In this document: positions 1-64,000 of the stretch, piece by piece | How positions within the stretch are numbered: position 1 is the stretch's first letter | Layout of the letters: each line of letters opens with the position of its first letter | From: Haloarcula amylovorans | Lineage (GTDB): Archaea > Halobacteriota > Halobacteria > Halobacteriales > Haloarculaceae | Direction: 5' to 3' | DNA length: 64,000 nucleotides | Assembly: GCF_004681185.1 (NCBI RefSeq) | Contig: NZ_SRIF01000001.1 | Coordinates: forward strand, 558,001 to 622,000 | The notes under the pieces: generated by a model | Databases searched by the model: none | Told to the model about the DNA's origin: nothing | What the model saw: only the letters and a program-made list of their open reading frames with translations | Made by a program: the position numbers and the translations under genes

Positions 1-487
1 CGACCTCGTTTTGGATGACGGTGTCGGCGACCGCACCGCCGCTCGACCGGCCGTCGTCCTCGACCAGCCGCGCCGTCGATTCCCGCAAGTCCTCACAGCG
101 GTCGTGAGTGCCCACGTCGTTGGGGAACTTCCCTTCCCGACCGTACGGACAGAGGTCTCGCTTGCCGACGAGTGAGATGCCGTCGAGCGGGTCGTCCATC
201 CCCGCGTTGAGCGTCCGCAGGTCGTCGACGAACTGCTGCAGTTGCTGTTTGACCGGCGTGACGACGACCATCCGCTCGTAGAGGTCGGTGTCCCGAACGA
301 GGTGGGTCCCGGCGGTCAACGCCGCCATCGTCTTCCCGGTCCCGCAGGGCCCTTCCATCGCCAGAAAGCCGCGTGACTTCCCGGCCTCGACGGCGCGCTC
401 GATGGCGTCGGCCTGGTTCGCGTACGGCTCGTCGAAGCCGAAGTACTCCCGCCAGACTTCCTCACGAGTCGAGGCCGTATCCCGCAT
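1..487 (-). CDS. ATP-dependent DNA helicase, Rad3/XPD/DinG type (3' part cut by window edge)
   Basis: The minus strand reads open from 541 to the window edge. The N-terminal part has a Q-motif-like segment (EPYANQADAIE), a Walker A motif GPCGTGKT and motif Ia (VVVTPVKQQ). A Cys follows in KRDLCPYG, about where XPD/DinG helicases place the first ligand of their Fe-S cluster. These are 5'-3' superfamily 2 helicases of DNA repair. The ATG at 485-487 is preferred because a TTCAAATA box lies about 25 nt upstream, as in leaderless haloarchaeal genes; an ATG at 541 would add 18 residues. The remaining motifs and Fe-S cysteines are outside the window, so the exact subfamily cannot be settled. Confidence 0.8.
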   Translation of the reverse strand, partial: MRDTASTREEVWREYFGFDEPYANQADAIERAVEAGKSRGFLAMEGPCGTGKTMAALTAGTHLVRDTDLYERMVVVTPVKQQLQQFVDDLRTLNAGMDDPLDGISLVGKRDLCPYGREGKFPNDVGTHDRCEDLRESTARLVEDDGRSSGGAVADTVIQNEV

Positions 488-621
488 CGAACCGAGGTTG
501 GGCGTCCCCGTATTTGAACCGCCGGGTTCTAGCAACAGCATCGGGTGATAGTTTAGTGGTCAGTTCGAGCGTTCCGTGGAAAGTTCGCCCTGTGTAGCAC
601 AAGAAATCACCTTTCATTCCC

Positions 622-668
622 GGAAGACGCGGCGCGTCTTCCGACCGTCGCGGAATCTCCGATTCCGC
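622..668. repeat. two tandem short hairpins in the gap after mct
   Basis: Two inverted repeats lie 7 nt apart in the otherwise featureless 488-769 gap. The first has arms GGAAGACGCG and CGCGTCTTCC around one base (622-642). The second has arms GCGGAATC and GATTCCGC around TCC (650-668), which is a GGA triloop on the minus strand. They lie downstream of the minus-strand mct gene, so they could mark its transcript end. No T-run follows directly. Similar hairpins occur after nusG and between 34603 and 34701. Confidence 0.55.
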
Positions 669-769
669 TCAGCTCTCCCCGGTCGGTCGTTTCACTCGCC
701 GAAGCGGGTGGGTGGTTATAAAGCTCGACCCACGTCTGTCATCAGAAATAGCGTCCAGCCGTCTTTCGA

Positions 770-1960
770 TTAGTCGTCGCTTTCGGCGGCTTGTCGGTCG
801 CTCGCGGCCTCCGTCTCGTCAAGCAGTTCCTCGCGGTGTTCGTCCAACAGCGGCGCGCGGCCGCGGGGTCGCGGCATCGTCTCGGTCATCTTGATGGGGC
901 TCCCGGCTACGGTCATCTCATCATCGGCACCGGGTTGGGAGACGTCGGCGAGCATCTCGCGGGCGTGGACGTGCGGGTCTTCGAACACCTCGCTGGCGTC
1001 CTGCACGGGCGCGGCCGGGACGCGGCCGTCGAGCAGTTCGAGAATAGCGTCAGTCTCCTGCGTTCGGGTCCAGTCGGCGATTTCCTCGCGCAGTCGCTCG
1101 CGGTCGGCCCGGCGCGCGTCGGCGTCGGCGTAGTCGGCCGCGAGGTCAGGGCGGTCCATCGCGTCACAGAGCGCGCGCCAGTGGCGGTCGTTGAACGCCG
1201 CGACGACGACGTGGCCGTCGGCGGCACGGAACGCGTCGTAGGGGAACAGCGTCGGGTGGGAGTTGCCCTGTCTGGTCGGCGGGTCGCCGTCGCAGGAGTG
1301 TTGATAGACTGTGCGCTCACACAGCGAGACCATCGCATCGTACATCGCGGTATCGACGTACTGGCCCTCGCCGGTGCGTTCGCGGTGGTGGACCGCGGCG
1401 AGGATACCGACGGCGTTGAGCGCGGCGGTGAAGATGTCGCCGACGCCGGGGCCGACCTTCGTCGGCGGGCCGTCTTCCTGTCCGGTTATCTCCATCACGC
1501 CGCCGAGCGCCTGCGCGATGAGGTCGAAAGAAGGCTGGCCCTGTCGGTGGGTCTCGCCCGTGCGCGGGTCGCCGAAGCCGCGGATAGAGGAGTAGATTAG
1601 CTGCGGGTTGCGCTCCCGAAGCGTCTCGTAGCCGCAGTCGAACTTCTCCATCGTCCCGGCTTTGAAGTTCTCGACGACCACGTCGGCCCGCTCCACCAGC
1701 GAGAGGAACGCCTCGCGGTCCTCGTCGGTCCGTAGGTCCAGTTCGAGGGAGCGCTTGCCGCGGTTGACGCTCTGGAAGTAGCCGCCGTAGGCTTCCTCGT
1801 CGGCGTCCGCCACGAACGGCGGGTTCGACCGGATCATGTCGCCGCCCGGCCGCTCGATCTTTACCACGTCCGCGCCCATGTCCGCGAGCAGCATCGTACA
1901 GTACGGTCCGGACAGGACCTGTGTGAGGTCTAACACTCGCAGGTCGGCAAGCGCACCCAT
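770..1960 (-). CDS. mct: succinyl-CoA:mesaconate CoA-transferase (CaiB/BaiF family)
   Basis: A 396-residue class III CoA-transferase. The CaiB/BaiF N-terminus is clear (RVLDLTQVLSGPYCTMLLADMG), and Asp146 in PSFDLIAQALGG sits where the family has its catalytic aspartate. Family members move CoA between carboxylates. Here the substrate is inferred from context: the gene is divergent from mamA-mamB-mal-mch-citE, which matches the Haloarcula methylaspartate cluster, where the enzyme activates mesaconate with succinyl-CoA. The start at 1960 has a TTTATC box about 27 nt upstream. Sequence alone would only support a CoA-transferase of unknown specificity. Confidence 0.88.
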   Translation of the reverse strand: MGALADLRVLDLTQVLSGPYCTMLLADMGADVVKIERPGGDMIRSNPPFVADADEEAYGGYFQSVNRGKRSLELDLRTDEDREAFLSLVERADVVVENFKAGTMEKFDCGYETLRERNPQLIYSSIRGFGDPRTGETHRQGQPSFDLIAQALGGVMEITGQEDGPPTKVGPGVGDIFTAALNAVGILAAVHHRERTGEGQYVDTAMYDAMVSLCERTVYQHSCDGDPPTRQGNSHPTLFPYDAFRAADGHVVVAAFNDRHWRALCDAMDRPDLAADYADADARRADRERLREEIADWTRTQETDAILELLDGRVPAAPVQDASEVFEDPHVHAREMLADVSQPGADDEMTVAGSPIKMTETMPRPRGRAPLLDEHREELLDETEAASDRQAAESDD

Positions 1961-2081
1961 GCGAGAAGGGATGTGAGGCGCAGTGATAAATCATGGTGAT
2001 AAATCATTATAAATTGTATAAGGGCATATTATCATGAAAGACCATTAACTTTATACACATCCCACGAGTCGTCACTGGTAC
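1961..2081. promoter_or_regulatory. AT-rich divergent promoter of mct and the mamA operon, with a direct repeat
   Basis: This is one of the most AT-rich stretches in the window. GTGATAAATCAT occurs twice (1983-1994 and 1996-2007), 13 nt apart, and overlaps the minus-strand TTTATC box for mct. A CTTTATAC box at about 2049-2056 serves mamA on the plus strand, about 26 nt before its ATG, so both transcripts look leaderless. The repeat could be an operator controlling one or both sides; that is inference. Confidence 0.6.
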
Positions 2082-2522
2082 ATGCCCCGGACCGTCATCC
2101 TCGGCGTGATTGGCTCCGACGCACACGTCGTCGGTATCACAATCCTCGAGCAGGCGCTCTCGGCCGCTGGCTTCGAGGTCGAAAACCTCGGCGTCCAGAC
2201 CTCACAGGCCGAGTTCGTCGAAAGCGCGAAAGCTCACGACGCCGAGGCTGTACTTGTCTCGTCGCTGTACGGGCACGCCCGGCAGGACTGTGAGGGGTTC
2301 CACGAACGGCTCGAAGCGGCCGGTCTCGACGTGTGGACCTACGTCGGCGGGAACCTCGCCGTCGGACAGGACGACTTCGAGACCACGCGCGAGACCTTCC
2401 GCGAGATGGGTTTCGACCGGGTCTTCGACGCCGAAACGGACCCGGAGGAGGCCATCGCGGCGCTCCGACAGGACCTCCAGCTCACGACGACGGAGGCCGA
2501 ACGGGTCAGAGTCGACGGGTAA
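2082..2522 (+). CDS. mamA: methylaspartate (glutamate) mutase, small B12-binding subunit
   Basis: A 146-residue B12-binding protein. Glutamate mutase converts L-glutamate to L-threo-3-methylaspartate using adenosylcobalamin. The small subunit carries the cobalamin, and the signature D-x-H-x-x-G is visible as Asp13, His15 and Gly18 (GSDAHVVG); His15 would be the lower axial cobalt ligand. A later VSSLYGH segment and GGNLAVG fit the Rossmann-like fold. It is the first gene of a tight operon, three bases before mamB, its catalytic partner. Also called glmS or mutS in the literature. Length matches the family (about 137-150). Confidence 0.95.
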   Translation: MPRTVILGVIGSDAHVVGITILEQALSAAGFEVENLGVQTSQAEFVESAKAHDAEAVLVSSLYGHARQDCEGFHERLEAAGLDVWTYVGGNLAVGQDDFETTRETFREMGFDRVFDAETDPEEAIAALRQDLQLTTTEAERVRVDG

Positions 2523-2525
2523 TCC

Positions 2526-3980
2526 ATGCCGACAGACAGCAAGCTCTCCACCGACCAGCTACAGCGTATCGCAAACGACCTCCGCGACGAGTGGCCCACG
2601 GGCCGAGAAGTCGACTTCGAGGAAGCGGTCAGCTTCCACGAGTCCTTGCCGGCTACCAAGCAGTTCGCCCCGGTCCTCGAATCTGCCGACCGGCCGCTGC
2701 TCCAGCCACGTGCTGGCGTCCCCTGTCTGGAGGACCAGATTTCGCTCCTCCGCTACTTACAGGACGAAGGGGCCGCGGATCTCCTCCCGACGACCATCGA
2801 CTCGTATACGCGGGACAACGAATACGAGAAAGCCGAGGAGGGACTGGCGGCCTCCCGGAACAGCGAGGCCGACGAACTCAACGGCTTTCCCGCGGTCAAC
2901 CACGGCGTCGAGGACTGTCGCCGACTCGTTCGCGCACTCGACGCACCCATCGAAGTCCGCCACGGCACGCCCGACGCGCGCCTGCTGGCGATGGTCACCC
3001 TCGCCGGCGGCTTCCAGTCCTTCGAGGGCGGCCCCATCTCGTATAACATCCCCTACACGAAACGCCACGACCTCGCGACGACCATCGAACACTGGCAGTT
3101 CGTGGACCGGCTCTGTGGCGCGTACACGGAGCGTGGCGTCACGATAAATCGAGAACCGTTCGGTCCGCTGACCGGAACGCTCGTTCCGCCATGTATCGCC
3201 ATCGCGGTGATGCTCGTCGAGGGGCAACTCGCCGCGACGCAGGGCGTGCGCTCGGTGACGCTCGGTTACGGACAGGTCGGCAATCTGGTGCAGGACGTGG
3301 CGGCCCTGCGCGCGCTGCGGAAACTCGGCGAGGAGTACCTCCCCGACGCCGTTACCGTCACCACCGTTTTCCACGAGTGGATGGGCGGGTTCCCACCCGA
3401 CGAGGCTCGCGCCAACGGCGTCATCAGCCTCGGCGGCGCGACGGCGGCCGTCGCCAAGCCCGACAAGGTCATCACGAAGTCCCCACAGGAGTTCCAGGGA
3501 GTCCCGACGAAGGAGGCCAACGCCGCCGGCCTCCGCACGACGAGACAGCTCATCGATATGATGATAGAGCAAGACATCGACCTCGGTGGTATCGACGACG
3601 AACAGCGGCTCATCGAACGCGCCACTCGCGCGCTGATGGACGCCATCTTCGAGGCCGGCGACGGCGACGTGGCACAGGGCGTCATCGATGCCTTCGACAC
3701 TGGCGCGCTGGACGTGCCGTTCGCACCGAGCGACGCCGCCGCCGGGGCGGTCCTGCCCGCCCGCGACGACGATGGCCGGGTCCGCATCTTCGAGTTCGCC
3801 GACCTCGCCCTGCCCGACGACATCAAGGAGATTCACGCCGCGCGACTGGGCGAACGCGCCCGTACGGAGGGCCGCGACCAGTCGTTCCGCATGGTCGCCG
3901 ACGACGTGGACGCCATCAGCGACGGGAAACTCATCGGTCGGCCGACCGGGAAGCAAGGAGGTGCCAGCGATGCGGATTGA
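2526..3980 (+). CDS. mamB: methylaspartate (glutamate) mutase, catalytic epsilon subunit
   Basis: A 484-residue protein matching the TIM-barrel catalytic subunit of coenzyme B12-dependent glutamate mutase in length and motifs (LLQPRAGVPCLEDQISLLRYLQ near the N-terminus, GFPAVNHGVEDCRRL, SFEGGPISYNIPY). With MamA it performs the radical carbon-skeleton rearrangement of glutamate to methylaspartate, the committing step of the methylaspartate cycle. It starts 3 nt after mamA, and its last 11 nt overlap the start of mal, so translation is probably coupled. Also known as glmE. Confidence 0.95.
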   Translation: MPTDSKLSTDQLQRIANDLRDEWPTGREVDFEEAVSFHESLPATKQFAPVLESADRPLLQPRAGVPCLEDQISLLRYLQDEGAADLLPTTIDSYTRDNEYEKAEEGLAASRNSEADELNGFPAVNHGVEDCRRLVRALDAPIEVRHGTPDARLLAMVTLAGGFQSFEGGPISYNIPYTKRHDLATTIEHWQFVDRLCGAYTERGVTINREPFGPLTGTLVPPCIAIAVMLVEGQLAATQGVRSVTLGYGQVGNLVQDVAALRALRKLGEEYLPDAVTVTTVFHEWMGGFPPDEARANGVISLGGATAAVAKPDKVITKSPQEFQGVPTKEANAAGLRTTRQLIDMMIEQDIDLGGIDDEQRLIERATRALMDAIFEAGDGDVAQGVIDAFDTGALDVPFAPSDAAAGAVLPARDDDGRVRIFEFADLALPDDIKEIHAARLGERARTEGRDQSFRMVADDVDAISDGKLIGRPTGKQGGASDAD

Positions 3981-5241
3981 CGCGATACGGGCTGTTCCGG
4001 GCGTCTCTGGCTTCTTCTTCGACGATCAGCGCGCCATCAAGGACGGCGCGACCCAGCGCGGGTTCGACTACGATGGCCCGCCGGTGACGGAGGGGTTCGA
4101 CCGAGTCCGCGAGGCCGGCGAGTCGCTCATCGTCGAAATCGAACTCGCCGACGGCACCGTCGTCACCGGCGACTGCGCGGCGGTGCAGTACTCCGGCGCT
4201 GGCGGCCGAGACCCGCTGTTTCGAGCCGAGGCGTACCGTCCGGTCGTCGAAGGCGTCGTCGCCGACGCGCTTCGGGGCCGAGATGCCACGCTGTTCCGCG
4301 AGAACGCGGAGACGCTGGAAACCCTCGACCCCGAACGCTCCGGCGGTGACCGCCTCCACACGGCGGTTCGCTACGGCGTCTCCCAGGCCCTGCTGAACGC
4401 CGCCGCCCGCGACCGCGGACAGACGCCGACTGACGTTCTTTCGGCGGCCTACGACACAGACCCGGCGACCTCGCCTGTCCCGGTGTTCGGCCAGTCGGGC
4501 GACGAGCGCCGGACCAACGCCGAGAAGATGCTCATCAAGGGTGTCCCCGTCCTCCCCCACGGCCTGTTCAACAGTATCGAGAAAGTGGGCGAGGACGGCG
4601 AGGGACTGCGCGAGTACCTCGCGTGGCTCGCCGACCGCGCCGACGAACTCGGCCCCGAGAACTACTCCCCGCGTTTTCACGTCGACGTCTACGGCATCCT
4701 CGGCGAGGTGTTCGGCCCGCCGTACGACCGGCCGGAGGTCACGGACTACTTCGAGACGCTACGGGAGGCCGCCGCGCCGTACCCGCTCCAGGTCGAGGGG
4801 CCGATGGACGCCGGCGGTCGCGCGGCCCAAATCGAGCAGATGGCCGACCTGCGCGACGGCCTCCGAGACGCTGACGTCGCGGTCGACATCGTCGCCGACG
4901 AGTGGTGCAACACCTTCGAGGACGTGCGAGCGTTCGTGGACGCGGGCGCGGCCGACGTGGTGCAGGTGAAGACGCCGGACCTCGGCGGTATCCAGCGGTC
5001 GGCGGAGGCGGTGCTGTACTGCGACGGCACGGACACCCGCGCGTATCTCGGCGGCACCTGCAACGAGACGGTCACGTCGGCGCGGGCCTGCGCTCACGTC
5101 GCCCTCGCAACCGACGCCGCACAAGTCCTCGCAAAGCCCGGCATGGGCTTCGACGAGGGATTCATGGTCGTCACCAACGAGATGCGCCGCGCCCTCAGCC
5201 GTCAGCAAGGCGGCCGGCAGGAGGTGCGCGCCGATGACTGA
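3970..5241 (+). CDS. mal: methylaspartate ammonia-lyase
   Basis: A 423-residue enolase-superfamily enzyme that deaminates 3-methylaspartate to mesaconate. Residues consistent with the studied clostridial enzyme can be seen: His197 (VLPHGLFNS), metal ligands near Asp239 (FHVDVYG), Glu276 (QVEGP) and Asp310 (VADEW), and the catalytic lysine Lys334 (VQVKTPDLGG). The frame stays open to 3688 inside mamB. The ATG at 3970 is chosen because the protein then begins with the family's usual MRI..IRAVPG, and a strong GGAGGTG ribosome-binding site lies just before it. Its end overlaps mch by 8 nt. Confidence 0.95.
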   Translation: MRIDAIRAVPGVSGFFFDDQRAIKDGATQRGFDYDGPPVTEGFDRVREAGESLIVEIELADGTVVTGDCAAVQYSGAGGRDPLFRAEAYRPVVEGVVADALRGRDATLFRENAETLETLDPERSGGDRLHTAVRYGVSQALLNAAARDRGQTPTDVLSAAYDTDPATSPVPVFGQSGDERRTNAEKMLIKGVPVLPHGLFNSIEKVGEDGEGLREYLAWLADRADELGPENYSPRFHVDVYGILGEVFGPPYDRPEVTDYFETLREAAAPYPLQVEGPMDAGGRAAQIEQMADLRDGLRDADVAVDIVADEWCNTFEDVRAFVDAGAADVVQVKTPDLGGIQRSAEAVLYCDGTDTRAYLGGTCNETVTSARACAHVALATDAAQVLAKPGMGFDEGFMVVTNEMRRALSRQQGGRQEVRADD

Positions 5242-6322
5242 CTGGAACGACCCCGGAGCGCTCAACTGCTCGGACGAGGATACCTTCGACGCGCTCCTCG
5301 ACCGCGCGACGACCCGCGAGAAGGGGAATTACTTCGAGTTCTTCGCGGAGGGCGACGAACTCAGCCACGACCCCGGCCTGCGCCTCTCACAGCACGGCAG
5401 CGAGCAGTGGATGGGTCAGACGCTGAACCACGACCCGGCGTACTGGCGGGCCGACACCGCCCGCGACCGGGACTTCGACGGCGTGCCGGTCCACCCTGAT
5501 TACCTGCTCGCCTGCGTGATGGGGATCTCGGTCGAGGACCTCTCGGAGAAGGGTGGCTACTTCCTCGGGCGGACCGATGTCGAATTTCACCGCTCGGCGT
5601 ATCCCGGTACCGAACTGGCTGTCACCTCTCGCGTGGTCGACACCCGTACCTCGTCGTCGCGGCCCGCCTACGGCATCGTGACCTGGGAGACGGAGGGTCG
5701 GGACCGCGAGACGGACGAGCGCCTCGTCTCCTACGAGCGGACGAACATGATCCCGCGGCGCGAACCCGCTGCGACGGACGGAAGCGGGTCGATGGCCGAC
5801 GGCGACGGGGCCGACCCCGCGACGCCCGACCTCCCCGAGACGCTCCTCGCGCCAGACGGTATGCACTTCGAGGACTTCCGTGATGCACTCGAACAGGCCA
5901 GCGAGGCGGACGCGGCCGTCGCCTATCGCCACGAACGCGGGCGGACGATGGACGACCAACTCGTCGCAGGTTTGCCGCTCGCGACGCTCAACACCGCCCG
6001 CCAGCACCACAACCGCGACGAGATGGCCGACTCGCCGTCGGGCGACATCGTCGCCTACGGTGACGTGACACGCTCCATCGCGCTGGCACACGCCCGCTCG
6101 GACGAGGCAACCTACCGCGAGCGCCGCTTCGAAGACGAGCGGTTCCACACCTTCGTCACGATTGGCGACACCGTCTACGGGTTCACTCGCGTCCTCGACT
6201 GCGACTCGGACGCGGGTCCCGACCGCACGGGCGCGGTGACATTCGAGCACGTCGCGTTCAACCAGGACAGCACCCCGGTCTACTCGGGCCGGCGAACCGC
6301 CCTCATCCAGCGACAGCAATGA
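5234..6322 (+). CDS. mch: mesaconyl-CoA hydratase (MaoC-like)
   Basis: A 362-residue protein of two hot-dog-like halves. The N-terminal half has FAEGDELSHDPGLRL and the HPDYLLACVMGISVEDLS segment; the C-terminal half has a MaoC-type stretch (YRHERGRTMDD, HHNRDEMADSP). It hydrates mesaconyl-CoA to beta-methylmalyl-CoA. Its place between mal and the lyase gene, with overlaps on both sides (8 nt with mal, ATGA with citE), and its length match the mesaconyl-CoA hydratase studied in Haloarcula hispanica. Other MaoC family members act on different enoyl-CoAs, so context decides the substrate. Confidence 0.9.
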   Translation: MTDWNDPGALNCSDEDTFDALLDRATTREKGNYFEFFAEGDELSHDPGLRLSQHGSEQWMGQTLNHDPAYWRADTARDRDFDGVPVHPDYLLACVMGISVEDLSEKGGYFLGRTDVEFHRSAYPGTELAVTSRVVDTRTSSSRPAYGIVTWETEGRDRETDERLVSYERTNMIPRREPAATDGSGSMADGDGADPATPDLPETLLAPDGMHFEDFRDALEQASEADAAVAYRHERGRTMDDQLVAGLPLATLNTARQHHNRDEMADSPSGDIVAYGDVTRSIALAHARSDEATYRERRFEDERFHTFVTIGDTVYGFTRVLDCDSDAGPDRTGAVTFEHVAFNQDSTPVYSGRRTALIQRQQ

Positions 6323-7365
6323 CCGACACACGACTCTGCCGCACGTTCCAGACCGCACCGGCCGCCGTTCCGCGAGACAACAGCGCGAAGTTCCTCGACT
6401 CGGGCCTGACGAGCGAGGGGTTCCAGACCCCCGATTGGCTGGTGCCCGACATCGAGGACGGCACCGCGCCGTCGATGAAAGACGAGGCCGTCGAGAACAT
6501 CGCCGACCGGCTGCCCGACCACGCGCCCGACTTCGCCGGGGAGATTCTCCCGCGCGTCGAGTGGGCATACGACGGCGAGCAGTTCCGCGAACGCGGGACT
6601 GAACAGGTCCGCCGCCTCGCCGACGACGTTGGCGAGCACCTCGACGGATTCGTCTTCCCGAAGGTCGGCCGCCTCGACGACGTGCGCGATGCCGCCGGCG
6701 TGCTGGCCGACGCCGAGCGCGAGGCGGGCCTCGCCGACGGGACGCTGGAGATGGCGATAATTCTGGAGACCGCTGCTGCTCGCTCGGACCTGCGCGAAAT
6801 CTGCCAGTTCGCCGCCGACTCCCGGCTGTCTGGCATCGTCTTCGGCCCGGTCGACTATACGGCGGAACTGGGCGGTCGTGCGCTCCACGGCGAGCGCCCG
6901 CGCTGGGACAGCCTGCTCGAAGCGCTCTCGAACGAGACGAGCGCCGCCGACATCGTCGCCATCGGCGGCCCGTTCGACCAACTGTTCCACGAACGGGCCG
7001 GTGTCACCTACTACAACGCCGAGGGGTACGCCGACCAGGTCGAACACGAGGCGACCATCGGAATCGACGGCTCGTGGTCGCTCCACCCTAAACAGACCGC
7101 ACAGGCCAATCGCGTCCACATGCCGAGCGGCGAGGAACTGGACCGCGACCTCACCAAAATCGAGGCGTTCAACGACGCCAAGCGCGAGGGCACGGGAGCC
7201 GTCGTCGTCGACGGCCAGATGGTCGACGAAGCGACCTACAAGAACTTCGCCAACACCGTCCAGAAAGTGCGCGCCATCGACGAGGCCCATCCCCAGCAGA
7301 CCGGGAAGCACTACGACGACGCGCTGTTGTCGCGGGCGCTCGACGTGGACCTCATCTTCAACTGA
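6319..7365 (+). CDS. citE: beta-methylmalyl-CoA lyase (CitE/HpcH aldolase family)
   Basis: A 348-residue CitE-like TIM-barrel lyase, the last gene of the cluster, starting in an ATGA overlap with mch. Family marks are VPDIEDGTAPSMKDEA (the metal-binding acidic stretch), FVFPKVGRLDDV, MAIILETAAA and GSWSLHPKQ. In the cycle it splits beta-methylmalyl-CoA into glyoxylate and propionyl-CoA; glyoxylate then joins acetyl-CoA to give malate. Malyl-CoA lyase activity is also plausible, because haloarchaeal CitE paralogues overlap in substrates. A gap of about 60 nt follows before the next operon. Confidence 0.88.
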   Translation: MTDTRLCRTFQTAPAAVPRDNSAKFLDSGLTSEGFQTPDWLVPDIEDGTAPSMKDEAVENIADRLPDHAPDFAGEILPRVEWAYDGEQFRERGTEQVRRLADDVGEHLDGFVFPKVGRLDDVRDAAGVLADAEREAGLADGTLEMAIILETAAARSDLREICQFAADSRLSGIVFGPVDYTAELGGRALHGERPRWDSLLEALSNETSAADIVAIGGPFDQLFHERAGVTYYNAEGYADQVEHEATIGIDGSWSLHPKQTAQANRVHMPSGEELDRDLTKIEAFNDAKREGTGAVVVDGQMVDEATYKNFANTVQKVRAIDEAHPQQTGKHYDDALLSRALDVDLIFN

Positions 7366-7425
7366 GTTCGCGTCACCGCGCTCGTCGGGACTAACCTCAA
7401 GCCCGTCCGGTCCCTTCGTCCAGTG

Positions 7426-8424
7426 ATGAACGCCATCGAGGTAGATGGACTGACGCGGCGGTACGGTGATCTCGTGGCCGTCGACGACGTGTCCTTCGCC
7501 GTCGCGGAGGGGGAGATTCTCGGCTTGTTGGGACCGAACGGCGCGGGCAAGTCCACGCTGGTCAACACGCTCTGTACGCTCTTACGTCCGAGCTCGGGAA
7601 CGGCGCGGGTCGCCGGCCACGACGTTGCGGCCGACCCCGGCGGCGTCCGGGCGAGCATCGGTGTCGTCTTTCAGGAGCCGGCGCTGGACGAGGAACTGAC
7701 CGGCGCTGAGAACCTGCGGTTTCACGCACGACTGTACGGCATCCGCAAAGCGCGTCAGCAGGAGCGGGCGAGAACTGTTCTCGAACTCGTGGACCTCGCC
7801 GACGACGCGGACAAACCAGTCGGCGAGTACTCCGGCGGGATGGCCCGACGGCTGGAACTCGCTCGCGGCCTGCTTCACGAACCCGACGTGCTCTTTCTCG
7901 ACGAACCGACCGTCGGTCTCGACGCGGGGACGCGAAAGACCGTGCGGGAGTACATCGCCCGTCTCAACCGAGAGGCCGGCGTCACTGTGGTCCTGACGAC
8001 CCACTACATGGAGGAGGCCGACGCGCTCTGTGACCGGGTCGCCATCGTCGACGACGGGAACGTGGTCGCCCTTGACGCGCCCGACGCGCTGAAAGACTCG
8101 CTCGGCGGCGACGTGGTTCGTATCGGCACCGACGACCCGGCGGCCGTCAAGCGGGCGGTCCCGAACGAACCGTGGGTCCGCTCGGTGACAGTGACCGATG
8201 GGAGCGTGGAGGTCGGCGTCGACGACGGCGAGCGCCGGGTCGCGACGCTCGTCACCGCCGCCAGCGACGCGGCCGGCGTCGAAACCGTCTCTGTAGACCG
8301 GCCGACCTTGGAACGGGTGTTCCTCTCGCTGACCGGCCGTACCGTCGCGGAGGCCGCCGAATCGACCGGGGAGCCGCCCGCGACCGCCGTGAGCGCTGAG
8401 ACGGGCGGTGACGACGATGACTGA
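7426..8424 (+). CDS. ABC-2 type exporter, ATP-binding subunit (DrrA-like)
   Basis: A 332-residue ATPase with Walker A GPNGAGKST near residue 40, Q-loop FQEP, ABC signature YSGGMARRLE, Walker B LFLDEPTVGLD and the switch histidine in LTTHYMEEAD. The C-terminal extension is typical of DrrA-type exporter subunits. It drives export of an unknown substrate (drug, lipid or other amphiphile) together with the permease that overlaps its end by 8 nt. ATG at 7426 is preferred; a GTG one codon upstream is possible. A second, unrelated exporter of the same broad class is encoded at 13589-15387. Confidence 0.92.
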   Translation: MNAIEVDGLTRRYGDLVAVDDVSFAVAEGEILGLLGPNGAGKSTLVNTLCTLLRPSSGTARVAGHDVAADPGGVRASIGVVFQEPALDEELTGAENLRFHARLYGIRKARQQERARTVLELVDLADDADKPVGEYSGGMARRLELARGLLHEPDVLFLDEPTVGLDAGTRKTVREYIARLNREAGVTVVLTTHYMEEADALCDRVAIVDDGNVVALDAPDALKDSLGGDVVRIGTDDPAAVKRAVPNEPWVRSVTVTDGSVEVGVDDGERRVATLVTAASDAAGVETVSVDRPTLERVFLSLTGRTVAEAAESTGEPPATAVSAETGGDDDD

Positions 8425-9205
8425 GGACGGTGGCCGACTCCGGCGGGACGCCGTCGCCGTCTACGGCCTCTGGAAGCGCGACATCGTGCGCTTCTGGCGG
8501 GCCAAGAGCCGCGTCGTCGGCCTCTTGCTTGGACCCTTCTTCATCCTCGTCTTCTTCGGCTTCGGGTTCAGCGACGCCCGGTTCGGGTCCGTCCCGTCGT
8601 CGCTCTCGTACCTCGAATATCTCGTGCCCGGCATCCTCGGCTTTACGATGCTGTTCTCCGCCTCCTTTACGGGATTGGCGGTGCTGTCGGACCGCGAGGT
8701 CGGCTTTCTGAAGGAGATTCTGGTCGCCCCGGTGAGCCGTACCGCCATCGTCGTCGGCCGCATCGCTGGCGGCGCGACGACGACGATGCTGCAGGCGTTG
8801 CTCATCCTCGTGCTGGCGATCCCGCTCGGTTTTCGTCCGGCGTCGCTCTCGGGGGTACTCGTCGCCGTCGTCTTCCTCGTCCTCGTCGCCGCGACGTTCA
8901 TCGGCCTCGGCCTCGCCATCGCGTCGCAGTTCAAAGACACGCAGGGGTACAACCTCATCGTCAACTTCGCGCTCTTTCCGCTGGCGTTCCTCTCGGGCGC
9001 GTTCTACCCACTTTCGAACCTCCCGCTGCCGCTCAGACTCGTGGGCTATCTCAACCCCCTGACCTACGGCGTCGACGGGCTACGGGGTGCGCTCGTCGGC
9101 TACTCCGAGCGAGCGCTGGTCGTGGACTTCGCTGCGATGGTCGTCGCCGCCGCCGTCACCGTCGCCCTCGGCGCGGCGCTGTTCCGCCGCGTCGAGGCGG
9201 TGTAG
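8417..9205 (+). CDS. ABC-2 type exporter, permease subunit
   Basis: A 262-residue membrane protein with six likely transmembrane segments, including LLLGPFFILVFFGFGF, LVPGILGFTMLFSASFTGLAVL, LLILVLAIP, VVFLVLVAATFIGLGLAI and AAMVVAAAVTVALGAALF. The stretch NFALFPLAFLSGAFYPLSNLP is the conserved ABC-2 permease signature region. The ATG at 8417 lies inside the end of the ATPase gene; a GTG at 8408 would add three residues. Its stop codon abuts the end of the convergent aminotransferase gene with no space, so the two transcripts must overlap or end very tightly. Confidence 0.92.
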   Translation: MTEDGGRLRRDAVAVYGLWKRDIVRFWRAKSRVVGLLLGPFFILVFFGFGFSDARFGSVPSSLSYLEYLVPGILGFTMLFSASFTGLAVLSDREVGFLKEILVAPVSRTAIVVGRIAGGATTTMLQALLILVLAIPLGFRPASLSGVLVAVVFLVLVAATFIGLGLAIASQFKDTQGYNLIVNFALFPLAFLSGAFYPLSNLPLPLRLVGYLNPLTYGVDGLRGALVGYSERALVVDFAAMVVAAAVTVALGAALFRRVEAV

Positions 9206-10324
9206 TCACCCGAAGAACTCCGCCAGTCGCTCGGCCGCTTCGTCCACACGCGGAGTTACCAGCGCGAAGCGAATCCAGTCGGCCCGAGAGTCGCCGAACA
9301 CCTCGCCGGGCATCCCGCCGACGCCCGCCTCGTCGATGAGTTCGTAGACGTTCTCGAAGCTCCCCGGAAAGTCGGGGAAGCGCGCCATCACGTAGAACCC
9401 GCCGTCGGGGCGGTTGAACTCCGCGCCCGCCTCGTCGAGGGCCTCACAGAAGCGGTCGATTCGCGCTTCGAGCCGACGGCGGCACTCCGCGTAGTAGTCA
9501 GGCGAAGTCGTCTTCAACGCCTGCAAAACGGCGTACTGGGCGGGCCGACTCCCGGCGACGTTCGTCAGCATGTGCCGGGTGCGAGCGCGTTCTACCAGGT
9601 CACCGTTCGGGCCGTCTTCCGGCGGGAAAATCGCGTAGCCGACGCGGAAGCCGGTGATGGCGAGCGATTTCGAAAAGGAGTTCGTGGCGACGACGTTCGG
9701 CGAGTCCGCGTCGATCGCGGACCCGAACCGCCCGGAGTAATCGAAGTGGTCGTACACTTCGTCGCTCACGAGCAGGGCGTCGTTCGCCTCGGCGACGGCA
9801 GCGAACTCGGCCATCGCGTCGGCGTCGTATACCGCGCCAGTCGGGTTGTTCGGCGAGTTGACGACGACGACGCTCGTCTCGTCGCTCGCGGCCGCCCGCA
9901 CGTCCGCCGGGTCGAGACGGTTGTCGTCGTCGACGGAGACGAACCGCGTCTCCGCGCCGAGGAAGTTCGCTCGTCCGGCGTAGTAGGGGTAGACGGGGTC
10001 GGCCAGCAGGACCTCCTCGCCGTCGAAGTGGTCGAGGCCGCCGGTCATGGCGAGGTGGTTGGCCTCGCCCGCGCCGTTCGTGACGGTTACGCGCTCTACG
10101 GCCACGTCGCGGCGGGCCGCTATCTCCTCGCGGAGTTCCCGCAGGCCGACGCTAGGGGGGTACTGAAACTCGCTCGGGTCGGCCTCGGCGTAGTCCCGGA
10201 GACCGTCACGGAGCCCCTCTGGCGGGTCCCAGTCGGGATTGCCCGAGACCATGTCGACCACGTCCCGGTCGGCCCGGGCGGCGTACTGCATTACCCGAAA
10301 AAACTGCGGCGTCTCGTAGTCCAT
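9206..10324 (-). CDS. pyridoxal-phosphate aminotransferase, class I/II
   Basis: A 372-residue fold-type I aminotransferase. The PLP lysine is in TNSFSKSLAITGFRVGY, NSPNNPTGA carries the cofactor and substrate asparagine, and VSDEVYDHF the cofactor-binding Asp and Tyr. The C-terminal arginine region (WIRFALVTPRVDEAAERL) would bind the substrate carboxylate. Such enzymes move an amino group between an amino acid and a 2-oxo acid; the substrate (aspartate, aromatic or other) cannot be read from the sequence. It is alone on the minus strand and convergent with the exporter genes. Confidence 0.9.
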   Translation of the reverse strand: MDYETPQFFRVMQYAARADRDVVDMVSGNPDWDPPEGLRDGLRDYAEADPSEFQYPPSVGLRELREEIAARRDVAVERVTVTNGAGEANHLAMTGGLDHFDGEEVLLADPVYPYYAGRANFLGAETRFVSVDDDNRLDPADVRAAASDETSVVVVNSPNNPTGAVYDADAMAEFAAVAEANDALLVSDEVYDHFDYSGRFGSAIDADSPNVVATNSFSKSLAITGFRVGYAIFPPEDGPNGDLVERARTRHMLTNVAGSRPAQYAVLQALKTTSPDYYAECRRRLEARIDRFCEALDEAGAEFNRPDGGFYVMARFPDFPGSFENVYELIDEAGVGGMPGEVFGDSRADWIRFALVTPRVDEAAERLAEFFG

Positions 10325-10395
10325 ACCGACGTTAGGAACGCCGAGACCGTTTGTCTTTCCGTTAGCGGGCTGCTTCGGTCGCGGCTACCGGCCGG

Positions 10396-10539
10396 TCACT
10401 GCCGGATATAGAGCGTTATCGCGCCAATCACCAGGAGAGCGATTCCCCACGTGAGGTCCGACCCCGGCAAGTAGCCGAGAATGAGCGTGACGATACCTGA
10501 GGTGACGAGTGACCAGCCGATTGTCGTCTGGTAAGCCAT
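10396..10539 (-). CDS. 47-residue two-helix membrane protein
   Basis: A short gene starting ATG at 10539 and ending TGA at 10396. The product has two hydrophobic segments, about residues 12-24 (VTSGIVTLILGYL) and 31-45 (WGIALLVIGAITLYI), joined by a short PGSDLT turn, with almost no soluble part. It is divergent from cinA across about 80 nt, with GTATCA about 30 nt before its ATG as a possible TATA box. The hydrophobic pattern and a promoter at the right distance support a real gene. Function is unknown. Confidence 0.65.
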   Translation of the reverse strand: MAYQTTIGWSLVTSGIVTLILGYLPGSDLTWGIALLVIGAITLYIRQ

Positions 10540-10619
10540 ACAATCGATTGGGCGGCCACACTGATACGTCCGGGGCCGGCAACTGAACCCTTATCCCGAT
10601 TTATCGCCAACGCCGAGGT

Positions 10620-11132
10620 ATGACCGACGACAGGGAGAGTCAGGTCGAGGCGCGCGTCGGCGAGGCGCTCCGCGAACGAGACGAGACTGTTGCCGTCGCC
10701 GAGTCCTGTACCGGCGGTCTCGTCGGGTCGCTGCTGACCGACGTGCCGGGGTCCAGCGACTACTTCGATCGCTCGATAGTGTCGTACTCCTACGACGCCA
10801 AGCAGGAACTGCTAGCGGTCTCCCGTGAAGCGCTGGACGCTCACGGAGCCGTCTCCGAACCGGTCGCCGACGAGATGGCCCGCGCAGTCAGGGATACCGC
10901 CGGGACCGACTGGGGCGTCGCCACGACGGGCGTCGCCGGGCCGACCGGCGGTTCGCCCGAGACGCCGGTCGGAACTGTGTACATCGCGGTCGCGCACGCG
11001 GCCCCGTGGGAATCCGGCGACTCCGACTGTGTGGTGTCTCACTACGTCTTCGATGGCGACCGGACCGAGGTGAAAGAGCGCATCGCCAGACAGGCGCTCA
11101 CGGACCTGTTGTCGGCCGTACTGGAGAAGTAG
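10620..11132 (+). CDS. cinA: CinA-family nicotinamide-nucleotide amidohydrolase
   Basis: A 170-residue CinA C-terminal domain protein (PncC-like), which deamidates nicotinamide mononucleotide in NAD salvage. Family motifs are VAVAESCTGGLVGSLLTDVPGSSDYF near residue 22, and VATTGVAGPTGGSPETPVGTVYIA. The N-terminal molybdopterin-binding-like domain of full-length CinA is absent, which is usual for archaeal and PncC proteins. CTTATC about 30 nt before the ATG is a possible TATA box. A hairpin follows the stop codon closely. Confidence 0.9.
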   Translation: MTDDRESQVEARVGEALRERDETVAVAESCTGGLVGSLLTDVPGSSDYFDRSIVSYSYDAKQELLAVSREALDAHGAVSEPVADEMARAVRDTAGTDWGVATTGVAGPTGGSPETPVGTVYIAVAHAAPWESGDSDCVVSHYVFDGDRTEVKERIARQALTDLLSAVLEK

Positions 11133-11135
11133 CAA

Positions 11136-11152
11136 AGCCTTTCATAAGGGCT
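11136..11152 (+). terminator. possible terminator hairpin after cinA
   Basis: AGCCTTT and AAGGGCT pair over seven positions (one G-T) around CAT, starting three bases after the cinA stop codon, and are followed by ATTGTCGTT. The position fits a 3'-end signal, but the tail is only weakly T-rich. Confidence 0.35.
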
Positions 11153-11251
11153 ATTGTCGTTCATTTCCGTATCTTGTCGCCAGTAGATCGGCGAATACCG
11201 GCAAACAGCGACAACAGTCCTTATCAGGGGCCACAGCGTCCGCCCGTGTAG

Positions 11252-11758
11252 ATGAACAAACGCGGTCACGTCCTGAACGCCATCCTCCTGAGCATCGGAC
11301 TGGGGTACGTCCTCGACCCGTCCGGCGATGTCTCGACGTTTGCGACCATCGCCGAGGTATCTCTCCCGGTCGTGCTCGGCGCGCTGTTTCCCGACGTCGA
11401 TACGGCCTTCGGCAAACACCGGAAGACGCTCCACAACCTCCCGGTCCTCCTCGTCTTTATCGCCCATCCGATCTATCACGGCGGCAACCTTCAGTGGGTG
11501 TGGCTCGGCGTGTTGACTCACTACGTCCTCGACGCCTTCGGCTCTCGGCGCGGTATCGCGCTGTTTTATCCGTTCTGGGACGAGGAGTTCGGCTTTCCGT
11601 CGGGAGTCACCACCTCCAGTACGTACGCCGAAGTCGTCACCGTCGTCATCACCGCTCTCGAACTCGCAGCCATCGCTGTTCTCGTCTACGTCCTCCCGCA
11701 GTATCTTCCGCCGGGGATCACGCAACTGCTCGCCGAGAACACGGCGCTAATCGCCTAA
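11252..11758 (+). CDS. membrane-bound metal-dependent hydrolase family protein (DUF457/YdjM-like)
   Basis: A 168-residue polytopic membrane protein with about four hydrophobic stretches. It has the conserved polar motifs of the YdjM/DUF457 family: LFPDVDTAFGKHRKTLHNLP with clustered Asp and His, HPIYHGG, and LGVLTHYVLDAFGSRRGIALFYPF. These Asp/His residues probably bind a metal at the membrane face. The biochemical role of the family is not established. It overlaps the end of the convergent PHP-protein gene by 4 nt. Confidence 0.8.
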   Translation: MNKRGHVLNAILLSIGLGYVLDPSGDVSTFATIAEVSLPVVLGALFPDVDTAFGKHRKTLHNLPVLLVFIAHPIYHGGNLQWVWLGVLTHYVLDAFGSRRGIALFYPFWDEEFGFPSGVTTSSTYAEVVTVVITALELAAIAVLVYVLPQYLPPGITQLLAENTALIA

Positions 11759-12516
11759 TACACCTTCACGTCGTCGAACTGCCCGCCGTAGGCGACGTGG
11801 TCGGGGTGGGTTGGCGCGGTCCCCTGTAACATCACCCGGTCGAACTTCTCCCAACTGTTCTCGTACCCCAGATGCGCGAACTCCAGCATCCGACGGCCGG
11901 TGTGGACCACGCCGTCGCGGTGGACGATACGACGCGGTTCGTCGTCCCGAAGCGCCGCCGCGAACGCCTCGGCGTCATCGAACGACCGGTCGAACGACAC
12001 GTGGACTTCGCCGATGCTGCCGGTGCGGTGCGCGTACGACGAGGCGAACGTCGGCAGGTCCGTCTCGCGGGCGAACCGCCGTGCCCGCCGTGTGTGATGA
12101 GGTAAGAACTTCGTGTTGTACGTCTCTACCGCGTCGATGGTGTTTCTGTAGGTCTCTAGCTCACTGAGACCGAGGCTCACGCTCAGAAATCCGGGGTGGG
12201 GGACCAGCACGGCGGCCTCTTGCCGTCGCAGTTCCGCCATCGTCCCGTCGAGGGTGAGAAAGTCCGGGACCTGTTCGTCGAGTCCCACCGCGAGAAGGTG
12301 ACGGCGGCGCTGCCACGTCCCAGTAAACAGCTCTCGGGCCGGATAGACCTGCAGGTCTGCATCGGAGAATCGCTCGGCCCGGGCGCGGATGTCCGACAGT
12401 CGCGTGAAGTGGGGGGCATACACGAGGGCGTCGAGCCCCCGCTCTTTCGCCCGCTGGACGACCGACTCGTCCAGCACCTTGACGTGTAAATCGACGTGGA
12501 ACCCCTCACTCGTCAC
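11755..12516 (-). CDS. PHP-domain-like protein
   Basis: A 253-residue protein (GTG start at 12516) with PHP-phosphoesterase features: an early DLHVKV, APHFTRLSDIRARAERF, VYPARELFTG where PHP proteins often have an acidic metal ligand, and VPHPGF. This is the same superfamily as RNase P protein 3 and histidinol phosphatase. Some canonical HxH positions look altered (DLHVKV rather than DLHVHT), so activity is uncertain. The frame is open further upstream to 12708, but the GTG has a TCTAAT box about 27 nt ahead, and upstream sequence overlaps the divergent gene's promoter. Haloarchaeal homologues are mostly annotated only as PHP domain. Confidence 0.7.
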   Translation of the reverse strand: MTSEGFHVDLHVKVLDESVVQRAKERGLDALVYAPHFTRLSDIRARAERFSDADLQVYPARELFTGTWQRRRHLLAVGLDEQVPDFLTLDGTMAELRRQEAAVLVPHPGFLSVSLGLSELETYRNTIDAVETYNTKFLPHHTRRARRFARETDLPTFASSYAHRTGSIGEVHVSFDRSFDDAEAFAAALRDDEPRRIVHRDGVVHTGRRMLEFAHLGYENSWEKFDRVMLQGTAPTHPDHVAYGGQFDDVKVY

Positions 12517-12613
12517 GGCTTTCGTTATCCCGGTGGCACCATTAGAGGTTTCTATTCGGAATCCCCTCGCCAGTGGCGAACGCTTTTGTTCGAGGGCCGC
12601 CTGCCACTCTGCA

Positions 12614-12904
12614 ATGTCACGCTGGGAGTGCGCTATCGCGGGCGACGACAGCCAGTTCGACCGCGTCGAAGACCTCATCGTCCACCAGTCGACCGACCAC
12701 GACCGCATCTCCTGTAAGGTGTGTGGGACCGTCGTCCCTGACGGCTACTTCGCTATCAAACACGCGTTCGACGAACACTCGCGCGCCGAGTACGTCCGTG
12801 CCTACGACGCCTCCGCTGCCGAAGTCCGCCGCCGCGAGAACATCAAGGAGTCCGTCGAGTCGGCCGCGGACATGAACGAGGTCATCGAGCGACTGGAAAG
12901 TTAA
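12614..12904 (+). CDS. small zinc-finger-like haloarchaeal protein
   Basis: A 96-residue protein with a compact C-x2-C...H-x4-H pattern (ISCKVCGTVVPDGYFAIKHAFDEHSRAEYVRAYDA) that would form one C2H2-type zinc site, preceded by a half-site-like WECAIAGDDSQFDRVEDLIVHQSTDH in which the cysteine pair is reduced to one. The C-terminal third is a charged helix ending EVIERLES. It may bind nucleic acid or protein; the function is unknown. It is divergent from the PHP protein gene with separate promoters in the 97-nt gap. Confidence 0.75.
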   Translation: MSRWECAIAGDDSQFDRVEDLIVHQSTDHDRISCKVCGTVVPDGYFAIKHAFDEHSRAEYVRAYDASAAEVRRRENIKESVESAADMNEVIERLES

Positions 12905-12965
12905 GCCGAAATCCTGCGGTCTACCGCGCGCTGCTACTGGTGTCCGAACACCCGTCAGTGGCCGG

Positions 12966-13592
12966 TCAGGGCGACGACCGGAGGTATCCGCCCGTTCCGA
13001 TAGCGAGGATACCGAGCAGCGCCGGCACTATTCGGAGGAGCTGTGGCGTCGCCGTCAGCGGCGGCTTGTCGGTCCGCGTCGTCACGAGGTCGTAGCGAGC
13101 GATGGCTCGTTGCCGTTCTTCGACGGCGGCCTCGCTGGGTGTCGCTACCGGCTGCCTCTCTTGGTTCTCCTCGTTTCGCTCCTGGCGAAGCGAGTGCTCC
13201 GCCGCGCGGAGCGGTTCGTCGGCCGGCGGGAGATCCGACTCCGGCGGCCGCTCTATCACGACCGTCGTCAGCCGACGGCGCTCGGTGTAGTCCTCCGTCT
13301 CGCCGAGCCGTTCCGAGTCGGGATAGGAGAACGCGGGCGCACCCTCGCCGACCGGGACCGTGTGTTCACCGCCAGCTCGTAGCGTCTCGACGTACAGCTG
13401 CTGTCCCCGCTCGGAAAGCTTCTCGTAGGCGACGATGCGATACCCCTGCTCGCGGAGCTGTGATTCGTTCTCCGGGCTGCCGTAGCCGGTATCGTGGTAC
13501 AAGACGGGCTGGACGGGGAACAGCGCCGGGCCGATCAGGGCGACGACACCCAGTGCGAGGAGCGCGCTCCCGAGCGTATTGCGTCGGCTCAT
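12966..13592 (-). CDS. membrane-anchored extracellular protein linked to an ABC exporter
   Basis: A 208-residue protein with one hydrophobic segment at each end: LGSALLALGVVALIGPALFP (about 8-27) and LLRIVPALLGILAIGTGGYL (about 185-204). The acidic middle (about 150 residues) contains GEHTVPVGEGAPAFSYPD and a charged helix-rich stretch. The topology suggests a loop outside the cell held by two anchors. The ATG overlaps the permease stop (ATGA), making it the third gene of an ATPase-permease-accessory operon. I do not recognise a named family; a substrate-handling or regulatory role for the exporter is inference from the operon. Confidence 0.65.
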   Translation of the reverse strand: MSRRNTLGSALLALGVVALIGPALFPVQPVLYHDTGYGSPENESQLREQGYRIVAYEKLSERGQQLYVETLRAGGEHTVPVGEGAPAFSYPDSERLGETEDYTERRRLTTVVIERPPESDLPPADEPLRAAEHSLRQERNEENQERQPVATPSEAAVEERQRAIARYDLVTTRTDKPPLTATPQLLRIVPALLGILAIGTGGYLRSSP

Positions 13593-14440
13593 TCCAGATC
13601 AGCCCCCTCGAACCGCAGGTAGCCAATCGCCAGCGGAACGACGATCCAGACCGCAAACACCAGCAGCGACACCTCGTCGCCGAGGTACGCCGGCAGTTCG
13701 CTGTTCTCGCCGGTTCGCTGGAGGACTCGCTGTTCCATCCCCGCTGGCATCACGAGATTTATCGCCTTCCGGTAGGCGATAAAAGGGCTCGTGTACGTCA
13801 CCGCGTTGTAGAGGTCGAGGTTCGGCTCGGCCCCGAATATCGTGGTGTGGACCCACTGTGCGACGGTCGAGACGCCAATGCCCGGGACCACGTAGAGGAC
13901 GACTAGCAGGAAGTAGGACCCGACCGCGGCGGCGATGGCGCGGCTTCGCTCGGCGAGCGCCGAGGAGAGCGCGACGGCGATGGCGACGAACACGGCGGCG
14001 TAGACCAGCGAGATAGCGAGCATCCCGACGGCGACGCCGGCCGGGAGCACGCCGTGGCGGGCGACGGCGACTGCGGTGGCCGTCACGAACATGAACGTCA
14101 CGCCCGCGGCGGCGACCGCGAGCCTGCTGAGGAGTTTCCCGAGAAACACGTCACGGCGCGTGTTCGGCAGGCCGAGCAGGAACTTCACGCCGCCGCTCTC
14201 TCGCTCGCCGGCGATCGCCATGTAACTGGCGACGAGCGCGACGATGGGAAGCAACATCGCGAGCAACAGCCCTATCGTCGAAAACAGCTGCACGACGGTC
14301 TCCGTCGGCGAGAGCTGATACCCCTGTGACCCGAAGGCTATCAGCGCCGTGAGCAACCCCAGCAGGGTTGCGACGGCCCACAGCGCCCGCGAGCGACGAG
14401 CCCCCTTGAAATCCTTTCGAGCGACATCGAAGGCGCTCAC
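13589..14440 (-). CDS. ABC-2 type exporter, permease subunit
   Basis: A 283-residue permease starting with GTG at 14440 inside the GTGA overlap with the ATPase gene. About six transmembrane segments are visible, for example ALWAVATLLGLLTALIAF, LFSTIGLLLAMLLPIVALVASYMAI, AVGSYFLLVVLYVVPGIGV and LLVFAVWIVVPLAIGYL. The motif GERESGGVKFLLGLPNTRRDVFLGKLL is typical of NosY/ABC-2 permeases. The frame is open to 14701 in the ATPase gene; that extension is a shadow. The substrate is unknown. Confidence 0.88.
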   Translation of the reverse strand: MSAFDVARKDFKGARRSRALWAVATLLGLLTALIAFGSQGYQLSPTETVVQLFSTIGLLLAMLLPIVALVASYMAIAGERESGGVKFLLGLPNTRRDVFLGKLLSRLAVAAAGVTFMFVTATAVAVARHGVLPAGVAVGMLAISLVYAAVFVAIAVALSSALAERSRAIAAAVGSYFLLVVLYVVPGIGVSTVAQWVHTTIFGAEPNLDLYNAVTYTSPFIAYRKAINLVMPAGMEQRVLQRTGENSELPAYLGDEVSLLVFAVWIVVPLAIGYLRFEGADLE

Positions 14441-15387
14441 TGGAGCGCCTCCACCGGGTCGTCCGCCGTCGCCGCTTTGCCGCCGTCGCGGCCGCCGCCG
14501 GTCAGCTCGTTGAACAGCGTTTCGAGGGGGACGGTCTCGGAGAGGATGTCCTCGACGGTGGCGCGTTCGGCGACGTGCGTGACCACGTCCACCTTCGCGC
14601 TCGGGTCCGAACACTGGACGACGAGCGTCCGGTCCTCGACCGTCGCGCGTTCGACGCCGGAGAGCGACTCGACGCCGAGGCCCGCAGGCGGCGTCGCACA
14701 TTCGAGTTCGACGGTCGCGTGACCGCCAGCGCTGTCGCGGAGGCCGTCGATGGTGTCGACGGCGACGAGTTCGCCCTGGTTCATCACGCCGACGCGGTCA
14801 CAGACCGCCTCGACCTCCGAGAGGATGTGACTGGAGAAGAAGACGGTCGTCCCGTCGGCCGCCCGGTCGCGGACGACCTCGCGCATCTGCTGGATGCCGT
14901 TGGGGTCGAGGCCGGTCGACGGCTCGTCCAGAATCAGCAGGTCGGGGTCGTCGGCCAGCGCGATAGCGAAGGCCAGGCGCTGTTGCATCCCCTTCGAGTA
15001 GTCTCCCGCGAGCCGGTCAGCGTCGTCTTCGAGTCCCACGAGCGAGAGGAGTTCGTCGGGGTCGTCGTCGGCTCCCTTCGTCTCGATGGCCCATTCGAGG
15101 TACTCCCGACCCAGCAAGGGATCGTCGAAACCGTACCCTTCCGGGAGAACGCCGACCCGTCGCCGAATCGCTTCGGGATCGGCCTGTGCGTCGGTCCCGA
15201 GCACTTCGACGCTCCCCTCGGTGGGGCGGATGAAGTCCAGCAGGAGGTTGATCGTCGTCGACTTTCCGGCCCCGTTCGGGCCGAGAAAGCCGAACACCTC
15301 GCCCGACTCGACGGTGAGGTCGAGGTCGTCGACGGCGACGACGTCGCCGAATCGTTTCGTCAGTCCATTCGTCTGGAGGGCAGGCAT
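14437..15387 (-). CDS. ABC-2 type exporter, ATP-binding subunit
   Basis: A 316-residue ATPase with Walker A GPNGAGKST, the signature in YSKGMQQRLAFA, Walker B LLILDEPSTGLD and the switch histidine in FSSHILSEVEAVCDRVG. This is the CcmA/NosF-like subgroup that uses a SKGM/SKGMQQ signature. It is the first gene of the three-gene operon with the permease (13589-14440) and the membrane-anchored protein (12966-13592). A TTTAA box about 30 nt before the ATG fits a nearly leaderless transcript. Confidence 0.92.
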   Translation of the reverse strand: MPALQTNGLTKRFGDVVAVDDLDLTVESGEVFGFLGPNGAGKSTTINLLLDFIRPTEGSVEVLGTDAQADPEAIRRRVGVLPEGYGFDDPLLGREYLEWAIETKGADDDPDELLSLVGLEDDADRLAGDYSKGMQQRLAFAIALADDPDLLILDEPSTGLDPNGIQQMREVVRDRAADGTTVFFSSHILSEVEAVCDRVGVMNQGELVAVDTIDGLRDSAGGHATVELECATPPAGLGVESLSGVERATVEDRTLVVQCSDPSAKVDVVTHVAERATVEDILSETVPLETLFNELTGGGRDGGKAATADDPVEALQ

Positions 15388-15500
15388 CGTCTGGTCCCAC
15401 CGTCGGACGGTTTCCGCTTAAATGCTCAGGACAGTTCGATTGCAGTTTGAGCCTTCCGCTGGCTGTGACCCTTCCGAGAACGGCGGTTCAACAATAACGA

Positions 15501-15576
15501 GAACGCGCTAGCGTTCTTCGGAGTCCATTCGCGGCTCCGCCGCTCATGGGTCCGAGGAGCGCTTTCAGCGCTCCTC
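15501..15576 (-). terminator. cluster of three hairpins at and after the spt5 stop codon
   Basis: The first hairpin has arms GAGGAGCGCT and AGCGCTCCTC around TTC (15554-15576; loop GAA on the minus strand) and includes the spt5 stop codon. The second is GCGGC-TCC-GCCGC (15531-15543; loop GGA on the minus strand). The third is GAACGC-GCTA-GCGTTC (15501-15516). Their location at the 3' end of a minus-strand gene suggests a transcript-end signal, although there is no T-run. Confidence 0.5.
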
Positions 15577-16002
15577 GCTATCCAGCACCCGAATCTGGTC
15601 ACCGCGCACGGTAACCGGAATTGGAACCGTCGCTTCGTACAGTTCGACGGTTACCTGGTCTTTGCCTTCGTCGATGCGCTGGACTTGCGCTTTCTCGCCT
15701 TTGAACGGGCCGGCGATGAGTTCGACGATGTCCCCTTCGGCGATTCCCTCGACGTCGGGTTTCGGCGAGAGGAAGTGCTCGACTTCCGCGATGGAGGACT
15801 CGCCTTGCACGATCCCGTTAGCGTGTGGAATCTCGTCGAGGATGCGGTCGAAGACGGCGGCATCGTCGGCCTCGACCATCACGTAACTGGTCAGCGAATC
15901 CGGGGCCAGCGCCGCGTGGATGTCCGGTTCTTCGCGGTTGATGATCATCTCCGCGACGGTGCGTTCCTGACTCGCCGTGGTTTTGACAGCGTAGATACCC
16001 AT
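15565..16002 (-). CDS. spt5: transcription elongation factor Spt5 (archaeal NusG)
   Basis: A 145-residue protein of NGN plus KOW domains. The NGN part (about 1-85) starts [20 protein letters not shown], and the KOW part contains [25 protein letters not shown]. It binds the clamp of RNA polymerase with Spt4 and raises processivity, and may couple to ribosomes. It follows secE by four bases, the classic archaeal and bacterial secE-nusG pair, with ftsZ1 upstream. The length is normal for archaeal Spt5. The 3' end of the gene forms a strong hairpin. Confidence 0.95.
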
Positions 16003-16006
16003 CTGT

Positions 16007-16186
16007 TTATACCGGCTTGCTTCCGGGGACGAACGTCATCACCGCGAAGATGATGAATCCGAGCAGTCCGACCAGCACGATACCGGCACCGGCGATCTTT
16101 GCGATTTGCGAGAATTCCTCCCAAGAGGGCGTACTCGCCAGTTTGAGTACGCGAACGTAGGAGGTGAGGTCGTACGGAACGTCCAT
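16007..16186 (-). CDS. secE: preprotein translocase subunit SecE (Sec61 gamma)
   Basis: A 59-residue protein with the SecE/Sec61-gamma pattern: an amphipathic N-terminal helix ([26 protein letters not shown]) followed by one transmembrane helix ([18 protein letters not shown]). It clamps SecY in the membrane translocon. ATG at 16186, TAA at 16007-16009. It is directly upstream of spt5 on the minus strand, and the gene order ftsZ1-secE-spt5 is conserved in haloarchaea. An AATATAG box about 33 nt ahead suggests its own promoter in the ftsZ1-secE gap. Confidence 0.92.
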
Positions 16187-16301
16187 AGCGGGTGGTATCC
16201 CCCGCTGGCTTTTCTATATTGTGGTCGCCGGTCGACGGAGAGCGGCCCGAGGATGGGTCTCTGGTGGGTGGCTACCGGAGAAAGACGAACGGGCCGGTTG
16301 C

Positions 16302-17462
16302 TTACTCGACGAAGTCGATATCTTCGCCCATCTGTTTTGCGGCTCGTTCCTGCTCGGCCTCGCTCTGGCCGTATATCTGGGGGCTTTCGACGCCGGTGAC
16401 GACGATCATCGTCTCCATCTTCCCCTGGAAGTCGTTGTTGATGGAGGCCCCCCAGATGATGCGGGCGTCGGGATCGATGCGGTCGTAGATCTCTTCGACG
16501 ACGCCCTCGGCTTCCTCGATGCTCATGTCGGGACCGCCAACGACGTTGACCAGTGCGGAGTTCGCGCCGTCGAACTCCACGTCCAACAGCGGCGAGCGAA
16601 GCGCCGAGCGGATGGAGTCCTGTGCCTTGTTCTCGCTGTCGGACTCGCCCAGCCCGATCATGGCGACGCCGCCGTTCTCCATGATGGTGCGAACGTCGGC
16701 GAAGTCCACGTTGACGAGGCCGGGTTTGGTGATGAGTTCGGTCATGCCCTTGACCGACCGCATCAACACGCGGTCGCAGATCTTGAACGCGTCCTGCAGC
16801 GGCATCGACGGCGCGTAGTCGAGCAGTCGGTCGTTCGGCACGACGATGACGGTGTCGGAGACGGCCCGTAGGCGTTCGAGGCCGGCGTCGGCGTTCGCGC
16901 GGCGGCGTTCGCCCTCCGCCGTAAACGGGATCGTGACGATAGAGATAGTGAGCGCGCCGGCGTCCTGTGCGGCCTGAGCGACGACAGGAGCAGACCCAGT
17001 ACCGGTCCCGCCGCCGAGACCCGCAGTGACGAACACCATATCGGAGCCGTCGATAGACTGCTGGATGTCCTCGATGTCTTCCTGAGCGGCCTCTTCGCCG
17101 ATCTTCGGGACCGAGCCCGCACCGCGGCCGCCAGTGCGCTTTCGGCCGATAAGAATCTTCGTGTCAGCTTGTACCTCGTCGGCTAAGTGCTGGGCGTCCG
17201 TGTTTGCGGCGACGAGCTTTGCGCCGTGGATGCCTTCTTCCATCATGCGGGTGACGGTGTTTCCACCGGCACCGCCACAGCCGACGACGGTAATCTTCGT
17301 CTCTAGGTCCTTGACGACGCTCGCTAGTTCGTCGTCGGTCATCGTCCCGGACGTCGACATGTCCTCTCGTCCGGGGGTCGTCTCCGTCTCGGCTGCTGGC
17401 TCCGAGGAGCCGTCCCGTTCGCCTTCGGCCTCCTCGATAGCGTCGTCGATAATCGAGTCCAT
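16302..17462 (-). CDS. ftsZ1: cell division GTPase FtsZ1
   Basis: A 386-residue tubulin/FtsZ protein. The GTP-binding loop GGGTGTG is at 150-156, preceded by [12 protein letters not shown] (60-70), with ANTDAQHL, and VPNDRLLDY in the core; the C-terminal domain has the conserved [22 protein letters not shown]. Placement next to secE and spt5 and the acidic 40-residue N-terminal extension match haloarchaeal FtsZ1, which shapes the division ring and works with FtsZ2. The ATG at 17462 is used, but an internal Met at position 35 cannot be excluded. Confidence 0.93.
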
Positions 17463-17565
17463 ATTTAAATCCCCGTTGCAGACGGACGTTCATTAGTTTT
17501 CCCCCTCCGTCTGACGCTTGTCTGACGATTTCCACCCCGATTTCGGGCCGGATTTTGGCCGCTTC

Positions 17566-18927
17566 CTACAACGTAAATCGACGTATACGTTCGCGCTGGA
17601 CACGATCCGGCTCGATTTTGTCGCCATCGACCTCGACCGGGTGGCCCGCGGAGAGCTTCCCGAACTTCGGCCCTTCGGGAACGCCGGTGGTGCGCGCGAG
17701 GTCGGGGTCGAACGTCTCTTCGCGAGCGACGAGTTCGCCACCCTCCCGTTCGACGCTGTCGTAGCGGCGGCGGAGAATCTCGGCCAGCGCCGACACGAGC
17801 GAATCGAACGTCGCGTCGGCGGGCAACGCGAACGGCCCGGTGACGACGGTGCCGCTCTGTTCGGTCCCGAACGCGAGCGCGTTGGAGTCGACCCACTCTC
17901 GAAGCGCCTCGGCGTCGATGCCGGCAGCCTCGGAGAGGAGGTCAGCGGGCGGTTCGACGAGCGTCCAGTCGGTTCGGCGCTCGGCCGCTGTAGCTGGGTC
18001 ACCGAATCGAAGACCGTCTCCGACCTGTGTGACCGCCGCCTCTAACGCTTCGACCAGTTCGAGAGGAACGCCCGTGGTCTCCCGGACGAACGTCTCCTCG
18101 ACGACGCGGTAGCCGAGCCGCTCCAGCGTGGCCGCGAGGTCCGGCCGATCGTCTTCCAGCAGGGCGTAGTCGGCCGCGCTGGCGTCGAAGGCCCCGTCAA
18201 GGACCGCCTCGCGTTCGGCGTCGTCATCGGCCCATTCGTCGAGCGCGTCGAGCGACCAGTCGGCCCCGATATGGCCGACGGCCCAGTCGGTCTCTCGAAT
18301 CACGCGCTCGAACCGCGGAGCGTAGTGGCCGCCGCCGAAGCCGACGAGATGGCGACGACTGCCGTTCTCACGGGGCGCATCCGCCGCGGCGGTACGGAGT
18401 GAGAGGATCGCACGAGCGACGGCGCGGGCCGCGTCAGGGTCGCGCCACTGTGCTTCGGCACTCCCGACCTCCACGAACATCGAAGGGACACCGACGCTCG
18501 TCGGTCCGTGGTGGGTACACTCGACGCCGACCTCGTAACCGTCAGGTGCGTACTCGGTGAGTGCGCTCACGACTTCGCGCTGGGCGTTCGGGCACGCACG
18601 GGCGAACTGTCCTGCGTCGCCGCCGAATTCTGCTTCGCCGAAGTTGCCGGTGTGGTGAGCGGTCAGGAGTTCGTCGGTCTCGCCGGCGTGCCGGGAGGCA
18701 AAGACGAGCAGGTCGGGGTCGTCGAACGCGCCAGCGACGCCGTCCAGTTCGAGGTGCCAGTCGTCGAACTCGCGCAGTTCCACCTCGTCGGTGCGATAGA
18801 CGGTGCCGCCGCCGTCGGCGTCGGGGCGGCTGTCGTCGGTCGTCTCCGTCCAGTCGGCGAGTTCTCGGAGCTGTTCGCCGACGTGGACGGACGCTTCGTC
18901 GGCCCGGGAGACGACGACAGCGAGCAT
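17566..18927 (-). CDS. dtdA: D-aminoacyl-tRNA deacylase (archaeal DTD2/GEK1 type)
   Basis: A 453-residue protein resembling archaeal DtdA, which removes D-amino acids from mischarged tRNA. Conserved His-rich segments are visible: TAHHTGNFGEAEFGG, VECTHHGPTSVGVPSMFVEVGS and GFGGGHYAPRF, which line the active site in this family. The usual archaeal length is about 270; haloarchaeal forms carry an extra C-terminal region of about 150 residues, seen here (EALREWVDSN onward). It shares one base with the end of the upstream exchanger gene (TAATG), so the two are co-transcribed, and it lies 104 nt before ftsZ1. Confidence 0.9.
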   Translation of the reverse strand: MLAVVVSRADEASVHVGEQLRELADWTETTDDSRPDADGGGTVYRTDEVELREFDDWHLELDGVAGAFDDPDLLVFASRHAGETDELLTAHHTGNFGEAEFGGDAGQFARACPNAQREVVSALTEYAPDGYEVGVECTHHGPTSVGVPSMFVEVGSAEAQWRDPDAARAVARAILSLRTAAADAPRENGSRRHLVGFGGGHYAPRFERVIRETDWAVGHIGADWSLDALDEWADDDAEREAVLDGAFDASAADYALLEDDRPDLAATLERLGYRVVEETFVRETTGVPLELVEALEAAVTQVGDGLRFGDPATAAERRTDWTLVEPPADLLSEAAGIDAEALREWVDSNALAFGTEQSGTVVTGPFALPADATFDSLVSALAEILRRRYDSVEREGGELVAREETFDPDLARTTGVPEGPKFGKLSAGHPVEVDGDKIEPDRVQRERIRRFTL

Positions 18928-20312
18928 TAGTCCGCCTGGTCCATGTGGACCGGCTCTCGCCCCATCGCGGTCCGGAACGCGTCGGTCGCCAGCCCGAACA
19001 GCTCTTTCAGCGACTCGCGCCGGAGGAAGAATAGCCCCAAACCGGCGGCGACGTACAGTATCGTGTAGCCGATGAGCAGGTCGTGGCTCGTGATCGGAAG
19101 CACCAGCAGGTCCTGAATGAGCGCGAACTCTATCAGTACCTGCGTGATGAACAAGACGAACAGGACGACCGCCTCTCGAATTGATATCTCGAAGTTACAG
19201 AGGAGCGCGAGCGCGAAGAACGACTGGGCAGCCGTGATCCAAATCTCGGCGGACTGACGCGAATCGAACGGGAGGACGCCGTAGCCGCCGAACGCGATGG
19301 AGTAGACGACGGCGATGGTCCCGATGAGGAGCGTCCACTGGTTGAGCTTCGAGGAGATGAGCGCGTTGAACCCGGCGGTCGACCGGGCTTTGTTGACCAA
19401 CACGGCGACGACGATGAGCTCCGGTGACTCGCTGGCCAGCGGCGCGACCCACTGAATCATGAAGAACGAGGGGATGCCGTTGGCCAACCCGATCTCCTCT
19501 AGTCCGTGGGCGAACGGTTCGACGGCGGTGAATATCATCAACCCGGAGTAGCCAAAGAGCACGAGAACCGACAGAGGCCGCCACGGAATCGACCACGATT
19601 GGAGGTACTCGGGGACGCCGACGGTGTGGTCGTGTGCTTCGATATCGGACTTGAGGACGAGACCGATGTACAGCACGTAGAGGCCGACCAGGAACAGCGT
19701 ATCGAGTGCGCCGATGCCGCCGCCGAGGGGGACGAGAAAGGCCCACCCGGTCGCCACGAAGAGGAAGGCGATCTCCGTGGCGATGTCGCGGTCCAACTGG
19801 ACGGCGCTTTTGAGGAATCCGTCTCGACTCACGACGGCGGGGTCCGCGGTCGAACTCGCCCGCATGATGGTGAAGACGGCGATACCGGCCCAGCCGAGGC
19901 CGATGAGGATGCGGTTCGCGCCGGTCATGTTCGCCACGGCGAGGTTGGCGTCGTGACAGGCCCGCGCGAGTTCGGTCTCGCCGGCGTCGATGGCGGCCGG
20001 TGAGAGCTGCGAACAGGCTTCGATGGTCGCACCGCCGGCCCCGGCGTTCCACGCGTAGAGCGCGTCGACGGCGTATTCTGGAGCGACGGCGAGCACCGCG
20101 AGCACGGCAATCGCGAACGCGCGCGGCACGTCTTTCTCGGCCGTCTCGGCTCCCCACGCGAGGAGGAACGACGCGCCGAGGACCGCCAATCCGCTCACCG
20201 CGACAGTCGTAACTCGGCCCATCCCGTAGCCGAGAAGGCTCGCACCGACCCAAGCGGCGGTCAACAGGACCGCGCCCGAGATTTGCACCAGCGGATGACG
20301 TAGACGACTCAC
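18927..20312 (-). CDS. sodium/calcium exchanger-family membrane protein
   Basis: A 461-residue protein with about 11-12 transmembrane segments. It resembles the Ca2+:cation antiporter superfamily, with two alpha-repeat-like regions: [17 protein letters not shown] in the first half and [36 protein letters not shown] in the second. The acidic residues there (E and D in APEYAVD, E-S-P-E) fit the ion-binding sites. It probably exchanges Ca2+ or another cation for Na+ or H+. First gene of a two-gene unit with dtdA; the functional link is unclear. Confidence 0.8.
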
Positions 20313-20455
20313 TACCTGAGCACAGCACAGGTCGGCGTGAAAAACTTGCGAAAGCCGGCCCGGGGGTCTGGCAGAGGGCGGCCGTGACCCCCAGTGTTCG
20401 ACGCTCGGCGGCCCAGAGCGTGGCGTTCATGTGTGCTGCGTGTGCTGGCAGGCGT

Positions 20456-21253
20456 ATGGACGTCTACGGTCTCATCGGGAATCCGGTCGGGCACTCGCTG
20501 TCGCCGCCGATGCACGAGGCGGGCTACGAGGCACTCGGTATCGACGCGAAGTACGTCACGTTCGAACCCGCCGCCGACGAGGGAGCGGTGGCCGTCGAGG
20601 CGGCCGACCGGCTCGGCGTCGCGGGGCTAAATGTCACCATCCCGTTCAAACAGGACGTGCTCGATGCCGTCTCTCTGGATCCGCTCGCCGAACGTATCGG
20701 CGCGGTCAACACAATCGACTTCGACGGCGGGACGCCGACGGGGTACAATACGGACGCCGTCGGGGCCGTTCGCGCGCTCGAACATCACGGGATCGAACTC
20801 TCCGGAACGGCCGTCGTCGTCGGTGCCGGGGGCGCTGGGCGGGCCGTCGCGTTCGGTCTCGCCGACGAGGGCATGACGGTTCGTATCGCCAATCGAACAG
20901 AGTGGAAAGCCCGGGACCTCGCCGCGGAAGTGCCCGACGCCAGCGGGCACGGACTCGACGGACTGGACGAGTTGCTCGCCGACGCCGACGTCCTCGTCAA
21001 CTGCACGAGCGTCGGGATGGACGAAGACGAGACGCCGGTGCCAGCCGGTGGACTGCACGGCGGGCTCGCGGTTCTGGACGCCGTGTATTCGCCGCTAGAG
21101 ACGCGGTTGTTGCGGGACGCCGCTGCGGTCGGGGCGACGACTGTCGACGGCGCGTGGATGCTCCTGTATCAAGGTGTCGAGGCGTTCGAGCGGTGGACCG
21201 GCGAAAACGCGCCCATAGACCCGATGAACGATGCACTTCGAGCGGGTCTGTGA
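20456..21253 (+). CDS. aroE: shikimate dehydrogenase
   Basis: A 265-residue AroE that reduces 3-dehydroshikimate to shikimate with NADPH. The substrate motif [21 protein letters not shown] opens the protein, the catalytic Lys is in [22 protein letters not shown] binds shikimate, and [15 protein letters not shown] plus ANRTEWKA form the NADP site. The frame is open 24 codons earlier, but ATG 20456 starts the family N-terminus ([10 protein letters not shown]). It heads a plus-strand series leading to pabB-pabA-pabC, so two branches around chorismate are encoded side by side. Confidence 0.95.
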
Positions 21254-21302
21254 CGGAAGCGTACCAGCAAGAGATTAGTGTCGGGGGAAAGAAGTCCCGT
21301 GT

Positions 21303-21791
21303 ATGGGTCTGCTTCAGAAACTGAAATCTGCCCTCGGGCTCGACGGGGCGGAGTCCGCGTCTGGGGAGGGGTCCGGGTCACCCGGCGACGTGGACGTGAC
21401 CGTCGAGCGCGAACCATCTACTGAGGACGAGGACGCGGTCAAAGGGACCGAGACCGCGGTGACGGACGGCAGCGAGACCGAGACCGCCAGCACCGGCGCA
21501 GGTGCCATAACGGACGAGGAGACGGCCGCTGCCGCCGATGCGACCGTGCCGGACGAGAGCGGGTCGATAGACGCCACGGTCCCCGAGGCTGAACCCGACA
21601 TTGGGGAGGGGAGCGACGACCCGGTCACCGAGATAAAGGGTATCGGCCCGGCCTACGCGAAGCGGCTCTCCGGACTCGGCATCGAGACGGTCGGCGACCT
21701 CACTATGGCCGACGCCGCGGACATCGCAGCGGAAACAGACCTCTCCGAGAGCCGTGTCGCCGGGTGGATAGAGCGCGCCGAAGAGTACTAG
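21303..21791 (+). CDS. helix-hairpin-helix protein with long acidic linker
   Basis: A 162-residue protein in three parts: a short basic-hydrophobic start (MGLLQKLKSALGLDG), about 85 residues of Asp/Glu/Thr/Ala-rich low-complexity linker, and a C-terminal HhH domain (ITEIKGIGPAYAKRLSGLGIETVGDLTMADAADIAAETDLSESRVAGWIERAEEY, read as separate motifs KGIGPAYAKRL and ESRVAGWI). Such domains resemble the N-terminus of RadA/Rad51 and bind DNA or proteins. The partner is unknown. It lies 49 nt after aroE and 48 nt before pabB. Confidence 0.75.
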   Translation: MGLLQKLKSALGLDGAESASGEGSGSPGDVDVTVEREPSTEDEDAVKGTETAVTDGSETETASTGAGAITDEETAAAADATVPDESGSIDATVPEAEPDIGEGSDDPVTEIKGIGPAYAKRLSGLGIETVGDLTMADAADIAAETDLSESRVAGWIERAEEY

Positions 21792-21839
21792 CTCGCAGAA
21801 CCGCAAACGAATTAGCCACCCGTCTGCTTCTCACCGGTA

Positions 21840-23312
21840 ATGCCAACGGTCGAGACGGACCGCGACACCTTCGAGCGACTCGCGTCGAGTGCGCCAGCGG
21901 CGGCGCGAGTTCCCGTCGCGGTCCGCGTCACCGTCGAGGACCCGTTTATTGCCTACCGGCGGGCGCGCGACCCCGTCAGCGGCATCTATCTGGCGACGAC
22001 GGGTGGCCAGTCGGGATGGGGGTACTTCGGGACGACGCCCGCGGACTTTCTGGAGGTGAACACCGACGACGGCGAGACGCTCGCGGCACTTGGCGACCTA
22101 CTCGACGGCGAGACACTCGTCCGCGGCGAGTGTGCGGTCCCATACCCCTGCGGTGCCGTCGGCTGGCTCTCCTACGACGTGGCCCGTGAACTGGAGACGC
22201 TGCCCGAGAGCGCGGTCGCGGACCGGGCGCTACCGCAGCTGCAGGTCGCCACCTACGACCGCCTCGCGGCGTGGGAAGAACCACGCGGCGATGGCCCGGT
22301 GACGCTCACCGTGACTGCGTGCCCGCGGCTCGACGAGTACGACTCGGCAGAGCGGGCCTACGAGTTCGGCAAGCAACACGCGCTGGCACTCGCCCGCGAG
22401 GCCACCGAGGGCGACCCGAGCGTGGCGAACCCGCCGGTCGAGACGGACGCCGCCGAGTTCGAGAGCGATTGCACCCGGGAGTCGTTCGCGGAGCGCGTTC
22501 GCACAGTCAAGCAGTACATTCGCGACGGTGACACCTTCCAGGCGAACGTCTCCCAGCGACTCAGCGCGCCCGCGGCCGTCCATCCCGTCGAGGCGTTCGA
22601 CGCGCTTCGGGCGGTGAATCCGGCCCCCTACTCGGCGCTCGTGGAGTTCCCCGGCGTCGACCTCGTCAGCGCGAGTCCGGAACTGCTGTTACAGCGCGAC
22701 GGCGACCGACTGGTCACCGAACCCATCGCCGGGACTCGTCCCCGCGGGGAGACGCCCGAGGCCGACGACCGACTGGAGGCCGACCTGCTAGCCGACGAGA
22801 AAGAGCGGGCCGAACACGCGATGCTCGTGGACTTAGAGCGCAACGATCTCGGGAAGGTGAGTCGCTTCGGCAGCGTCGAAGTGACGGATTACCGCCGCGT
22901 CGACCGCTACTCCGAGGTGATGCACCTCGTCTCCGAAGTCGAGGGCAGACTGCGCGACCGAGCGACACTCGACGATGCCGTCGCGGCGGTGTTCCCCGGC
23001 GGCACCATCACTGGCGCACCGAAACCCCGGACGATGGAGATAATCGACGAGGTGGAGGAGACGCGTCGTGGCCCCTACACGGGCTCTATCGGTATCTTCG
23101 GCTTCGACGGACGGGCGACGCTGAACATCGTCATCCGCACGCTGGTCCGGTACGCCGAGGCGTACCACCTCCGGGTCGGCGCGGGTATCGTCCACGATTC
23201 GGACCCCGACAGCGAGTACGACGAGACGCTCGATAAGGGGCGGGCGCTGATCACCGCCGTCGACGAGGCGCTCGGCCGGCGAGCGGACCTCTCGGTGGAG
23301 GGAACGCAGTGA
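21840..23312 (+). CDS. pabB: aminodeoxychorismate synthase component I
   Basis: A 490-residue chorismate-binding enzyme of the TrpE/PabB family. C-terminal motifs are [53 protein letters not shown] and [14 protein letters not shown]. With the amidotransferase encoded next it makes 4-amino-4-deoxychorismate. PabB rather than TrpE is chosen because a class IV aminotransferase (PabC candidate) completes the operon and no other trp gene is near; motif PIAGTRPRG is shared by both. Start and stop codons overlap down the operon (GTGA with pabA). Folate or pterin p-aminobenzoate supply is the inferred role. Confidence 0.85.
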
Positions 23313-23932
23313 GCGACGCCCTCGCGCCGACCGTCCTCGTCGTCGACAACTACGATTCGTTCGCATACAACCTCGTCCAGTACGTCGGCGAGGTCGTCTG
23401 TCGACTCGGCGGCGACGAGGACGACGTGCTCGTCCGGCGCAACGACGCTATCACGGTCGAGGAGATACGTGACCTCGACCCCGACGGTATCGTCGTCTCG
23501 CCGGGACCGGGAACGCCCGAGGACGCGGGCATCTCGATGCCCATCTTCGCCGACCTGCGCTACCCGACGCTTGGTGTCTGTCTGGGCCATCAGGCGCTCT
23601 GTGCGGCCAACGGAGCTTCGGTCGGCCACGCCGAGGCCGTCGTCCACGGCAAAGCGTCGCAGGTGACCCACGACGGCACCGGCGTCTTCGCGGACGTTCC
23701 CGACCCGGTCGAGGTGGGCCGGTACCACTCGCTGGCCGTCGACCGCGACGGCCTGCCCAACGTCCTCGAAGAGACCGCTCACACCGCCGACGATGCGGAA
23801 GAAGACGTCGTGATGGCGGTCCGTCACCGCGACGCACCTCACGTCGGCGTCCAGTTCCACCCGGAAAGCATCCTGACCGACCACGGGAAGACAATGGTCG
23901 AGAACTTCTGTCTCTCATGCAATACCACGTAG
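23309..23932 (+). CDS. pabA: aminodeoxychorismate synthase, glutamine amidotransferase component
   Basis: A 207-residue class I glutamine amidotransferase. [17 protein letters not shown] opens the domain, the nucleophile is Cys in GVCLGHQAL, and the His/Glu pair is in [27 protein letters not shown] is the oxyanion region. It feeds ammonia to the PabB partner encoded upstream. It starts with GTG inside the pabB stop and its 3' end overlaps pabC by 16 nt, so stoichiometric translation of three subunits is likely. It could also serve anthranilate synthase in other organisms. Confidence 0.88.
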
Positions 23933-24789
23933 ACGGCGAACTCGTCCCCGACGACGAGGCGACGGTGTCGGTGCTGGACCGCGGATTCATGTACGGCGAC
24001 GCGGGCTTCGAGACGCTCCGAGTCTACGGCGGCGACCCCTTCGAGTGGGAGGCCCACCGAAAACGCCTCCAGCACACCGCAGAGACGCTTGGCTTCGCCG
24101 ACGCCGTCCCCGACGACCTGCGAGCGCGAGTCGACGAGACGCTCGCCGCCAACGACCTCTCGGAGGCGTACATCAAGGTCTCGGTTACGCGCGGCGTCCA
24201 GCCCGGGAAACTCACGCCCCACCCCGAGGTAGACCCGACGGTCGTAGTTATCTGCAAGGAACTGCCCCGCGGCGGGCGCGATGGCCAGCGAGTCTGGGGC
24301 GACCCGGCGGCCGTTCAGACGGTGCGGACCCGGCGGATTCCCGGCGAAGCGGTACCGGCCGACGTGAAGACGCACAACTATCTCAACGGCATCCTCGGAA
24401 AACTCGAACTCCGCCGGGCGGCCGCCGGCGGCGACCCCGCCGACGAGTGCCTAATGCGGGACGTGGACGGCAATATCGCCGAGGGCGCGACGAGCAACGT
24501 CTTCTTCGTCGCCGAAAACGCGCTGCGGACGCCGAGTGCGGACCTCGACCTCTTGCCGGGCGTGACCCGCGATGTAGTGCTGGAGTTGGCTCGCGAGGAG
24601 GAGTTCCCAGTCGAGACGGGCCGTTACTCGCTCGATGACCTGCGAAATGCGGACGAAGCGTTTCTCACTAACTCGACGTGGGAGATTCGACCGATGGCGA
24701 CCGTCGACGGCATCGAGGTCGGTGCCGGGCCGATGACGAAACTACTCCAGCGGCTGTTCGACGAACGTATCGAGGCCGAGCACTACTAA
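23917..24789 (+). CDS. pabC: aminodeoxychorismate lyase (class IV PLP enzyme)
   Basis: A 290-residue fold-type IV PLP enzyme. SVLDRGFMYGDAGFETLRVYGG is the family N-terminal motif, the PLP lysine is in ADVKTHNYLNGIL, and GNIAEGATSNVFFV plus FLTNSTWEIRPM form the cofactor site. The same fold serves branched-chain aminotransferases (IlvE) and D-amino-acid aminotransferases. Third place in a pabB-pabA operon, starting within pabA, argues for aminodeoxychorismate lyase, which releases p-aminobenzoate and pyruvate. Confidence 0.8.
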   Translation: MQYHVDGELVPDDEATVSVLDRGFMYGDAGFETLRVYGGDPFEWEAHRKRLQHTAETLGFADAVPDDLRARVDETLAANDLSEAYIKVSVTRGVQPGKLTPHPEVDPTVVVICKELPRGGRDGQRVWGDPAAVQTVRTRRIPGEAVPADVKTHNYLNGILGKLELRRAAAGGDPADECLMRDVDGNIAEGATSNVFFVAENALRTPSADLDLLPGVTRDVVLELAREEEFPVETGRYSLDDLRNADEAFLTNSTWEIRPMATVDGIEVGAGPMTKLLQRLFDERIEAEHY

Positions 24790-24862
24790 AAACGGGGACC
24801 ACGGGCGGCGGAACAGCGCCGCCAGCGAGAACGCGATGGCGAGGATCGAGTGAGCGGGTTGG

Positions 24863-26161
24863 CTACGGCGCGTAGCAGACCCACCCTTGTGGCGGAATCG
24901 AGATCTGGACCCAGCCGTCACTGTTGGTGGTGACGTCACCGGAGTTGCCGCTGTAGTCGTTCAGCGCCTGGTTCGTCCAGGTAGTGTAGACCCACTTGCT
25001 CTGCCACGATCCCGAGCGGTTGAGGCCGACGAGCAGGTTGTTCTGTCGCTCGAAGATGTAGAGGTTCTGGTCAGCGTGGCGCTGGTAGGCGGTGCCGCCA
25101 GCGAGATTGTTCTTGATCCACAGCAGGTTCTGGATGTCGCCATCGTCGACGGCGATGTGGTTGCTGTAGACGCGCGGGTACCCCTCGTAGGTGAGGATGT
25201 ACGCGTAGGCGAGTTTCTCGTACTGGGGCGGCCCGCTGTCGTGATTGGAGACGAACGTAAGCGACTGGTATGGCGACTGGTTGACCAGTCCGGCCCCGTC
25301 GAGTGCGGTCATGTCCCCATCCTGATGGAACACGTCCTCTTTCATCGTGTAGTACAGCGGGTAGTCCGTGACCGACATCCCGGTGTCAGCGTAGCCTTGA
25401 CAGTAGTCTACGCCGCCCTGCAAGACTTCCCCGACCGTGTAGAGGCCGAGATTGTCGGCCCACTGGTTGGCGTAGTCGCTGAAGAACCACTCGGGGACGT
25501 GTTTTGCAGCGTCCCATCGGATGCCGTCGACGCCGAGATTTGCGTACTTCTGGACGTAGTCCTGTATCTGCCCGCGGACGTACGACGATTCCTGCTTCAG
25601 GTCTTTCAGCCCGACGAGCCAGCCGTTCTCGACGGATTCGGGGTCGGAATAGTCGATCTCTGACTCGGGGTGGAAGTCCTGCTCGCTGAAGTATGGCAGG
25701 TCGTCGAACGTGATGCCGGGAGCGCCGCGGAAGTCGTCGTCTGCGGCCATGTGGTTGATGACCGCGTCGGCGATGACGTCCAGCCCCTGATTGTGGGCCT
25801 CGTCGACCATCGCTTGATACTCCGATTCGGTCCCGAACACGCTGTCGAAGTTCTTGAAGTCCACCGGTTGATAACCGAGCGGCGGGTCGGTGACTCCCTG
25901 CTGGTGGCTTCTGTCCAGTCGGCTGTACTGCGCCGGTGGTACCTGAATGGCGTCGTAGCCCTGTGCCGCGACGGTCGAGAGGTTGCTCCGGACCTGATTC
26001 CAGTCGGTGTGGTAGTACTGATAGACCGCGCTGGAACCGACCGCCTGCGCGCTGCCTGTTGTCAGTGAAGCACCCGTCGCCGCTGCGCCGAGTGCACCCA
26101 TGCCTTTGAGTACGTCACGTCGGGAGAAGTCCTCGCTTCCCCCTGCGAAATGTCGTGTCAT
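24863..26161 (-). CDS. amyH: Tat-exported alpha-amylase, GH13
   Basis: A 432-residue secreted amylase. The N-terminus has a twin-arginine signal (FSRRDVLKGMGALGAAATGASLTTGSAQA), as expected for a halophile exporting folded enzymes. GH13 motifs are present: DAVINHMA, GIRWDAAKHV (nucleophile Asp), VGEVLQGG (acid/base Glu) and FVSNHDSGPP (third catalytic Asp). It hydrolyses alpha-1,4-glucans outside the cell. Length and architecture resemble AmyH of Haloarcula hispanica. A TTTAATG box about 85 nt upstream implies a transcript with a leader of about 55-60 nt, unlike most genes here. Confidence 0.92.
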   Translation of the reverse strand: MTRHFAGGSEDFSRRDVLKGMGALGAAATGASLTTGSAQAVGSSAVYQYYHTDWNQVRSNLSTVAAQGYDAIQVPPAQYSRLDRSHQQGVTDPPLGYQPVDFKNFDSVFGTESEYQAMVDEAHNQGLDVIADAVINHMAADDDFRGAPGITFDDLPYFSEQDFHPESEIDYSDPESVENGWLVGLKDLKQESSYVRGQIQDYVQKYANLGVDGIRWDAAKHVPEWFFSDYANQWADNLGLYTVGEVLQGGVDYCQGYADTGMSVTDYPLYYTMKEDVFHQDGDMTALDGAGLVNQSPYQSLTFVSNHDSGPPQYEKLAYAYILTYEGYPRVYSNHIAVDDGDIQNLLWIKNNLAGGTAYQRHADQNLYIFERQNNLLVGLNRSGSWQSKWVYTTWTNQALNDYSGNSGDVTTNSDGWVQISIPPQGWVCYAP

Positions 26162-26446
26162 CTGCGTGGTTTCCCTTGGTCGTCAGCTGCGGTTCGTGTG
26201 GGTCCTACTGGCATCCCACAACGTATGATGAACTACTACATAACATTAAAGATAAGGATGTTACTGAGTATTAATATATACGACTACGAAGTTGTTCAAA
26301 TACCGGAACGTATCTAGAAAATACCGAGTAGAACGACTGAGATGGGGTCGAAATATGATATTCTGATACCACGTCCGTCGATTGTTCCGTTGCCAATCAA
26401 AAAATCGGGCAGGTTAGCTCGACTTCGCGCTGCGACCGCGGTGCGT
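26162..26446. other. AT-rich gap upstream of amyH
   Basis: About 285 nt without a credible gene, clearly richer in A and T than its surroundings. It holds the amyH promoter region (minus-strand TTTAATG at about 26242-26250). The short plus-strand frame here and into 26611 is a shadow of the following minus-strand gene. Nothing else was recognised. Confidence 0.6.
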
Positions 26447-27505
26447 TCAGATGACGTCCTCACGTTCGACGCCGTCGACTTCCAGCACGAGGTCCGGACC
26501 GTACGCGCCCGCGGGCGTCTGGAAGCCAGTCGGTGCCTCCCCGTCGAGGACGTGACGGGCGACGGCGAGCGCCGTCTCGACGGTCAGCGAGTAGGTGTGC
26601 GGGCCGCGTAGCCGGCTGACGACGCGGTCACCGTCGGCAGCTCGGGCTTCTCCCCAGACGTAGCTCTGCTCGGTGGCGCGTTCCTCGGCGTCGGGGCCAT
26701 CCGTCGTCTGCTCGATGACCCACTTCAGTCCGGCTTTCACCGGCGGGAGGCCGAGGACGGGTGAGAGCATCCCGGCGATGCGCTGCTGGCGAGCGGCACT
26801 CTCGGGCATCGACATGTAGACGGTGACGTTCGGGATGCCGGTCGTGTAGTAGGCCGTCGAGACGTCGCCCCACGGGATGGCGGCGGCGTGTCGCCCGTCG
26901 TGGCCCCAGCCGAAGTCGACGGTCCGGGACTCGTGGGCCTGTCCGACGCGTTCGATACGGCCGTTCCGACGGACCGCTCCGCCCTCGTCGATGTGTTCGA
27001 CCATCGTCTTCGCCGTGCCCCGAGAGACGCCCATCTCGGCGTGGAAGGCGAGTTCGAGCGTGTCGGCGTCGGGCAGCCGCTCGGCGAGGTGGGCGGCCAG
27101 ACAGTCCGTCGGCACCACGTCGAAGCCAACGCCCGGTAGGAGCATCACGTCGGCCGCCTCAGCTTCCTTGTCCCAGCCGTGGATTGCTTCGAACACGCCG
27201 AGTTCGCCGGTGATATCGAGATAGTGTGTTCCCGTTCGGACGCAGGCGTCGACCATGGGCTCCCACGTCTGCGAGAACGGGCCAGCGCAGTGGATGACGG
27301 CGGTGGCATCCGCTAACAGCAGTTCGAGCACTTTCGGTTCGTCCAGTCCGACGACTTCGAACTCACAGCCGAGTTCGGCCGCCTGCCGGTCCACCTTCTC
27401 TCGATTTCGCCCGGCCAACACCGGGTCGAACCCGCGTTCGACGGCGGCTTCCGCGATGAGTTTCCCGGTGTAGCCGTAAGAGCCGTAGATAACCAGATCG
27501 CTCAT
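26447..27505 (-). CDS. saccharopine dehydrogenase-like NAD(P)-binding enzyme
   Basis: A 352-residue protein of the trans-acting enoyl reductase/saccharopine dehydrogenase-like family. The N-terminal Rossmann motif is VIYGSYGYTGKLIAEAAVERG, followed by VLAGRNREKV and VIHCAGPFSQTWEPMVDACVRTGTHYLDITGE, all characteristic of this family. GVGFDVVPTDCLAAHLAERL marks the start of the second domain. Its real substrate is unknown; homologues include lipid-pathway reductases. The Met at 27505 is chosen because it starts the Rossmann motif. Divergent from the Rieske gene with 97 nt between. Confidence 0.85.
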   Translation of the reverse strand: MSDLVIYGSYGYTGKLIAEAAVERGFDPVLAGRNREKVDRQAAELGCEFEVVGLDEPKVLELLLADATAVIHCAGPFSQTWEPMVDACVRTGTHYLDITGELGVFEAIHGWDKEAEAADVMLLPGVGFDVVPTDCLAAHLAERLPDADTLELAFHAEMGVSRGTAKTMVEHIDEGGAVRRNGRIERVGQAHESRTVDFGWGHDGRHAAAIPWGDVSTAYYTTGIPNVTVYMSMPESAARQQRIAGMLSPVLGLPPVKAGLKWVIEQTTDGPDAEERATEQSYVWGEARAADGDRVVSRLRGPHTYSLTVETALAVARHVLDGEAPTGFQTPAGAYGPDLVLEVDGVEREDVI

Positions 27506-27601
27506 ACACGCCGTTCTCCGGACGCGTGGAAAAGCGTTGGCCGCGCGGTCCCTGTCTCGACCGGGACGTTGAAACGGCCCGATCGCGTACATCGGGACGA
27601 C

Positions 27602-28018
27602 ATGGACGAGGAGAGCCGAATCGCCGCGGTCGGCGACGTGCCCGAGGACGGCAGTTTTCTCTTTACCGTCCGCGACGGGTTCGACACCGAGGAAGCCATC
27701 CTCGTGCGCCTGACCGACGGCGTCGTCGCCTTCGAGAACTACTGTCCTCACTGGCGGGACATCCGACTGGACAAGGGTAGCGGAGCGACGATGCGCGAAG
27801 ACGAACTGGTCTGTGAGAAACACGGCGCGACGTTTGAGTCCGATTCGGGCACCTGTACCTTCGGCCCCTGTGAGGGCGCGGTGCTGGAGGAAGTCGAAGT
27901 CACCGTCGAAGATGGCGAGGTCTACCTGACCGACGACCGCTACGAGTTCGAGAATCAGGGACCGTCGGGCGACCACGACCTCTCCTCGGGCGGGCGCATC
28001 GGCTTCTCCGGTCAGTAG
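27602..28018 (+). CDS. Rieske [2Fe-2S] ferredoxin-like protein
   Basis: A 138-residue Rieske protein. The cluster motifs are C-x-H in NYCPHWRDIRL and C-x2-H in LVCEKHGATF; ATFESDSGTCTFGPCEGAVLEEVEVTVEDGEVYL is the rest of the fold. This is the soluble Rieske-ferredoxin type rather than the membrane bc1 type, since there is no N-terminal anchor. It probably passes electrons to an oxygenase or reductase, but no such partner lies beside it. Divergent from a Rossmann-fold reductase. An upstream Met at 27569 would add 11 residues. Confidence 0.88.
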   Translation: MDEESRIAAVGDVPEDGSFLFTVRDGFDTEEAILVRLTDGVVAFENYCPHWRDIRLDKGSGATMREDELVCEKHGATFESDSGTCTFGPCEGAVLEEVEVTVEDGEVYLTDDRYEFENQGPSGDHDLSSGGRIGFSGQ

Positions 28019-28061
28019 ACCGGGCTTGCCGACGCGGTATTCCAGATGGCGCTCTCGACGG

Positions 28062-28352
28062 TTATCCTATCTGATAGGCGGGTTCGGAGACGCTCTCGGC
28101 TTTACACTCCGGACACCGGCTGGGCCGGTTCGTCAGGTCGTCGAAGTCCGTGAAGCCACATCGCTCGCATTCCGGCGGCGCGACGAGCAACTGCTCGTCC
28201 GTGGAATCGAGTGACTTCGCGATGTGTTCGACGTGTGTGAGAGCGGTGTTAGTTCGGATTTCGAACGTTCGAGCGATCGTCCCTGCGGCCATCGGCTCAT
28301 CGCGCAATCGGTCGGCGATGCGCTGGCGCGTCGTTCGACTTGCCTCGCGCAT
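28062..28352 (-). CDS. small transcriptional regulator: HTH plus zinc ribbon
   Basis: A 96-residue protein with an N-terminal winged-helix-like segment (RQRIADRLRDEPMAAGTIARTFEIRTNTALTHVEHIAKSL, seen as IADRLRDE...TALTHVEH) and a C-terminal zinc ribbon (PECERCGF and PSRCPECKAE, two Cys pairs). This is a frequent haloarchaeal design for predicted regulators. Convergent with the Rieske gene. The CATAAAA box is about 35 nt before the ATG. The regulated gene is not known. Confidence 0.78.
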   Translation of the reverse strand: MREASRTTRQRIADRLRDEPMAAGTIARTFEIRTNTALTHVEHIAKSLDSTDEQLLVAPPECERCGFTDFDDLTNRPSRCPECKAESVSEPAYQIG

Positions 28353-28609
28353 GGTAATTCTTAGCAACCGAGCGTAATAGGTTTTATGTGACCTATTTCA
28401 TCGTCGCCTTTCCTCGCTCACTGCGGGAAGCGCGTGGCGGCTTCGGTGAATCGTACTCACTCCGTTCACGGGAATGCTCAGTACAGCGGATAGACGTCTC
28501 AAAGGGACGTATGAGACCCTGAAAGGCACCCGCTCTTAGTCGTCGAGCATATCACAGTGTCTATTATGGGAACTCCTACAAGCCCCGGCAACAGAAGAAG
28601 TTCAAGCGC
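28353..28609. other. gene-free stretch with possible IS200/IS605 remnant
   Basis: About 255 nt with no intact reading frame and codon-like fragments broken by stops. The run CTCCTACAAGCCCCGGC near 28574 resembles, from memory, the right-end region of haloarchaeal IS200/IS605 (tnpB) elements. CACTCCGTTCACGG near 28450 is a common haloarchaeal low-complexity motif. The promoter of the HTH_10 gene must lie here; CTATTATG near 28560 is a candidate TATA region. Confidence 0.35.
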
Positions 28610-29275
28610 ATGAGCGTCATTTTGGAGTTCACACTCGACGCTGACGAGTTCACTCTTGGACAGGCTCTGTCAGGGCCACCCACGATGGAGATAGAACTCG
28701 AACGCATCGTCCCCACTGGCAAAGCCGTACTGCCGTTAATCTGGGTGACCGGCCCCACCGAAGACCTCGACACGTTCGAGACGGCGGTACGCAACCATCC
28801 GAACGTTGAAGCGTTCCGCGAACTCGACACGGTTGGCGACAGTCGCCTGTACCGATTCCGGTGGATGAACGACCCCGAGAATCTCATCGAAGAACTCGCA
28901 GACCTCGATGCGACCATCCTTGAGGCAATCGGGGACGACCAGTGGACATTTCGGGTTCGCTTTGCCGACCACGAGAAACTCACCCGTTTCCACAACTTCT
29001 GTACCGACCGGGGCATCAGGATTCACATTGAGCGCACGTACACACTAACCGAGGACACCGAACGCGGGCATCGCTTCGACCTCTCGCCCGAGCAGCGCGA
29101 AGCCCTCGTGTTGGCCTTGCGCCGAGGATACTTCGCCACGCCGAGGGAGGTCGAACTCACTGCTCTCGCTGACGAGCTCGGTATCTCCCGGCAGGCGGTC
29201 TCTGACAGGATTCGTCCTGCCAACGAGAAAGTCCTCCAGAAGGCTTTGCTCTCCGCCGGGTCGCAATACGAGTAA
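28610..29275 (+). CDS. bacterio-opsin activator-like transcription regulator (HTH_10)
   Basis: A 221-residue regulator. The N-terminal 150 residues match the bacterio-opsin-activator sensor-like domain (VILEFTLDADEFTLGQAL, IELERIVPTGKAVLPLIWVTG), and the C-terminus is the HTH_10 domain: LSPEQREALVLALRRGYFATPREV then LTALADELGISRQAVSDRIRPANEKVL. Haloarchaea have many of these, with targets known for only a few. It begins a short plus-strand islet with two mini-proteins. Base composition is a little less GC-rich than its neighbours, in keeping with accessory DNA. Confidence 0.85.
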   Translation: MSVILEFTLDADEFTLGQALSGPPTMEIELERIVPTGKAVLPLIWVTGPTEDLDTFETAVRNHPNVEAFRELDTVGDSRLYRFRWMNDPENLIEELADLDATILEAIGDDQWTFRVRFADHEKLTRFHNFCTDRGIRIHIERTYTLTEDTERGHRFDLSPEQREALVLALRRGYFATPREVELTALADELGISRQAVSDRIRPANEKVLQKALLSAGSQYE

Positions 29276-29369
29276 TCGCGGCCTCTCTACTTAATAAAAC
29301 GGCTGACTGGTCAAGGGATACTGATTTGCGAACAGGCCTAGTCCAGGTAACCAACCGAGGCAGTCACTC

Positions 29370-29531
29370 ATGTCCACAGAAGATTATCGAGAGAAGTCGC
29401 GTTCTCACCTCGAAGATGCGATACAGGCTGAGGACCTAGAAACAAAGAACCACCATATCCGTGAGGCACTGCAACTCCTCGCCATTAAGACCCAAATCGC
29501 GTCTGCAAATCAAGGGAGAGAGAGTGCATGA
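29370..29531 (+). CDS. 53-residue helical mini-protein, family with 63430-63588
   Basis: ATG at 29370, TGA at 29529-29531, overlapping the next start in ATGA. The product is charged and helix-forming: SHLEDAIQAEDLETKNHH and IREALQLLAIK. Residues 13-40 match the mini-protein at 63430-63588 in about 16 of 28 positions (HL-DA-x3-A, KN-x-HIR-x-ALQLL). Two related copies plus coupling to the next gene support a real gene. The repeated H-x3-A and ALQLL pattern suggests a helical hairpin or dimer; function is unknown. Confidence 0.68.
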   Translation: MSTEDYREKSRSHLEDAIQAEDLETKNHHIREALQLLAIKTQIASANQGRESA

Positions 29532-29743
29532 CACAATCAGAAGATGCCGACAAGGCATTCGCGGAAAGCGAGCCAGTCATTATGGCTGACGGGGAAACAC
29601 ACGTTCCATGTACTGCCCCGTCGTGTGACGAAAATGCGATCAACTCGTGTTATGATTCAAATATCGAGCAATACGTCGCTTTTTGCGACGATTGCATCGA
29701 GGAGTGGGTAGGGAAAAGTCACATCGAACTTGTCGACGGGTAA
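29528..29743 (+). CDS. 71-residue cysteine-rich protein (possible zinc site)
   Basis: A small acidic protein with five cysteines at 28, 33, 41, 53 and 56 (VPCTAPSCDEN, NSCYDS, AFCDDCIEEW). The C-x4-C plus C-x2-C arrangement could hold one zinc ion. It is translationally coupled to the mini-protein before it (ATGA). The codons are less GC-biased than in core genes nearby. I do not recognise the family; a small regulator or protein-binding adaptor is possible but unproven. Confidence 0.65.
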   Translation: MTQSEDADKAFAESEPVIMADGETHVPCTAPSCDENAINSCYDSNIEQYVAFCDDCIEEWVGKSHIELVDG

Positions 29744-29892
29744 TCAACGAAAATCCCCAACTGAACGTTCGTCGCTGGTGCGATGATGGGGTTCCCAAGT
29801 AACAGTCCAGAGACAGCCTCCGCCCCGCCTCACGTGCTGACTGACCTGCGCTCTGTATTCACCCGCTGATTTCCCACACCGTTCAATTCTGC

Positions 29893-29915
29893 CAGCTGTT
29901 CATCACGAACAGCAG
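29893..29915. repeat. short inverted repeat between convergent genes
   Basis: CTGTTC and GAACAG (29896-29901, 29907-29912) pair around ATCAC; flanking CAG and CTG extend it with a three-base bulge. AAAAATAG follows on the plus strand. It lies between the plus-strand Cys-rich gene and the end of the minus-strand AhpD-like gene, so a transcript-end role is possible. The rest of 29744-29943 shows nothing else. Confidence 0.35.
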
Positions 29916-29943
29916 CTGAAAAATAGAATTTCGGCAAGCGATA

Positions 29944-30348
29944 TCAGTCGTCGTCGGCCTGCGCTTCGAGGTGGTCAGCCATCTCGGCCACCTCGTCTTT
30001 GAACTCGTCCAGATCGTACTCCAGTGCGTGAATCATCGCGCTGTACCGCGAGGTAAGACTCGAAAGCGCTACGACCTCTTCGAGTTCCTCGTCGGTCGCG
30101 CCATGCATCGCTGCGGCCTTCCGGTGGAAATGGATGCAGTAGGGACACTTGATGTTCGCTGCGACGGCCAGTCCCATCAGTTCCCGATACTTCGGCGGGA
30201 TCTCGCTCTCCCCGACGGTGTACTTCTGGAAGAAGTGCCACTCGCCAGCCATGTCGTCCTCGGGGATCGAATCCAACGGCGTCGGGACCATCCCGAATGT
30301 CTCGGTTATCTCTCGTTCGACGTCTGTCGGTGACTCTTGGGTCGCCAT
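29944..30348 (-). CDS. carboxymuconolactone decarboxylase/AhpD-family protein
   Basis: A 134-residue AhpD-like helical protein. The redox motif is CPYC followed by H-F-H (NIKCPYCIHFHRKAAAMHGATDEELEEVVAL), as in AhpD peroxidase-associated proteins; PKYRELMGLAVAAN precedes it as in the family. The disulfide-forming cysteines suggest a thiol-dependent reductase or peroxidase role in oxidative stress. It stands alone on the minus strand between the accessory islet and mat. The true substrate is unknown. Confidence 0.85.
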   Translation of the reverse strand: MATQESPTDVEREITETFGMVPTPLDSIPEDDMAGEWHFFQKYTVGESEIPPKYRELMGLAVAANIKCPYCIHFHRKAAAMHGATDEELEEVVALSSLTSRYSAMIHALEYDLDEFKDEVAEMADHLEAQADDD

Positions 30349-30531
30349 AGCATCTCCCGATTGCTCTCCCGAAAGTATAGTTATGTGCTAACACGCCACA
30401 TGTAATCCCCGGGAACAGTTCGGCGACGGACCGACTGGCCGTGGCTACCTGACAGGACGACGGATGGTACAGACCACCAGCGGGGCAGGAGAAAGCTCGA
30501 TAAAACCGGTCGGTACGGTCAGCGAAACGAC

Positions 30532-31734
30532 TCAGAACGTCGAGACGTCGCCTTCGATAACTTTTCGGGTCACGCCGGTCACGTCAGCCAGTTCCGCGTC
30601 GACGGCCTCGCGGACCTCGTCTTCGATGTCCCCGACGGCGACGCCGTCCTCAGTGACGAGCATCGCGTCGGCGACGTGTGGCTCGTCGATGGGCGAGCCG
30701 ATCTGTGAGAGCAATCGGAGTTGGAGTTGGCGGATACCGTCGACCTCGTCGACCACGGACTGGGCGATTTCGGTCGAGAGGAGGTTGTAGATCTTCCCGA
30801 TATGGTTGACGGGGTTCTTCCCCGAGGTGGCCTCCATGCTCATCGGTCGGTTGGGCGTGATGAGTCCGTTAGCGCGGTTGCCGCGGCCGACGGAGCCGTC
30901 GTCGCCCTGTTCGGCGCTCGTCCCAGTCGTCGTGAGATAGATGGACTCCTCGTCGTAGTCGTCGGCGGTGTTGACGTGGACGGTCACGTCGCGGTCGGTG
31001 TACTCGGTGGCGAGGTCGCTGACGTACTCGCGGACGTCCTCGACGGCCTCCTTGTAGGCGAAGAGGTCGCTGACGTGTTCGTCGACCATCGCCACGGCGA
31101 CGGTCACGTCGATGTGGTCGCCCTCGCGCTTGCCCATCACCTTCACGTCCTGCCCGACGACGGGGTTGTCGGCGGCGTACTCGCTGGTGAGTTTGTGCTC
31201 GGTGTTGTAGACGATTTGTTCGGTCTCAGAGAGCGGCGCGTGGCCGACGCCGTAACTGGTGTCGTTGGCCATCGGGACGGCTCCCTCCTCGCCGAAGACG
31301 CTCTGGAGGTCGCCCGACCCCTCGCCGAGCTCCACGTCGACGATGATGTCGCCGCCGACGTCGAGGAACGGGAAGTGTTCGTCGAGATACTTGCGGGCGG
31401 CCTTCAGCGCGATACTCTCGGCGGGGATGCGCTGGCCCTCGTACTCCTTGGTCGCGCGGCCGACGATGAGCAGGTAGATGGGTTCGAGCACCTCGCCGCC
31501 GTCGTAGGCTGGAGCCGCGGTGCCGGCGACGAGTTGCGTCTCGTCTGTGTTGTAGTGGAGGACTTTGCCCACGCGGTCGAGGTACGTCTGGGCAAGAGCG
31601 CGTGAAACGCTCTCGGCGACGCCATCACAGATGGAGTCCGGGTGGCCGATACCCTTTCGCTCGACGATTTCGACGTTCTGGTCCTCGACGGCCAACCCGC
31701 TCTCGGGTTGGACGTGGATATTTCGGTCAGTCAT
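30532..31734 (-). CDS. mat: S-adenosylmethionine synthetase, archaeal type
   Basis: A 400-residue archaeal methionine adenosyltransferase, distinct in sequence from bacterial MetK. Motifs include [18 protein letters not shown] near the start, [12 protein letters not shown], and [38 protein letters not shown] (read as [10 protein letters not shown] and [11 protein letters not shown]). It makes S-adenosylmethionine from methionine and ATP. The minus-strand gene lies 59 nt after the CYTH gene. Length matches archaeal enzymes (about 400). Confidence 0.95.
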
Positions 31735-31793
31735 TGCCCGACGTTCGCCGCGGCGGGTTCTATAACTTACGGGAACCGATCGGCAGAGAAAGA

Positions 31794-32339
31794 TTACTCG
31801 CTCGCATCATCGAGCAAGAGGCCGAGGTACGACGTCCGCGTCTGGTCTTCGGGGTCCAACCCGAGGGCACGGAGCACCTCGAAGGCGCCCTCTCGCGCCG
31901 CTTCGACGCCGCTCTCGTCGGTCTCGGTTTCGACCTCGACGAACTCGCCGACGTCCTCGACGGCGTCGAGCGTCACCGTGTAGCCGTCGTAGCGGTAGAA
32001 CCGCCGGTCTTTCTCCACAGTGGCCGCTGGTTCGAACCCCAACTGCTCGAAGATGGTATCGGCCTTCTCGCCGTCCATGACGCCTGTCTCGACTTCCTCT
32101 CTGGTCTTGGACTCGCTCTCGACGAGCGGCCCCTTGTACGTGATTCGTGTCTCCGTCTCACCGTCGCGCATCTCCCGGCGGACTCGCAGCGCCTCGTCCG
32201 TCTCTGCGAAGTCCCGATGCGGTGCGTCGTAGTAGATATCGACCTGTCGGACGTCGCCGGTGTGTTCGGCCCCCAGTTCGTCCAGTCGTGACGCGACGGC
32301 CTCTAAATCCGCGGCCACCTTCACCTCGACCTCGTACAT
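31794..32339 (-). CDS. cyaB: CYTH-domain protein (class IV adenylate cyclase/CyaB-like)
   Basis: A 181-residue CYTH protein. The EVEVKV signature starts the sequence, and the other tunnel-lining residues follow: QVDIYYDAPHRDF, LRVRREMRDGETETRITYKGP and VEKDRRFYRYDGYTVTLDAVEDVGEFVEVE. The family covers adenylate cyclase, thiamine triphosphatase and tripolyphosphatase; all use divalent metal and a triphosphate substrate, and the sequence does not decide between them. It shares the minus strand with mat and may be co-transcribed with it. Confidence 0.85.
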   Translation of the reverse strand: MYEVEVKVAADLEAVASRLDELGAEHTGDVRQVDIYYDAPHRDFAETDEALRVRREMRDGETETRITYKGPLVESESKTREEVETGVMDGEKADTIFEQLGFEPAATVEKDRRFYRYDGYTVTLDAVEDVGEFVEVETETDESGVEAAREGAFEVLRALGLDPEDQTRTSYLGLLLDDASE

Positions 32340-32433
32340 GCGCCAGCGTCGGTCGGGGCGGTCAATAGGAATTTCGTTGGTGGCGCGACACGCTCCGGGA
32401 AGACTTTACCGTCACAACGCACGGGTACAGTGT

Positions 32434-33468
32434 ATGGACGGTCGCTACGACCCTGTCGAGTCCCCCGACGAAACGACCGTCTTCCCGTATCACGACCTGA
32501 CGCCGCCGACGACGGCCGACGTCGTCCGGGCGCGGCGCGTCGTCCGACAGCACCTCCCGACGACGCCGCTGGTCCGCTGTGAGACGCTGTCGGCCGAACT
32601 CGACGCCGAGGTGTATCTGAAGCGGGAAGACACCCTCCCCACGGGCGCGTTCAAAGTTCGCGGCGGAGTGAACCTCGTCTCGTCGCTGGATTCGGAGTTC
32701 TGCGAGCGCGGCCTCATCACGGCGAGTTCCGGCAACCACGGGCAGTCTATCGCGTGGGCCGGTCGGGAGTTCGGCGTTCCCGTCACCATCGGCGTCCCCG
32801 CCGAAGCCAACTCGGGGAAGGTGGCGGCGATGGAGCGACTCGGCGCGGAGGTCATCCAGCACGGTCCCGACTACGACGCCGCCCGCGAACACATCGAGGA
32901 ACTCGCTATCGAACGCGGCGCGCGCTACGTCCATTCGGGTAACGAACCGAAACTGCTCGCTGGCGTCGGCACCGCGGGACTGGAAATCGCCGACGAACTG
33001 CCGGACGTGGACCGGGTGTTCTGCCCTATCGGTGGCGGCACCGCCGCCGTCGGCTACGCGCTCACCGTCGGCGAACTGCTAGACGCCGACATCGTCGGCG
33101 TGCAATCCGAGGCCGCTCCGGCGATGCACCGCGCGTGGACTGAGGGCACCCTCAGCGCGCACGACCGGATGGAGACGACGGCCGAGGGCGTGGCGACACG
33201 CGTCCCGTTCGCGTTGACGATGGGCATCTTGCGCGACGGCCTCGCGGACTTCCGACTCGTCTCCGAGGGCGACATCCGCGACGGCGTCGTCCGGCTGTTC
33301 CGTGACGAGCGACTCGTCATCGAGGGGGCCTGTGCCACCGCCGTCGCCGCCGCGTTACAGGCTGGCGACGCCATCGCTGGCGAAACCGTCGTCATCCCGG
33401 TCTCGGGGCGCAATATCGACCGCGAGAAGTTAGCGCGGATGCTCGACGAGAGCGATTACCCCGCGTAG
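32434..33468 (+). CDS. threonine dehydratase-like PLP enzyme
   Basis: A 344-residue fold-type II PLP enzyme. The PLP lysine is in LPTGAFKVRGG, the substrate loop is ITASSGNHGQS, and the phosphate-binding glycines are in CPIGGGTAAVG. It is shorter than biosynthetic IlvA and lacks the C-terminal ACT regulatory domain, so a catabolic threonine/serine ammonia-lyase (TdcB-like) or a related racemase is likely. ATG 32434 is chosen because TTTAC lies 27 nt upstream, typical for a leaderless transcript; the frame stays open upstream over the divergent gene. Confidence 0.85.
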   Translation: MDGRYDPVESPDETTVFPYHDLTPPTTADVVRARRVVRQHLPTTPLVRCETLSAELDAEVYLKREDTLPTGAFKVRGGVNLVSSLDSEFCERGLITASSGNHGQSIAWAGREFGVPVTIGVPAEANSGKVAAMERLGAEVIQHGPDYDAAREHIEELAIERGARYVHSGNEPKLLAGVGTAGLEIADELPDVDRVFCPIGGGTAAVGYALTVGELLDADIVGVQSEAAPAMHRAWTEGTLSAHDRMETTAEGVATRVPFALTMGILRDGLADFRLVSEGDIRDGVVRLFRDERLVIEGACATAVAAALQAGDAIAGETVVIPVSGRNIDREKLARMLDESDYPA

Positions 33469-33518
33469 GCCCGACGAGAAACGTTGTTCTTAAGAGTGGC
33501 ACGACTGACGAACAGGGT

Positions 33519-34478
33519 ATGAGCAACGACTCCGAGGCCGACACAGAAGACGTAGAAGAAGAAGCCGAAGAAGCGACGGCCGACGAAGAGACCGAGAACG
33601 GCCTGCAGGAGGGCGACGTCGTCAAACTCGCCTACACCGCCCGCACCGTCGAGGACGGGCAACTCGTAGACACGACGGACGAAGAGGTCGCCGCGGACGA
33701 CGGCATCGACACCGAAGAACAGGAGTTCGGTCCCCGAACCATCGTCCTCGGCGAGAACCACATCTTCCCGGACGTCGAGGAAGATATCTACGGCAAGGAT
33801 GTCGGCGACGAGGGCAGCGTCACCATCGCCGCCGCCGACGCCTTCGGCGAGTACGACGAGGAAGAGGTCCGCACCATCTCGAAGGACAAGATTCCGGAAG
33901 ACGACCGCTACCCCGGCGCACACGTCGACGTCGACGGCCAGCACGGCCACGTCGAGACCATCATCGGCGGCCGCGCCCGCGTGGACTTTAACCACCCGCT
34001 GGCCGGCGAGGACGTCGAGTACGACTACGAGGTCGTCGAGGAAGTCACCGACCGCGAGGAGAAGGCCCAGGGCATCATCCAGATGATGCTCGACATGGAG
34101 CTCGACCTCTGGTTCGAGACGGACACCGTCGAAGAGGAGCAGCCCGTCGAGTCCGACGACGAGGACGACGAGGGCGAACCCGAGTTCGAAACCGTCCAGG
34201 TCGAGAAGGACACACTCTACATCGAGGCGACGCCGCAGCTAACGATGAACCAGCAGTGGATGATGGGCAAACAGCAGATCGCCCAGCAGCTCACCCAACT
34301 GCTCGACGTCGACCGAATCATCGTTCAGGAAGAGCTCGGCGGCGGCATGGGCATGGGAATGGGCGGCATGATGGGCGGCATGGGCGGTGCCGGCGGCGCT
34401 GACATCGAGGAAGCCCTCGAAGACGCCGACGTCGACGCCGAGGAGATCGTCGACGAGATCGAAGGCGCTGAAGAGTAA
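33519..34478 (+). CDS. FKBP-type peptidyl-prolyl isomerase with Gly/Met tail
   Basis: A 319-residue SlyD-like FKBP. After an acidic N-terminal stretch the FKBP half is clear (VVKLAYTARTVEDGQLVDTT, GPRTIVLGENHIFPDVEEDIYGKDVGDEGSVTI), followed by the inserted-flap region and HVDVDGQHGHVETIIGGRARVDFNHPLAGEDVEYDYEV (seen as FNHPLAGEDV). The last 130 residues are unusual: a helical region, then a run of alternating Gly and Met (LGGGMGMGMGGMMGG) and a final acidic helix (ADIEEALEDADVDAEEIV). It should assist protein folding. TTCTTAAG about 27 nt upstream supports the start. Confidence 0.9.
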   Translation: MSNDSEADTEDVEEEAEEATADEETENGLQEGDVVKLAYTARTVEDGQLVDTTDEEVAADDGIDTEEQEFGPRTIVLGENHIFPDVEEDIYGKDVGDEGSVTIAAADAFGEYDEEEVRTISKDKIPEDDRYPGAHVDVDGQHGHVETIIGGRARVDFNHPLAGEDVEYDYEVVEEVTDREEKAQGIIQMMLDMELDLWFETDTVEEEQPVESDDEDDEGEPEFETVQVEKDTLYIEATPQLTMNQQWMMGKQQIAQQLTQLLDVDRIIVQEELGGGMGMGMGGMMGGMGGAGGADIEEALEDADVDAEEIVDEIEGAEE

Positions 34479-34602
34479 CGCGGCTCCCGATTCTCGATTT
34501 TTCGCTGGTCTGAGCGGTGCGACTGCGTAGCGGGGCGGAGTGATGGCCGGGAGCGCGCTCCGTCGCGCGACCCGGGGAAGGGCAGGCTGATGGGCGAAGC
34601 AT

Positions 34603-34701
34603 ACCGCGCCGGAGGCGCGGTTTCACTGGTCGTGAACGGAGTGAACGACCAGCCTTTTTCGCCCACGTTTTTCGAGGCGTGGTTCGCGCGGAGCGCGAAC
34701 C
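34603..34701. terminator. hairpin cluster between convergent fkbp and RecA-like genes
   Basis: Three hairpins in about 100 nt: ACCGCGCC-GGA-GGCGCGGT (34603-34621), CTGGTCGT...ACGACCAG with an 11-nt loop (34626-34652) followed by CCTTTTTC, and GGTTCGCGC-GGA-GCGCGAACC (34681-34701). The second, with its T-run, looks like a plus-strand terminator. The third is near the stop of the minus-strand gene, whose strand also reads CCTTTTTC right after the stop codon. The remainder of the 34479-34719 gap has no gene. Confidence 0.6.
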
Positions 34702-34719
34702 CAACGAAGAAAAAGGCGG

Positions 34720-35349
34720 TTAGGCGATATCCCGACTCGTGTCGATGCTGACCTCTTCGACGAGGTCGAGTTTGATGATGTCGCTTGGGGCGCGCCCGGC
34801 GCGGAACTTCGGGATGGCGAGGCGATTCTCCACCTCGTCGCTAGTTGTCGTGGTCTTGAGCTGGAACACCACGTCGGCGAAGTGCTCGGTCGTATCCCGG
34901 AGCGGCGGGACGTCCCGGCCGTCCAGACAGTGGAGGATTCCGAGACTGCCGGTGTTGACGATGTGGTTCTGGAGGTCGTTCATGAACGCACGAAACCGCG
35001 AGGGTGGTTCCTGGGCCTCCAGTACGTCAAGCGGGTCCACGATGAGGTTCGACGTTTCGGGGAGCGCGGAGACGAGCTTCCCGGCGTTGTCGAGGGGGGC
35101 CTCGCCAGAGATGTGTCGCACCGTCGGGTCGCCGGTATTAGCCGGCGTGTGTTCGATGCTGGCGACGATAGATTCGGCGGTGCGGTCGAGCGAGAGCCAC
35201 AGCGTGCCGCGAGTGGCGGTGAGTTCGTAGAGGAACAGCTCCGCCTGGCTGGCCGGCTGTGCGGTGAGGGCGACGATGCTCCCGGCGGGGATGCCGCCAT
35301 CGAGCTTCCGATCGAGAACGTCGATGCCCGTCCGTAGCCGGTTCACCAT
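34720..35349 (-). CDS. RecA-superfamily (RAD55/KaiC-like) protein with degenerate P-loop
   Basis: A 209-residue protein with the layout of haloarchaeal RAD55/KaiC-like ATPases: RLRTGIDVLDRKLDGGIPAGSIVAL at the start, TLWLSLDRT, and NLIVDPLDVLE where Walker B would be. The Walker A position reads TAQPASQAELFLYEL, lacking the GKT/S of a working P-loop, so ATP hydrolysis is doubtful. It lies 29 nt after a MinD-like gene on the same strand, and the pair is probably one operon. A partner or regulator of the MinD-like ATPase is inference. Confidence 0.7.
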   Translation of the reverse strand: MVNRLRTGIDVLDRKLDGGIPAGSIVALTAQPASQAELFLYELTATRGTLWLSLDRTAESIVASIEHTPANTGDPTVRHISGEAPLDNAGKLVSALPETSNLIVDPLDVLEAQEPPSRFRAFMNDLQNHIVNTGSLGILHCLDGRDVPPLRDTTEHFADVVFQLKTTTTSDEVENRLAIPKFRAGRAPSDIIKLDLVEEVSIDTSRDIA

Positions 35350-35378
35350 GCCATCAGAATATAGCCACTTCCATCCGA

Positions 35379-36008
35379 TTAAGTATTCCGCTTGTGCAAT
35401 AATTTCGCGCCGCTTAGGTATCGTGCGGCCGATTCCTCGGTTTGGAGCGGCGGTGATGGCAGTTTCGGGACGTGGACGACTTGCCGACAGTCGAACAGCG
35501 TCGAGGGGTCGACGCGGCCGTCGCTACGGACGAGAACGAGAAGCGCGGGCGGCGCGTCTAGTTGGCGCGCCATCGCCGCCGTCTTCGCGGTGTCTTGCAG
35601 GCTCTGTTCGTCCGGCGTCGAGACGAGGACGGTCCGGTCGGCGGTGCGAAGCGGCGCTGCCGCGGCTGGGCTCGCCCCCGCCGGGCAGTCGAGGAGGACG
35701 GGTCGATGACACCGTCGGAGGCGCTCGAACGCCGACACGGCCGTCGCGGTGTCGCTCTCTCGGCACGACAGGACGTCGACATTCGGGAACCGCGGCGACG
35801 ATGTGGCGACAGCGGTCGGCTGTTCGCCGGCGGCGATAGCGGTGACGGCGGCAGCGTGGGCGACGCCCGCTCGGTGGTGGAGGTCCGGCATGTCGAGATC
35901 GGCGTCGACGACGAGCGGATTCGCTCCGAGTGTCACTAGTCCGCGAGCCAGGCCTAGCGCCGTCGTGGTCTTCCCGCAGCCCCCTTTGCCGCCAGCGATT
36001 GCGAACAT
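35379..36008 (-). CDS. MinD/ParA-like ATPase
   Basis: A 209-residue deviant-Walker ATPase: AIAGGKGGCGKTTTALGLARGL (with the signature lysine before GCGKTT), VVDADLDMPDLHHRAGV, and VLLDCPAGASPAAAAPL as the Walker B/switch region. Proteins of this class form ATP-dependent dimers on membrane or DNA and position cell components. It lacks an evident C-terminal amphipathic helix (the end is GAKLLHKRNT). It precedes the P-loop-less RecA-like gene. Some haloarchaeal MinD paralogues affect cell shape and motility; whether this is an orthologue of one needs a phylogeny. Confidence 0.85.
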   Translation of the reverse strand: MFAIAGGKGGCGKTTTALGLARGLVTLGANPLVVDADLDMPDLHHRAGVAHAAAVTAIAAGEQPTAVATSSPRFPNVDVLSCRESDTATAVSAFERLRRCHRPVLLDCPAGASPAAAAPLRTADRTVLVSTPDEQSLQDTAKTAAMARQLDAPPALLVLVRSDGRVDPSTLFDCRQVVHVPKLPSPPLQTEESAARYLSGAKLLHKRNT

Positions 36009-36157
36009 ACCGACTCTGGTTTCGCCATCGCTCTTGAATTCTCGGCGGGCGACACGGATGCGTGCGAGCGAACCGACCGGTGGCAGTGGCCAATAATCGT
36101 GGCCGTTGGGGGCGTGTCGGGAGATTCAAGAGCGTCGGGGGCGCGGTTCCGAGTGAG

Positions 36158-37072
36158 ATGCGGCACGACCACATCATCAGCGCGAAACAGTTGTCGCGGG
36201 CCGACATCGAGGAGGTGCTCGACCACGCGGCCGACATCGCCGAGGACCCGACGGCGTTCGCGGACCGGCACGCGAACACGCTGCTCGGGATGCTCTTCTT
36301 CGAGCCGAGTACGCGGACGAAGATGAGTTTCACGGCGGCGATGAAGCGCCTCGGGGGCGACATCGTCGACATGGGCTCGGTCGAATCGTCGAGCGTCAAG
36401 AAAGGAGAGTCGCTGGCCGACACAGTCCGCGTCGTCGAGGGGTACGCCGACGCGCTCGTGCTCCGCCATCCGATGGAGGGATCGGCGAAGATGGCCAGCG
36501 AATTCGTCGACGTGCCGCTCGTCAACGCCGGCGACGGGGCGGGCCAGCACCCGACCCAGACCTTACTCGACCTCTACACGATTCGGGAGAACGCGGGGTT
36601 CGACGACCTCACCATCGGCATCATGGGCGACCTGAAATACGGCCGGACGGTCCACTCGTTGGCCCACGCCCTAACTAACGTCGACGCTCGCCAGCACTTT
36701 ATCAGCCCCGAGTCGCTGCAACTGCCCCGCTCGGTTCGCTACGATCTGCATCAAGAAGGGGCCGAGGTCCGCGAACACACCGGATTGGAGGAGGTGCTGC
36801 CTGAATTGGACGTGCTCTACGTCACTCGTATCCAGCGCGAGCGCTTCCCGGACGAGAGCGAGTACCGCGAAGTCGCCGGCCAGTATCAGATAGACAGCGA
36901 AACCCTGGAGGCGGCGAAAGACGACCTGACGGTGATGCACCCGCTGCCGCGGGTAGACGAGATTGCACACGACGTAGACGCCACCGACCACGCGAAGTAC
37001 TTCCAGCAGGCCCACAACGGCGTCCCGGTACGGATGGCACTTCTCGACCTGATACTCGGAGGTGAAACATGA
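36158..37072 (+). CDS. pyrB: aspartate carbamoyltransferase, catalytic subunit
   Basis: A 304-residue PyrB. The carbamoyl-phosphate loop is [12 protein letters not shown], substrate residues are in [12 protein letters not shown] and [11 protein letters not shown], and GAGQHPTQ is complete. It condenses aspartate with carbamoyl phosphate in pyrimidine synthesis. The regulatory chain follows in an ATGA overlap. An upstream reading of 32 codons exists but lies in the divergent gap; ATG 36158 begins the normal family N-terminus ([13 protein letters not shown]). Confidence 0.95.
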
Positions 37073-37536
37073 GCGACGACGACCAGGAACTTCGCGTTTC
37101 GAAGATTCGTAACGGTACCGTCATCGACCACATTACGGGCGGACAAGCACTGAACGTCCTCGCCATCCTCGGCATTGATGGCACCAGCGGCGAGTCCGTC
37201 TCCGTGGCGATGAACATGCCTTCTGACCGACTGGGGAAGAAAGACATCGTGAAAGTAGAGGGTCGGGAACTCTCTCAGAACGAGGTCGACGTCCTCTCGC
37301 TCATCGCTCCCGCAGCGTCTATCAACATCGTTCGGGACTACGATGTCGTCGAGAAGCACCGCGTCGAGCGCCCCTCCGTGGTCGTGGGCGTCCTCGAATG
37401 TCCGAACCACAACTGCATCACGACCGAGGACGAACCCGTCCAGTCTCGCTTTGCTGTCGTCGACGACGGCGTGCGCTGTGAGTACTGCGACACCATCATC
37501 CGCGACGAACTGCCCGCTCACATCCTCGCCGAGTGA
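37069..37536 (+). CDS. pyrI: aspartate carbamoyltransferase, regulatory subunit
   Basis: A 155-residue PyrI. The N-terminal nucleotide-binding part begins [28 protein letters not shown], and the C-terminal zinc domain has four cysteines in CPNHNCITT and CEYCDTII, which contact PyrB. It gives allosteric control by nucleotides (CTP inhibition, ATP activation in the studied enzymes). The overlap with pyrB suggests equal synthesis of both chains. Confidence 0.95.
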
Positions 37537-37617
37537 GAGTCGCCGCGCGCTATCGGTGGTGTCGTGCCGCGACGCGCTCGCCGACAGTTTTTCACCCGGC
37601 GGCGACTGTCACCGCAC

Positions 37618-38163
37618 ATGAGTCACGACCACGACGAGCATGGAGACGGACACGACAGTCGTCCCGGCCCCGACGACCACCACGACGACGATGCCGACGC
37701 GGTGACGGTGGGGGTCCTCACCGTCTCCTCCTCACGGTCGCTGGAGTCTGACTCCGCTGGCGACGCTATCGAGACGGCTCTCGAAGACGCCGACCACGAG
37801 GTACTGGACCGCCAGCTCGTTACCGACGACGCTCCCGCGATCGCGGACGCTGTCGCCGCGGCGCTGGACAACGGTGCGGACGTCGTCGTGACGACGGGCG
37901 GGACTGGCCTGACCGAAGACGACGTGACCGTCGAGGCCGCCGGCGCGCTGTTCGACCGCGAGATTCCCGGCTTCGGCGAGCTGTTCCGCTGGCTCTCTTA
38001 CGAGGAGGTGGGTCCGATGGCGATGGCCTCGCGCGCGACGGCGGGCGTCGTCGACGACCGGCTCGTCTTCTGTCTGCCCGGCAGTGAGAACGCCGCCCGA
38101 CTCGGGAGCGAGGAACTGATAGCGCCCGCTGTCGGGCATTTACTCGGGCTCGTGAGGAGATAG
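37618..38163 (+). CDS. moaB: molybdenum cofactor protein MoaB/Mog with His-rich N-terminus
   Basis: A 181-residue MoaB/MogA-family protein that adenylylates or binds molybdopterin in molybdenum/tungsten cofactor synthesis. Core motifs: VGVLTVSSSRS, VVVTTGGTGLTEDDVTVEA, and FRWLSYEEVGPMAMASRATAGVV then VFCLPGSENAARLG. The first 27 residues, SHDHDEHGDGHD then DDHHDDDADA, carry six His and many Asp and could bind metal ions. It stands between pyrI and moaC with separate spacing. ATG 37618 begins this tail; a later start would leave the core intact. Confidence 0.9.
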   Translation: MSHDHDEHGDGHDSRPGPDDHHDDDADAVTVGVLTVSSSRSLESDSAGDAIETALEDADHEVLDRQLVTDDAPAIADAVAAALDNGADVVVTTGGTGLTEDDVTVEAAGALFDREIPGFGELFRWLSYEEVGPMAMASRATAGVVDDRLVFCLPGSENAARLGSEELIAPAVGHLLGLVRR

Positions 38164-38257
38164 CGAGGGTCTGACCGCAGGGAAGACCCTCGACGGAGCG
38201 GCGACCATAGCGAACCGCGGAGCAGTAGCGAGGGACTGACCCAGGGAAGAACCTCGA
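38161..38257 (+). repeat. two imperfect copies of a 32-33-nt repeat after moaB
   Basis: TAGCGAGGGTCTGACC (then GCAGGGAAGACCCTCGA) at 38161-38193 and a second version at 38226-38257 differing at three or four positions including one gap. The first copy begins with the moaB stop codon. Within each unit GAGGG and CCCTC (or CCTC) can pair, giving small stems. It lies in the moaB-moaC gap; a 3'-end or spacer role is possible. Confidence 0.5.
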
Positions 38258-38321
38258 TAAACCACAGCGGCGGAAACAAGGACCCATCACAGTTTTGCGG
38301 CGTGTCCCGCTACTCTTGCGC

Positions 38322-38798
38322 ATGAGCGACGAGTTCACGCACGTCGACGACGACGGGGACGCACAAATGGTCGACGTCGGCGGGAAGGCCAACAGCGAGC
38401 GCCGGGCGGTCGCCCGCGGCGAAATCTCCCTCTCGGAGAGCACGATCGCGGCAATCGCCGCCGACGACGTGGCGAAAGGCGACGTACTGGCGACGGCGCG
38501 CATCGGCGCGATTCAGGCTGTCAAGCACACGTGGGAAACGATTCCGATGTGTCACCAGATTCCCATCACCAACGTCGATGTCGAGTTCGACGTGGGCGAG
38601 GAGGCGGTCACACTCACAGTCGCCGTCGAGACAGTCGGCAAGACGGGGTGTGAGATGGAAGCGCTAGAGGGCGTGACGACCGGCTTGAACGTCGTCTGGG
38701 ATATGGTGAAAGCGAGCGAAAAGGACGCCGACGGCGAGTATCCAGTGGCAGCCATCGAGGACGTTCGCGTCGTGGAAAAATCGGTCGAGCGGGCGTGA
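38322..38798 (+). CDS. moaC: cyclic pyranopterin monophosphate synthase MoaC
   Basis: A 158-residue MoaC, which closes the pyranopterin ring in molybdenum cofactor synthesis. The conserved DAQMVDVGGKANSERRAVARG, AVKHTWETIPMCHQIPI and ETVGKTGCEMEALEGVTTGLNVVWDMVK are all present. The gene sits beside moaB and a few kilobases from a tungstate/molybdate transporter pair, which forms a loose Mo/W-cofactor neighbourhood. The start at 38322 follows the typical haloarchaeal SDEFTHVDD opening. Confidence 0.95.
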   Translation: MSDEFTHVDDDGDAQMVDVGGKANSERRAVARGEISLSESTIAAIAADDVAKGDVLATARIGAIQAVKHTWETIPMCHQIPITNVDVEFDVGEEAVTLTVAVETVGKTGCEMEALEGVTTGLNVVWDMVKASEKDADGEYPVAAIEDVRVVEKSVERA

Positions 38799-38880
38799 TA
38801 GAAGCAATTCGGATCTGATGAGACCTCACGGCGTCTATCGCAAGCCCACGCTATTTAGGCGTCTATACCGACTTTTTTAT

Positions 38881-39756
38881 ATGAGCAAGGTTCGAGACGA
38901 GACACGAGATATCGATGTCAATGGACTGACTGTTCGCTGTCACATCGACGGCCCCGAGGGCGCCACGCCAATCGTCCTCGTCCACGGCGCTGGACCGGAT
39001 GCCGCGGGCGTATCCTGGAAGAAGACCGCCCCGTCGCTCGCAGAATCGTATCGCGTGTATGCACCGGATTTACCGGGATACGGGGAGAGTGACCGTCTCC
39101 CCCAGGACGTCGAACCGACGACTGACTTCTATATTGGTGTGCTAGATGTCCTTCTCAGAGAACTGGGTCTCGACGAGGCGACGCTCGTCGGCATTTCGAA
39201 AGGTGGCGGAATCGTCCTTGGCTATACGCTCAGCCACCCGGACAGCGTTGCCGGGCTCGTCCTCGTCGACAGCTACGGTCTCGGCAATCAGGTACCTGGC
39301 GGCCGGAAGACCGCCGTGACAGTAAAAATCCCGGAACTTCTAGAGACATCGTGGTGGACGATGAAGAAGAGCCGTAAGGTGACGAAGGCGTCTATGGGGA
39401 ACGTGGCCCTCCCCGAGAACATCGACGAGGAGTTCGTTGACGACGTTCATCGGCAGCTCCAGCGCCCGAACTCGGGTGACGCCTTCGTCAGATGGGCTCG
39501 TTTGGAGATGCATCTCTCTGGCCCGCGGACGAATTACTTCGACCGAATCTCGGACCTTCCCGTGACAACCCTCTTCGTTCACGGGAAGGAAGACCGACTC
39601 GTCCCGCCGAGCCTCTCGAAGCGCGCGGCCAAGGTGGCGCCTGTTGCCGATCTGGTTACGGTCGAGCAGTGCGGGCACTGGGTGTCACGTGAACGTCCTG
39701 AAGCGTTCGTCTCCCAACTCGAAGCCTGGTTAGAGCAGAGCGTACTGGCGACGTGA
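38881..39756 (+). CDS. alpha/beta-fold hydrolase
   Basis: A 291-residue alpha/beta hydrolase. The oxyanion motif is VLVHGAGPDAAG, the nucleophile Ser is in LVGISKGGGIVLGY (G-x-S-x-G), and the catalytic His is in VEQCGHWVSRERPEAF, with the acid in FVHGKEDRLV. A lid domain of Lys/Arg-rich helices (MKKSRKVTKASMGN) lies between. Substrate unknown. TATTTA 24 nt before the ATG marks a leaderless promoter. The gene and the following 189-nt AT-richer gap have a lower GC share than moaC and thiC nearby, which may indicate later arrival. Confidence 0.88.
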   Translation: MSKVRDETRDIDVNGLTVRCHIDGPEGATPIVLVHGAGPDAAGVSWKKTAPSLAESYRVYAPDLPGYGESDRLPQDVEPTTDFYIGVLDVLLRELGLDEATLVGISKGGGIVLGYTLSHPDSVAGLVLVDSYGLGNQVPGGRKTAVTVKIPELLETSWWTMKKSRKVTKASMGNVALPENIDEEFVDDVHRQLQRPNSGDAFVRWARLEMHLSGPRTNYFDRISDLPVTTLFVHGKEDRLVPPSLSKRAAKVAPVADLVTVEQCGHWVSRERPEAFVSQLEAWLEQSVLAT

Positions 39757-39945
39757 AAGTGTAATACTCGCCACGTAGTACTGACTCTCTGCTGAACCCA
39801 TCCTCTGTATGCAGCACACCATTCTTAACAGCAGTTGAAGAGACTGCATTCCACAGCGCTACATCGATTACTTGTACTGACCGAAGGAGAATCCGGGCCG
39901 ATTAGTCATACCGGATTCAATAGAGCTAAAACTCCCTGGTTGGGG

Positions 39946-40746
39946 TTACCGCCACGGTGTCGCCCGAAGCGCGTGCACGACGAGTAACGTTCCGAGCGCG
40001 ACGCTGAGCAGGATGACGGCGACGGGGAGGGCGGCGTCCAGGCCCGTCGAAATGAACGACGCCCAGATCTGGACTGGGAGGGTGCGCGGGTAGTACGCGA
40101 GCATCATCGTCGCGCCGAACTCGCCAAGTGCTCGGGCAAAGGTGAGAACGAGGCCCGCGAGGATTCCGGGTTTCGCTAAGGGGACCGTCACCGTCCGCAT
40201 CGTCTCGCCCCAGCTCCGACCGAGCGAGCGGGCCGCTTCCTCGAAGTGGTCGTCGACGCCGTCGAAGGCGGCCTTCGCCGTCACGACGAAGAACGGGGCG
40301 GCGACGAACGTCTGTGCGGCGACGACGCCCAGCAACGAGCGGGTCAGTCGGAAGTCTGTGAGCCCGCCCAGTCCCGCCGGTCCGACGACGGTCAACAGGA
40401 GCATTCCGCTGACGATGGGCGGCAGTACCAGCGGGAGGACGACGACGCCGAGCGCCAGCGTCGCGAGGACGTGGTCGCTGCGCGAGAGCCAGTAGGCGAG
40501 CGGTAAGCCGAAGACGAGCGAGATGGTCGTACTGGTGAGTGCGGCCACCAGCGAGGTCGTCGCGGCGTCGACGACGTATCCGGCAGTCAATTGCGTCAGC
40601 GCCGTCGGCGAGTACGTCACGACGAGGACGGCGAGCGGGACGACAAAGTACAGCAACAGCACCGCTCCCAGCACCGGAACGAGGTGTCGGAGTTCGGGAC
40701 CAGCGCCGCGGGTCGGCGTCTCAGCCCCGGAGACCGTTCGGGACAT
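39946..40746 (-). CDS. wtpB: tungstate/molybdate-type ABC transporter permease
   Basis: A 266-residue binding-protein-dependent permease (from Met 40746). About six transmembrane segments and the cytoplasmic EAA loop (HFEEAARSLGRSWGETMRTVTVPLAKPG) show its type; LLVVFALR-like helices end the protein. Sequence and partner resemble the WtpB/ModB group. Nine extra residues are possible from a Met at 40773. Its 5' end lies inside the 3' end of the binding-protein gene by about 26 nt. No ATPase gene follows downstream, where an alpha/beta hydrolase lies instead. Confidence 0.78.
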   Translation of the reverse strand: MSRTVSGAETPTRGAGPELRHLVPVLGAVLLLYFVVPLAVLVVTYSPTALTQLTAGYVVDAATTSLVAALTSTTISLVFGLPLAYWLSRSDHVLATLALGVVVLPLVLPPIVSGMLLLTVVGPAGLGGLTDFRLTRSLLGVVAAQTFVAAPFFVVTAKAAFDGVDDHFEEAARSLGRSWGETMRTVTVPLAKPGILAGLVLTFARALGEFGATMMLAYYPRTLPVQIWASFISTGLDAALPVAVILLSVALGTLLVVHALRATPWR

Positions 40747-41605
40747 CGCCCTCCATACGTGGGTACTGATCACGGACGGTGAAACCGTGTTCGCTCAGCC
40801 ACGAGCCCGAGAGCACCGACTCGAACGCCTCCATCGTCGCGTCGTCGTCGGTTCGGCGGGTCGAGGCGTACTCGATAGGTGACCCACGGGCGACGGTCCC
40901 GTCGGGGAGTTCGTACTGGACGGACGCGTACTCGTCTGCGAAAGCGGGGTCGCCGAGGTTGACGGCCGGTGGCAGTTCCCGGAACGGGTAGTCGCGCTCG
41001 ACGGCCATGCTTCGGTAGACGACGGCGGCGTCGACGCTCCCCGTTTCGAACTGCGCCAGCAGTTGCGTCTCGGGGTAGCGCTGGTCTGGTTTCAGTACGT
41101 CGTCGGCGAGCGTCGGTTTGTCGCGGCGGCGAGCCGCGAGTTCGAGCGCGAAGACCGTCCGGTAGCCCAGCGGGTCGAGGTCGGGATCGGTGCGGCCGAA
41201 GGAGACATCGGCCTCGGTCAGCGGTGCGGTCCACGTCGGCGCGTCGGCGACCCGCTGGCCGCCGTCCGTCTTCGGGTTGTACGAAAGCACCAGCTCGTTG
41301 CTGGCGACGACGGCGTACCACGGGGTTGCGAGAAGTCGCTCGAACAGTGCTGGGTCAGCCAGTGCCAGTATCTCGGGGTCGCGTTTCCCGTCGGCGACGA
41401 GCCGCGCAGCGTGGACGGAGCCGTGTGATTCGACCGCCAACTCGGCAGTCGTCTCCTGCTGGAGGGTCCCGCTCGCGGCCGCCTGTAGGCTCCCGGCGAC
41501 GAGGGTCCGTACCCGCGACTGTGCCAGCCCGGAGCACCCACCGATTCCGGCGGCGAGGCCGCTTCCGAGGGCGGCGAGGACGTTTCGCCGACGCCAGTTG
41601 CTCAT
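40721..41605 (-). CDS. wtpA: tungstate/molybdate-type binding lipoprotein
   Basis: A 294-residue extracellular binding protein. A signal with a lipobox (GLAAGIGGCSG, Cys near 23) indicates a membrane-tethered lipoprotein. LVAGSLQAAA, VESHGSVHAARLVADGKRDPEILALADPALFERLL and SNELVLSYNPKT match the WtpA layout. It captures an oxyanion outside the cell for the permease. The frame continues upstream to 41956, overlapping thiC, but Met 41605 gives a proper signal peptide. Divergent from thiC; with moaB/moaC nearby, a Mo/W role is likely. Confidence 0.78.
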   Translation of the reverse strand: MSNWRRRNVLAALGSGLAAGIGGCSGLAQSRVRTLVAGSLQAAASGTLQQETTAELAVESHGSVHAARLVADGKRDPEILALADPALFERLLATPWYAVVASNELVLSYNPKTDGGQRVADAPTWTAPLTEADVSFGRTDPDLDPLGYRTVFALELAARRRDKPTLADDVLKPDQRYPETQLLAQFETGSVDAAVVYRSMAVERDYPFRELPPAVNLGDPAFADEYASVQYELPDGTVARGSPIEYASTRRTDDDATMEAFESVLSGSWLSEHGFTVRDQYPRMEGDVPNGLRG

Positions 41606-41675
41606 CACGTAGCGATTGGTGAGTCGCCCACTTTGCTGTTCGGATGCGCGCGAAAACCGCCGACCCGCAGTTTTA

Positions 41676-41699
41676 TAACTTAGTGATATAACTAGGTTA
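41676..41699 (+). promoter_or_regulatory. 24-nt palindrome between thiC TATA box and start codon
   Basis: TAACTTAGTGATATAACTAGGTTA shown as arms TAACTTAGTG and the matching ATAACTAGGTTA: ten of twelve pairs are complementary, one more is G-T. It begins inside the TATA box (TTTTATAAC, 41671-41679) and ends three bases before the thiC ATG. The position would let a bound protein block polymerase, so it is a good operator candidate. Confidence 0.7.
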
Positions 41700-41702
41700 T
41701 CC

Positions 41703-43139
41703 ATGACGCAACTGGAGGCCGCACGGTGCGGGACCGTCACAGAAGCGATGGACCGGGTCGCCGAACGAGAGCACGTCTCAGCGGAGTTCGTCCGCCAGCA
41801 AGTCGCTGAGGGACAGGCCGTGATCCCGAACAACGTCGGGCACGACGCGCTGGACCCGATGGTCATCGGTCCGGAGTTCGGAACGAAGGTCAACGCCAAT
41901 ATCGGCAACAGCGAGGAGACCAGCGACATCGAGGGCGAACTCTCGAAACTGCACACCGCCGTCCACTACGGCGCCGACACCGTAATGGACCTCTCGACGG
42001 GGAGCGACCTGGACGCGATTCGGGAGACGAACGTCGAACACTCGCCGGTCCCCATCGGTACGGTGCCGATATACGAGGCTGTCAAGCGTGCCGGCGACGC
42101 GACGGAAATCACTCACGAGCTACTGCTCGACGTCATCGAGAAACAGGCCGAACAGGGTGTCGATTACATGACGATACACGCCGGCGTGCTGCTGGAACAC
42201 CTCCCCCTGACCGACGGCCGCAAGACCGGCATCGTCTCCCGCGGTGGGTCCATCCTCGCACAGTGGATGGAAGAAAACGGGATGCAGAACCCGCTGTACG
42301 CAAAGTTCGAGGATATCTGCGAAATCTTCGCCGCGTACGACGTGACGGTCAGTCTCGGCGACGGCCTCCGACCTGGCTGTCTCGCCGATTCGGGCGACGA
42401 CGCGCAGTTCGCCGAGTTGGACACGTTGGGCGAACTCACGCAGACGGCGTGGGATCACGGCGTGCAGGTGATGGTCGAGGGACCGGGCCACGTCCCGATG
42501 GACCAGATCGCCGGACAGGTCGAGCGCCAGCGGGAGATCTGCGACGGCGCACCGTTCTACGTCCTCGGGCCGCTGGTGACCGACGTCGCGCCGGGCTACG
42601 ACCACATCACGAGTGCCATCGGTGCGACGGAGGCGGCCCGTGCCGGTGCCGCGATGCTGTGTTACGTCACGCCCAAGGAACATCTCGGCCTCCCCGAGGA
42701 GGAGGACGTTCGGGAGGGCTTAGCCGCCTACCGTATCGCCGCCCACGCTGCCGACGTGGCTGACGGACGAGAAGGTGCTCGCGCGTGGGACGACGCGCTC
42801 TCGGAGGCGCGCTATGCCTTCGACTGGCGCGAGCAGTTCGAGTTGGCGCTCGACCCCGACCGTGCCCGCGAGTACCACGACCAGACGCTCCCCGGCGACA
42901 ACTACAAGGACGCCCGCTTTTGCTCGATGTGTGGCGTCGACTTCTGCTCGATGCGTATCGACCAAGACGCCCGCGAGAGCGGTGAAATGGCCGACATCGA
43001 GACCGGCAGTGCGGACCGAACTGACGTGTCGGCGACCGCGGCCGCCGAGGTCAACCGTCCGCCAGTCGGCACACACGACGCCGTCGCGGTGACGGACGAC
43101 GGGACACCGGACGACGCGACGCAGGCTGACGACGACTGA
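41703..43139 (+). CDS. thiC: phosphomethylpyrimidine synthase ThiC
   Basis: A 478-residue radical-SAM-type enzyme that turns aminoimidazole ribotide into the pyrimidine part of thiamine. Core motifs include [45 protein letters not shown] and the C-terminal Fe-S cluster motif [15 protein letters not shown] (C-x2-C-x4-C). The last 45 residues are a Thr/Asp-rich acidic tail. A TATA box 28 nt upstream implies a leaderless message. No thiamine riboswitch is visible in the 97-nt gap; a palindrome sits there instead. Confidence 0.95.
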
Positions 43140-43194
43140 GCGAGTGATCATCTGGGCGATAGTATTTTACGAGCGCCGTTCGCATCTCGAAACG

Positions 43195-43263
43195 ATGTCG
43201 AAGAAGGTACTTGCCCTGGTCGCCGTCGTCGCCCTCGTGTTGGTGTACGCTACCAAGCGATAA
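43195..43263 (+). CDS. 22-residue single-helix membrane micro-protein
   Basis: ATG at 43195, TAA at 43261-43263. The product, MSKKVLALVAVVALVLVYATKR, is one hydrophobic helix with two lysines before it and Lys-Arg after it. TATTTTA at 43163-43169 is 26 nt before the ATG, the standard spacing for a leaderless haloarchaeal promoter, which argues that this tiny frame is expressed. Function is unknown; it lies between thiC and the TIM-barrel-like protein. Confidence 0.5.
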   Translation: MSKKVLALVAVVALVLVYATKR

Positions 43264-43341
43264 CGCGAGGAAGACGAAGTCGTATCGTTTCCGACTACCC
43301 TTTTCAGAACCCTTACCCGGCCTACCGCCCTACGGCCGCCC

Positions 43342-44175
43342 ATGTACGGCGTCGTCACGCGCAACGAGGAGGAGACCCGGTGGTCCGAGTTCGACCGGGC
43401 GTTCTACGAAGTCAAGGATGTCACCGGCCGGGCCGTCGAACCCATCGAGGACGCGGTCAACATGGTGTCGTGTTTCGGGGACAACGCCGTCGAGGGCGAG
43501 GAGGAACTGCTGGCGTTCGACGACGAGGGCACCGCTGCGACGCGGAACGAACCGTACTTCGACTGGACGTACGTCTGCCCGACACACGACCGCTACCGTG
43601 AGGGACTACTCGACATCATCGAGGAGGCCGCCGACGTCAACGAGGACGTACGCTTAGACGACGTGGGGTTCCCCCGCGAGGAGTACTGTCACTGCGAGCG
43701 CTGTGAGCGGAAGTTCGCCGAGAGCGACTACGAAGACTGGTCGGCGTGGCGCACGAACGTCATCACGGAGTTCGTCGCCGACGCCCGAGAGCGCGTGCCC
43801 GGCGACCTCTACGTCACCGTCTATCCCGACCCGTATCCGGGTCACCTCGAAGCCCGAACCGGGGTCAGCGTCGACGACACCGCCGAGTACGTCGACGAGT
43901 TCGTCGTCCCCATCTACGACATGGCCTATTCGACGACGTACTGGCTAGAGATACTCGCTAAGGGGTTCGTCGACCGTCTCGACAGTCCGTTCAGTATCGA
44001 ACTGTACGCCGTCGATGTCGATATCGACGACCTCGCCAAAGCGGTCGAGGTCGCGGCGGAGTACGGCCGTTCGGTGCTGTTCGGCTACGACGCCAGCAAC
44101 GCCCGGGCGACGGTGCGACGGATGAACGCCGATGCCCGCGACGGAAAATCCTACGGGCCGGAGAGCTCGAAGTGA
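43342..44175 (+). CDS. conserved haloarchaeal protein, possible glycoside-hydrolase-like TIM barrel
   Basis: A 277-residue soluble protein. Segment LDDVGFPREEYCHCERCERKFAES has the Asp-Asp-x2-Phe-Pro...Cys-x-Cys-x2-Cys arrangement I associate with some TIM-barrel glycoside-hydrolase-like proteins, where an Asp is catalytic and the cysteines stabilise a loop. Further strands LYVTVYPDPYPG, YVDEFVVPIYDMAYS and RSVLFGYDASNA fit a barrel. There is no signal peptide, so it is cytoplasmic. No specific family is assigned and catalytic activity is not shown. Confidence 0.6.
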   Translation: MYGVVTRNEEETRWSEFDRAFYEVKDVTGRAVEPIEDAVNMVSCFGDNAVEGEEELLAFDDEGTAATRNEPYFDWTYVCPTHDRYREGLLDIIEEAADVNEDVRLDDVGFPREEYCHCERCERKFAESDYEDWSAWRTNVITEFVADARERVPGDLYVTVYPDPYPGHLEARTGVSVDDTAEYVDEFVVPIYDMAYSTTYWLEILAKGFVDRLDSPFSIELYAVDVDIDDLAKAVEVAAEYGRSVLFGYDASNARATVRRMNADARDGKSYGPESSK

Positions 44176-44205
44176 CGGTACGCTTATAGCTCGATGCTCG
44201 GCGGC

Positions 44206-44231
44206 CCCACGTTTCGTGAAGCGAACGTGGG
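44206..44231 (+). terminator. hairpin downstream of the 43342-44175 gene
   Basis: CCCACGTT (44206-44213) pairs with AACGTGGG (44224-44231) and the loop TTCGTGAAGC can extend by two more pairs. It begins 30 nt after the stop codon. No T-run follows, so strength is uncertain. Confidence 0.45.
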
Positions 44232-44296
44232 AACACGGGGCAAATGGAGAGTCCTCGGCGGTCACTTTTATACGTCTGACCCTCGACAGTACACGT

Positions 44297-44590
44297 ATGA
44301 AAGAACGCGTCGGACGAGCGGTCAGTCGCGCAAAGTACGCAGCAATCGGCGGCGCAGTCGGTGGCGCTCTCGGTGGACTCGTCGGGCGGAGCGCCGCCAG
44401 CACCGGCGCTGGCTTCGGTGCCCTCGTGGGCGCGATTGTCGGCGAGAAGTGGGCTACCGCCGCGCCGTTCGTGGAGAAAGCGCGCTCGACGACATCCGAC
44501 AACCTCGGCGTGGCCGCACCGTTCGTCGAGAAGGCCAAGTCGCGCCGGAACAAGCAGTCCGCGGAGTCCCAGACCGAAGAGCAAGCGTAA
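44297..44590 (+). CDS. glycine-zipper-like small membrane-associated protein
   Basis: A 97-residue protein with a Gly/Ala-rich middle (AAIGGAVGGALGGLVGRSAASTGAGFGALVGAIVGEKW), repeating small residues every four positions as in glycine-zipper membrane proteins, between basic ends. Its second half holds two copies of APFVEKA(K/R)S, a short internal repeat. TTTTATAC about 25 nt upstream gives a clear promoter. Packing of helices or a role in the envelope is plausible; no family is recognised. Confidence 0.7.
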   Translation: MKERVGRAVSRAKYAAIGGAVGGALGGLVGRSAASTGAGFGALVGAIVGEKWATAAPFVEKARSTTSDNLGVAAPFVEKAKSRRNKQSAESQTEEQA

Positions 44591-44638
44591 GCGCCGCCAT
44601 CTCAATTTTCCGTCGTCTTCAGTATGTGGTAGCGCAAG

Positions 44639-45199
44639 CTACGCGAACCGCCGGTCGTGCCACTGGAGGATCTCCGCGCGGTCCCGGGTGTCTTCGGGTA
44701 ACTCCGCGAACCAGCGCGCGTCACTTATCTCTTCGTCCGGGTCCGCGACGGCGATGTCGGTCGTCTCGGCGCGTGCCTCGAACACCGGCAGAACGCCCCA
44801 GGTGTTGTTGCCGTCACAGTGGAACTCGATGCGACCGACCATGCCCAATCCCTCGATCGTTGCCTCGACGCCGCCCTCCTCGGCGAGTTCGCGGAGAGCG
44901 GCTTCGCGAAAGGACTCGTCACCGTCGAGTTCGCCGCCCGGTAAGACCCACATGTCGACGCCCTCGTGGCGGACTAACAGCAACTCGCCGGACGGTCGGT
45001 ACGTGAGCGTGTGCGCGCCGTAGGGCGCGCCGTGGTCTCTCGCGTCCTCGGCGACGCTCCGGAACCGCCGCCGCGGGACGCGACGGTGGCGCGTGAATTC
45101 CACGAAGGTATCGTGGCCGTCGGTCAGTTCGTGATACGTCTGTTCGGCCTGCTGGCTGGCGACATCGGCGAGATACCACAGGTCGTCGACGGTGGTCAT
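44639..45199 (-). CDS. Nudix hydrolase
   Basis: A 186-residue Nudix enzyme. The box is intact: GGELDGDESFREAALRELAEEGG contains G-x5-E-x7-R-E-L-x-E-E-x-G, giving Mg2+ ligands. LLVRHEGVDMWVLPGGEL precedes it as usual. It hydrolyses a nucleoside diphosphate linked to another group; substrate not predictable. The N-terminal 70 residues (WYLADVASQQAEQTYHELTD) form a helical extension found in haloarchaeal Nudix proteins. Start at Met 45199; a longer reading of eight residues exists. Confidence 0.9.
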   Translation of the reverse strand: MTTVDDLWYLADVASQQAEQTYHELTDGHDTFVEFTRHRRVPRRRFRSVAEDARDHGAPYGAHTLTYRPSGELLLVRHEGVDMWVLPGGELDGDESFREAALRELAEEGGVEATIEGLGMVGRIEFHCDGNNTWGVLPVFEARAETTDIAVADPDEEISDARWFAELPEDTRDRAEILQWHDRRFA

Positions 45200-45427
45200 C
45201 TGCCGTCGTCGAACGTGTCGCACCTACCGCACGGAGACGGGGGCCGGAGGGAGAGAGACGAACCAGTCATACCTCTCTGTACGGGTGAGAATCACTATAA
45301 CTCTTCGACACTCGTTCGAGCGGGAAGAGCGAGGCCGACGAGCGGCCCGTCCGCGACGGGTCCGGGACGACGACGGTCCCCGCGGCGAATCAGTCCCTTT
45401 TTGACCGGCCATCGAGTACCGCGGGAC

Positions 45428-45616
45428 ATGGCATTCGAAGAAGACGACAGCGTCACGCTTCACGACGAGCACAGCGACTACGACGGGCAAACGGGGACGG
45501 TCACACAGGTCGTCGAGACGATGTTCGGCGACGCAAACTACACCGTCTCCTTCGAGGACGGCCAAGAGCAGGGCGTCCCGGAAGACAACCTCGAAGCGGC
45601 CGAGGACGAAGCGTAG
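45428..45616 (+). CDS. small SH3-like protein (DUF1918-type)
   Basis: A 62-residue protein with a beta-strand SH3/KOW-like pattern: DDSVTLHDEHSDYDGQTGTVTQVVETMFGDANYTVSFEDGQEQGV, ending in an acidic tail. Similar short proteins are common in haloarchaea, usually annotated DUF1918. CTTTTTG about 30 nt ahead of the ATG is a weak TATA candidate. It is seven bases before the next gene, so it is probably co-transcribed with the COG1325 and RNase P genes. Function is not known. Confidence 0.75.
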   Translation: MAFEEDDSVTLHDEHSDYDGQTGTVTQVVETMFGDANYTVSFEDGQEQGVPEDNLEAAEDEA

Positions 45617-45622
45617 GTTCCC

Positions 45623-46048
45623 ATGTCGTCGGTTCCGTTCCACTACGTCGACCTCCGGACGTTCTGTTACGCCACGGAGGACGACAAACGCGTCGAGGAC
45701 GCGCTCCGCACCTTTCTGCCGGCGGAGTACCCCATCGAACGGGCCGAGAGCGAAGGCCATCACGGCGACCGTATCGTCGTCCTCTCGGCACGCGTCGAGA
45801 ACGCGGATGACGTGCGCCACGTCCTCTCGCAGGTGGCGACGGTAGACGATATCGACGCCGTCAAAGCGGAACTGGACGACAGAGTCGACGATAACTGTTC
45901 GTTCTTTCTCACCTTCGACAAACAGGCCGCCTTCGGCGGCGAGGTGCGCCGCGGTGACGGCATCACCCTGCGGGCGAAAGTCGAGGCATACCCCGCCAAG
46001 CGAGAGAAGGCGGTTGCGAACGCCCGCGAGGTCCTCGACGAGCTGTGA
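45623..46048 (+). CDS. RNA-binding protein, COG1325 (exosome-operon family)
   Basis: A 141-residue archaeal COG1325-like protein. FHYVDLRTFCYATEDDKRVEDALRTFLP, the acidic NPIERAESEGHHGD-like region and SFFLTFDKQAAFGGEVR are characteristic. This family is found beside RNase P and exosome genes in archaea and is thought to bind RNA. Its TGA stop overlaps the rnp3 ATG, giving direct coupling. Activity is not established. Confidence 0.8.
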   Translation: MSSVPFHYVDLRTFCYATEDDKRVEDALRTFLPAEYPIERAESEGHHGDRIVVLSARVENADDVRHVLSQVATVDDIDAVKAELDDRVDDNCSFFLTFDKQAAFGGEVRRGDGITLRAKVEAYPAKREKAVANAREVLDEL

Positions 46049-46749
46049 TGTACGAGGCCGTCCACGCCCATCCGGACGGTGAGAGCACCGTCGCGCGGCA
46101 CGCGTTGACCGCCGCCGAGTACGGTTTCGACGGCGTCGTCGTCCGGAACCACGGCGACGAACCGGCCGATTACGATCCCGAGACCGTCGCCGAGGAGTAC
46201 GGCATCGATGTCGCTGTCGGCGTCGAAGTGCGTGCCGACGACCGCTCGCAGGCCAGCGGTCTCGTCGGAAACCACCGCTCGAAACAGACGGTCGTCGCCG
46301 TCCACGGCGGCACTCGGGACATCAACCGGTTCGCCGTCGAGCAACCGGCCGTCGACGTCCTCGCCCACCCGATGCGCGGCGACGGCGACTTCAACCACGT
46401 TCTGGCGAAAGCGGCCGCCGAAAACGGCGTGCGCGTGGAGTTCTCGCTCCGGTCGATACTGCGACAGAGCGGTGGTAGTCGCGTCCGGGCGCTACAGGAC
46501 CTCAGAAAGCTTCGAGAACTCGTCGTCGACGCCGACGCGCCTTACGTCGTCAGCGCCGATCCCCACAGCCACCTCCAGTTTCGCGCCCCCCGAGAACTCG
46601 TCGCGCTCGGTGAGCGCATCGGATTCGACGCCGAGCAGATAACCGCGGGGCTGGAAGAGTGGGGAGCACTCGTCGAGCGGAACCGGCGGCTCGCCGACGA
46701 CGCGTTCGTCGAACCGGGCGTCAGGATCGAGGATATAGACGACGCCTAA
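46048..46749 (+). CDS. rnp3: RNase P protein component 3 (Rpp30)
   Basis: A 233-residue PHP-fold RNase P protein. It starts YEAVHAHPDG, has VVVRNHGDEPADYD, GVEVRADD, TVVAVHGGTRDINRFAVE and DVLAHPMRG, typical of Rpp30, which helps the RNA subunit cut tRNA 5' leaders. ATG 46048 is favoured over the GTG one codon earlier. The pop5 homologue rnp2 follows downstream, separated by a membrane-protein gene. Other archaeal partners, Rpp21 and Rpp29, are not in this window. Confidence 0.9.
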   Translation: MYEAVHAHPDGESTVARHALTAAEYGFDGVVVRNHGDEPADYDPETVAEEYGIDVAVGVEVRADDRSQASGLVGNHRSKQTVVAVHGGTRDINRFAVEQPAVDVLAHPMRGDGDFNHVLAKAAAENGVRVEFSLRSILRQSGGSRVRALQDLRKLRELVVDADAPYVVSADPHSHLQFRAPRELVALGERIGFDAEQITAGLEEWGALVERNRRLADDAFVEPGVRIEDIDDA

Positions 46750-46811
46750 CCTAATTTTGCGTCGCGAACAGTATGATACATTTATGTGTTTCACAGGCGT
46801 CACCTTTCGAT

Positions 46812-47231
46812 ATGACCGAGAGAACCCCGAGATTCGGTGCGCTCGTCGTCGCCTCGCTCGCGGCCGTCGTTGGGGCGAAGTACCTCATCGGCGGGGCATT
46901 GGCGATGGTGGAGACGGCGGTGAGCGACGCGATGCTGGTCTCCGGGTCGGTTCCGGCGACGTTCGCCGCCGGGCTTTTGCTGGCGGTGGTGGCGGGCGGA
47001 ATCGTCGACGGAGCGGCCTGGGCGCGAGCGGCGACCGTCCTCATGTTCCTGCTCGTCGCGGCGCTCAGCGTTCCCGCCTTGCTCGCCGTCGATCCCATCA
47101 TCGTCACTGAAACCGTGGGAATGGGGCTGGCATCGGCGTACTTACTGGTCCGGAATCCGATCGAGGACGAGTCGCCGCGGCGGGTCGACGAAGAGGACAG
47201 CGCCAGTCGAATCGGGTCGACGCTGCGATAG
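46812..47231 (+). CDS. small membrane protein between RNase P genes
   Basis: A 139-residue protein with about four hydrophobic segments (FGALVVASLAAVVGAKYLIGGAL, VPATFAAGLLLAVVAGGIV, AATVLMFLLVAALSVPALLAV, VGMGLASAYLLV) and a short acidic tail. It is predicted from Met 46812; an upstream Met at 46773 would add 13 residues without a clear function. It lies between rnp3 and rnp2, positions normally adjacent in many archaea. No family is recognised. Confidence 0.75.
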   Translation: MTERTPRFGALVVASLAAVVGAKYLIGGALAMVETAVSDAMLVSGSVPATFAAGLLLAVVAGGIVDGAAWARAATVLMFLLVAALSVPALLAVDPIIVTETVGMGLASAYLLVRNPIEDESPRRVDEEDSASRIGSTLR

Positions 47232-47337
47232 TCGAACGCGATACCGATAGCGGACCGTTTTCGACAATCGACCCGTATCGGACAGTTCTTCACTTGCGCG
47301 GGATACCGTCGAGTATGCGGAGTGCGACGACAGGACG

Positions 47338-47817
47338 ATGAAACACCTTCCGAAACACCTCCGGCCGCGCTGGCGCTATCTCGCGGTCTGCGTCGAGACG
47401 TTGCCCGACGCCGACGTGGACCGGCGAGCGTTCCAGCGAGAAGTCTGGTACGCCGCACAGAACCTCCTCGGCGACCCGGGCAGCGCCGACGCCGACATGA
47501 CCGTTATCCGCTTCGCTCACGACGATGGGACGGGCCACGCGATCGTCCGGGTTCGCCGTGGGCACACCGACGAGGCGCGGGCCGCGCTGGCCTGTATCGA
47601 CGCTATCGACGGGCAACCCGTCGGCCTTCGAGTGACGGGAACGAGCGGCACCGTACGTGCGTGTGAAGAAAAGTATATAGGCGGGCCGGGGGAACCGTTC
47701 GAACAGAGACACGTCGTGTTCGAGAACGCAGAGAGGCACGCCGACGCCCGTGGAAAGCGAGTCGACGTGCGCACAGACGACGCGTTCGTGGGCGCGACAG
47801 ACCTCGATTTCCGATAA
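47338..47817 (+). CDS. rnp2: RNase P protein component 2 (Pop5)
   Basis: A 159-residue Pop5/Rpp14-family protein. KHLPKHLRPRWRYLAVCVET starts it in the family manner, and DMTVIRFAHDDGTGHAIVRVRRGHTDEARAAL and VTGTSGTVRACEEKYIG are conserved. With Rpp30 it forms a complex that positions the catalytic RNA. The proteasome alpha gene begins two bases after its stop codon, indicating one transcript. The C-terminal part beyond about residue 120 varies between haloarchaea. Confidence 0.9.
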   Translation: MKHLPKHLRPRWRYLAVCVETLPDADVDRRAFQREVWYAAQNLLGDPGSADADMTVIRFAHDDGTGHAIVRVRRGHTDEARAALACIDAIDGQPVGLRVTGTSGTVRACEEKYIGGPGEPFEQRHVVFENAERHADARGKRVDVRTDDAFVGATDLDFR

Positions 47818-47819
47818 CT

Positions 47820-48602
47820 ATGCAGGGACAAAATCAACAGCAGGCCTACGACCGGGGGATCACTATCTTCTCACCGGACGGACGCCTCTATCAGGTAGAG
47901 TACGCCCGCGAAGCGGTCAAGCGCGGCACAGCGAGCATCGGCATCCGAACCAAGGATGGCGTGGTACTGGCCGTTGACAAACGCATCCGCTCGCCGCTGA
48001 TGGAGCGCTCCTCAGTCGAGAAGATTCACAAGGCCGACGACCACATCGGCATCGCCTCCGCCGGCCACGTCGCTGACGCCCGGCAGCTCATCGACTTCGC
48101 CCGTCGACAGGCACAGGTCAACCAGCTGCGCTACGGCGAACCCGTCGGCGTCGAGACGCTCACGAAAGAGATCACGGACTACATCCAGCAGTACACGCAG
48201 GTCGGCGGCGCGCGACCGTTCGGCGTTGCGCTCATCATCGCCGGCATCGCCAACGGCGAACCCCGCCTGTACGAGACCGATCCCTCGGGGACGCCCTACG
48301 AATGGAAGGCGCTCGCGGTCGGTGCCGACCGCAGCGACATTCGCGACTACCTCGAAGAGCACTACGACGAGGAGATGGACCTAGACGCGGGCGTCGACCT
48401 GGCGCTCGCGGCGCTGGCCTCGGCCAACGACGACGAACTCTCCCCAGAAGGAATCGGCGTCGCCGTCATCGACGTCGAGACCGAGCGGTTCCGCGAGCTG
48501 ACGGACGAAGAGAAAGCGGACCACCTCGCCGACGCCGACCTGCTCCCGTCCGAGGGAGAGGGCGAGGGCGACGAGACCGACGAACCGGAAGACGAGGAGT
48601 AA
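47820..48602 (+). CDS. psmA: 20S proteasome alpha subunit
   Basis: A 260-residue proteasome alpha protein. QAYDRGITIFSPDGRLYQVEYAREAVKRG is the N-terminal alpha-subunit signature that forms the gated ring, and IASAGHVADARQLIDFARRQAQVN follows. It is not itself a protease; it controls entry to the beta chamber. The last 25 residues are a very acidic tail (SEGEGEGDETDEPEDEE), usual for haloarchaeal alpha1. It lies in the RNase P/SBDS neighbourhood. Confidence 0.95.
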   Translation: MQGQNQQQAYDRGITIFSPDGRLYQVEYAREAVKRGTASIGIRTKDGVVLAVDKRIRSPLMERSSVEKIHKADDHIGIASAGHVADARQLIDFARRQAQVNQLRYGEPVGVETLTKEITDYIQQYTQVGGARPFGVALIIAGIANGEPRLYETDPSGTPYEWKALAVGADRSDIRDYLEEHYDEEMDLDAGVDLALAALASANDDELSPEGIGVAVIDVETERFRELTDEEKADHLADADLLPSEGEGEGDETDEPEDEE

Positions 48603-48708
48603 CCGCGGTCCCGCTGTTCCGTCTTTCTCTCTGATTTCACCGCGTCTGGGGGTGTTCGAATCGACCGACGCAGTAAGGACTTTAACCGCCCCCCCGCTAC
48701 CGACGGGT

Positions 48709-49437
48709 ATGATATCGCTTGACGAGGCTGTGACGGCGCGCCTCGAATCGCACGGACAGCGCTTCGAGGTACTGGTCGATCCCGACGCGGCACTGGCGAT
48801 GAAACGCGGTGAGTTCGAGGGCGAGTTAGAGGACGTCATCGCGGCCGAGGACGTCTTCGAGGACGCCTCTCGGGGTGACCGGCCACCCGAGGAGAGCTTA
48901 AAAGAGGTGTTTGGAACCACCGACCCGATGGAGATAATCCCCGAAGTCGTCGACCGGGGGGAGATACAGATCACGGCCGACCAGCGCCGTGAGATGCAAG
49001 AACAGAAGCACAAACAACTCGTCCAACAGATAACCCGCAACGCCGTCAACCCGCAGATGGACGACGCACCCCATCCGCCAGAACGCATCGAGTCGGCGCT
49101 CGAAGAGACGGACTTCCGCGTCGACCCGATGGAACCCGTCGAGGCACAGGTCGACGAGGCGTTGGACGCCTTGCGGCCGGTCATCCCCATCCGCTTCGAC
49201 GAGGTGACCGTCGCCGTGCAGGTGCCCGCCGACTACGCCGGCAGCGCGCAGGCCCAGATTCGACAGTTCGGCGACCTCGAACGCGAGGAGTGGCAGTCCG
49301 ATGGGTCGTGGGTCGGCGTCCTCACGTTCCCAGCGGGGATGCAAAACGAGTTCTACGACCTCGTCAACGAACACACGAGCGGCGAAGCCGAGACGCAGAT
49401 CATCAAGGACGAAGACGACATCAGCACGCGAGGGTGA
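48709..49437 (+). CDS. ribosome assembly factor SBDS
   Basis: A 242-residue SBDS protein that helps release the anti-association factor from the large ribosomal subunit. ISLDEAVTARLESHGQRFEVLVDPDAALAMKRGE is the N-terminal domain; EIQITADQRREMQEQKHKQLVQQITRNAVNPQ the helical middle; and VQVPADYAGSAQAQIRQFG the third domain. TTTAA 27 nt before the ATG supports this start, giving a separate leaderless promoter behind psmA. In many archaea it is followed by exosome genes, but here a minus-strand gene follows. Confidence 0.95.
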   Translation: MISLDEAVTARLESHGQRFEVLVDPDAALAMKRGEFEGELEDVIAAEDVFEDASRGDRPPEESLKEVFGTTDPMEIIPEVVDRGEIQITADQRREMQEQKHKQLVQQITRNAVNPQMDDAPHPPERIESALEETDFRVDPMEPVEAQVDEALDALRPVIPIRFDEVTVAVQVPADYAGSAQAQIRQFGDLEREEWQSDGSWVGVLTFPAGMQNEFYDLVNEHTSGEAETQIIKDEDDISTRG

Positions 49438-49468
49438 GTCACGGCCGCGAAAAGACCCGTTCTCCGAG

Positions 49469-49816
49469 TTATCCCTGTTTGAAGCCGACGAGGAAACCGC
49501 CGGTGAAGCCCGCGCTGACCGGGAGCGCCGAGATAACCGACATCATCCACGACGGCGGTTGTCCTGCGGCAGTCTCGGTCGCGCCCTGCGTGGCGTTCTG
49601 AGCGGCCCCACCGATAGCCTGCCAGTTCACTTCGAGGATGCCGCGCGTCTCTAAGAATTTAAAGAGCGCCAGTTCGAGCCCGACGATGACGGCGATGATC
49701 TTGGCTATCTTTTTGGCAGCAAATCCGATAATACCGCCAATAAGACCACCCGTCCCCAGTTCGAGGCCCATTTGCGGGAGATTGAACCCGTCTAGTTGTA
49801 ACACAAATTCGACCAT
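49469..49816 (-). CDS. FUN14-domain membrane protein
   Basis: A 115-residue FUN14-family protein with two or three transmembrane stretches (LGTGGLIGGIIGFAAKKIAKIIAVIVGLELALFKFL, MSVISALPVSAGFTGGFLVGF) and the family-like GFxxKKxxK motif. In eukaryotes FUN14 proteins act on mitochondria; the archaeal role is unknown. ATTTAATAG about 30 nt before Met 49816 is a good TATA box. Convergent with SBDS and divergent from hflX. Confidence 0.82.
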   Translation of the reverse strand: MVEFVLQLDGFNLPQMGLELGTGGLIGGIIGFAAKKIAKIIAVIVGLELALFKFLETRGILEVNWQAIGGAAQNATQGATETAAGQPPSWMMSVISALPVSAGFTGGFLVGFKQG

Positions 49817-49926
49817 ACTGAGTACCAGAATATCATCTATTAAATCCTTTGTGCTCAGAGTATCACTGATGGAGCCACACGAGCCACCCCGCAGATTAAA
49901 TAATCGGACGGCGTACTGTCGCGTAA

Positions 49927-51237
49927 GTGACGGCGACACACACCACCGAGCGTGCGGTTGTCGTAAAGCGGGTCGACAGCGGCACGGCAAACACCGAAGA
50001 GATTCGTGACCTCGCCCGGGCCGCCGGGTACAGAGTGGTCGGGGAAGTCACACAGACCAGAACCGAAGACCCGGCATATCACCTCGGGGAAGGGAAGGTG
50101 ACGCGACTCGCCAACAAAGTGGCACTCGAAGACGCCACTACGGTCATCTTCGACAACCAGCTGGGCCCCTATCAGACGTACAACATCGGGAACGAGCTCC
50201 CGAAAGGCGTCCAGGCTGTCGACCGATTCCGCCTCATCCTCGAGATCTTCGGGCAGCGCGCCCAGACGCGGAAGGCACAGTTGCAGGTCGAACTGGCCGA
50301 ACTGCGCTACGAACTGCCCAGAGCGGAAGCCAAGGCCAGCCTCGCCAAGCGCGACGAGCGCCCGGGGTTCATGGGCCTGGGCGAGTACGACGAGACCCGC
50401 GAAGAGGACATCAAAAAGCAGATATCGAACATCCGCGACGAGCTCGAATCCATCGAGGAGACCGAGCAACACCGCCGCGAACAGCGCCGGGAGTCCGGGT
50501 TCGATCTCGTGGCGCTCGCGGGCTACACCAACGCTGGGAAGTCGACGCTGCTCCGCCGCCTCGCCGACGACTTGGAGGTCGACGAGAACGAGGACCTCCA
50601 TCCCGACCTCGATACGACCGCAGAGAGCGAGGACCGGCTGTTCACGACGCTCGGAACGACCACGCGCCGGGCGCAGGTGGGCAAACGCGACGTCCTCGTG
50701 ACCGACACTGTCGGGTTCATCCAGGACCTCCCGCACTGGTTGGTCGAGTCCTTCAAGTCCACGCTGGATTCGGTCTACCGCGCCGACCTCGTCTTGCTGG
50801 TCGTCGACGTTTCCGAGTCGGTCGAGGAGATTCGCGAGAAACTGGTGACGAGCCACGACACGCTCTACGAGCGCAACCAGGCACCCATCGTGACGGTGCT
50901 GAACAAGACCGACGTCGTCGACGAAGAGGAGGTTCGCCGGAAGCGAGACGCCCTCTCGAAACTCGCTCCCAACCCCGTGGCCGTCAGCGGCAAAGAGGGG
51001 CTGAACATCGAGGAACTGGCCACTCGCATCGACGCGGAACTCCCCGACTACGAACGCGAGCGCCTCGTCTTACCGATGACCGACGAGACGATGAGCGTCG
51101 TGTCGTGGATTCACGACCACGCCCACGTCGAGACCGTCGACTACGGCGACCAGGTCGTCATCGAGTTCGAGGCCCGCCCCGACATCGTCGAGCAGTCCCG
51201 GGCGAAAGCGGGCGACCTCGTCGGGGCGTCCGCTTGA
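49927..51237 (+). CDS. hflX: GTPase HflX
   Basis: A 436-residue ribosome-associated GTPase. The Gly-rich N-terminal domain has DPAYHLGEGKV and LPKGVQAVDRFRLILEIFGQRAQTRKAQLQVELAELRYELPR; the G domain has G1 GYTNAGKST at 199-207, G3 VTDTVGFIQDLPHWLVESFKSTL, and G4 VLNKTD. It splits stalled ribosomes in studied bacteria. The gene uses a GTG start at 49927, with ATTAAATAA about 30 nt ahead. Confidence 0.93.
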   Translation: MTATHTTERAVVVKRVDSGTANTEEIRDLARAAGYRVVGEVTQTRTEDPAYHLGEGKVTRLANKVALEDATTVIFDNQLGPYQTYNIGNELPKGVQAVDRFRLILEIFGQRAQTRKAQLQVELAELRYELPRAEAKASLAKRDERPGFMGLGEYDETREEDIKKQISNIRDELESIEETEQHRREQRRESGFDLVALAGYTNAGKSTLLRRLADDLEVDENEDLHPDLDTTAESEDRLFTTLGTTTRRAQVGKRDVLVTDTVGFIQDLPHWLVESFKSTLDSVYRADLVLLVVDVSESVEEIREKLVTSHDTLYERNQAPIVTVLNKTDVVDEEEVRRKRDALSKLAPNPVAVSGKEGLNIEELATRIDAELPDYERERLVLPMTDETMSVVSWIHDHAHVETVDYGDQVVIEFEARPDIVEQSRAKAGDLVGASA

Positions 51238-51317
51238 AACCTGGTCACTGACGGCGACCACCGTCGACCCCCGGTGCCGACCACAGGGTTATCCAATTGT
51301 AAATCCTACACGTAGTG

Positions 51318-51917
51318 ATGGCAGACGACAAATCTGGACGAGATAAGCAAGCGCATGACGCAGAGCGACGCCAACGAGAGCGCGACATCGTCGCGGAACT
51401 CGAGCGCGAGGACGAGACGGAACCACCGGCCGACCCGGCCGAACTCGACGACTTCGAGGCGGCGCTCGACGTGGTGGAGTTCCCAGCGACGGGGAGCGAC
51501 GTCGTCGCGGCGGTCGGCGACCAAACCGTGACCGACGGCGACGAGAGCTACGCCGTCGAGGAACTCGTCCCGGACACGGACGAGGAGCGGTTCAGCTCGA
51601 CCGCCGCCGTCCGAATGCGGGTACAGCGGCCGAGAATCGCCGCGGCCATGAAGCGAATCGTGGAAGCGAGCGAGTCGCTCTCGAACGTGGAACTCGGCAC
51701 CTCACAGCGGGAAGCCTACGAGAAGACGTTTCGGGAACTCAAGGCGATCGACGAGGACGACGAGGACGAGGGCATCCAGGTCATCAGCGACTGGATCGTC
51801 GAGCGAATCCACGGGAAGGAGAAGCTCCCCGGGTCCCGAGAGGTGCGCCGGGAGGCGGCGAAGTTCTGTCGGCGGAACGGCTATTCGGTCCGGAACGACG
51901 AGTGGCTCGGCGTCTAA
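51318..51917 (+). CDS. conserved haloarchaeal hypothetical protein
   Basis: A 199-residue soluble acidic protein. The N-terminal 45 residues are highly charged and probably disordered (GRDKQAHDAERRQRERDIVAELERED). The rest has an SH3- or PRC-like region (DDFEAALDVVEFPATGSDVVAAVGDQ), a helical part, and a basic C-terminus (VRREAAKFCRRNGYSVRNDEWLGV). ATG 51318 is used; a GTG one codon earlier also fits. I recall similar proteins only in haloarchaea and do not know their function. Confidence 0.75.
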   Translation: MADDKSGRDKQAHDAERRQRERDIVAELEREDETEPPADPAELDDFEAALDVVEFPATGSDVVAAVGDQTVTDGDESYAVEELVPDTDEERFSSTAAVRMRVQRPRIAAAMKRIVEASESLSNVELGTSQREAYEKTFRELKAIDEDDEDEGIQVISDWIVERIHGKEKLPGSREVRREAAKFCRRNGYSVRNDEWLGV

Positions 51918-51920
51918 TGG

Positions 51921-53348
51921 TCATCTCCACAGCGCCGGCGGCACTTCTCCCAGTAAGTCAGTCGCGACCAGTCCGTAGCCGCGTTCGTCCACGACCGAAT
52001 CACCCGCGTCGCCGACGGCGTAGGCGGCGATAGCGGCCGCGTGGCGCGGTTCCTGTACACAGGTCAGCGCGCCCGTGACACCAGCCAGCACGTCGCCGGT
52101 GCCGCCGACGGTCATTCCGGGGTTGCCGGTGCGGTTGATGCGCGTCTCCTCGCCGTCGGTGATCACATCGTACGCACCCTTCACGAGCAGCGTGTGGCCG
52201 ATGTCGGCAGCGAAGGACTCGACGAGGTCCGCCCGCTCGCGCCAGTCGTCGCTGGTCTCTCCGCCCATCTTCTGGAGTTCGCCCTGATGGGGCGTACAGA
52301 CGAGTTCGGCGTCGGTTTCTATATCGGGGACGACGGCGAGGGGGTCCGCGTCGACGACGGCGGTGCCCTCGTAGTCGCCGAGGAACTCTTCGACGGCCGA
52401 TAGCGTCTCGTCGGCGTCGCCCATCCCGGGACCGAGGACGACTGTGTCGTGGCCGTCGGCGAGGTCCGAGAGCCAGTCGACCTGTTCGGGGCCGAGCACG
52501 TCGGCCTCGTACTCGCGGACGATGAGGTTCTCTGTGTAGCCCTGTATCTCGCGGGCGACCGATTCGGGGGCAGCGACGCGGACGAGGTCGGCACCGCCCC
52601 GGAGCGCCGCCTGTGCGGAGAGCGCTGGCGCGCCGGTGTAGGGACCGCCGCCGACGACGAGCACTTCGCCGCTGTCGCCCTTGTGCGCGTCGCTGGCCCG
52701 ACTGAGGCGGGTGAGGTCCCCGCGCTCGACGAACAGTTCGGCGGCGTCGGGGATGCCGATGTCTGCGACGGTGACCTCGGCGTCCAGTTCGGGGAGCCCG
52801 GGTTTCGTGTCGTGGAACGTCACGACGTGGTCGGCGTGGACGGCGTTGTCCGCGAGCGTTCCGTCTTCAGCGTCCAGGCCCGACGGTACGTCCACCGAGA
52901 GGACCGGGGCGTCGCCGTCGTTCATCGCGCTCGCTGTCGTCGCTTCGGGTTCGCGCAACGCACCGCTGATGCCGGTTCCGAGCATCGCGTCAACGACGAC
53001 GGCAGGGTCGGAGAGCGAGACGTCGCTCGCGTCGCGGACCTGTTCCGTGGCGTATTCTGCGGACTGGAGCGCGTCCCAGTTCTCGCGGGCGATGTCGGTC
53101 GTAATGGTCTCGGGGCGGCCAAGCAGCAAGATTCGGAGGTCGAACTCGTCGAGAAACCGTGCGGCGACGAGGGCGTCTCCGCCGTTGTTTCCGCGGCCAG
53201 CGACGATGGTCACGCCGTCGCCGGGATCGGCCTGGTCCCGCACCGCCTGCGCGACGGCGTTGCCGGAGGACTCCATCAGCTGTTTGCGTGGCACACCGAG
53301 TGCCGCGGCGTTCTCGTCGACGACGCCCATCTCTGTACCGGTGAGCAT
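51921..53348 (-). CDS. nnrD: bifunctional NAD(P)HX epimerase/dehydratase
   Basis: A 475-residue fusion that repairs damaged NADH/NADPH. The N-terminal YjeF epimerase domain (about 1-205) has VVAGRGNNGGDALVAARFL and VVDAMLGTGISGALREP; the C-terminal ADP/ATP-dependent dehydratase (about 215-475) has GEVLVVGGGPYTGAPALSA, LGPGMGDADETL, CTPHQGELQKM and NPGMTVGGTGDVLAGV. The gene is convergent with the 51318 gene (3 nt apart) and 66 nt after acylphosphatase on the minus strand. Confidence 0.93.
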   Translation of the reverse strand: MLTGTEMGVVDENAAALGVPRKQLMESSGNAVAQAVRDQADPGDGVTIVAGRGNNGGDALVAARFLDEFDLRILLLGRPETITTDIARENWDALQSAEYATEQVRDASDVSLSDPAVVVDAMLGTGISGALREPEATTASAMNDGDAPVLSVDVPSGLDAEDGTLADNAVHADHVVTFHDTKPGLPELDAEVTVADIGIPDAAELFVERGDLTRLSRASDAHKGDSGEVLVVGGGPYTGAPALSAQAALRGGADLVRVAAPESVAREIQGYTENLIVREYEADVLGPEQVDWLSDLADGHDTVVLGPGMGDADETLSAVEEFLGDYEGTAVVDADPLAVVPDIETDAELVCTPHQGELQKMGGETSDDWRERADLVESFAADIGHTLLVKGAYDVITDGEETRINRTGNPGMTVGGTGDVLAGVTGALTCVQEPRHAAAIAAYAVGDAGDSVVDERGYGLVATDLLGEVPPALWR

Positions 53349-53414
53349 GAGCGGCGGTTCGCCCGCCAGCGTGGTAACGATGGCGGCGACAGCGGGGTGG
53401 CGGGCGGTGTGGCG

Positions 53415-53690
53415 CTACCAGCGGACTTCGAAACCGTCGATTCCTTCGGGGTCTTCTTCGGTCACGTCGACGTCGACGACGTCCGCTCGGGAGCTCCCCT
53501 CGTGGCAGAACTCGACCATCGACTCGACGGCGTCGGGGCCGCCTTCGAACACCGCTTCGACGCGGCCGTCGTCGAGGTTCGTCACCCAGCCGTCGACACC
53601 GTGGTCGCGGGCCGTGTCCCGCGTCGTGGCTCGATAGTAGACGCCCTGTACTCGGCCGGAGACGTAGACGTGAACTCGTCGGCGCGCCAT
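53415..53690 (-). CDS. acyP: acylphosphatase
   Basis: A 91-residue acylphosphatase with the classic VSGRVQGVYYRATTRDTARDHGVDGWVTNLDDGRVEAVFEG (catalytic Arg in GRVQGVYYR and Asn in WVTNLDDG). It hydrolyses carboxyl-phosphate bonds such as in acetyl or carbamoyl phosphate. The lone minus-strand gene lies between nnrD and the ATP-grasp gene, with short gaps that allow co-transcription. Confidence 0.95.
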   Translation of the reverse strand: MARRRVHVYVSGRVQGVYYRATTRDTARDHGVDGWVTNLDDGRVEAVFEGGPDAVESMVEFCHEGSSRADVVDVDVTEEDPEGIDGFEVRW

Positions 53691-53715
53691 GCTCGTGGTT
53701 ACTCGCGGCGGGCAG

Positions 53716-55023
53716 TTAGGCCCGGCGGTCGGTGTTCACTTTTCGCTCGGCACCCTCAGCCCCAGCCTCTGTATCGACGAGACGACTCTCCGCTGACAGT
53801 GGCGTCGTCGGGCGCGATGACCCGATATCTCGTCCCTCTAGGACGGCGTTCAGCGTGTCGCGTACGAACGGCCGGATATCGTTACTGCTGAGGTAGTCGA
53901 AGTGCGGCTGCGTGACCATCGAGCCGACCATCTCCGCGGCCGTTCGCAGCAGCGACGGCTTCTCGACGAAGGGGTACTGCTCCGTCGCGACGCTGTGTAG
54001 GTGACTGATTTCGCCGCGGATGAAATGGGATGCCGTTCCGGGCCGGTAGTCGGGTGTAAACGGGCCGCTGTCCCCGTTGGCGAGTCGCCAGTAGTATAGC
54101 GGGTAGTCGACCCCCGCGTGGATGTCACAGGGGAGCGACGACCAGAACCGTGGATTGATCTCGAGAATCTCGAATTCGCCAGTCTCCTCGTCCCGGATGA
54201 ACCCGACGGACGCCACGCCGTGCCACTCCAACTCGTCTAACACCGCGAGTCCCGCTTCTCGGAGTTCCGGAATGTTGACGGCCTCGTGGTAGACGCTGGG
54301 GCCGCGGGGGTACTTGAATCCTCGACGGAGGGCCTTCTGCGTGCTGAACAGCGCCTCTCCCTCGTCGTACAGCGCTCGGATGGTGTACTCGGTCCCGGGG
54401 ACGTACTCTTGGACGATAGGGACGTGTCCCATGCGGTCGATTAGATTCTCGACGTCGGGGGGGTCGCCCGGCTCGAAGTACTGCGTGTTCGGCATCGACC
54501 ACGACTCCGTCGGCGGAATCTCCTCGACGTAGTAGTTGGTGAGCGCGCCGTAGCGGCCCTTCGCGATGAGGCGGCGGTCCCATTCTTCCACGTCGGTAAG
54601 CAGTGCCGTCTCCGGCACGGTGACGCCGGCACGCTCGGCGGCCGAAAAGAGGTCGAGTCTGTCGTGGACCGTCGCTAGCGTCTCCATCGTCGGCCACACC
54701 GGTGTGAGGTGCTCCGCGAACGCCTCGCGGTATCTCGATAGGACGTAAACGTCTTCCTCTCGCACCGGAACGATAGTCTTCACCGACGGGCGCGCAGCGA
54801 GGTCGAGGAGCACGTCCCGATACGAGAGGAGGTCGTCGTACGGGCTGGGTAACCGCACCCGTTCGTCGCAGTATTTCGAGGTGAACGCCGGAGACCGGTC
54901 GCTGTCGGACGCGACGATGGTCCTGACGCCGCGCTGGCCCAGCGACCTGACCGCGGTCACTGAGCCGGGAGCGTCGTTCGAGATCACTACGGCCGACCCG
55001 TCTGGAGTCTCGGGGTTTCCCAT
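53716..55023 (-). CDS. ATP-grasp carboxylate-amine ligase-like protein
   Basis: A 435-residue ATP-grasp protein. A preATP-grasp Rossmann part (VVISNDAPGSVTAVRSLGQRGVRTIVASD), the central VPIVQEYVPGTEYTIRALYDEGEAL, and the metal/ATP site VGFIRDEETGEFEILEINPRFWSSL are present. Such enzymes join carboxylates to amines; the product here (peptide-like, nucleotide or cell-surface precursor) is unknown. Its C-terminus is a Ser/Thr/Glu-rich, possibly disordered tail. The Met at 55023 is chosen; a reading of five more residues exists. Confidence 0.85.
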   Translation of the reverse strand: MGNPETPDGSAVVISNDAPGSVTAVRSLGQRGVRTIVASDSDRSPAFTSKYCDERVRLPSPYDDLLSYRDVLLDLAARPSVKTIVPVREEDVYVLSRYREAFAEHLTPVWPTMETLATVHDRLDLFSAAERAGVTVPETALLTDVEEWDRRLIAKGRYGALTNYYVEEIPPTESWSMPNTQYFEPGDPPDVENLIDRMGHVPIVQEYVPGTEYTIRALYDEGEALFSTQKALRRGFKYPRGPSVYHEAVNIPELREAGLAVLDELEWHGVASVGFIRDEETGEFEILEINPRFWSSLPCDIHAGVDYPLYYWRLANGDSGPFTPDYRPGTASHFIRGEISHLHSVATEQYPFVEKPSLLRTAAEMVGSMVTQPHFDYLSSNDIRPFVRDTLNAVLEGRDIGSSRPTTPLSAESRLVDTEAGAEGAERKVNTDRRA

Positions 55024-55203
55024 GCGAGATAATAGCAAATAGGGCGGAGAAAGTAAGCCGTGAACTATCCCTCGGTGTTCGGACCTTACTCAAATACGGG
55101 ATCTATAATCCGCTCTGACGACGCCGTCGACCGGTGGAGCGGGACCGCCGGTTTGTCCAACGCTCACTCGTCGCGGAAACGTCTGGGACCCACACTCTCC
55201 CGA

Positions 55204-57144
55204 TTACTCGTCGCGTCGTTCGCCTCGGTAGAGCGCGTACCCCAGCGTCGAAAGAACCGGGACGGCGACCGTCGCCCAGCCGGGTAGTAGCGGCCCCGAC
55301 CCACTGATTAGTCCAGCACTCTGTACGTCGACGGCGGACGTGTTCGTCCCCATCGCGCCGACGTCGTCGATGGCCCGAACCGTCACGTTCCGGGTACCTG
55401 ATTCGTTGTAGGTCGCCGTGACAGTAGCCCCCTCCGTCTCGAACGACCCGTCACCATCAAGGTCCCACTCGTAGCGGGCGACCTCGCCGTCCGGGTCGGT
55501 GGTGACGTTGTCGGCGTAGAACGTGATGGGCGCGCCCGCGGTCGGGGACGAACTCGTCCCGAACGCCGGCGACGGGGGCTCGTTTTCGACCGGTATCATG
55601 ACTTCTTTCGTCGCCGTCGTTCCTCGGTCGTCGGTCACTCTGAGTGAGACACGGTGTTCTCCCTCTTCGGTGAACTCGTAGGTCGTCGATTTGCCGCTCG
55701 ACTCGAACGTGCCGTCGCCGTCGAAGTCCCACTCGTAGGTCGCTATTTCGCCGTCGCCGTCCGCGCTGGCAGCGGCGTCGAAGCTCACTTCTTGGAGCCC
55801 CGGGTTCTCGGGCGAGTGCGAGAAGTCGGGAACCGGGACCTCGTTGTCGACGACTTCGAGTCCCGAGACGTAGCCGGACGGCGTGTTCGTATATTGGCCG
55901 GCAAGCGTGTAGGCGTTCTCGCCGCGAGGGGTGACGCTCATCGGGCGGGACCCACGGTCCGCGTCGTGCCGTTGTGCCCACTGTAGTGTCCCCTCCGCCG
56001 AGAAACTTCTGACGACGCCGCCGTGGTACGTGTAGTCCGTCGAGAAGAAGGACTCTTCGATAGTCATCCGCTCGCCGACGGTGACGAAACCGCCGGACTG
56101 CGTCGTCGTCAGCGCGCGAACCGTCTCCCCGTTGCCGTCTCCGTCGGCGAGACCGAAGCTCTTGCTCGTTATCGGGTCGCCGTTCCGGTCGACTACCACG
56201 AGCCACCCCTTGTAGCCGCCGAAACTCTCCGTGTAGCCGCCGAGGCCGAGTACGCCGTCGCCCGTGATGGCGACGTCGTGGAGCTCGTCGTACTCGGACC
56301 CGCCGAAGGGCTTGACGAACTCCGTCACGCCGTCGGCCGTCATCTTCACGAGGAGTCCGTCGTCCTCGCTCAGGCCGACCCCGTAGATATCCCCGTCGGG
56401 ACCGACGGCGACGCCTTCGAGCGACCGGTGGCCGTCCGCCGACAGCGTCTGTTCCCAGACGACGTCGCCGTCGCTCGTGACGCGTGCCATCCAGCCGTCG
56501 ATGGCGTCGTAATCGACGTCGCCCCACGATTCGACGCCGACGTCACCGGCGATGACGTACTCACCGTCCCCGAGCGGCGCAATCGCGCGGGCGTTGGTCC
56601 GGTCCTTCGATTGGTAGACAGCACGCGCCTGTACGGTCCCCTCTCCGTCGAGACGAGCGAAGCAGGCGTTGCGGACGGCATCTTCGCTCCCGTCGCCGCC
56701 ACCGTGCCCGCAGACGACAACGCCGCCATCGTCGGTCACCTGCGCGTCGTACAGTCCGTCGAACGTCGACTCGGCGAACGTCTCGCGCCACTGAACGTGG
56801 CCATCGGATCCGACCGCGACGACCCAGCCGTCCTCGCCGTCCGTCGAGAACGCGTCGAGTGCACCGACGGCGAAGACGGTTCCGTCGTCGCGACTCGCAG
56901 CGCCGTAGAAATCGGCGGCGGTCGTGTCCCCCGACGGCGCGACCGATTCGGTCCACCGCTTGAACGGAAGCGTGACGATATCTGGGCCGGTTTGTGCGTT
57001 CGCGGAAGCGGTCTTCCCGCCGAGAGCCGCTTTCGGTGTTCGGGTGGCAGTGGCAGTTCCCGTCGTCGCCATCGCCGCCCCACCCAGCGTCACGTGCTTC
57101 AGAAACGACCGTCGACCGCATGTCCCAGCATTCTCATCAGACAT
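55204..57144 (-). CDS. Tat-exported PKD-repeat surface protein with C-terminal anchor
   Basis: A 646-residue surface protein. The N-terminus has a twin-arginine signal (CGRRSFLKHVTLGGAAMATTG). Residues about 60-460 form repeated beta-strand units with Asp/Gly-rich turns, propeller-like. Two PKD domains follow (IATYEWDFDGDGTFESSGK and VARYEWDLDGDGSFETEG), and the end (SGPLLPGWATVAVPVLSTLGYALYRGERRDE) holds one transmembrane helix. PKD domains mediate binding on cell surfaces. Start at Met 57144; the longer reading to 57234 lies in AT-rich promoter DNA. Confidence 0.85.
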   Translation of the reverse strand: MSDENAGTCGRRSFLKHVTLGGAAMATTGTATATRTPKAALGGKTASANAQTGPDIVTLPFKRWTESVAPSGDTTAADFYGAASRDDGTVFAVGALDAFSTDGEDGWVVAVGSDGHVQWRETFAESTFDGLYDAQVTDDGGVVVCGHGGGDGSEDAVRNACFARLDGEGTVQARAVYQSKDRTNARAIAPLGDGEYVIAGDVGVESWGDVDYDAIDGWMARVTSDGDVVWEQTLSADGHRSLEGVAVGPDGDIYGVGLSEDDGLLVKMTADGVTEFVKPFGGSEYDELHDVAITGDGVLGLGGYTESFGGYKGWLVVVDRNGDPITSKSFGLADGDGNGETVRALTTTQSGGFVTVGERMTIEESFFSTDYTYHGGVVRSFSAEGTLQWAQRHDADRGSRPMSVTPRGENAYTLAGQYTNTPSGYVSGLEVVDNEVPVPDFSHSPENPGLQEVSFDAAASADGDGEIATYEWDFDGDGTFESSGKSTTYEFTEEGEHRVSLRVTDDRGTTATKEVMIPVENEPPSPAFGTSSSPTAGAPITFYADNVTTDPDGEVARYEWDLDGDGSFETEGATVTATYNESGTRNVTVRAIDDVGAMGTNTSAVDVQSAGLISGSGPLLPGWATVAVPVLSTLGYALYRGERRDE

Positions 57145-57267
57145 TGACTGATACTCTTCACTTTTAGATTTAAAAATTACCATACAGTATCGCATCTGAT
57201 ACCAGTGCGATACTCGCGGAAAGAGACAGCACACTGGCAGTGAATAGCGTCACGGCGGACGCCGCGA

Positions 57268-58176
57268 CTACTGCTCTCGCCCGCCCGAGCGGAGATAGTG
57301 AAAGAGGTAGGTCTGTGTGTAGCCGGCGTATTCGCCGCCGAGGGTCTCCCGGATGGCTCTGGAGGTCTCCGCGTAGTTGCCGCGGTCACACTCGGGATAG
57401 TACTCCTCGATGGTGCCTCGAATCCAGGTATCCAGCGGCACAGCTTCGAGGTAGCCGAGCGAGAACAGGAGGATGCAGTCGGCCACTTTATCGCCGACGC
57501 CGACGAACGCCGTCAGCGCTTCGCGCGCGTCCTCGTAGTCTAAACCGATGGCGTCCTCGGGACGTGCCTCGCCGTCGGCGACCATCCCGGCGCTCCGCTT
57601 CACGTAGGGGGCGCGATACCCCAGATTCAGGTCTCGAAGTTCCGCCTCGCTCGCGGCCGCTAGCGCGACGGGAGTTGGGAAGGCGTCGTAGGTCCGACCG
57701 TCGAACGCGACGGTCTCGCCGAACTCCCGACGGAGCGCCTGCTGCATGCCGTGAATGCGGCCGACTCGCATCTGGGCCGAGCAGATGAACGAAATCAGCG
57801 TGGGAAACGCCGGGTCGCGGACGATACGCATCCCCCAGTAGGCGTCGAAGGCCTCGTCGACGACGGCGTCGGGTGGTGCCGTCTCGCGGATTGCCGGTAA
57901 GTTGTCGTCGAGGCCGAGCAGCATCTGGACGCGCGATTCGGCGTCGATAGACGATTCCCACATCAGTTCGCCGTCGGTCTGGCGGACGCGGACGACGACC
58001 GGTCCATCGTCGCTCCGGAGCGTGGTCCAGTACCACGCGTCGCCGCCGCTGGCCGCTTCCCGCTCGTACATCCGGCCGTCCTCGCGGTCCCAGAGGTACG
58101 ACTGGCCGCTCTCGACGGTGGCTTGCAGGTCCAGTCCGCCCGGCAAAGAGGTGATATCGATAGTGCCCCGTTCCAT
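57268..58176 (-). CDS. ogg: 8-oxoguanine DNA glycosylase, OGG1/AlkA-like
   Basis: A 302-residue HhH-GPD base-excision repair enzyme. The N-terminal OGG part includes LDLQATVESGQSYLWDR; SFICSAQMRVGRIHGMQQALRREFGE and the HhH-GPD motif LTAFVGVGDKVADCILLFSLGYLEAVPLDTWI carry the catalytic Lys (GVGDKVADC) and Asp (PLDTW). It excises oxidised or alkylated bases. The ATG is at the edge of a palindrome (58176-58193). AlkA specificity is possible, since both share this fold. Confidence 0.88.
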   Translation of the reverse strand: MERGTIDITSLPGGLDLQATVESGQSYLWDREDGRMYEREAASGGDAWYWTTLRSDDGPVVVRVRQTDGELMWESSIDAESRVQMLLGLDDNLPAIRETAPPDAVVDEAFDAYWGMRIVRDPAFPTLISFICSAQMRVGRIHGMQQALRREFGETVAFDGRTYDAFPTPVALAAASEAELRDLNLGYRAPYVKRSAGMVADGEARPEDAIGLDYEDAREALTAFVGVGDKVADCILLFSLGYLEAVPLDTWIRGTIEEYYPECDRGNYAETSRAIRETLGGEYAGYTQTYLFHYLRSGGREQ

Positions 58177-58193
58177 TACCTCGCCGGAGGTAA
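58176..58193 (-). promoter_or_regulatory. inverted repeat abutting the ogg start codon
   Basis: On the minus strand TTACCTC-CGGC-GAGGTAA directly precedes and includes the first base of the ogg ATG. Seven base pairs around four bases could form a hairpin that hides the start, or bind a regulator. The GAGGT part is too close to the ATG for normal ribosome binding. Confidence 0.35.
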
Positions 58194-58229
58194 CGGAGCG
58201 GTTTCTGGGTTTCTATCTTCGACCCTCGG

Positions 58230-59630
58230 TCAGTTCGCGGGTCGGCCACGGAACCGCACGGCGGCGATGAAGGCGGCGACGCCGACCGCGGCGACGATAG
58301 CGGCCTGCGTCGCCGTGACCGCGACACCGAGGAGACCGCCCAGTCCGGAGACGAGCGTGAACGCGAGAAACAGCGGGAGGACCACGGCGACGGCGTAGTA
58401 CCACGGGCGACCAGCCAGACGGGCCAGGCGGCCCGCGCCGCGCTCGTACTCGTCGAGTGCCGCCTTGCCGAGGACCCAGCCGTCGAACAGCAGGAAGCCG
58501 AGCAGCCCGGCGGTCAACACGAGGTTGGCGACGGTATCGGCCAACAGCGCGAACAGCGACGGCGATAGCGCGGCGGCGCTCCCGGTGAGGAAGAACAGGC
58601 CGCCGACGCCGACCGTGGCGCTCGACCGGCCGAGGCCGTGTTCGTCGACGAGGTAGGCGACGAGCACCTCGAAGATGCTGATGGCCGAGGAGAGCGCCGC
58701 CAGCAGGACGACGCCGAAGAAGACGACGCCGACGACGCGACTGTAGGGCAGGTCCGCGAAGGCTCCCGCGAGACTGACGAACAGCGCGCCCGGGCCGCCC
58801 TCGCCCGGCGAGACGCCCAGCGAGAACAGCAGCGGGAAGATAACCAGTCCGGCGAGGATGCCGATGCCGGTGTTCAGCCCGGCGATAAGGGTCCCGTCGG
58901 CGGCCAGCGAGCGGTCCTCGCCGATGTAGGAGGCGTAGGTGAGCATCGCCCCCGCACCGACTGAGAGCGTAAAGAGGGCCTGTCCTGCCGCGGCGACGAG
59001 GACGTCGAAGAAGTTCGCGCGGAGGTAGCCCACGTCGAGCGAGAGGAAGAATTCGTAGCCGCCGGCGCTTCCCGGGAGCGTCGCGGCCCACGCCGCGAGG
59101 CCGCCAAAGAGGAGGACGATACCGGGGACCATCACCTTCGTCGCCACCTCGATGCCCCTGTCGACGCCAGCGTAGACGACGGCCACCGTCGCGAGGAGGA
59201 ACAGCGCGTGAAAGCCCGCCGCGCCGACGCCGTAGTCGATGGCCGCGAAGTACCCCTGTGGATTTCCGAAGTACGCCCCGGTGACGCTGGCGAGCGTGTA
59301 ACGGAGAATCCACCCGCCGACGACCGAATAGAAGGAAAGGACGACGACGGAGGCGAGCAACGCGACGCCGCCGAGAACCCGCCAGCGACGACCGCCTAGT
59401 TCGCCGAACGCGCCGACCGGGTTGCGCCGGCTCCGTCGCCCGATGACCATCTCGCCCAGCAGTCCGGGGACGCCGACGAGGACGATTACGAGGACGTACA
59501 ACAGGAGAAAGGCCGCGCCGCCGTTTTGGGCGGTCAGCCACGGGAACCGCCAGATGTTGCCAAGCCCGACCGCACTCCCGACGGCGGCGAGGACGAACCC
59601 GACTCGCGTGCGCCACGTAGCTCTCGTCAT
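58230..59630 (-). CDS. sodium-dependent (NSS/SLC6) transporter, copy 1
   Basis: A 466-residue transporter of the neurotransmitter:sodium symporter family with about 11-12 helices. The sodium/substrate motif VGSAVGLGNIWRFPWLTAQNGG is at the start, and the second region (GVVFFGVVLLAALSSAISIFEV) supplies the other sodium site. It imports amino acids or related solutes with Na+. The tandem second copy starts 55 nt upstream on the same strand (59685-61028). Substrate unknown. Confidence 0.92.
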   Translation of the reverse strand: MTRATWRTRVGFVLAAVGSAVGLGNIWRFPWLTAQNGGAAFLLLYVLVIVLVGVPGLLGEMVIGRRSRRNPVGAFGELGGRRWRVLGGVALLASVVVLSFYSVVGGWILRYTLASVTGAYFGNPQGYFAAIDYGVGAAGFHALFLLATVAVVYAGVDRGIEVATKVMVPGIVLLFGGLAAWAATLPGSAGGYEFFLSLDVGYLRANFFDVLVAAAGQALFTLSVGAGAMLTYASYIGEDRSLAADGTLIAGLNTGIGILAGLVIFPLLFSLGVSPGEGGPGALFVSLAGAFADLPYSRVVGVVFFGVVLLAALSSAISIFEVLVAYLVDEHGLGRSSATVGVGGLFFLTGSAAALSPSLFALLADTVANLVLTAGLLGFLLFDGWVLGKAALDEYERGAGRLARLAGRPWYYAVAVVLPLFLAFTLVSGLGGLLGVAVTATQAAIVAAVGVAAFIAAVRFRGRPAN

Positions 59631-59684
59631 CGTCTCAGCGTCCGCGTCGACACCGAAAAGCGTGTCGAGAGCGGGTAGAACACG

Positions 59685-61028
59685 TCAGAACGGTGCGAAG
59701 AAGGCGGGGTCGGAACCCAGGAACATCGTCTGGATACCGAGGACGAGCGTCCCGAGGAGGGCGACGAGGACGACGAGCCGGAGCGTCCAGAGCCACACCT
59801 GGCTGAAGCCGCCGAGCCCGTCCGCCCCCTGCAAGAGTTCATCGACGGCGTCACGGCCGACGACCCAGCCGACAAACACGGTCAACAGCAGGCCCGAGAA
59901 GGGAAGGAACAGTTGGTAGGCGAAGTTGTCGAACCACGTCAACCACGCCGTATTCCACGCGGAGGGGAGACCAAGCACGAACAGACCGAGGCCGGCCGCC
60001 CCGGCGAGGTAGGGTCGCGGTATCCCGTAGTTGTCGTTGGCGTAGGCGACGGTCACTTCCAGCAGACTGATGGCCGAGGACAGCGCCGCGATGAGGACGA
60101 CGCCGAAGAAGACGACGCCGAAGACGCGGCTGTACGGGAGCGTTCCGAACCCGGCGGCCGTCGCCACGAACAGCGCGCCCGCGCCGCCGGTCTGGGTGGT
60201 GATCTCTGCGCCGATAGTGAGCAGGATGGGGAAGACCACGATGCCGGCGAGGATACCGACCAGCGTGTTCGAGACGACGATAACGCCGCCGTCGAAGACG
60301 AGGTTGTCGTCCTCGCCGACGTACGAGGAGTACGTTATCATGATGGCCATCCCGAGCGAGAGCGTGAAGAAGGCCTGCCCGACGGCGAAGGGAATGATGC
60401 TCCCGGCGTTCGCTATCATCGTCCCGAGGTCCGGCGAGAGGAAGAAAGCGTAGCCCTCGCCGGCACCGGGCAGCGTCGCCACCCACGCCGCCAGCGCGAC
60501 CATCAGGACGACGATGCTCGGCACCATCACCTTCGTCGCCTTCTCGATGCCGTCCTCGATGCCGAAGGCGACGATGCCGACGACGATGGCGAGGAAGATC
60601 GCCTGTGCCAGCACCGCCTCGGGGCCGGACGAAACGGCTCCGAAGTAGCCGGCGGGGTCGCCGAAGTACGCGCCGCGGACACTCCCGAGGATGTACCGGA
60701 GGACCCACCCGCCGACGACGTTGTAGTACGAGAGAATCCAGAACCCGGTGAAGACGGCGAACCCGCCGACGAGACGCCAGTTGCGATGGCCCATCTCCTC
60801 GAAGGCATCGACGGCGTTGACGTTCGTCCGCCGCCCGAGGACGAACTCCGCCAGCATCGCGGGGAACCCGACGACGAGGACGGCAACGAGGTAGAACGCG
60901 ACGAACGCCGCGCCGCCGTTGGTCGCGGTCTTGAACGGGAACTGCCAGAGGTTCCCGAGACCGACTGCGCTCCCGATAGCCGCGAAGAGGAATCCGACCC
61001 GAGTCGTCCACGTCTCTCGTTCTGACAT
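59685..61028 (-). CDS. sodium-dependent (NSS/SLC6) transporter, copy 2
   Basis: A 447-residue NSS transporter. AIGSAVGLGNLWQFPFKTATNGG is the N-terminal sodium motif (Trp-Gln instead of Trp-Arg in copy 1), and GVVFFGVVLIAALSSAISLLEV the second site. It shares most motifs with the downstream copy but differs in the ends and several loops, so the pair came from an old duplication and may transport different amino acids. One promoter upstream could drive both. Confidence 0.92.
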   Translation of the reverse strand: MSERETWTTRVGFLFAAIGSAVGLGNLWQFPFKTATNGGAAFVAFYLVAVLVVGFPAMLAEFVLGRRTNVNAVDAFEEMGHRNWRLVGGFAVFTGFWILSYYNVVGGWVLRYILGSVRGAYFGDPAGYFGAVSSGPEAVLAQAIFLAIVVGIVAFGIEDGIEKATKVMVPSIVVLMVALAAWVATLPGAGEGYAFFLSPDLGTMIANAGSIIPFAVGQAFFTLSLGMAIMITYSSYVGEDDNLVFDGGVIVVSNTLVGILAGIVVFPILLTIGAEITTQTGGAGALFVATAAGFGTLPYSRVFGVVFFGVVLIAALSSAISLLEVTVAYANDNYGIPRPYLAGAAGLGLFVLGLPSAWNTAWLTWFDNFAYQLFLPFSGLLLTVFVGWVVGRDAVDELLQGADGLGGFSQVWLWTLRLVVLVALLGTLVLGIQTMFLGSDPAFFAPF

Positions 61029-61207
61029 AGTCGAACGATTGTGCCGGTTTCCCCGTTAACGGCTGTGATTCCGGCGAGATATCATGGCGTGGTGGACGCC
61101 GGTCACGACATCAGCCGACGATGGAGCGCTATATAGCGATATTATCAACGTACTAGTGGGCCGGCCCCACAGATTCACTCGTCCACACTCCTGGCCGCCG
61201 ACCACTG

Positions 61208-61289
61208 ATACGGACTGCTGTAGCTATCTTCCGGGCCGACCGCACGATTTCGTGCGGTCGATCCGGTACCGAACTACAGCAGTCCGTAT
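61208..61289. repeat. 82-nt MITE-like double hairpin
   Basis: ATACGGACTGCTGTAG (61208-61223) and its exact complement CTACAGCAGTCCGTAT (61274-61289) frame an inner perfect stem CGACCGCACGA-TT-TCGTGCGGTCG (61237-61260). The 13-nt arms between them pair only partly. The design, with perfect terminal repeats and no gene, resembles a miniature transposable element or a structured RNA. It lies in a 379-nt gene-free gap (61029-61407) whose remainder shows only AT-rich promoter-like DNA near 61125-61150 upstream of the NSS genes. Confidence 0.7.
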
Positions 61290-61407
61290 GAACCAGTCAG
61301 CGACCCATCGTCATCGTGTTCCACCTCGTCTATCCACAGTGTGGACAGTCAGTCATGCGCTCCCTTCTCCCGGGGGGTCTCCCCTCGGCCCCCATCTTCT
61401 CCGAGTA

Positions 61408-62118
61408 TCAGGCCTCACCGTAGACCGGCACCGCCGCACCGCTCGTGACCGACGCGGCGTCCGAACAGAGAAACAGCATCACCGCGGCGATGTCTGCCGG
61501 GTCGACCCACTCCTCGAAGTCGGCGTCGGGCATCATCTCGCGGTTCATCGGCGTGTCGATGACGCTCGGCATGACGCTGTTGGCTCGGACGGTGCCCAGG
61601 TTTTCCTCGGCGATGGTCTCTGTCAGCAGTCGGACGCCGGCCTTCGTCGCGCGGTAGATGCCGTCGCCCGCACCGCCTTCGAGCGACGAGCGGGCGGAGA
61701 CGGAGACGATTGCGCCCTCGTTATCTTGTAAGTGAGGCAGGGCGTGTTTCGAGGCGAGAAACATCGTCTTCAGGTTGACGTCGAAGAGAAAGTCGAACGT
61801 GTCGGCCTCGGTCTCCGCTATCGGGTCGCCACCACGCCACGTCCCCGCGATGTTGAGGAGGTAGTCCAGTCGGCCATGTTCGTCGACGACGGCCTCGACT
61901 ACGTCTGCGACATCTTCCTCCTCGGTGAAGTCGCCGCCGTGGAAGTCGATGCGGTCGGGACTCGATAGCTGGAAGTCCTCGCTGTCGGGTTCGACCACGT
62001 CGGCCCCACAGACGGTCGCCCCCGCTTCGAGGAAGGCGTTCGCTACGGAACTCCCCAGTGCGCCGCCGACGCCGGTGACCAGTGCGACCTCGCCGTCCAT
62101 ATCGAAGGTGACGGACAT
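61408..62118 (-). CDS. short-chain dehydrogenase/reductase
   Basis: A 236-residue SDR. The cofactor motif is ALVTGVGGALGSSVANAF, LLNIAGTWRG is the NNAG-like strand, and the catalytic residues are Ser in VSVSARSS and Tyr/Lys in YRATK. NAD(P) and the substrate are not predictable, although the Asp in VCGADVVEPD favours NAD. It is 55 nt after the MDR oxidoreductase on the same strand, so the two could act on linked carbonyl compounds. Confidence 0.9.
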   Translation of the reverse strand: MSVTFDMDGEVALVTGVGGALGSSVANAFLEAGATVCGADVVEPDSEDFQLSSPDRIDFHGGDFTEEEDVADVVEAVVDEHGRLDYLLNIAGTWRGGDPIAETEADTFDFLFDVNLKTMFLASKHALPHLQDNEGAIVSVSARSSLEGGAGDGIYRATKAGVRLLTETIAEENLGTVRANSVMPSVIDTPMNREMMPDADFEEWVDPADIAAVMLFLCSDAASVTSGAAVPVYGEA

Positions 62119-62173
62119 GTCCGAAGAGACGGGCGACGGCCCGATAAAAGCTCAGTCCGTCACCGGTTCGGTC

Positions 62174-63130
62174 TCAAGGGGTGACGACGAGTTTCCCGAG
62201 GAAGCTCTCTTCGAGGACGTCCCGGTGTGCGTCGGCAACCTCGGCGAGGTTGTACGTCTGTGCGACCTCGGCGGTGAGGTCGCCGTCTTCGAGGAGCGTC
62301 GCCAGCGACGCGAGTACCCCGCCGAAGTCGGGCGCATTGAACATCAGGACGTGGTGGACCGACAGCGACTTCGACCGGCAGTTCGGGACGCTCTCGAACG
62401 TGGCCGCGGCGTCGCTGTTGCCGATAGCGGCGACCCGCCCGTCCTGTGCGGCTACCTCGGCGTCGAACGAGAGGTAGTCGTCGAGGCGGTGGTCCAGAAT
62501 CACGTCCGGGCGACCGGCCGCGACGACGGCGTCCGCGAGGTCGTCCCGAGAGTAATCCAGCACGTCGTCGGCACCCAGTTCGCGTAGCCGGTCGTGATAC
62601 GTCGGCGAGGCTGTCGTGGTGACCCGTGCGCCGTTCGCGGCGGCGAGCTGGACCGCGACGTGGCCGACGCCGCCGCTTCCCCCGTGAATCAGGGCGCGTT
62701 CGGCGGGGTTCAGCGAGCAGGTGGCAACCAGCGACTCCCACGCCGTGACGCCGACCAGGGCGATGGCCGCCCCGGTATCGAAGTCGACGCTCTCGGGCAG
62801 GCGTGCCAGATGAGACTCGGGAACGGCGACGTACTCCGCACAGGTCCCCTGGAGCCAGTTTCCGAGTCCGGTAGCGAAGACGCGGTCGCCTTCGGCGTAG
62901 TCCGAGACCGACTCGCCGACAGCGGCGACCGTGCCCGCGCAGTCCGAGCCCGGAATCCACGGGAGGTCACCCGGTTCGTACCCGCCTTCGCGGAAGTAGG
63001 TGTCGACGGGATTGACCGCCGCGGCTTCGACATCGAGTAGTACCTCGTCTGCGCCGACTTCCGGCCGCTGGATCTCGTCGACCGTGAGGACGTCCGGTCC
63101 ACCATGTTCGTGGAATCTAACAGCACGCAT
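62174..63130 (-). CDS. MDR-family NADPH:quinone oxidoreductase
   Basis: A 318-residue medium-chain dehydrogenase/reductase of the quinone-oxidoreductase type. MRAVRFHEHGGPDVLTVDEI starts it, NPVDTYFREGGYEPGDLPWIPGSDCAG follows, and LIHGGSGGVGHVAVQLAAANGARV is the NADP site. No zinc-binding cysteines are apparent, which fits quinone or enone reductases and not alcohol dehydrogenases. Met 63130 is chosen; a reading nine residues longer exists. It probably shares a transcript with the SDR. Confidence 0.9.
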   Translation of the reverse strand: MRAVRFHEHGGPDVLTVDEIQRPEVGADEVLLDVEAAAVNPVDTYFREGGYEPGDLPWIPGSDCAGTVAAVGESVSDYAEGDRVFATGLGNWLQGTCAEYVAVPESHLARLPESVDFDTGAAIALVGVTAWESLVATCSLNPAERALIHGGSGGVGHVAVQLAAANGARVTTTASPTYHDRLRELGADDVLDYSRDDLADAVVAAGRPDVILDHRLDDYLSFDAEVAAQDGRVAAIGNSDAAATFESVPNCRSKSLSVHHVLMFNAPDFGGVLASLATLLEDGDLTAEVAQTYNLAEVADAHRDVLEESFLGKLVVTP

Positions 63131-63182
63131 ATGTCTCCCGACGGCTGGATTCGACAAAAGGATATGGACGAGCGAACCCGTT

Positions 63183-63225
63183 CGACCGCTGAGTACTGTT
63201 TGTCAGCGGTCGATAGTCGACTATC
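63183..63225. repeat. hairpin plus perfect 14-nt palindrome in divergent gap
   Basis: CGACCGCTGA (63183-63192) and TCAGCGGTCG (63203-63212) form a ten-pair stem around GTACTGTTTG. The palindrome GATAGTCGACTATC (63212-63225) starts at the next base. Both lie in the 299-nt gap between the MDR gene and the mini-protein gene; the rest is AT-richer with a TTTAATTA stretch near 63250. An operator for either side is possible. Confidence 0.45.
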
Positions 63226-63429
63226 CGTTCCGGAAATGTTACAGAAGCTTTAATTACTTTCTTCTCCACCTACAAGTACGGAACCGAGCATTCACGCTGT
63301 ACGTTTCGACCCGCTCGTTCTCTCTATCTGAGGGTCGAACGGCCCGGCTATGGCCTGATTCCTGCCGCTCGCGCGACCGAAACGTGAGATGGGCAGCGAG
63401 TCCGACGTTCCGTCTCACCGTATCAAACT

Positions 63430-63588
63430 ATGACACCGACGAAACCGCAAACGGAAACTGAAGAAATGAGTGTCGAGCAAGCGAAAGCGCTCGAACACCT
63501 CAGAGACGCGTTACGCGCCGACACCTCTGAGAAGAAGAACTACCACATCCGAACGGCGCTACAGTTGCTGACCGTCGCCGCCGACTGA
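63430..63588 (+). CDS. 52-residue mini-protein, family with 29370-29531
   Basis: ATG at 63430, TGA at 63586-63588. The core EHLRDALRADTSEKKN and YHIRTALQLLTVAAD matches the mini-protein at 29370 in about 16 of 28 positions, including the KN-x-HIR-x-ALQLL stretch. A second ATG at 63466 would give a 40-residue product covering the whole shared core. Two copies with the core conserved and ends varying are the main evidence. Function unknown. Confidence 0.65.
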   Translation: MTPTKPQTETEEMSVEQAKALEHLRDALRADTSEKKNYHIRTALQLLTVAAD

Positions 63589-63629
63589 GGGGTCACTCGA
63601 CAGTTCGTCGTCGTCAGCCGAGTTCCCAT

Positions 63630-64000
63630 CTACAGCGTCGCGAGATTCTGCCGGAGTTTGATGGTCGCCGTCATCAGCGCCGTGGCCGTCATGATGACGA
63701 AGACGACCTGGACGTGAAGCACGACGACGCGGTCTAATCCCGCCAGAACGGCCAGATCCACCGCGAGAATCAGCGCGGCGAAGAGGAGGACTGGTAGCAG
63801 GTGCCGAAGTAGCGTGTCGATGACGGTTCCCTGCACCCGCGTTTCGGTGGTTCCTCGCCGGCCGAAGGCGGCCCCGCCAACAGTGAAGGCTAGCGCACTG
63901 CTACCCGACAACGCCACCAATAGTGGATGGCGACCGACCAGTCCCATCCCGACGAAGACGACGACGATCGCGAGCACTGCGGCTCGCGTGGTCGTCCGTT
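63630..64000 (-). CDS. membrane protein, truncated by window edge
   Basis: Minus-strand frame ending TAG at 63630 and open through the window edge. A GTG at 63977 could start a 115-residue product, but the frame continues upstream without a stop, so the N-terminus may lie outside. Four hydrophobic segments are visible (AVLAIVVVFVGMGLV, LLVALSGSSALAFTVGGAAF, LLPVLLFAALILAVDLAVLA, VVLHVQVVFVIMTATALMTA). No family recognised. Confidence 0.6.
   Translation of the reverse strand, partial: RTTTRAAVLAIVVVFVGMGLVGRHPLLVALSGSSALAFTVGGAAFGRRGTTETRVQGTVIDTLLRHLLPVLLFAALILAVDLAVLAGLDRVVVLHVQVVFVIMTATALMTATIKLRQNLATL

Follow-up and report, generated by a model that had tools for sequence, protein, structure and literature searches.

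What does a pair of similar short open reading frames represent when the two lie in one stretch of a haloarchaeal chromosome, and what might their products do? The window analysed here (64,000 nucleotides of Haloarcula amylovorans contig NZ_SRIF01000001.1) contains two such ORFs, which an initial annotation, made from the letters alone, took for a new mini-protein family present twice. Both are found with the positions and lengths it gave, and the first lies within a compact gene group:

28610..29275, plus strand: BAT/HTH_10 transcription regulator, 221 aa (Pfam HTH_10 6e-16, BAT 2e-15)
29276..29369, plus strand: gap between the regulator and mini-protein gene 1, with TAATAAAACG at 29292-29301 and TCACTC immediately before the ATG
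29370..29531, plus strand: mini-protein gene 1, 53 aa, MSTEDYREKSRSHLEDAIQAEDLETKNHHIREALQLLAIKTQIASANQGRESA then stop; core at residues 5-41 (29382-29492)
29528..29743, plus strand: Cys-containing small protein, 71 aa, its ATG overlapping the stop codon of the preceding gene as ATGA
63430..63588, plus strand: mini-protein gene 2, 52 aa, MTPTKPQTETEEMSVEQAKALEHLRDALRADTSEKKNYHIRTALQLLTVAAD then stop; core at residues 15-51 (63472-63582)

The resemblance between the two products is as close as first described. About 16 of 28 core identities had been claimed; BLASTP gives 17 identities over 31 positions (37.4 bits), and the motifs HLxDA and KNxHIRxALQLL are exact in the pair. When the 403 window ORFs of 30 to 110 aa were compared all against all, this pair reached E 2.4e-8, and the runner-up nonoverlapping pair 0.004. 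The core common to both comprises 37 residues. The start codon of the 52-aa ORF is supported by a paralog at C1:754299 (L097), which has the same MTxTKPxT N terminus.

Profile searches revealed many further members of the family, without a Pfam, NCBIfam, or PDB sequence match. In the whole-genome search, the window proteins scored E 3e-14 and 2e-14, and a broad 37-position profile detected nine modules at eight loci of the host genome, whose 34 contigs add up to 5.04 Mb, as follows:

Contig C1: 256161 (minus strand), 587385 (window copy 1), 621475 (window copy 2), 754347, and 889307
Other contigs: C23:306997 (minus strand), C32:169393-169602 (a 105-aa ORF holding a tandem pair of modules), and C33:33152

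With loci picked by similarity to seeds, in sampled genomes that are not independent of one another, at least one match (E <= 1e-3) was present in 160 of 392 Halobacteriales genomes (41%, a patchy distribution) and in 47 of 95 genera. The phylum sample of 393 genomes yielded no match outside the host order. The highest copy number, 12, was reached in a genome from genus g23, whose copies are similar to named Halorussus loci. Among the 49 named loci from a scan of genome contigs are those of Halobacterium salinarum (L088, sequence beginning MVELCDGCIDHLEAALQ), Natrinema, Natrialba, Halorubrum, Halorientalis, and Halorussus; at a plasmid copy in Halomicrobium urmianum, no gene is listed in what is an incomplete gene table. 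We therefore regard it as well supported that the window ORFs belong to a large, haloarchaea-specific, unnamed family of two-helix proteins of about 45 residues, named here the HLExAL-HIRxALQ hairpin and defined by a 37-residue gap-free core with L10, A13, L14, R27, and Q31 together with the two-helix fold. Both window proteins carry this core; position 14 is I rather than L in the shorter-cored variant's place only for the 53-aa product.

Once near-identical members had been discarded, 77 nonredundant cores aligned over 37 columns with no internal gap, giving the consensus HLExALxA[DE][DE]xxEKx[YF]HIRxALQLL. Conservation is highest at A13 (100%), L10 (99%), R27 (97%), L14 (95%), and Q31 (94%), followed by H25 (83%), H9 (71%), and K22 (64%), the values for A13 and R27 being slightly inflated by an extraction pattern that demanded A/G at position 13 and R/H/K at position 27. 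Only four sequences failed this pattern, mostly through greedy matching or a truncated start. Most proteins of the family are acidic (median pI of about 4.7). As to selection, dN/dS (Nei-Gojobori) ranges from 0.05 to 0.40, well below one, in all close-relative pairs for which it can be calculated; two pairs yield no ratio, their dS being saturated. Purifying selection and the conservation of the four-base overlap, as GTGA in another species, argue from sequence for translation, as the initial annotation had proposed.

Neither window protein has a curated Pfam or NCBIfam match, and 38 members searched against these collections gave only stray subthreshold matches (best E, 0.0065). The C-terminal domain of Vta1 (PF18097) was considered and rejected, since it was matched by only 4 of the 38 members, at E 0.035 or weaker, below the Pfam cutoff. 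Another match is phrog_34188 (186 positions, function not assigned in PHROG), a longer protein than the hairpin family members. The module matches it near the C terminus, at positions ~150-179 (best E, 7e-8), and the protein is probably a fusion containing the hairpin module. AlphaFold2, run with the 53-aa protein and 37 homologs, predicts a two-helix hairpin formed by residues 3-19 and 23-51, with a mean pLDDT of 88.4 that rises to about 97 in residues 11-30. No Foldseek match to this hairpin fell below E 0.001; 2rkl, the solved Vta1 domain, ranks first, but at E 1.5, and what Foldseek and VIA match is what any helical hairpin would match. Many unrelated PDB chains resemble a hairpin of two helices, so the fold alone is uninformative on function.

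The genes around the first copy say more. The regulator at 28610..29275 is followed, on the same strand and after 94 nt, by mini-protein gene 1, and the ATGA at 29528-29531 contains both the TGA of the 53-aa ORF and the start of the 71-aa ORF, the overlap noted in the initial annotation. Because the 53-aa gene comes after a BAT/HTH_10 regulator, its immediate neighbours are informative and not random. A genome of the same genus (G152, locus L149) retains the entire operon of BAT regulator, mini-protein, and 71-aa Cys protein, with GTGA as the four-base overlap where the window has ATGA. Pairwise alignment of the intergenic region shows that TAATAAAACG and the TCACTC before the ATG are kept in this ortholog, and these elements are compatible with a promoter and ribosome-binding region of the mini-protein gene's own, a role that is possible from their conservation. 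Between the window and L149, the mini-proteins are 49% identical (dN/dS 0.36), the BAT regulators 90% (0.15), and the Cys proteins 79% (0.11). The L149 mini-protein is thus evolving faster than its two neighbours; it also lacks the HHIR histidines and may be under relaxed constraint.

The 71-aa protein carries the pattern C-x5-C ... C ... C-x2-C and has four paralogs in the host genome (L141-L144); one paralog lies directly 3' of a DUF7344 gene (L145 4315-4515). It was rejected as an obligatory downstream partner of the hairpin, as among 243 genomes it was found only in the host, plus one operon of the same genus. This confinement makes it lineage specific, possibly a Brz-like small-protein family.

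The initial annotation had noted that the neighbours of the two copies differ. This holds for the window pair, the second copy (63430) having no HTH_10 or DUF7344 gene adjoining it, but not for the family, in which neighbours follow a pattern. Among the clustered, Pfam-assigned neighbours of 90 copies, the most recurrent families are BAT/HTH_10 and DUF7344. A same-strand BAT/HTH_10 gene lies directly 5' in the window and at L096, L103, L117, L127, L129, and L149. A DUF7344 gene, in some cases with BAT before it, lies directly 5' at L098 (host), L073, L101, L104, L106, L113, L114, L122, L161, L231, L232, L235, and L238, the order BAT-DUF7344-mini-protein being found at L098, L073, L101, L104, L106, L113, L122, L231, and L238. 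These upstream DUF7344 genes often overlap the mini-protein start: stop and start share four bases at L098, L106, L122, and L235, and the genes also overlap at L114, L161, and L232. With genes called by a home-made codon-usage caller and counted with home-made profiles seeded from neighbours of the mini-proteins, BAT occupies 14 of 120 same-strand upstream positions 1-2 versus 11 of 523 at positions 3-5 (p 2e-5), and DUF7344 10 of 120 versus 11 of 523 (p 0.002). The enrichment weakens to p 0.006 and 0.017, respectively, when orthologous loci are merged into 76 groups. The host genome encodes 50 BAT/HTH_10 and 35 DUF7344 regulators; three of its eight hairpin loci are preceded on the same strand by an HTH_10 gene at most 0.5 kb away, although the 5 Mb contain just 50 such genes.

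The module is also found within larger proteins. DUF7344 (PF24035), a winged-helix domain, is its most frequent fusion and operon partner, and the DUF7344 model excludes the hairpin, which lies outside the domain. The hairpin is placed at the C terminus of DUF7344 proteins at L121, L124, L132-L134, and L226 (six g23 genomes, one orthologous group) and at the N terminus at L100 (host) and L150 (G152). In several genera, it is fused to the C terminus of a Pyridox_ox_2 protein (L034, L044, L067, L155, L156, L222, and L224); a match on a Natrialba magadii plasmid has no annotation beyond pyridoxamine 5'-phosphate oxidase family protein. An apparent fusion at L154 (463-511-aa ORF) was set aside as probably a short ORF within a reverse-frame read-through, and likewise the long ORF at L221. 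In two related genera, a compact member lies between XRE-CBS-like and purM-like genes at ten loci (L171-L176, L180, L183, L151, and L152), the family's most stable chromosomal position. Its place directly 3' of an XRE-CBS-like regulator adds to the link between the module and regulators. At L157 (5699-5836) and L223 (3967-4104), a member lies directly 5' of a conserved protein of ~300 aa, which gives the impression of resembling Vms1/release-factor-like proteins.

Since the hairpin occurs free, in tandem, at both ends of winged-helix regulators, and in overlapping operons, we propose a protein-protein docking or oligomerization module. The dimerization or docking suggested in the initial annotation is compatible with the predicted hairpin, the fusions, and the operons. 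More specifically, the hairpin would bind and modulate HTH-type regulators, a role to which we give about an even chance. A mini-protein, which carries a conserved, mostly polar residue set (H, K, H, R, and Q), would bind the regulator of its own operon, mainly a DUF7344 winged-helix or BAT/HTH_10 protein; binding would alter the assembly or activity of the regulator, the mini-protein being either a co-regulator or an anti-regulator that titrates it. We infer both the binding of the adjacent regulator and an effect of binding on transcription. Judged from gene order and fusions, regulators are the best-supported partners of the module.

SinI of Bacillus, Aqs1 of a Pseudomonas phage, and Sda are examples of small two-helix proteins whose targets are regulators or kinases. 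The hairpin family is like them in size, in its predicted fold, and in that its genes lie near or are fused to regulators, but there is no sequence similarity, and SinI and Aqs1 are not its homologs. In VIA, Aqs1 (6v7v; Z 6.0) and the KinB-Sda complex (3d36) scored Z 6.0-6.1, no better than unrelated hairpins. By analogy with SinI and Aqs1, the free mini-protein could titrate the regulator or co-assemble with it. A literature search on DUF7344 and on the sequence of the H. salinarum member returned no result.

Closer to the host are Brz and Brb of the H. salinarum bop gene cluster (PMC2253796, PMC3184054), which, like the hairpin proteins, are small haloarchaeal proteins in a Bat regulatory setting. 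Brz has a zinc finger of the CPxCG type, and Brb is a basic protein, whereas the hairpin family is mostly acidic and alpha-helical, without CPxCG; both window mini-proteins contain no cysteine and thus lack the two Cys/His pairs that mark the Brz type, of which one is CPxCG-like. The nearer analogue of Brz is the 71-aa Cys protein, though it has no strict CPxCG motif. In H. salinarum, the genes of both Bat homologues adjoin or lie near genes for small zinc-finger proteins (PMC2253796). Those genes, together with the hairpin and Cys proteins beside the BAT gene here, suggest a wider habit of pairing Bat-type regulators with mini-proteins.

Regulators would not be the sole partners, since most members outside Halorussus and the host are solitary among ordinary metabolic genes and a subgroup carries the Pyridox_ox_2 fusion. 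The hairpin could instead be a general-purpose two-helix tag, homo- or heterodimerizing, on unrelated proteins, regulators being one class of client and solitary copies having other partners or acting alone. The Pyridox_ox_2 fusions in several genera (L034, L044, L067, L222, and L224) fit such a tag, as do the tandem modules of L099 and L102 and the many solitary copies with unrelated neighbours. The absence of a regulator beside the second window copy likewise counts against docking on regulators. However, two regulator families predominate among the recurrent neighbours, and DUF7344 fusions have arisen at both ends in separate lineages, so we see the general tag as a possible reading but a somewhat unlikely one.

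That the module is itself the effector, binding nucleic acid or another ligand through K, H, R, and Q as a small sensor or an RNA/DNA-binding hairpin, seems to us improbable. Its appeal is that polar residues H9, K22, H25, R27, and Q31 are the best conserved after the hydrophobic positions, and that one subgroup has cysteines (ELCEGCKDHL...QACG) that could bind metal. This Halobacterium/Halorubrum subgroup (L061 5007-5171, L068 5001-5165, and L088 4980-5144) starts with LC[DE]GC..HL and has an extra Cys after the HIR helix, and its members might bind a metal ion. A general metal site was rejected, as the Cys/His set (C-x2-H ... HIR ... C) occurs in this subgroup but is absent from many other members, both window copies included. 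A metal or catalytic site common to the family is also at odds with the many Halorussus-like regulator-operon copies in which both histidines are substituted (for example, AVEALTEAL...DYQIREAL), and direct binding of a ligand such as nucleic acid with the acidity of most members.

The patchy occurrence, the lineage expansions to as many as 12 copies, and the plasmid location of some copies would suit a selfish or antitoxin-like mini-gene spread by mobile elements without a regulatory role. We hold this to be very unlikely: one copy keeps a fixed chromosomal position directly 3' of an XRE-CBS-like regulator (identified by eye) at all 10 loci examined in two genera, no toxin-like partner recurs, and a viral origin was rejected because 50,697 phage records gave no match and IMG/VR no confirmed one. 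Finally, short ORFs are frequent in G+C-rich DNA and many overlap in the window, but spurious ORFs or chance similarity are refuted by the standing of this pair among the 403 ORFs, the existence of nine host copies and of hundreds in other genomes that share a gap-free core, and defined dN/dS values that are all at or below 0.40.

Returning to a module that docks on regulators, we speculate, with considerable reserve, that it is exchangeable and wires BAT/HTH_10 and DUF7344 regulators into circuits: operon-encoded mini-proteins would compete with, or join, regulators that carry the module in cis, and paralogs would cross-connect the circuits. A haloarchaeal genome encodes BAT/HTH_10 and DUF7344 regulators by the dozen, few of them with a known signal or partner. 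A conserved small candidate partner, co-encoded and sometimes fused, would offer an experimental handle on how these regulators are controlled. Because Pfam and NCBIfam lack it, the hairpin also contributes to haloarchaeal annotation a sizeable family of small proteins as yet unnamed.
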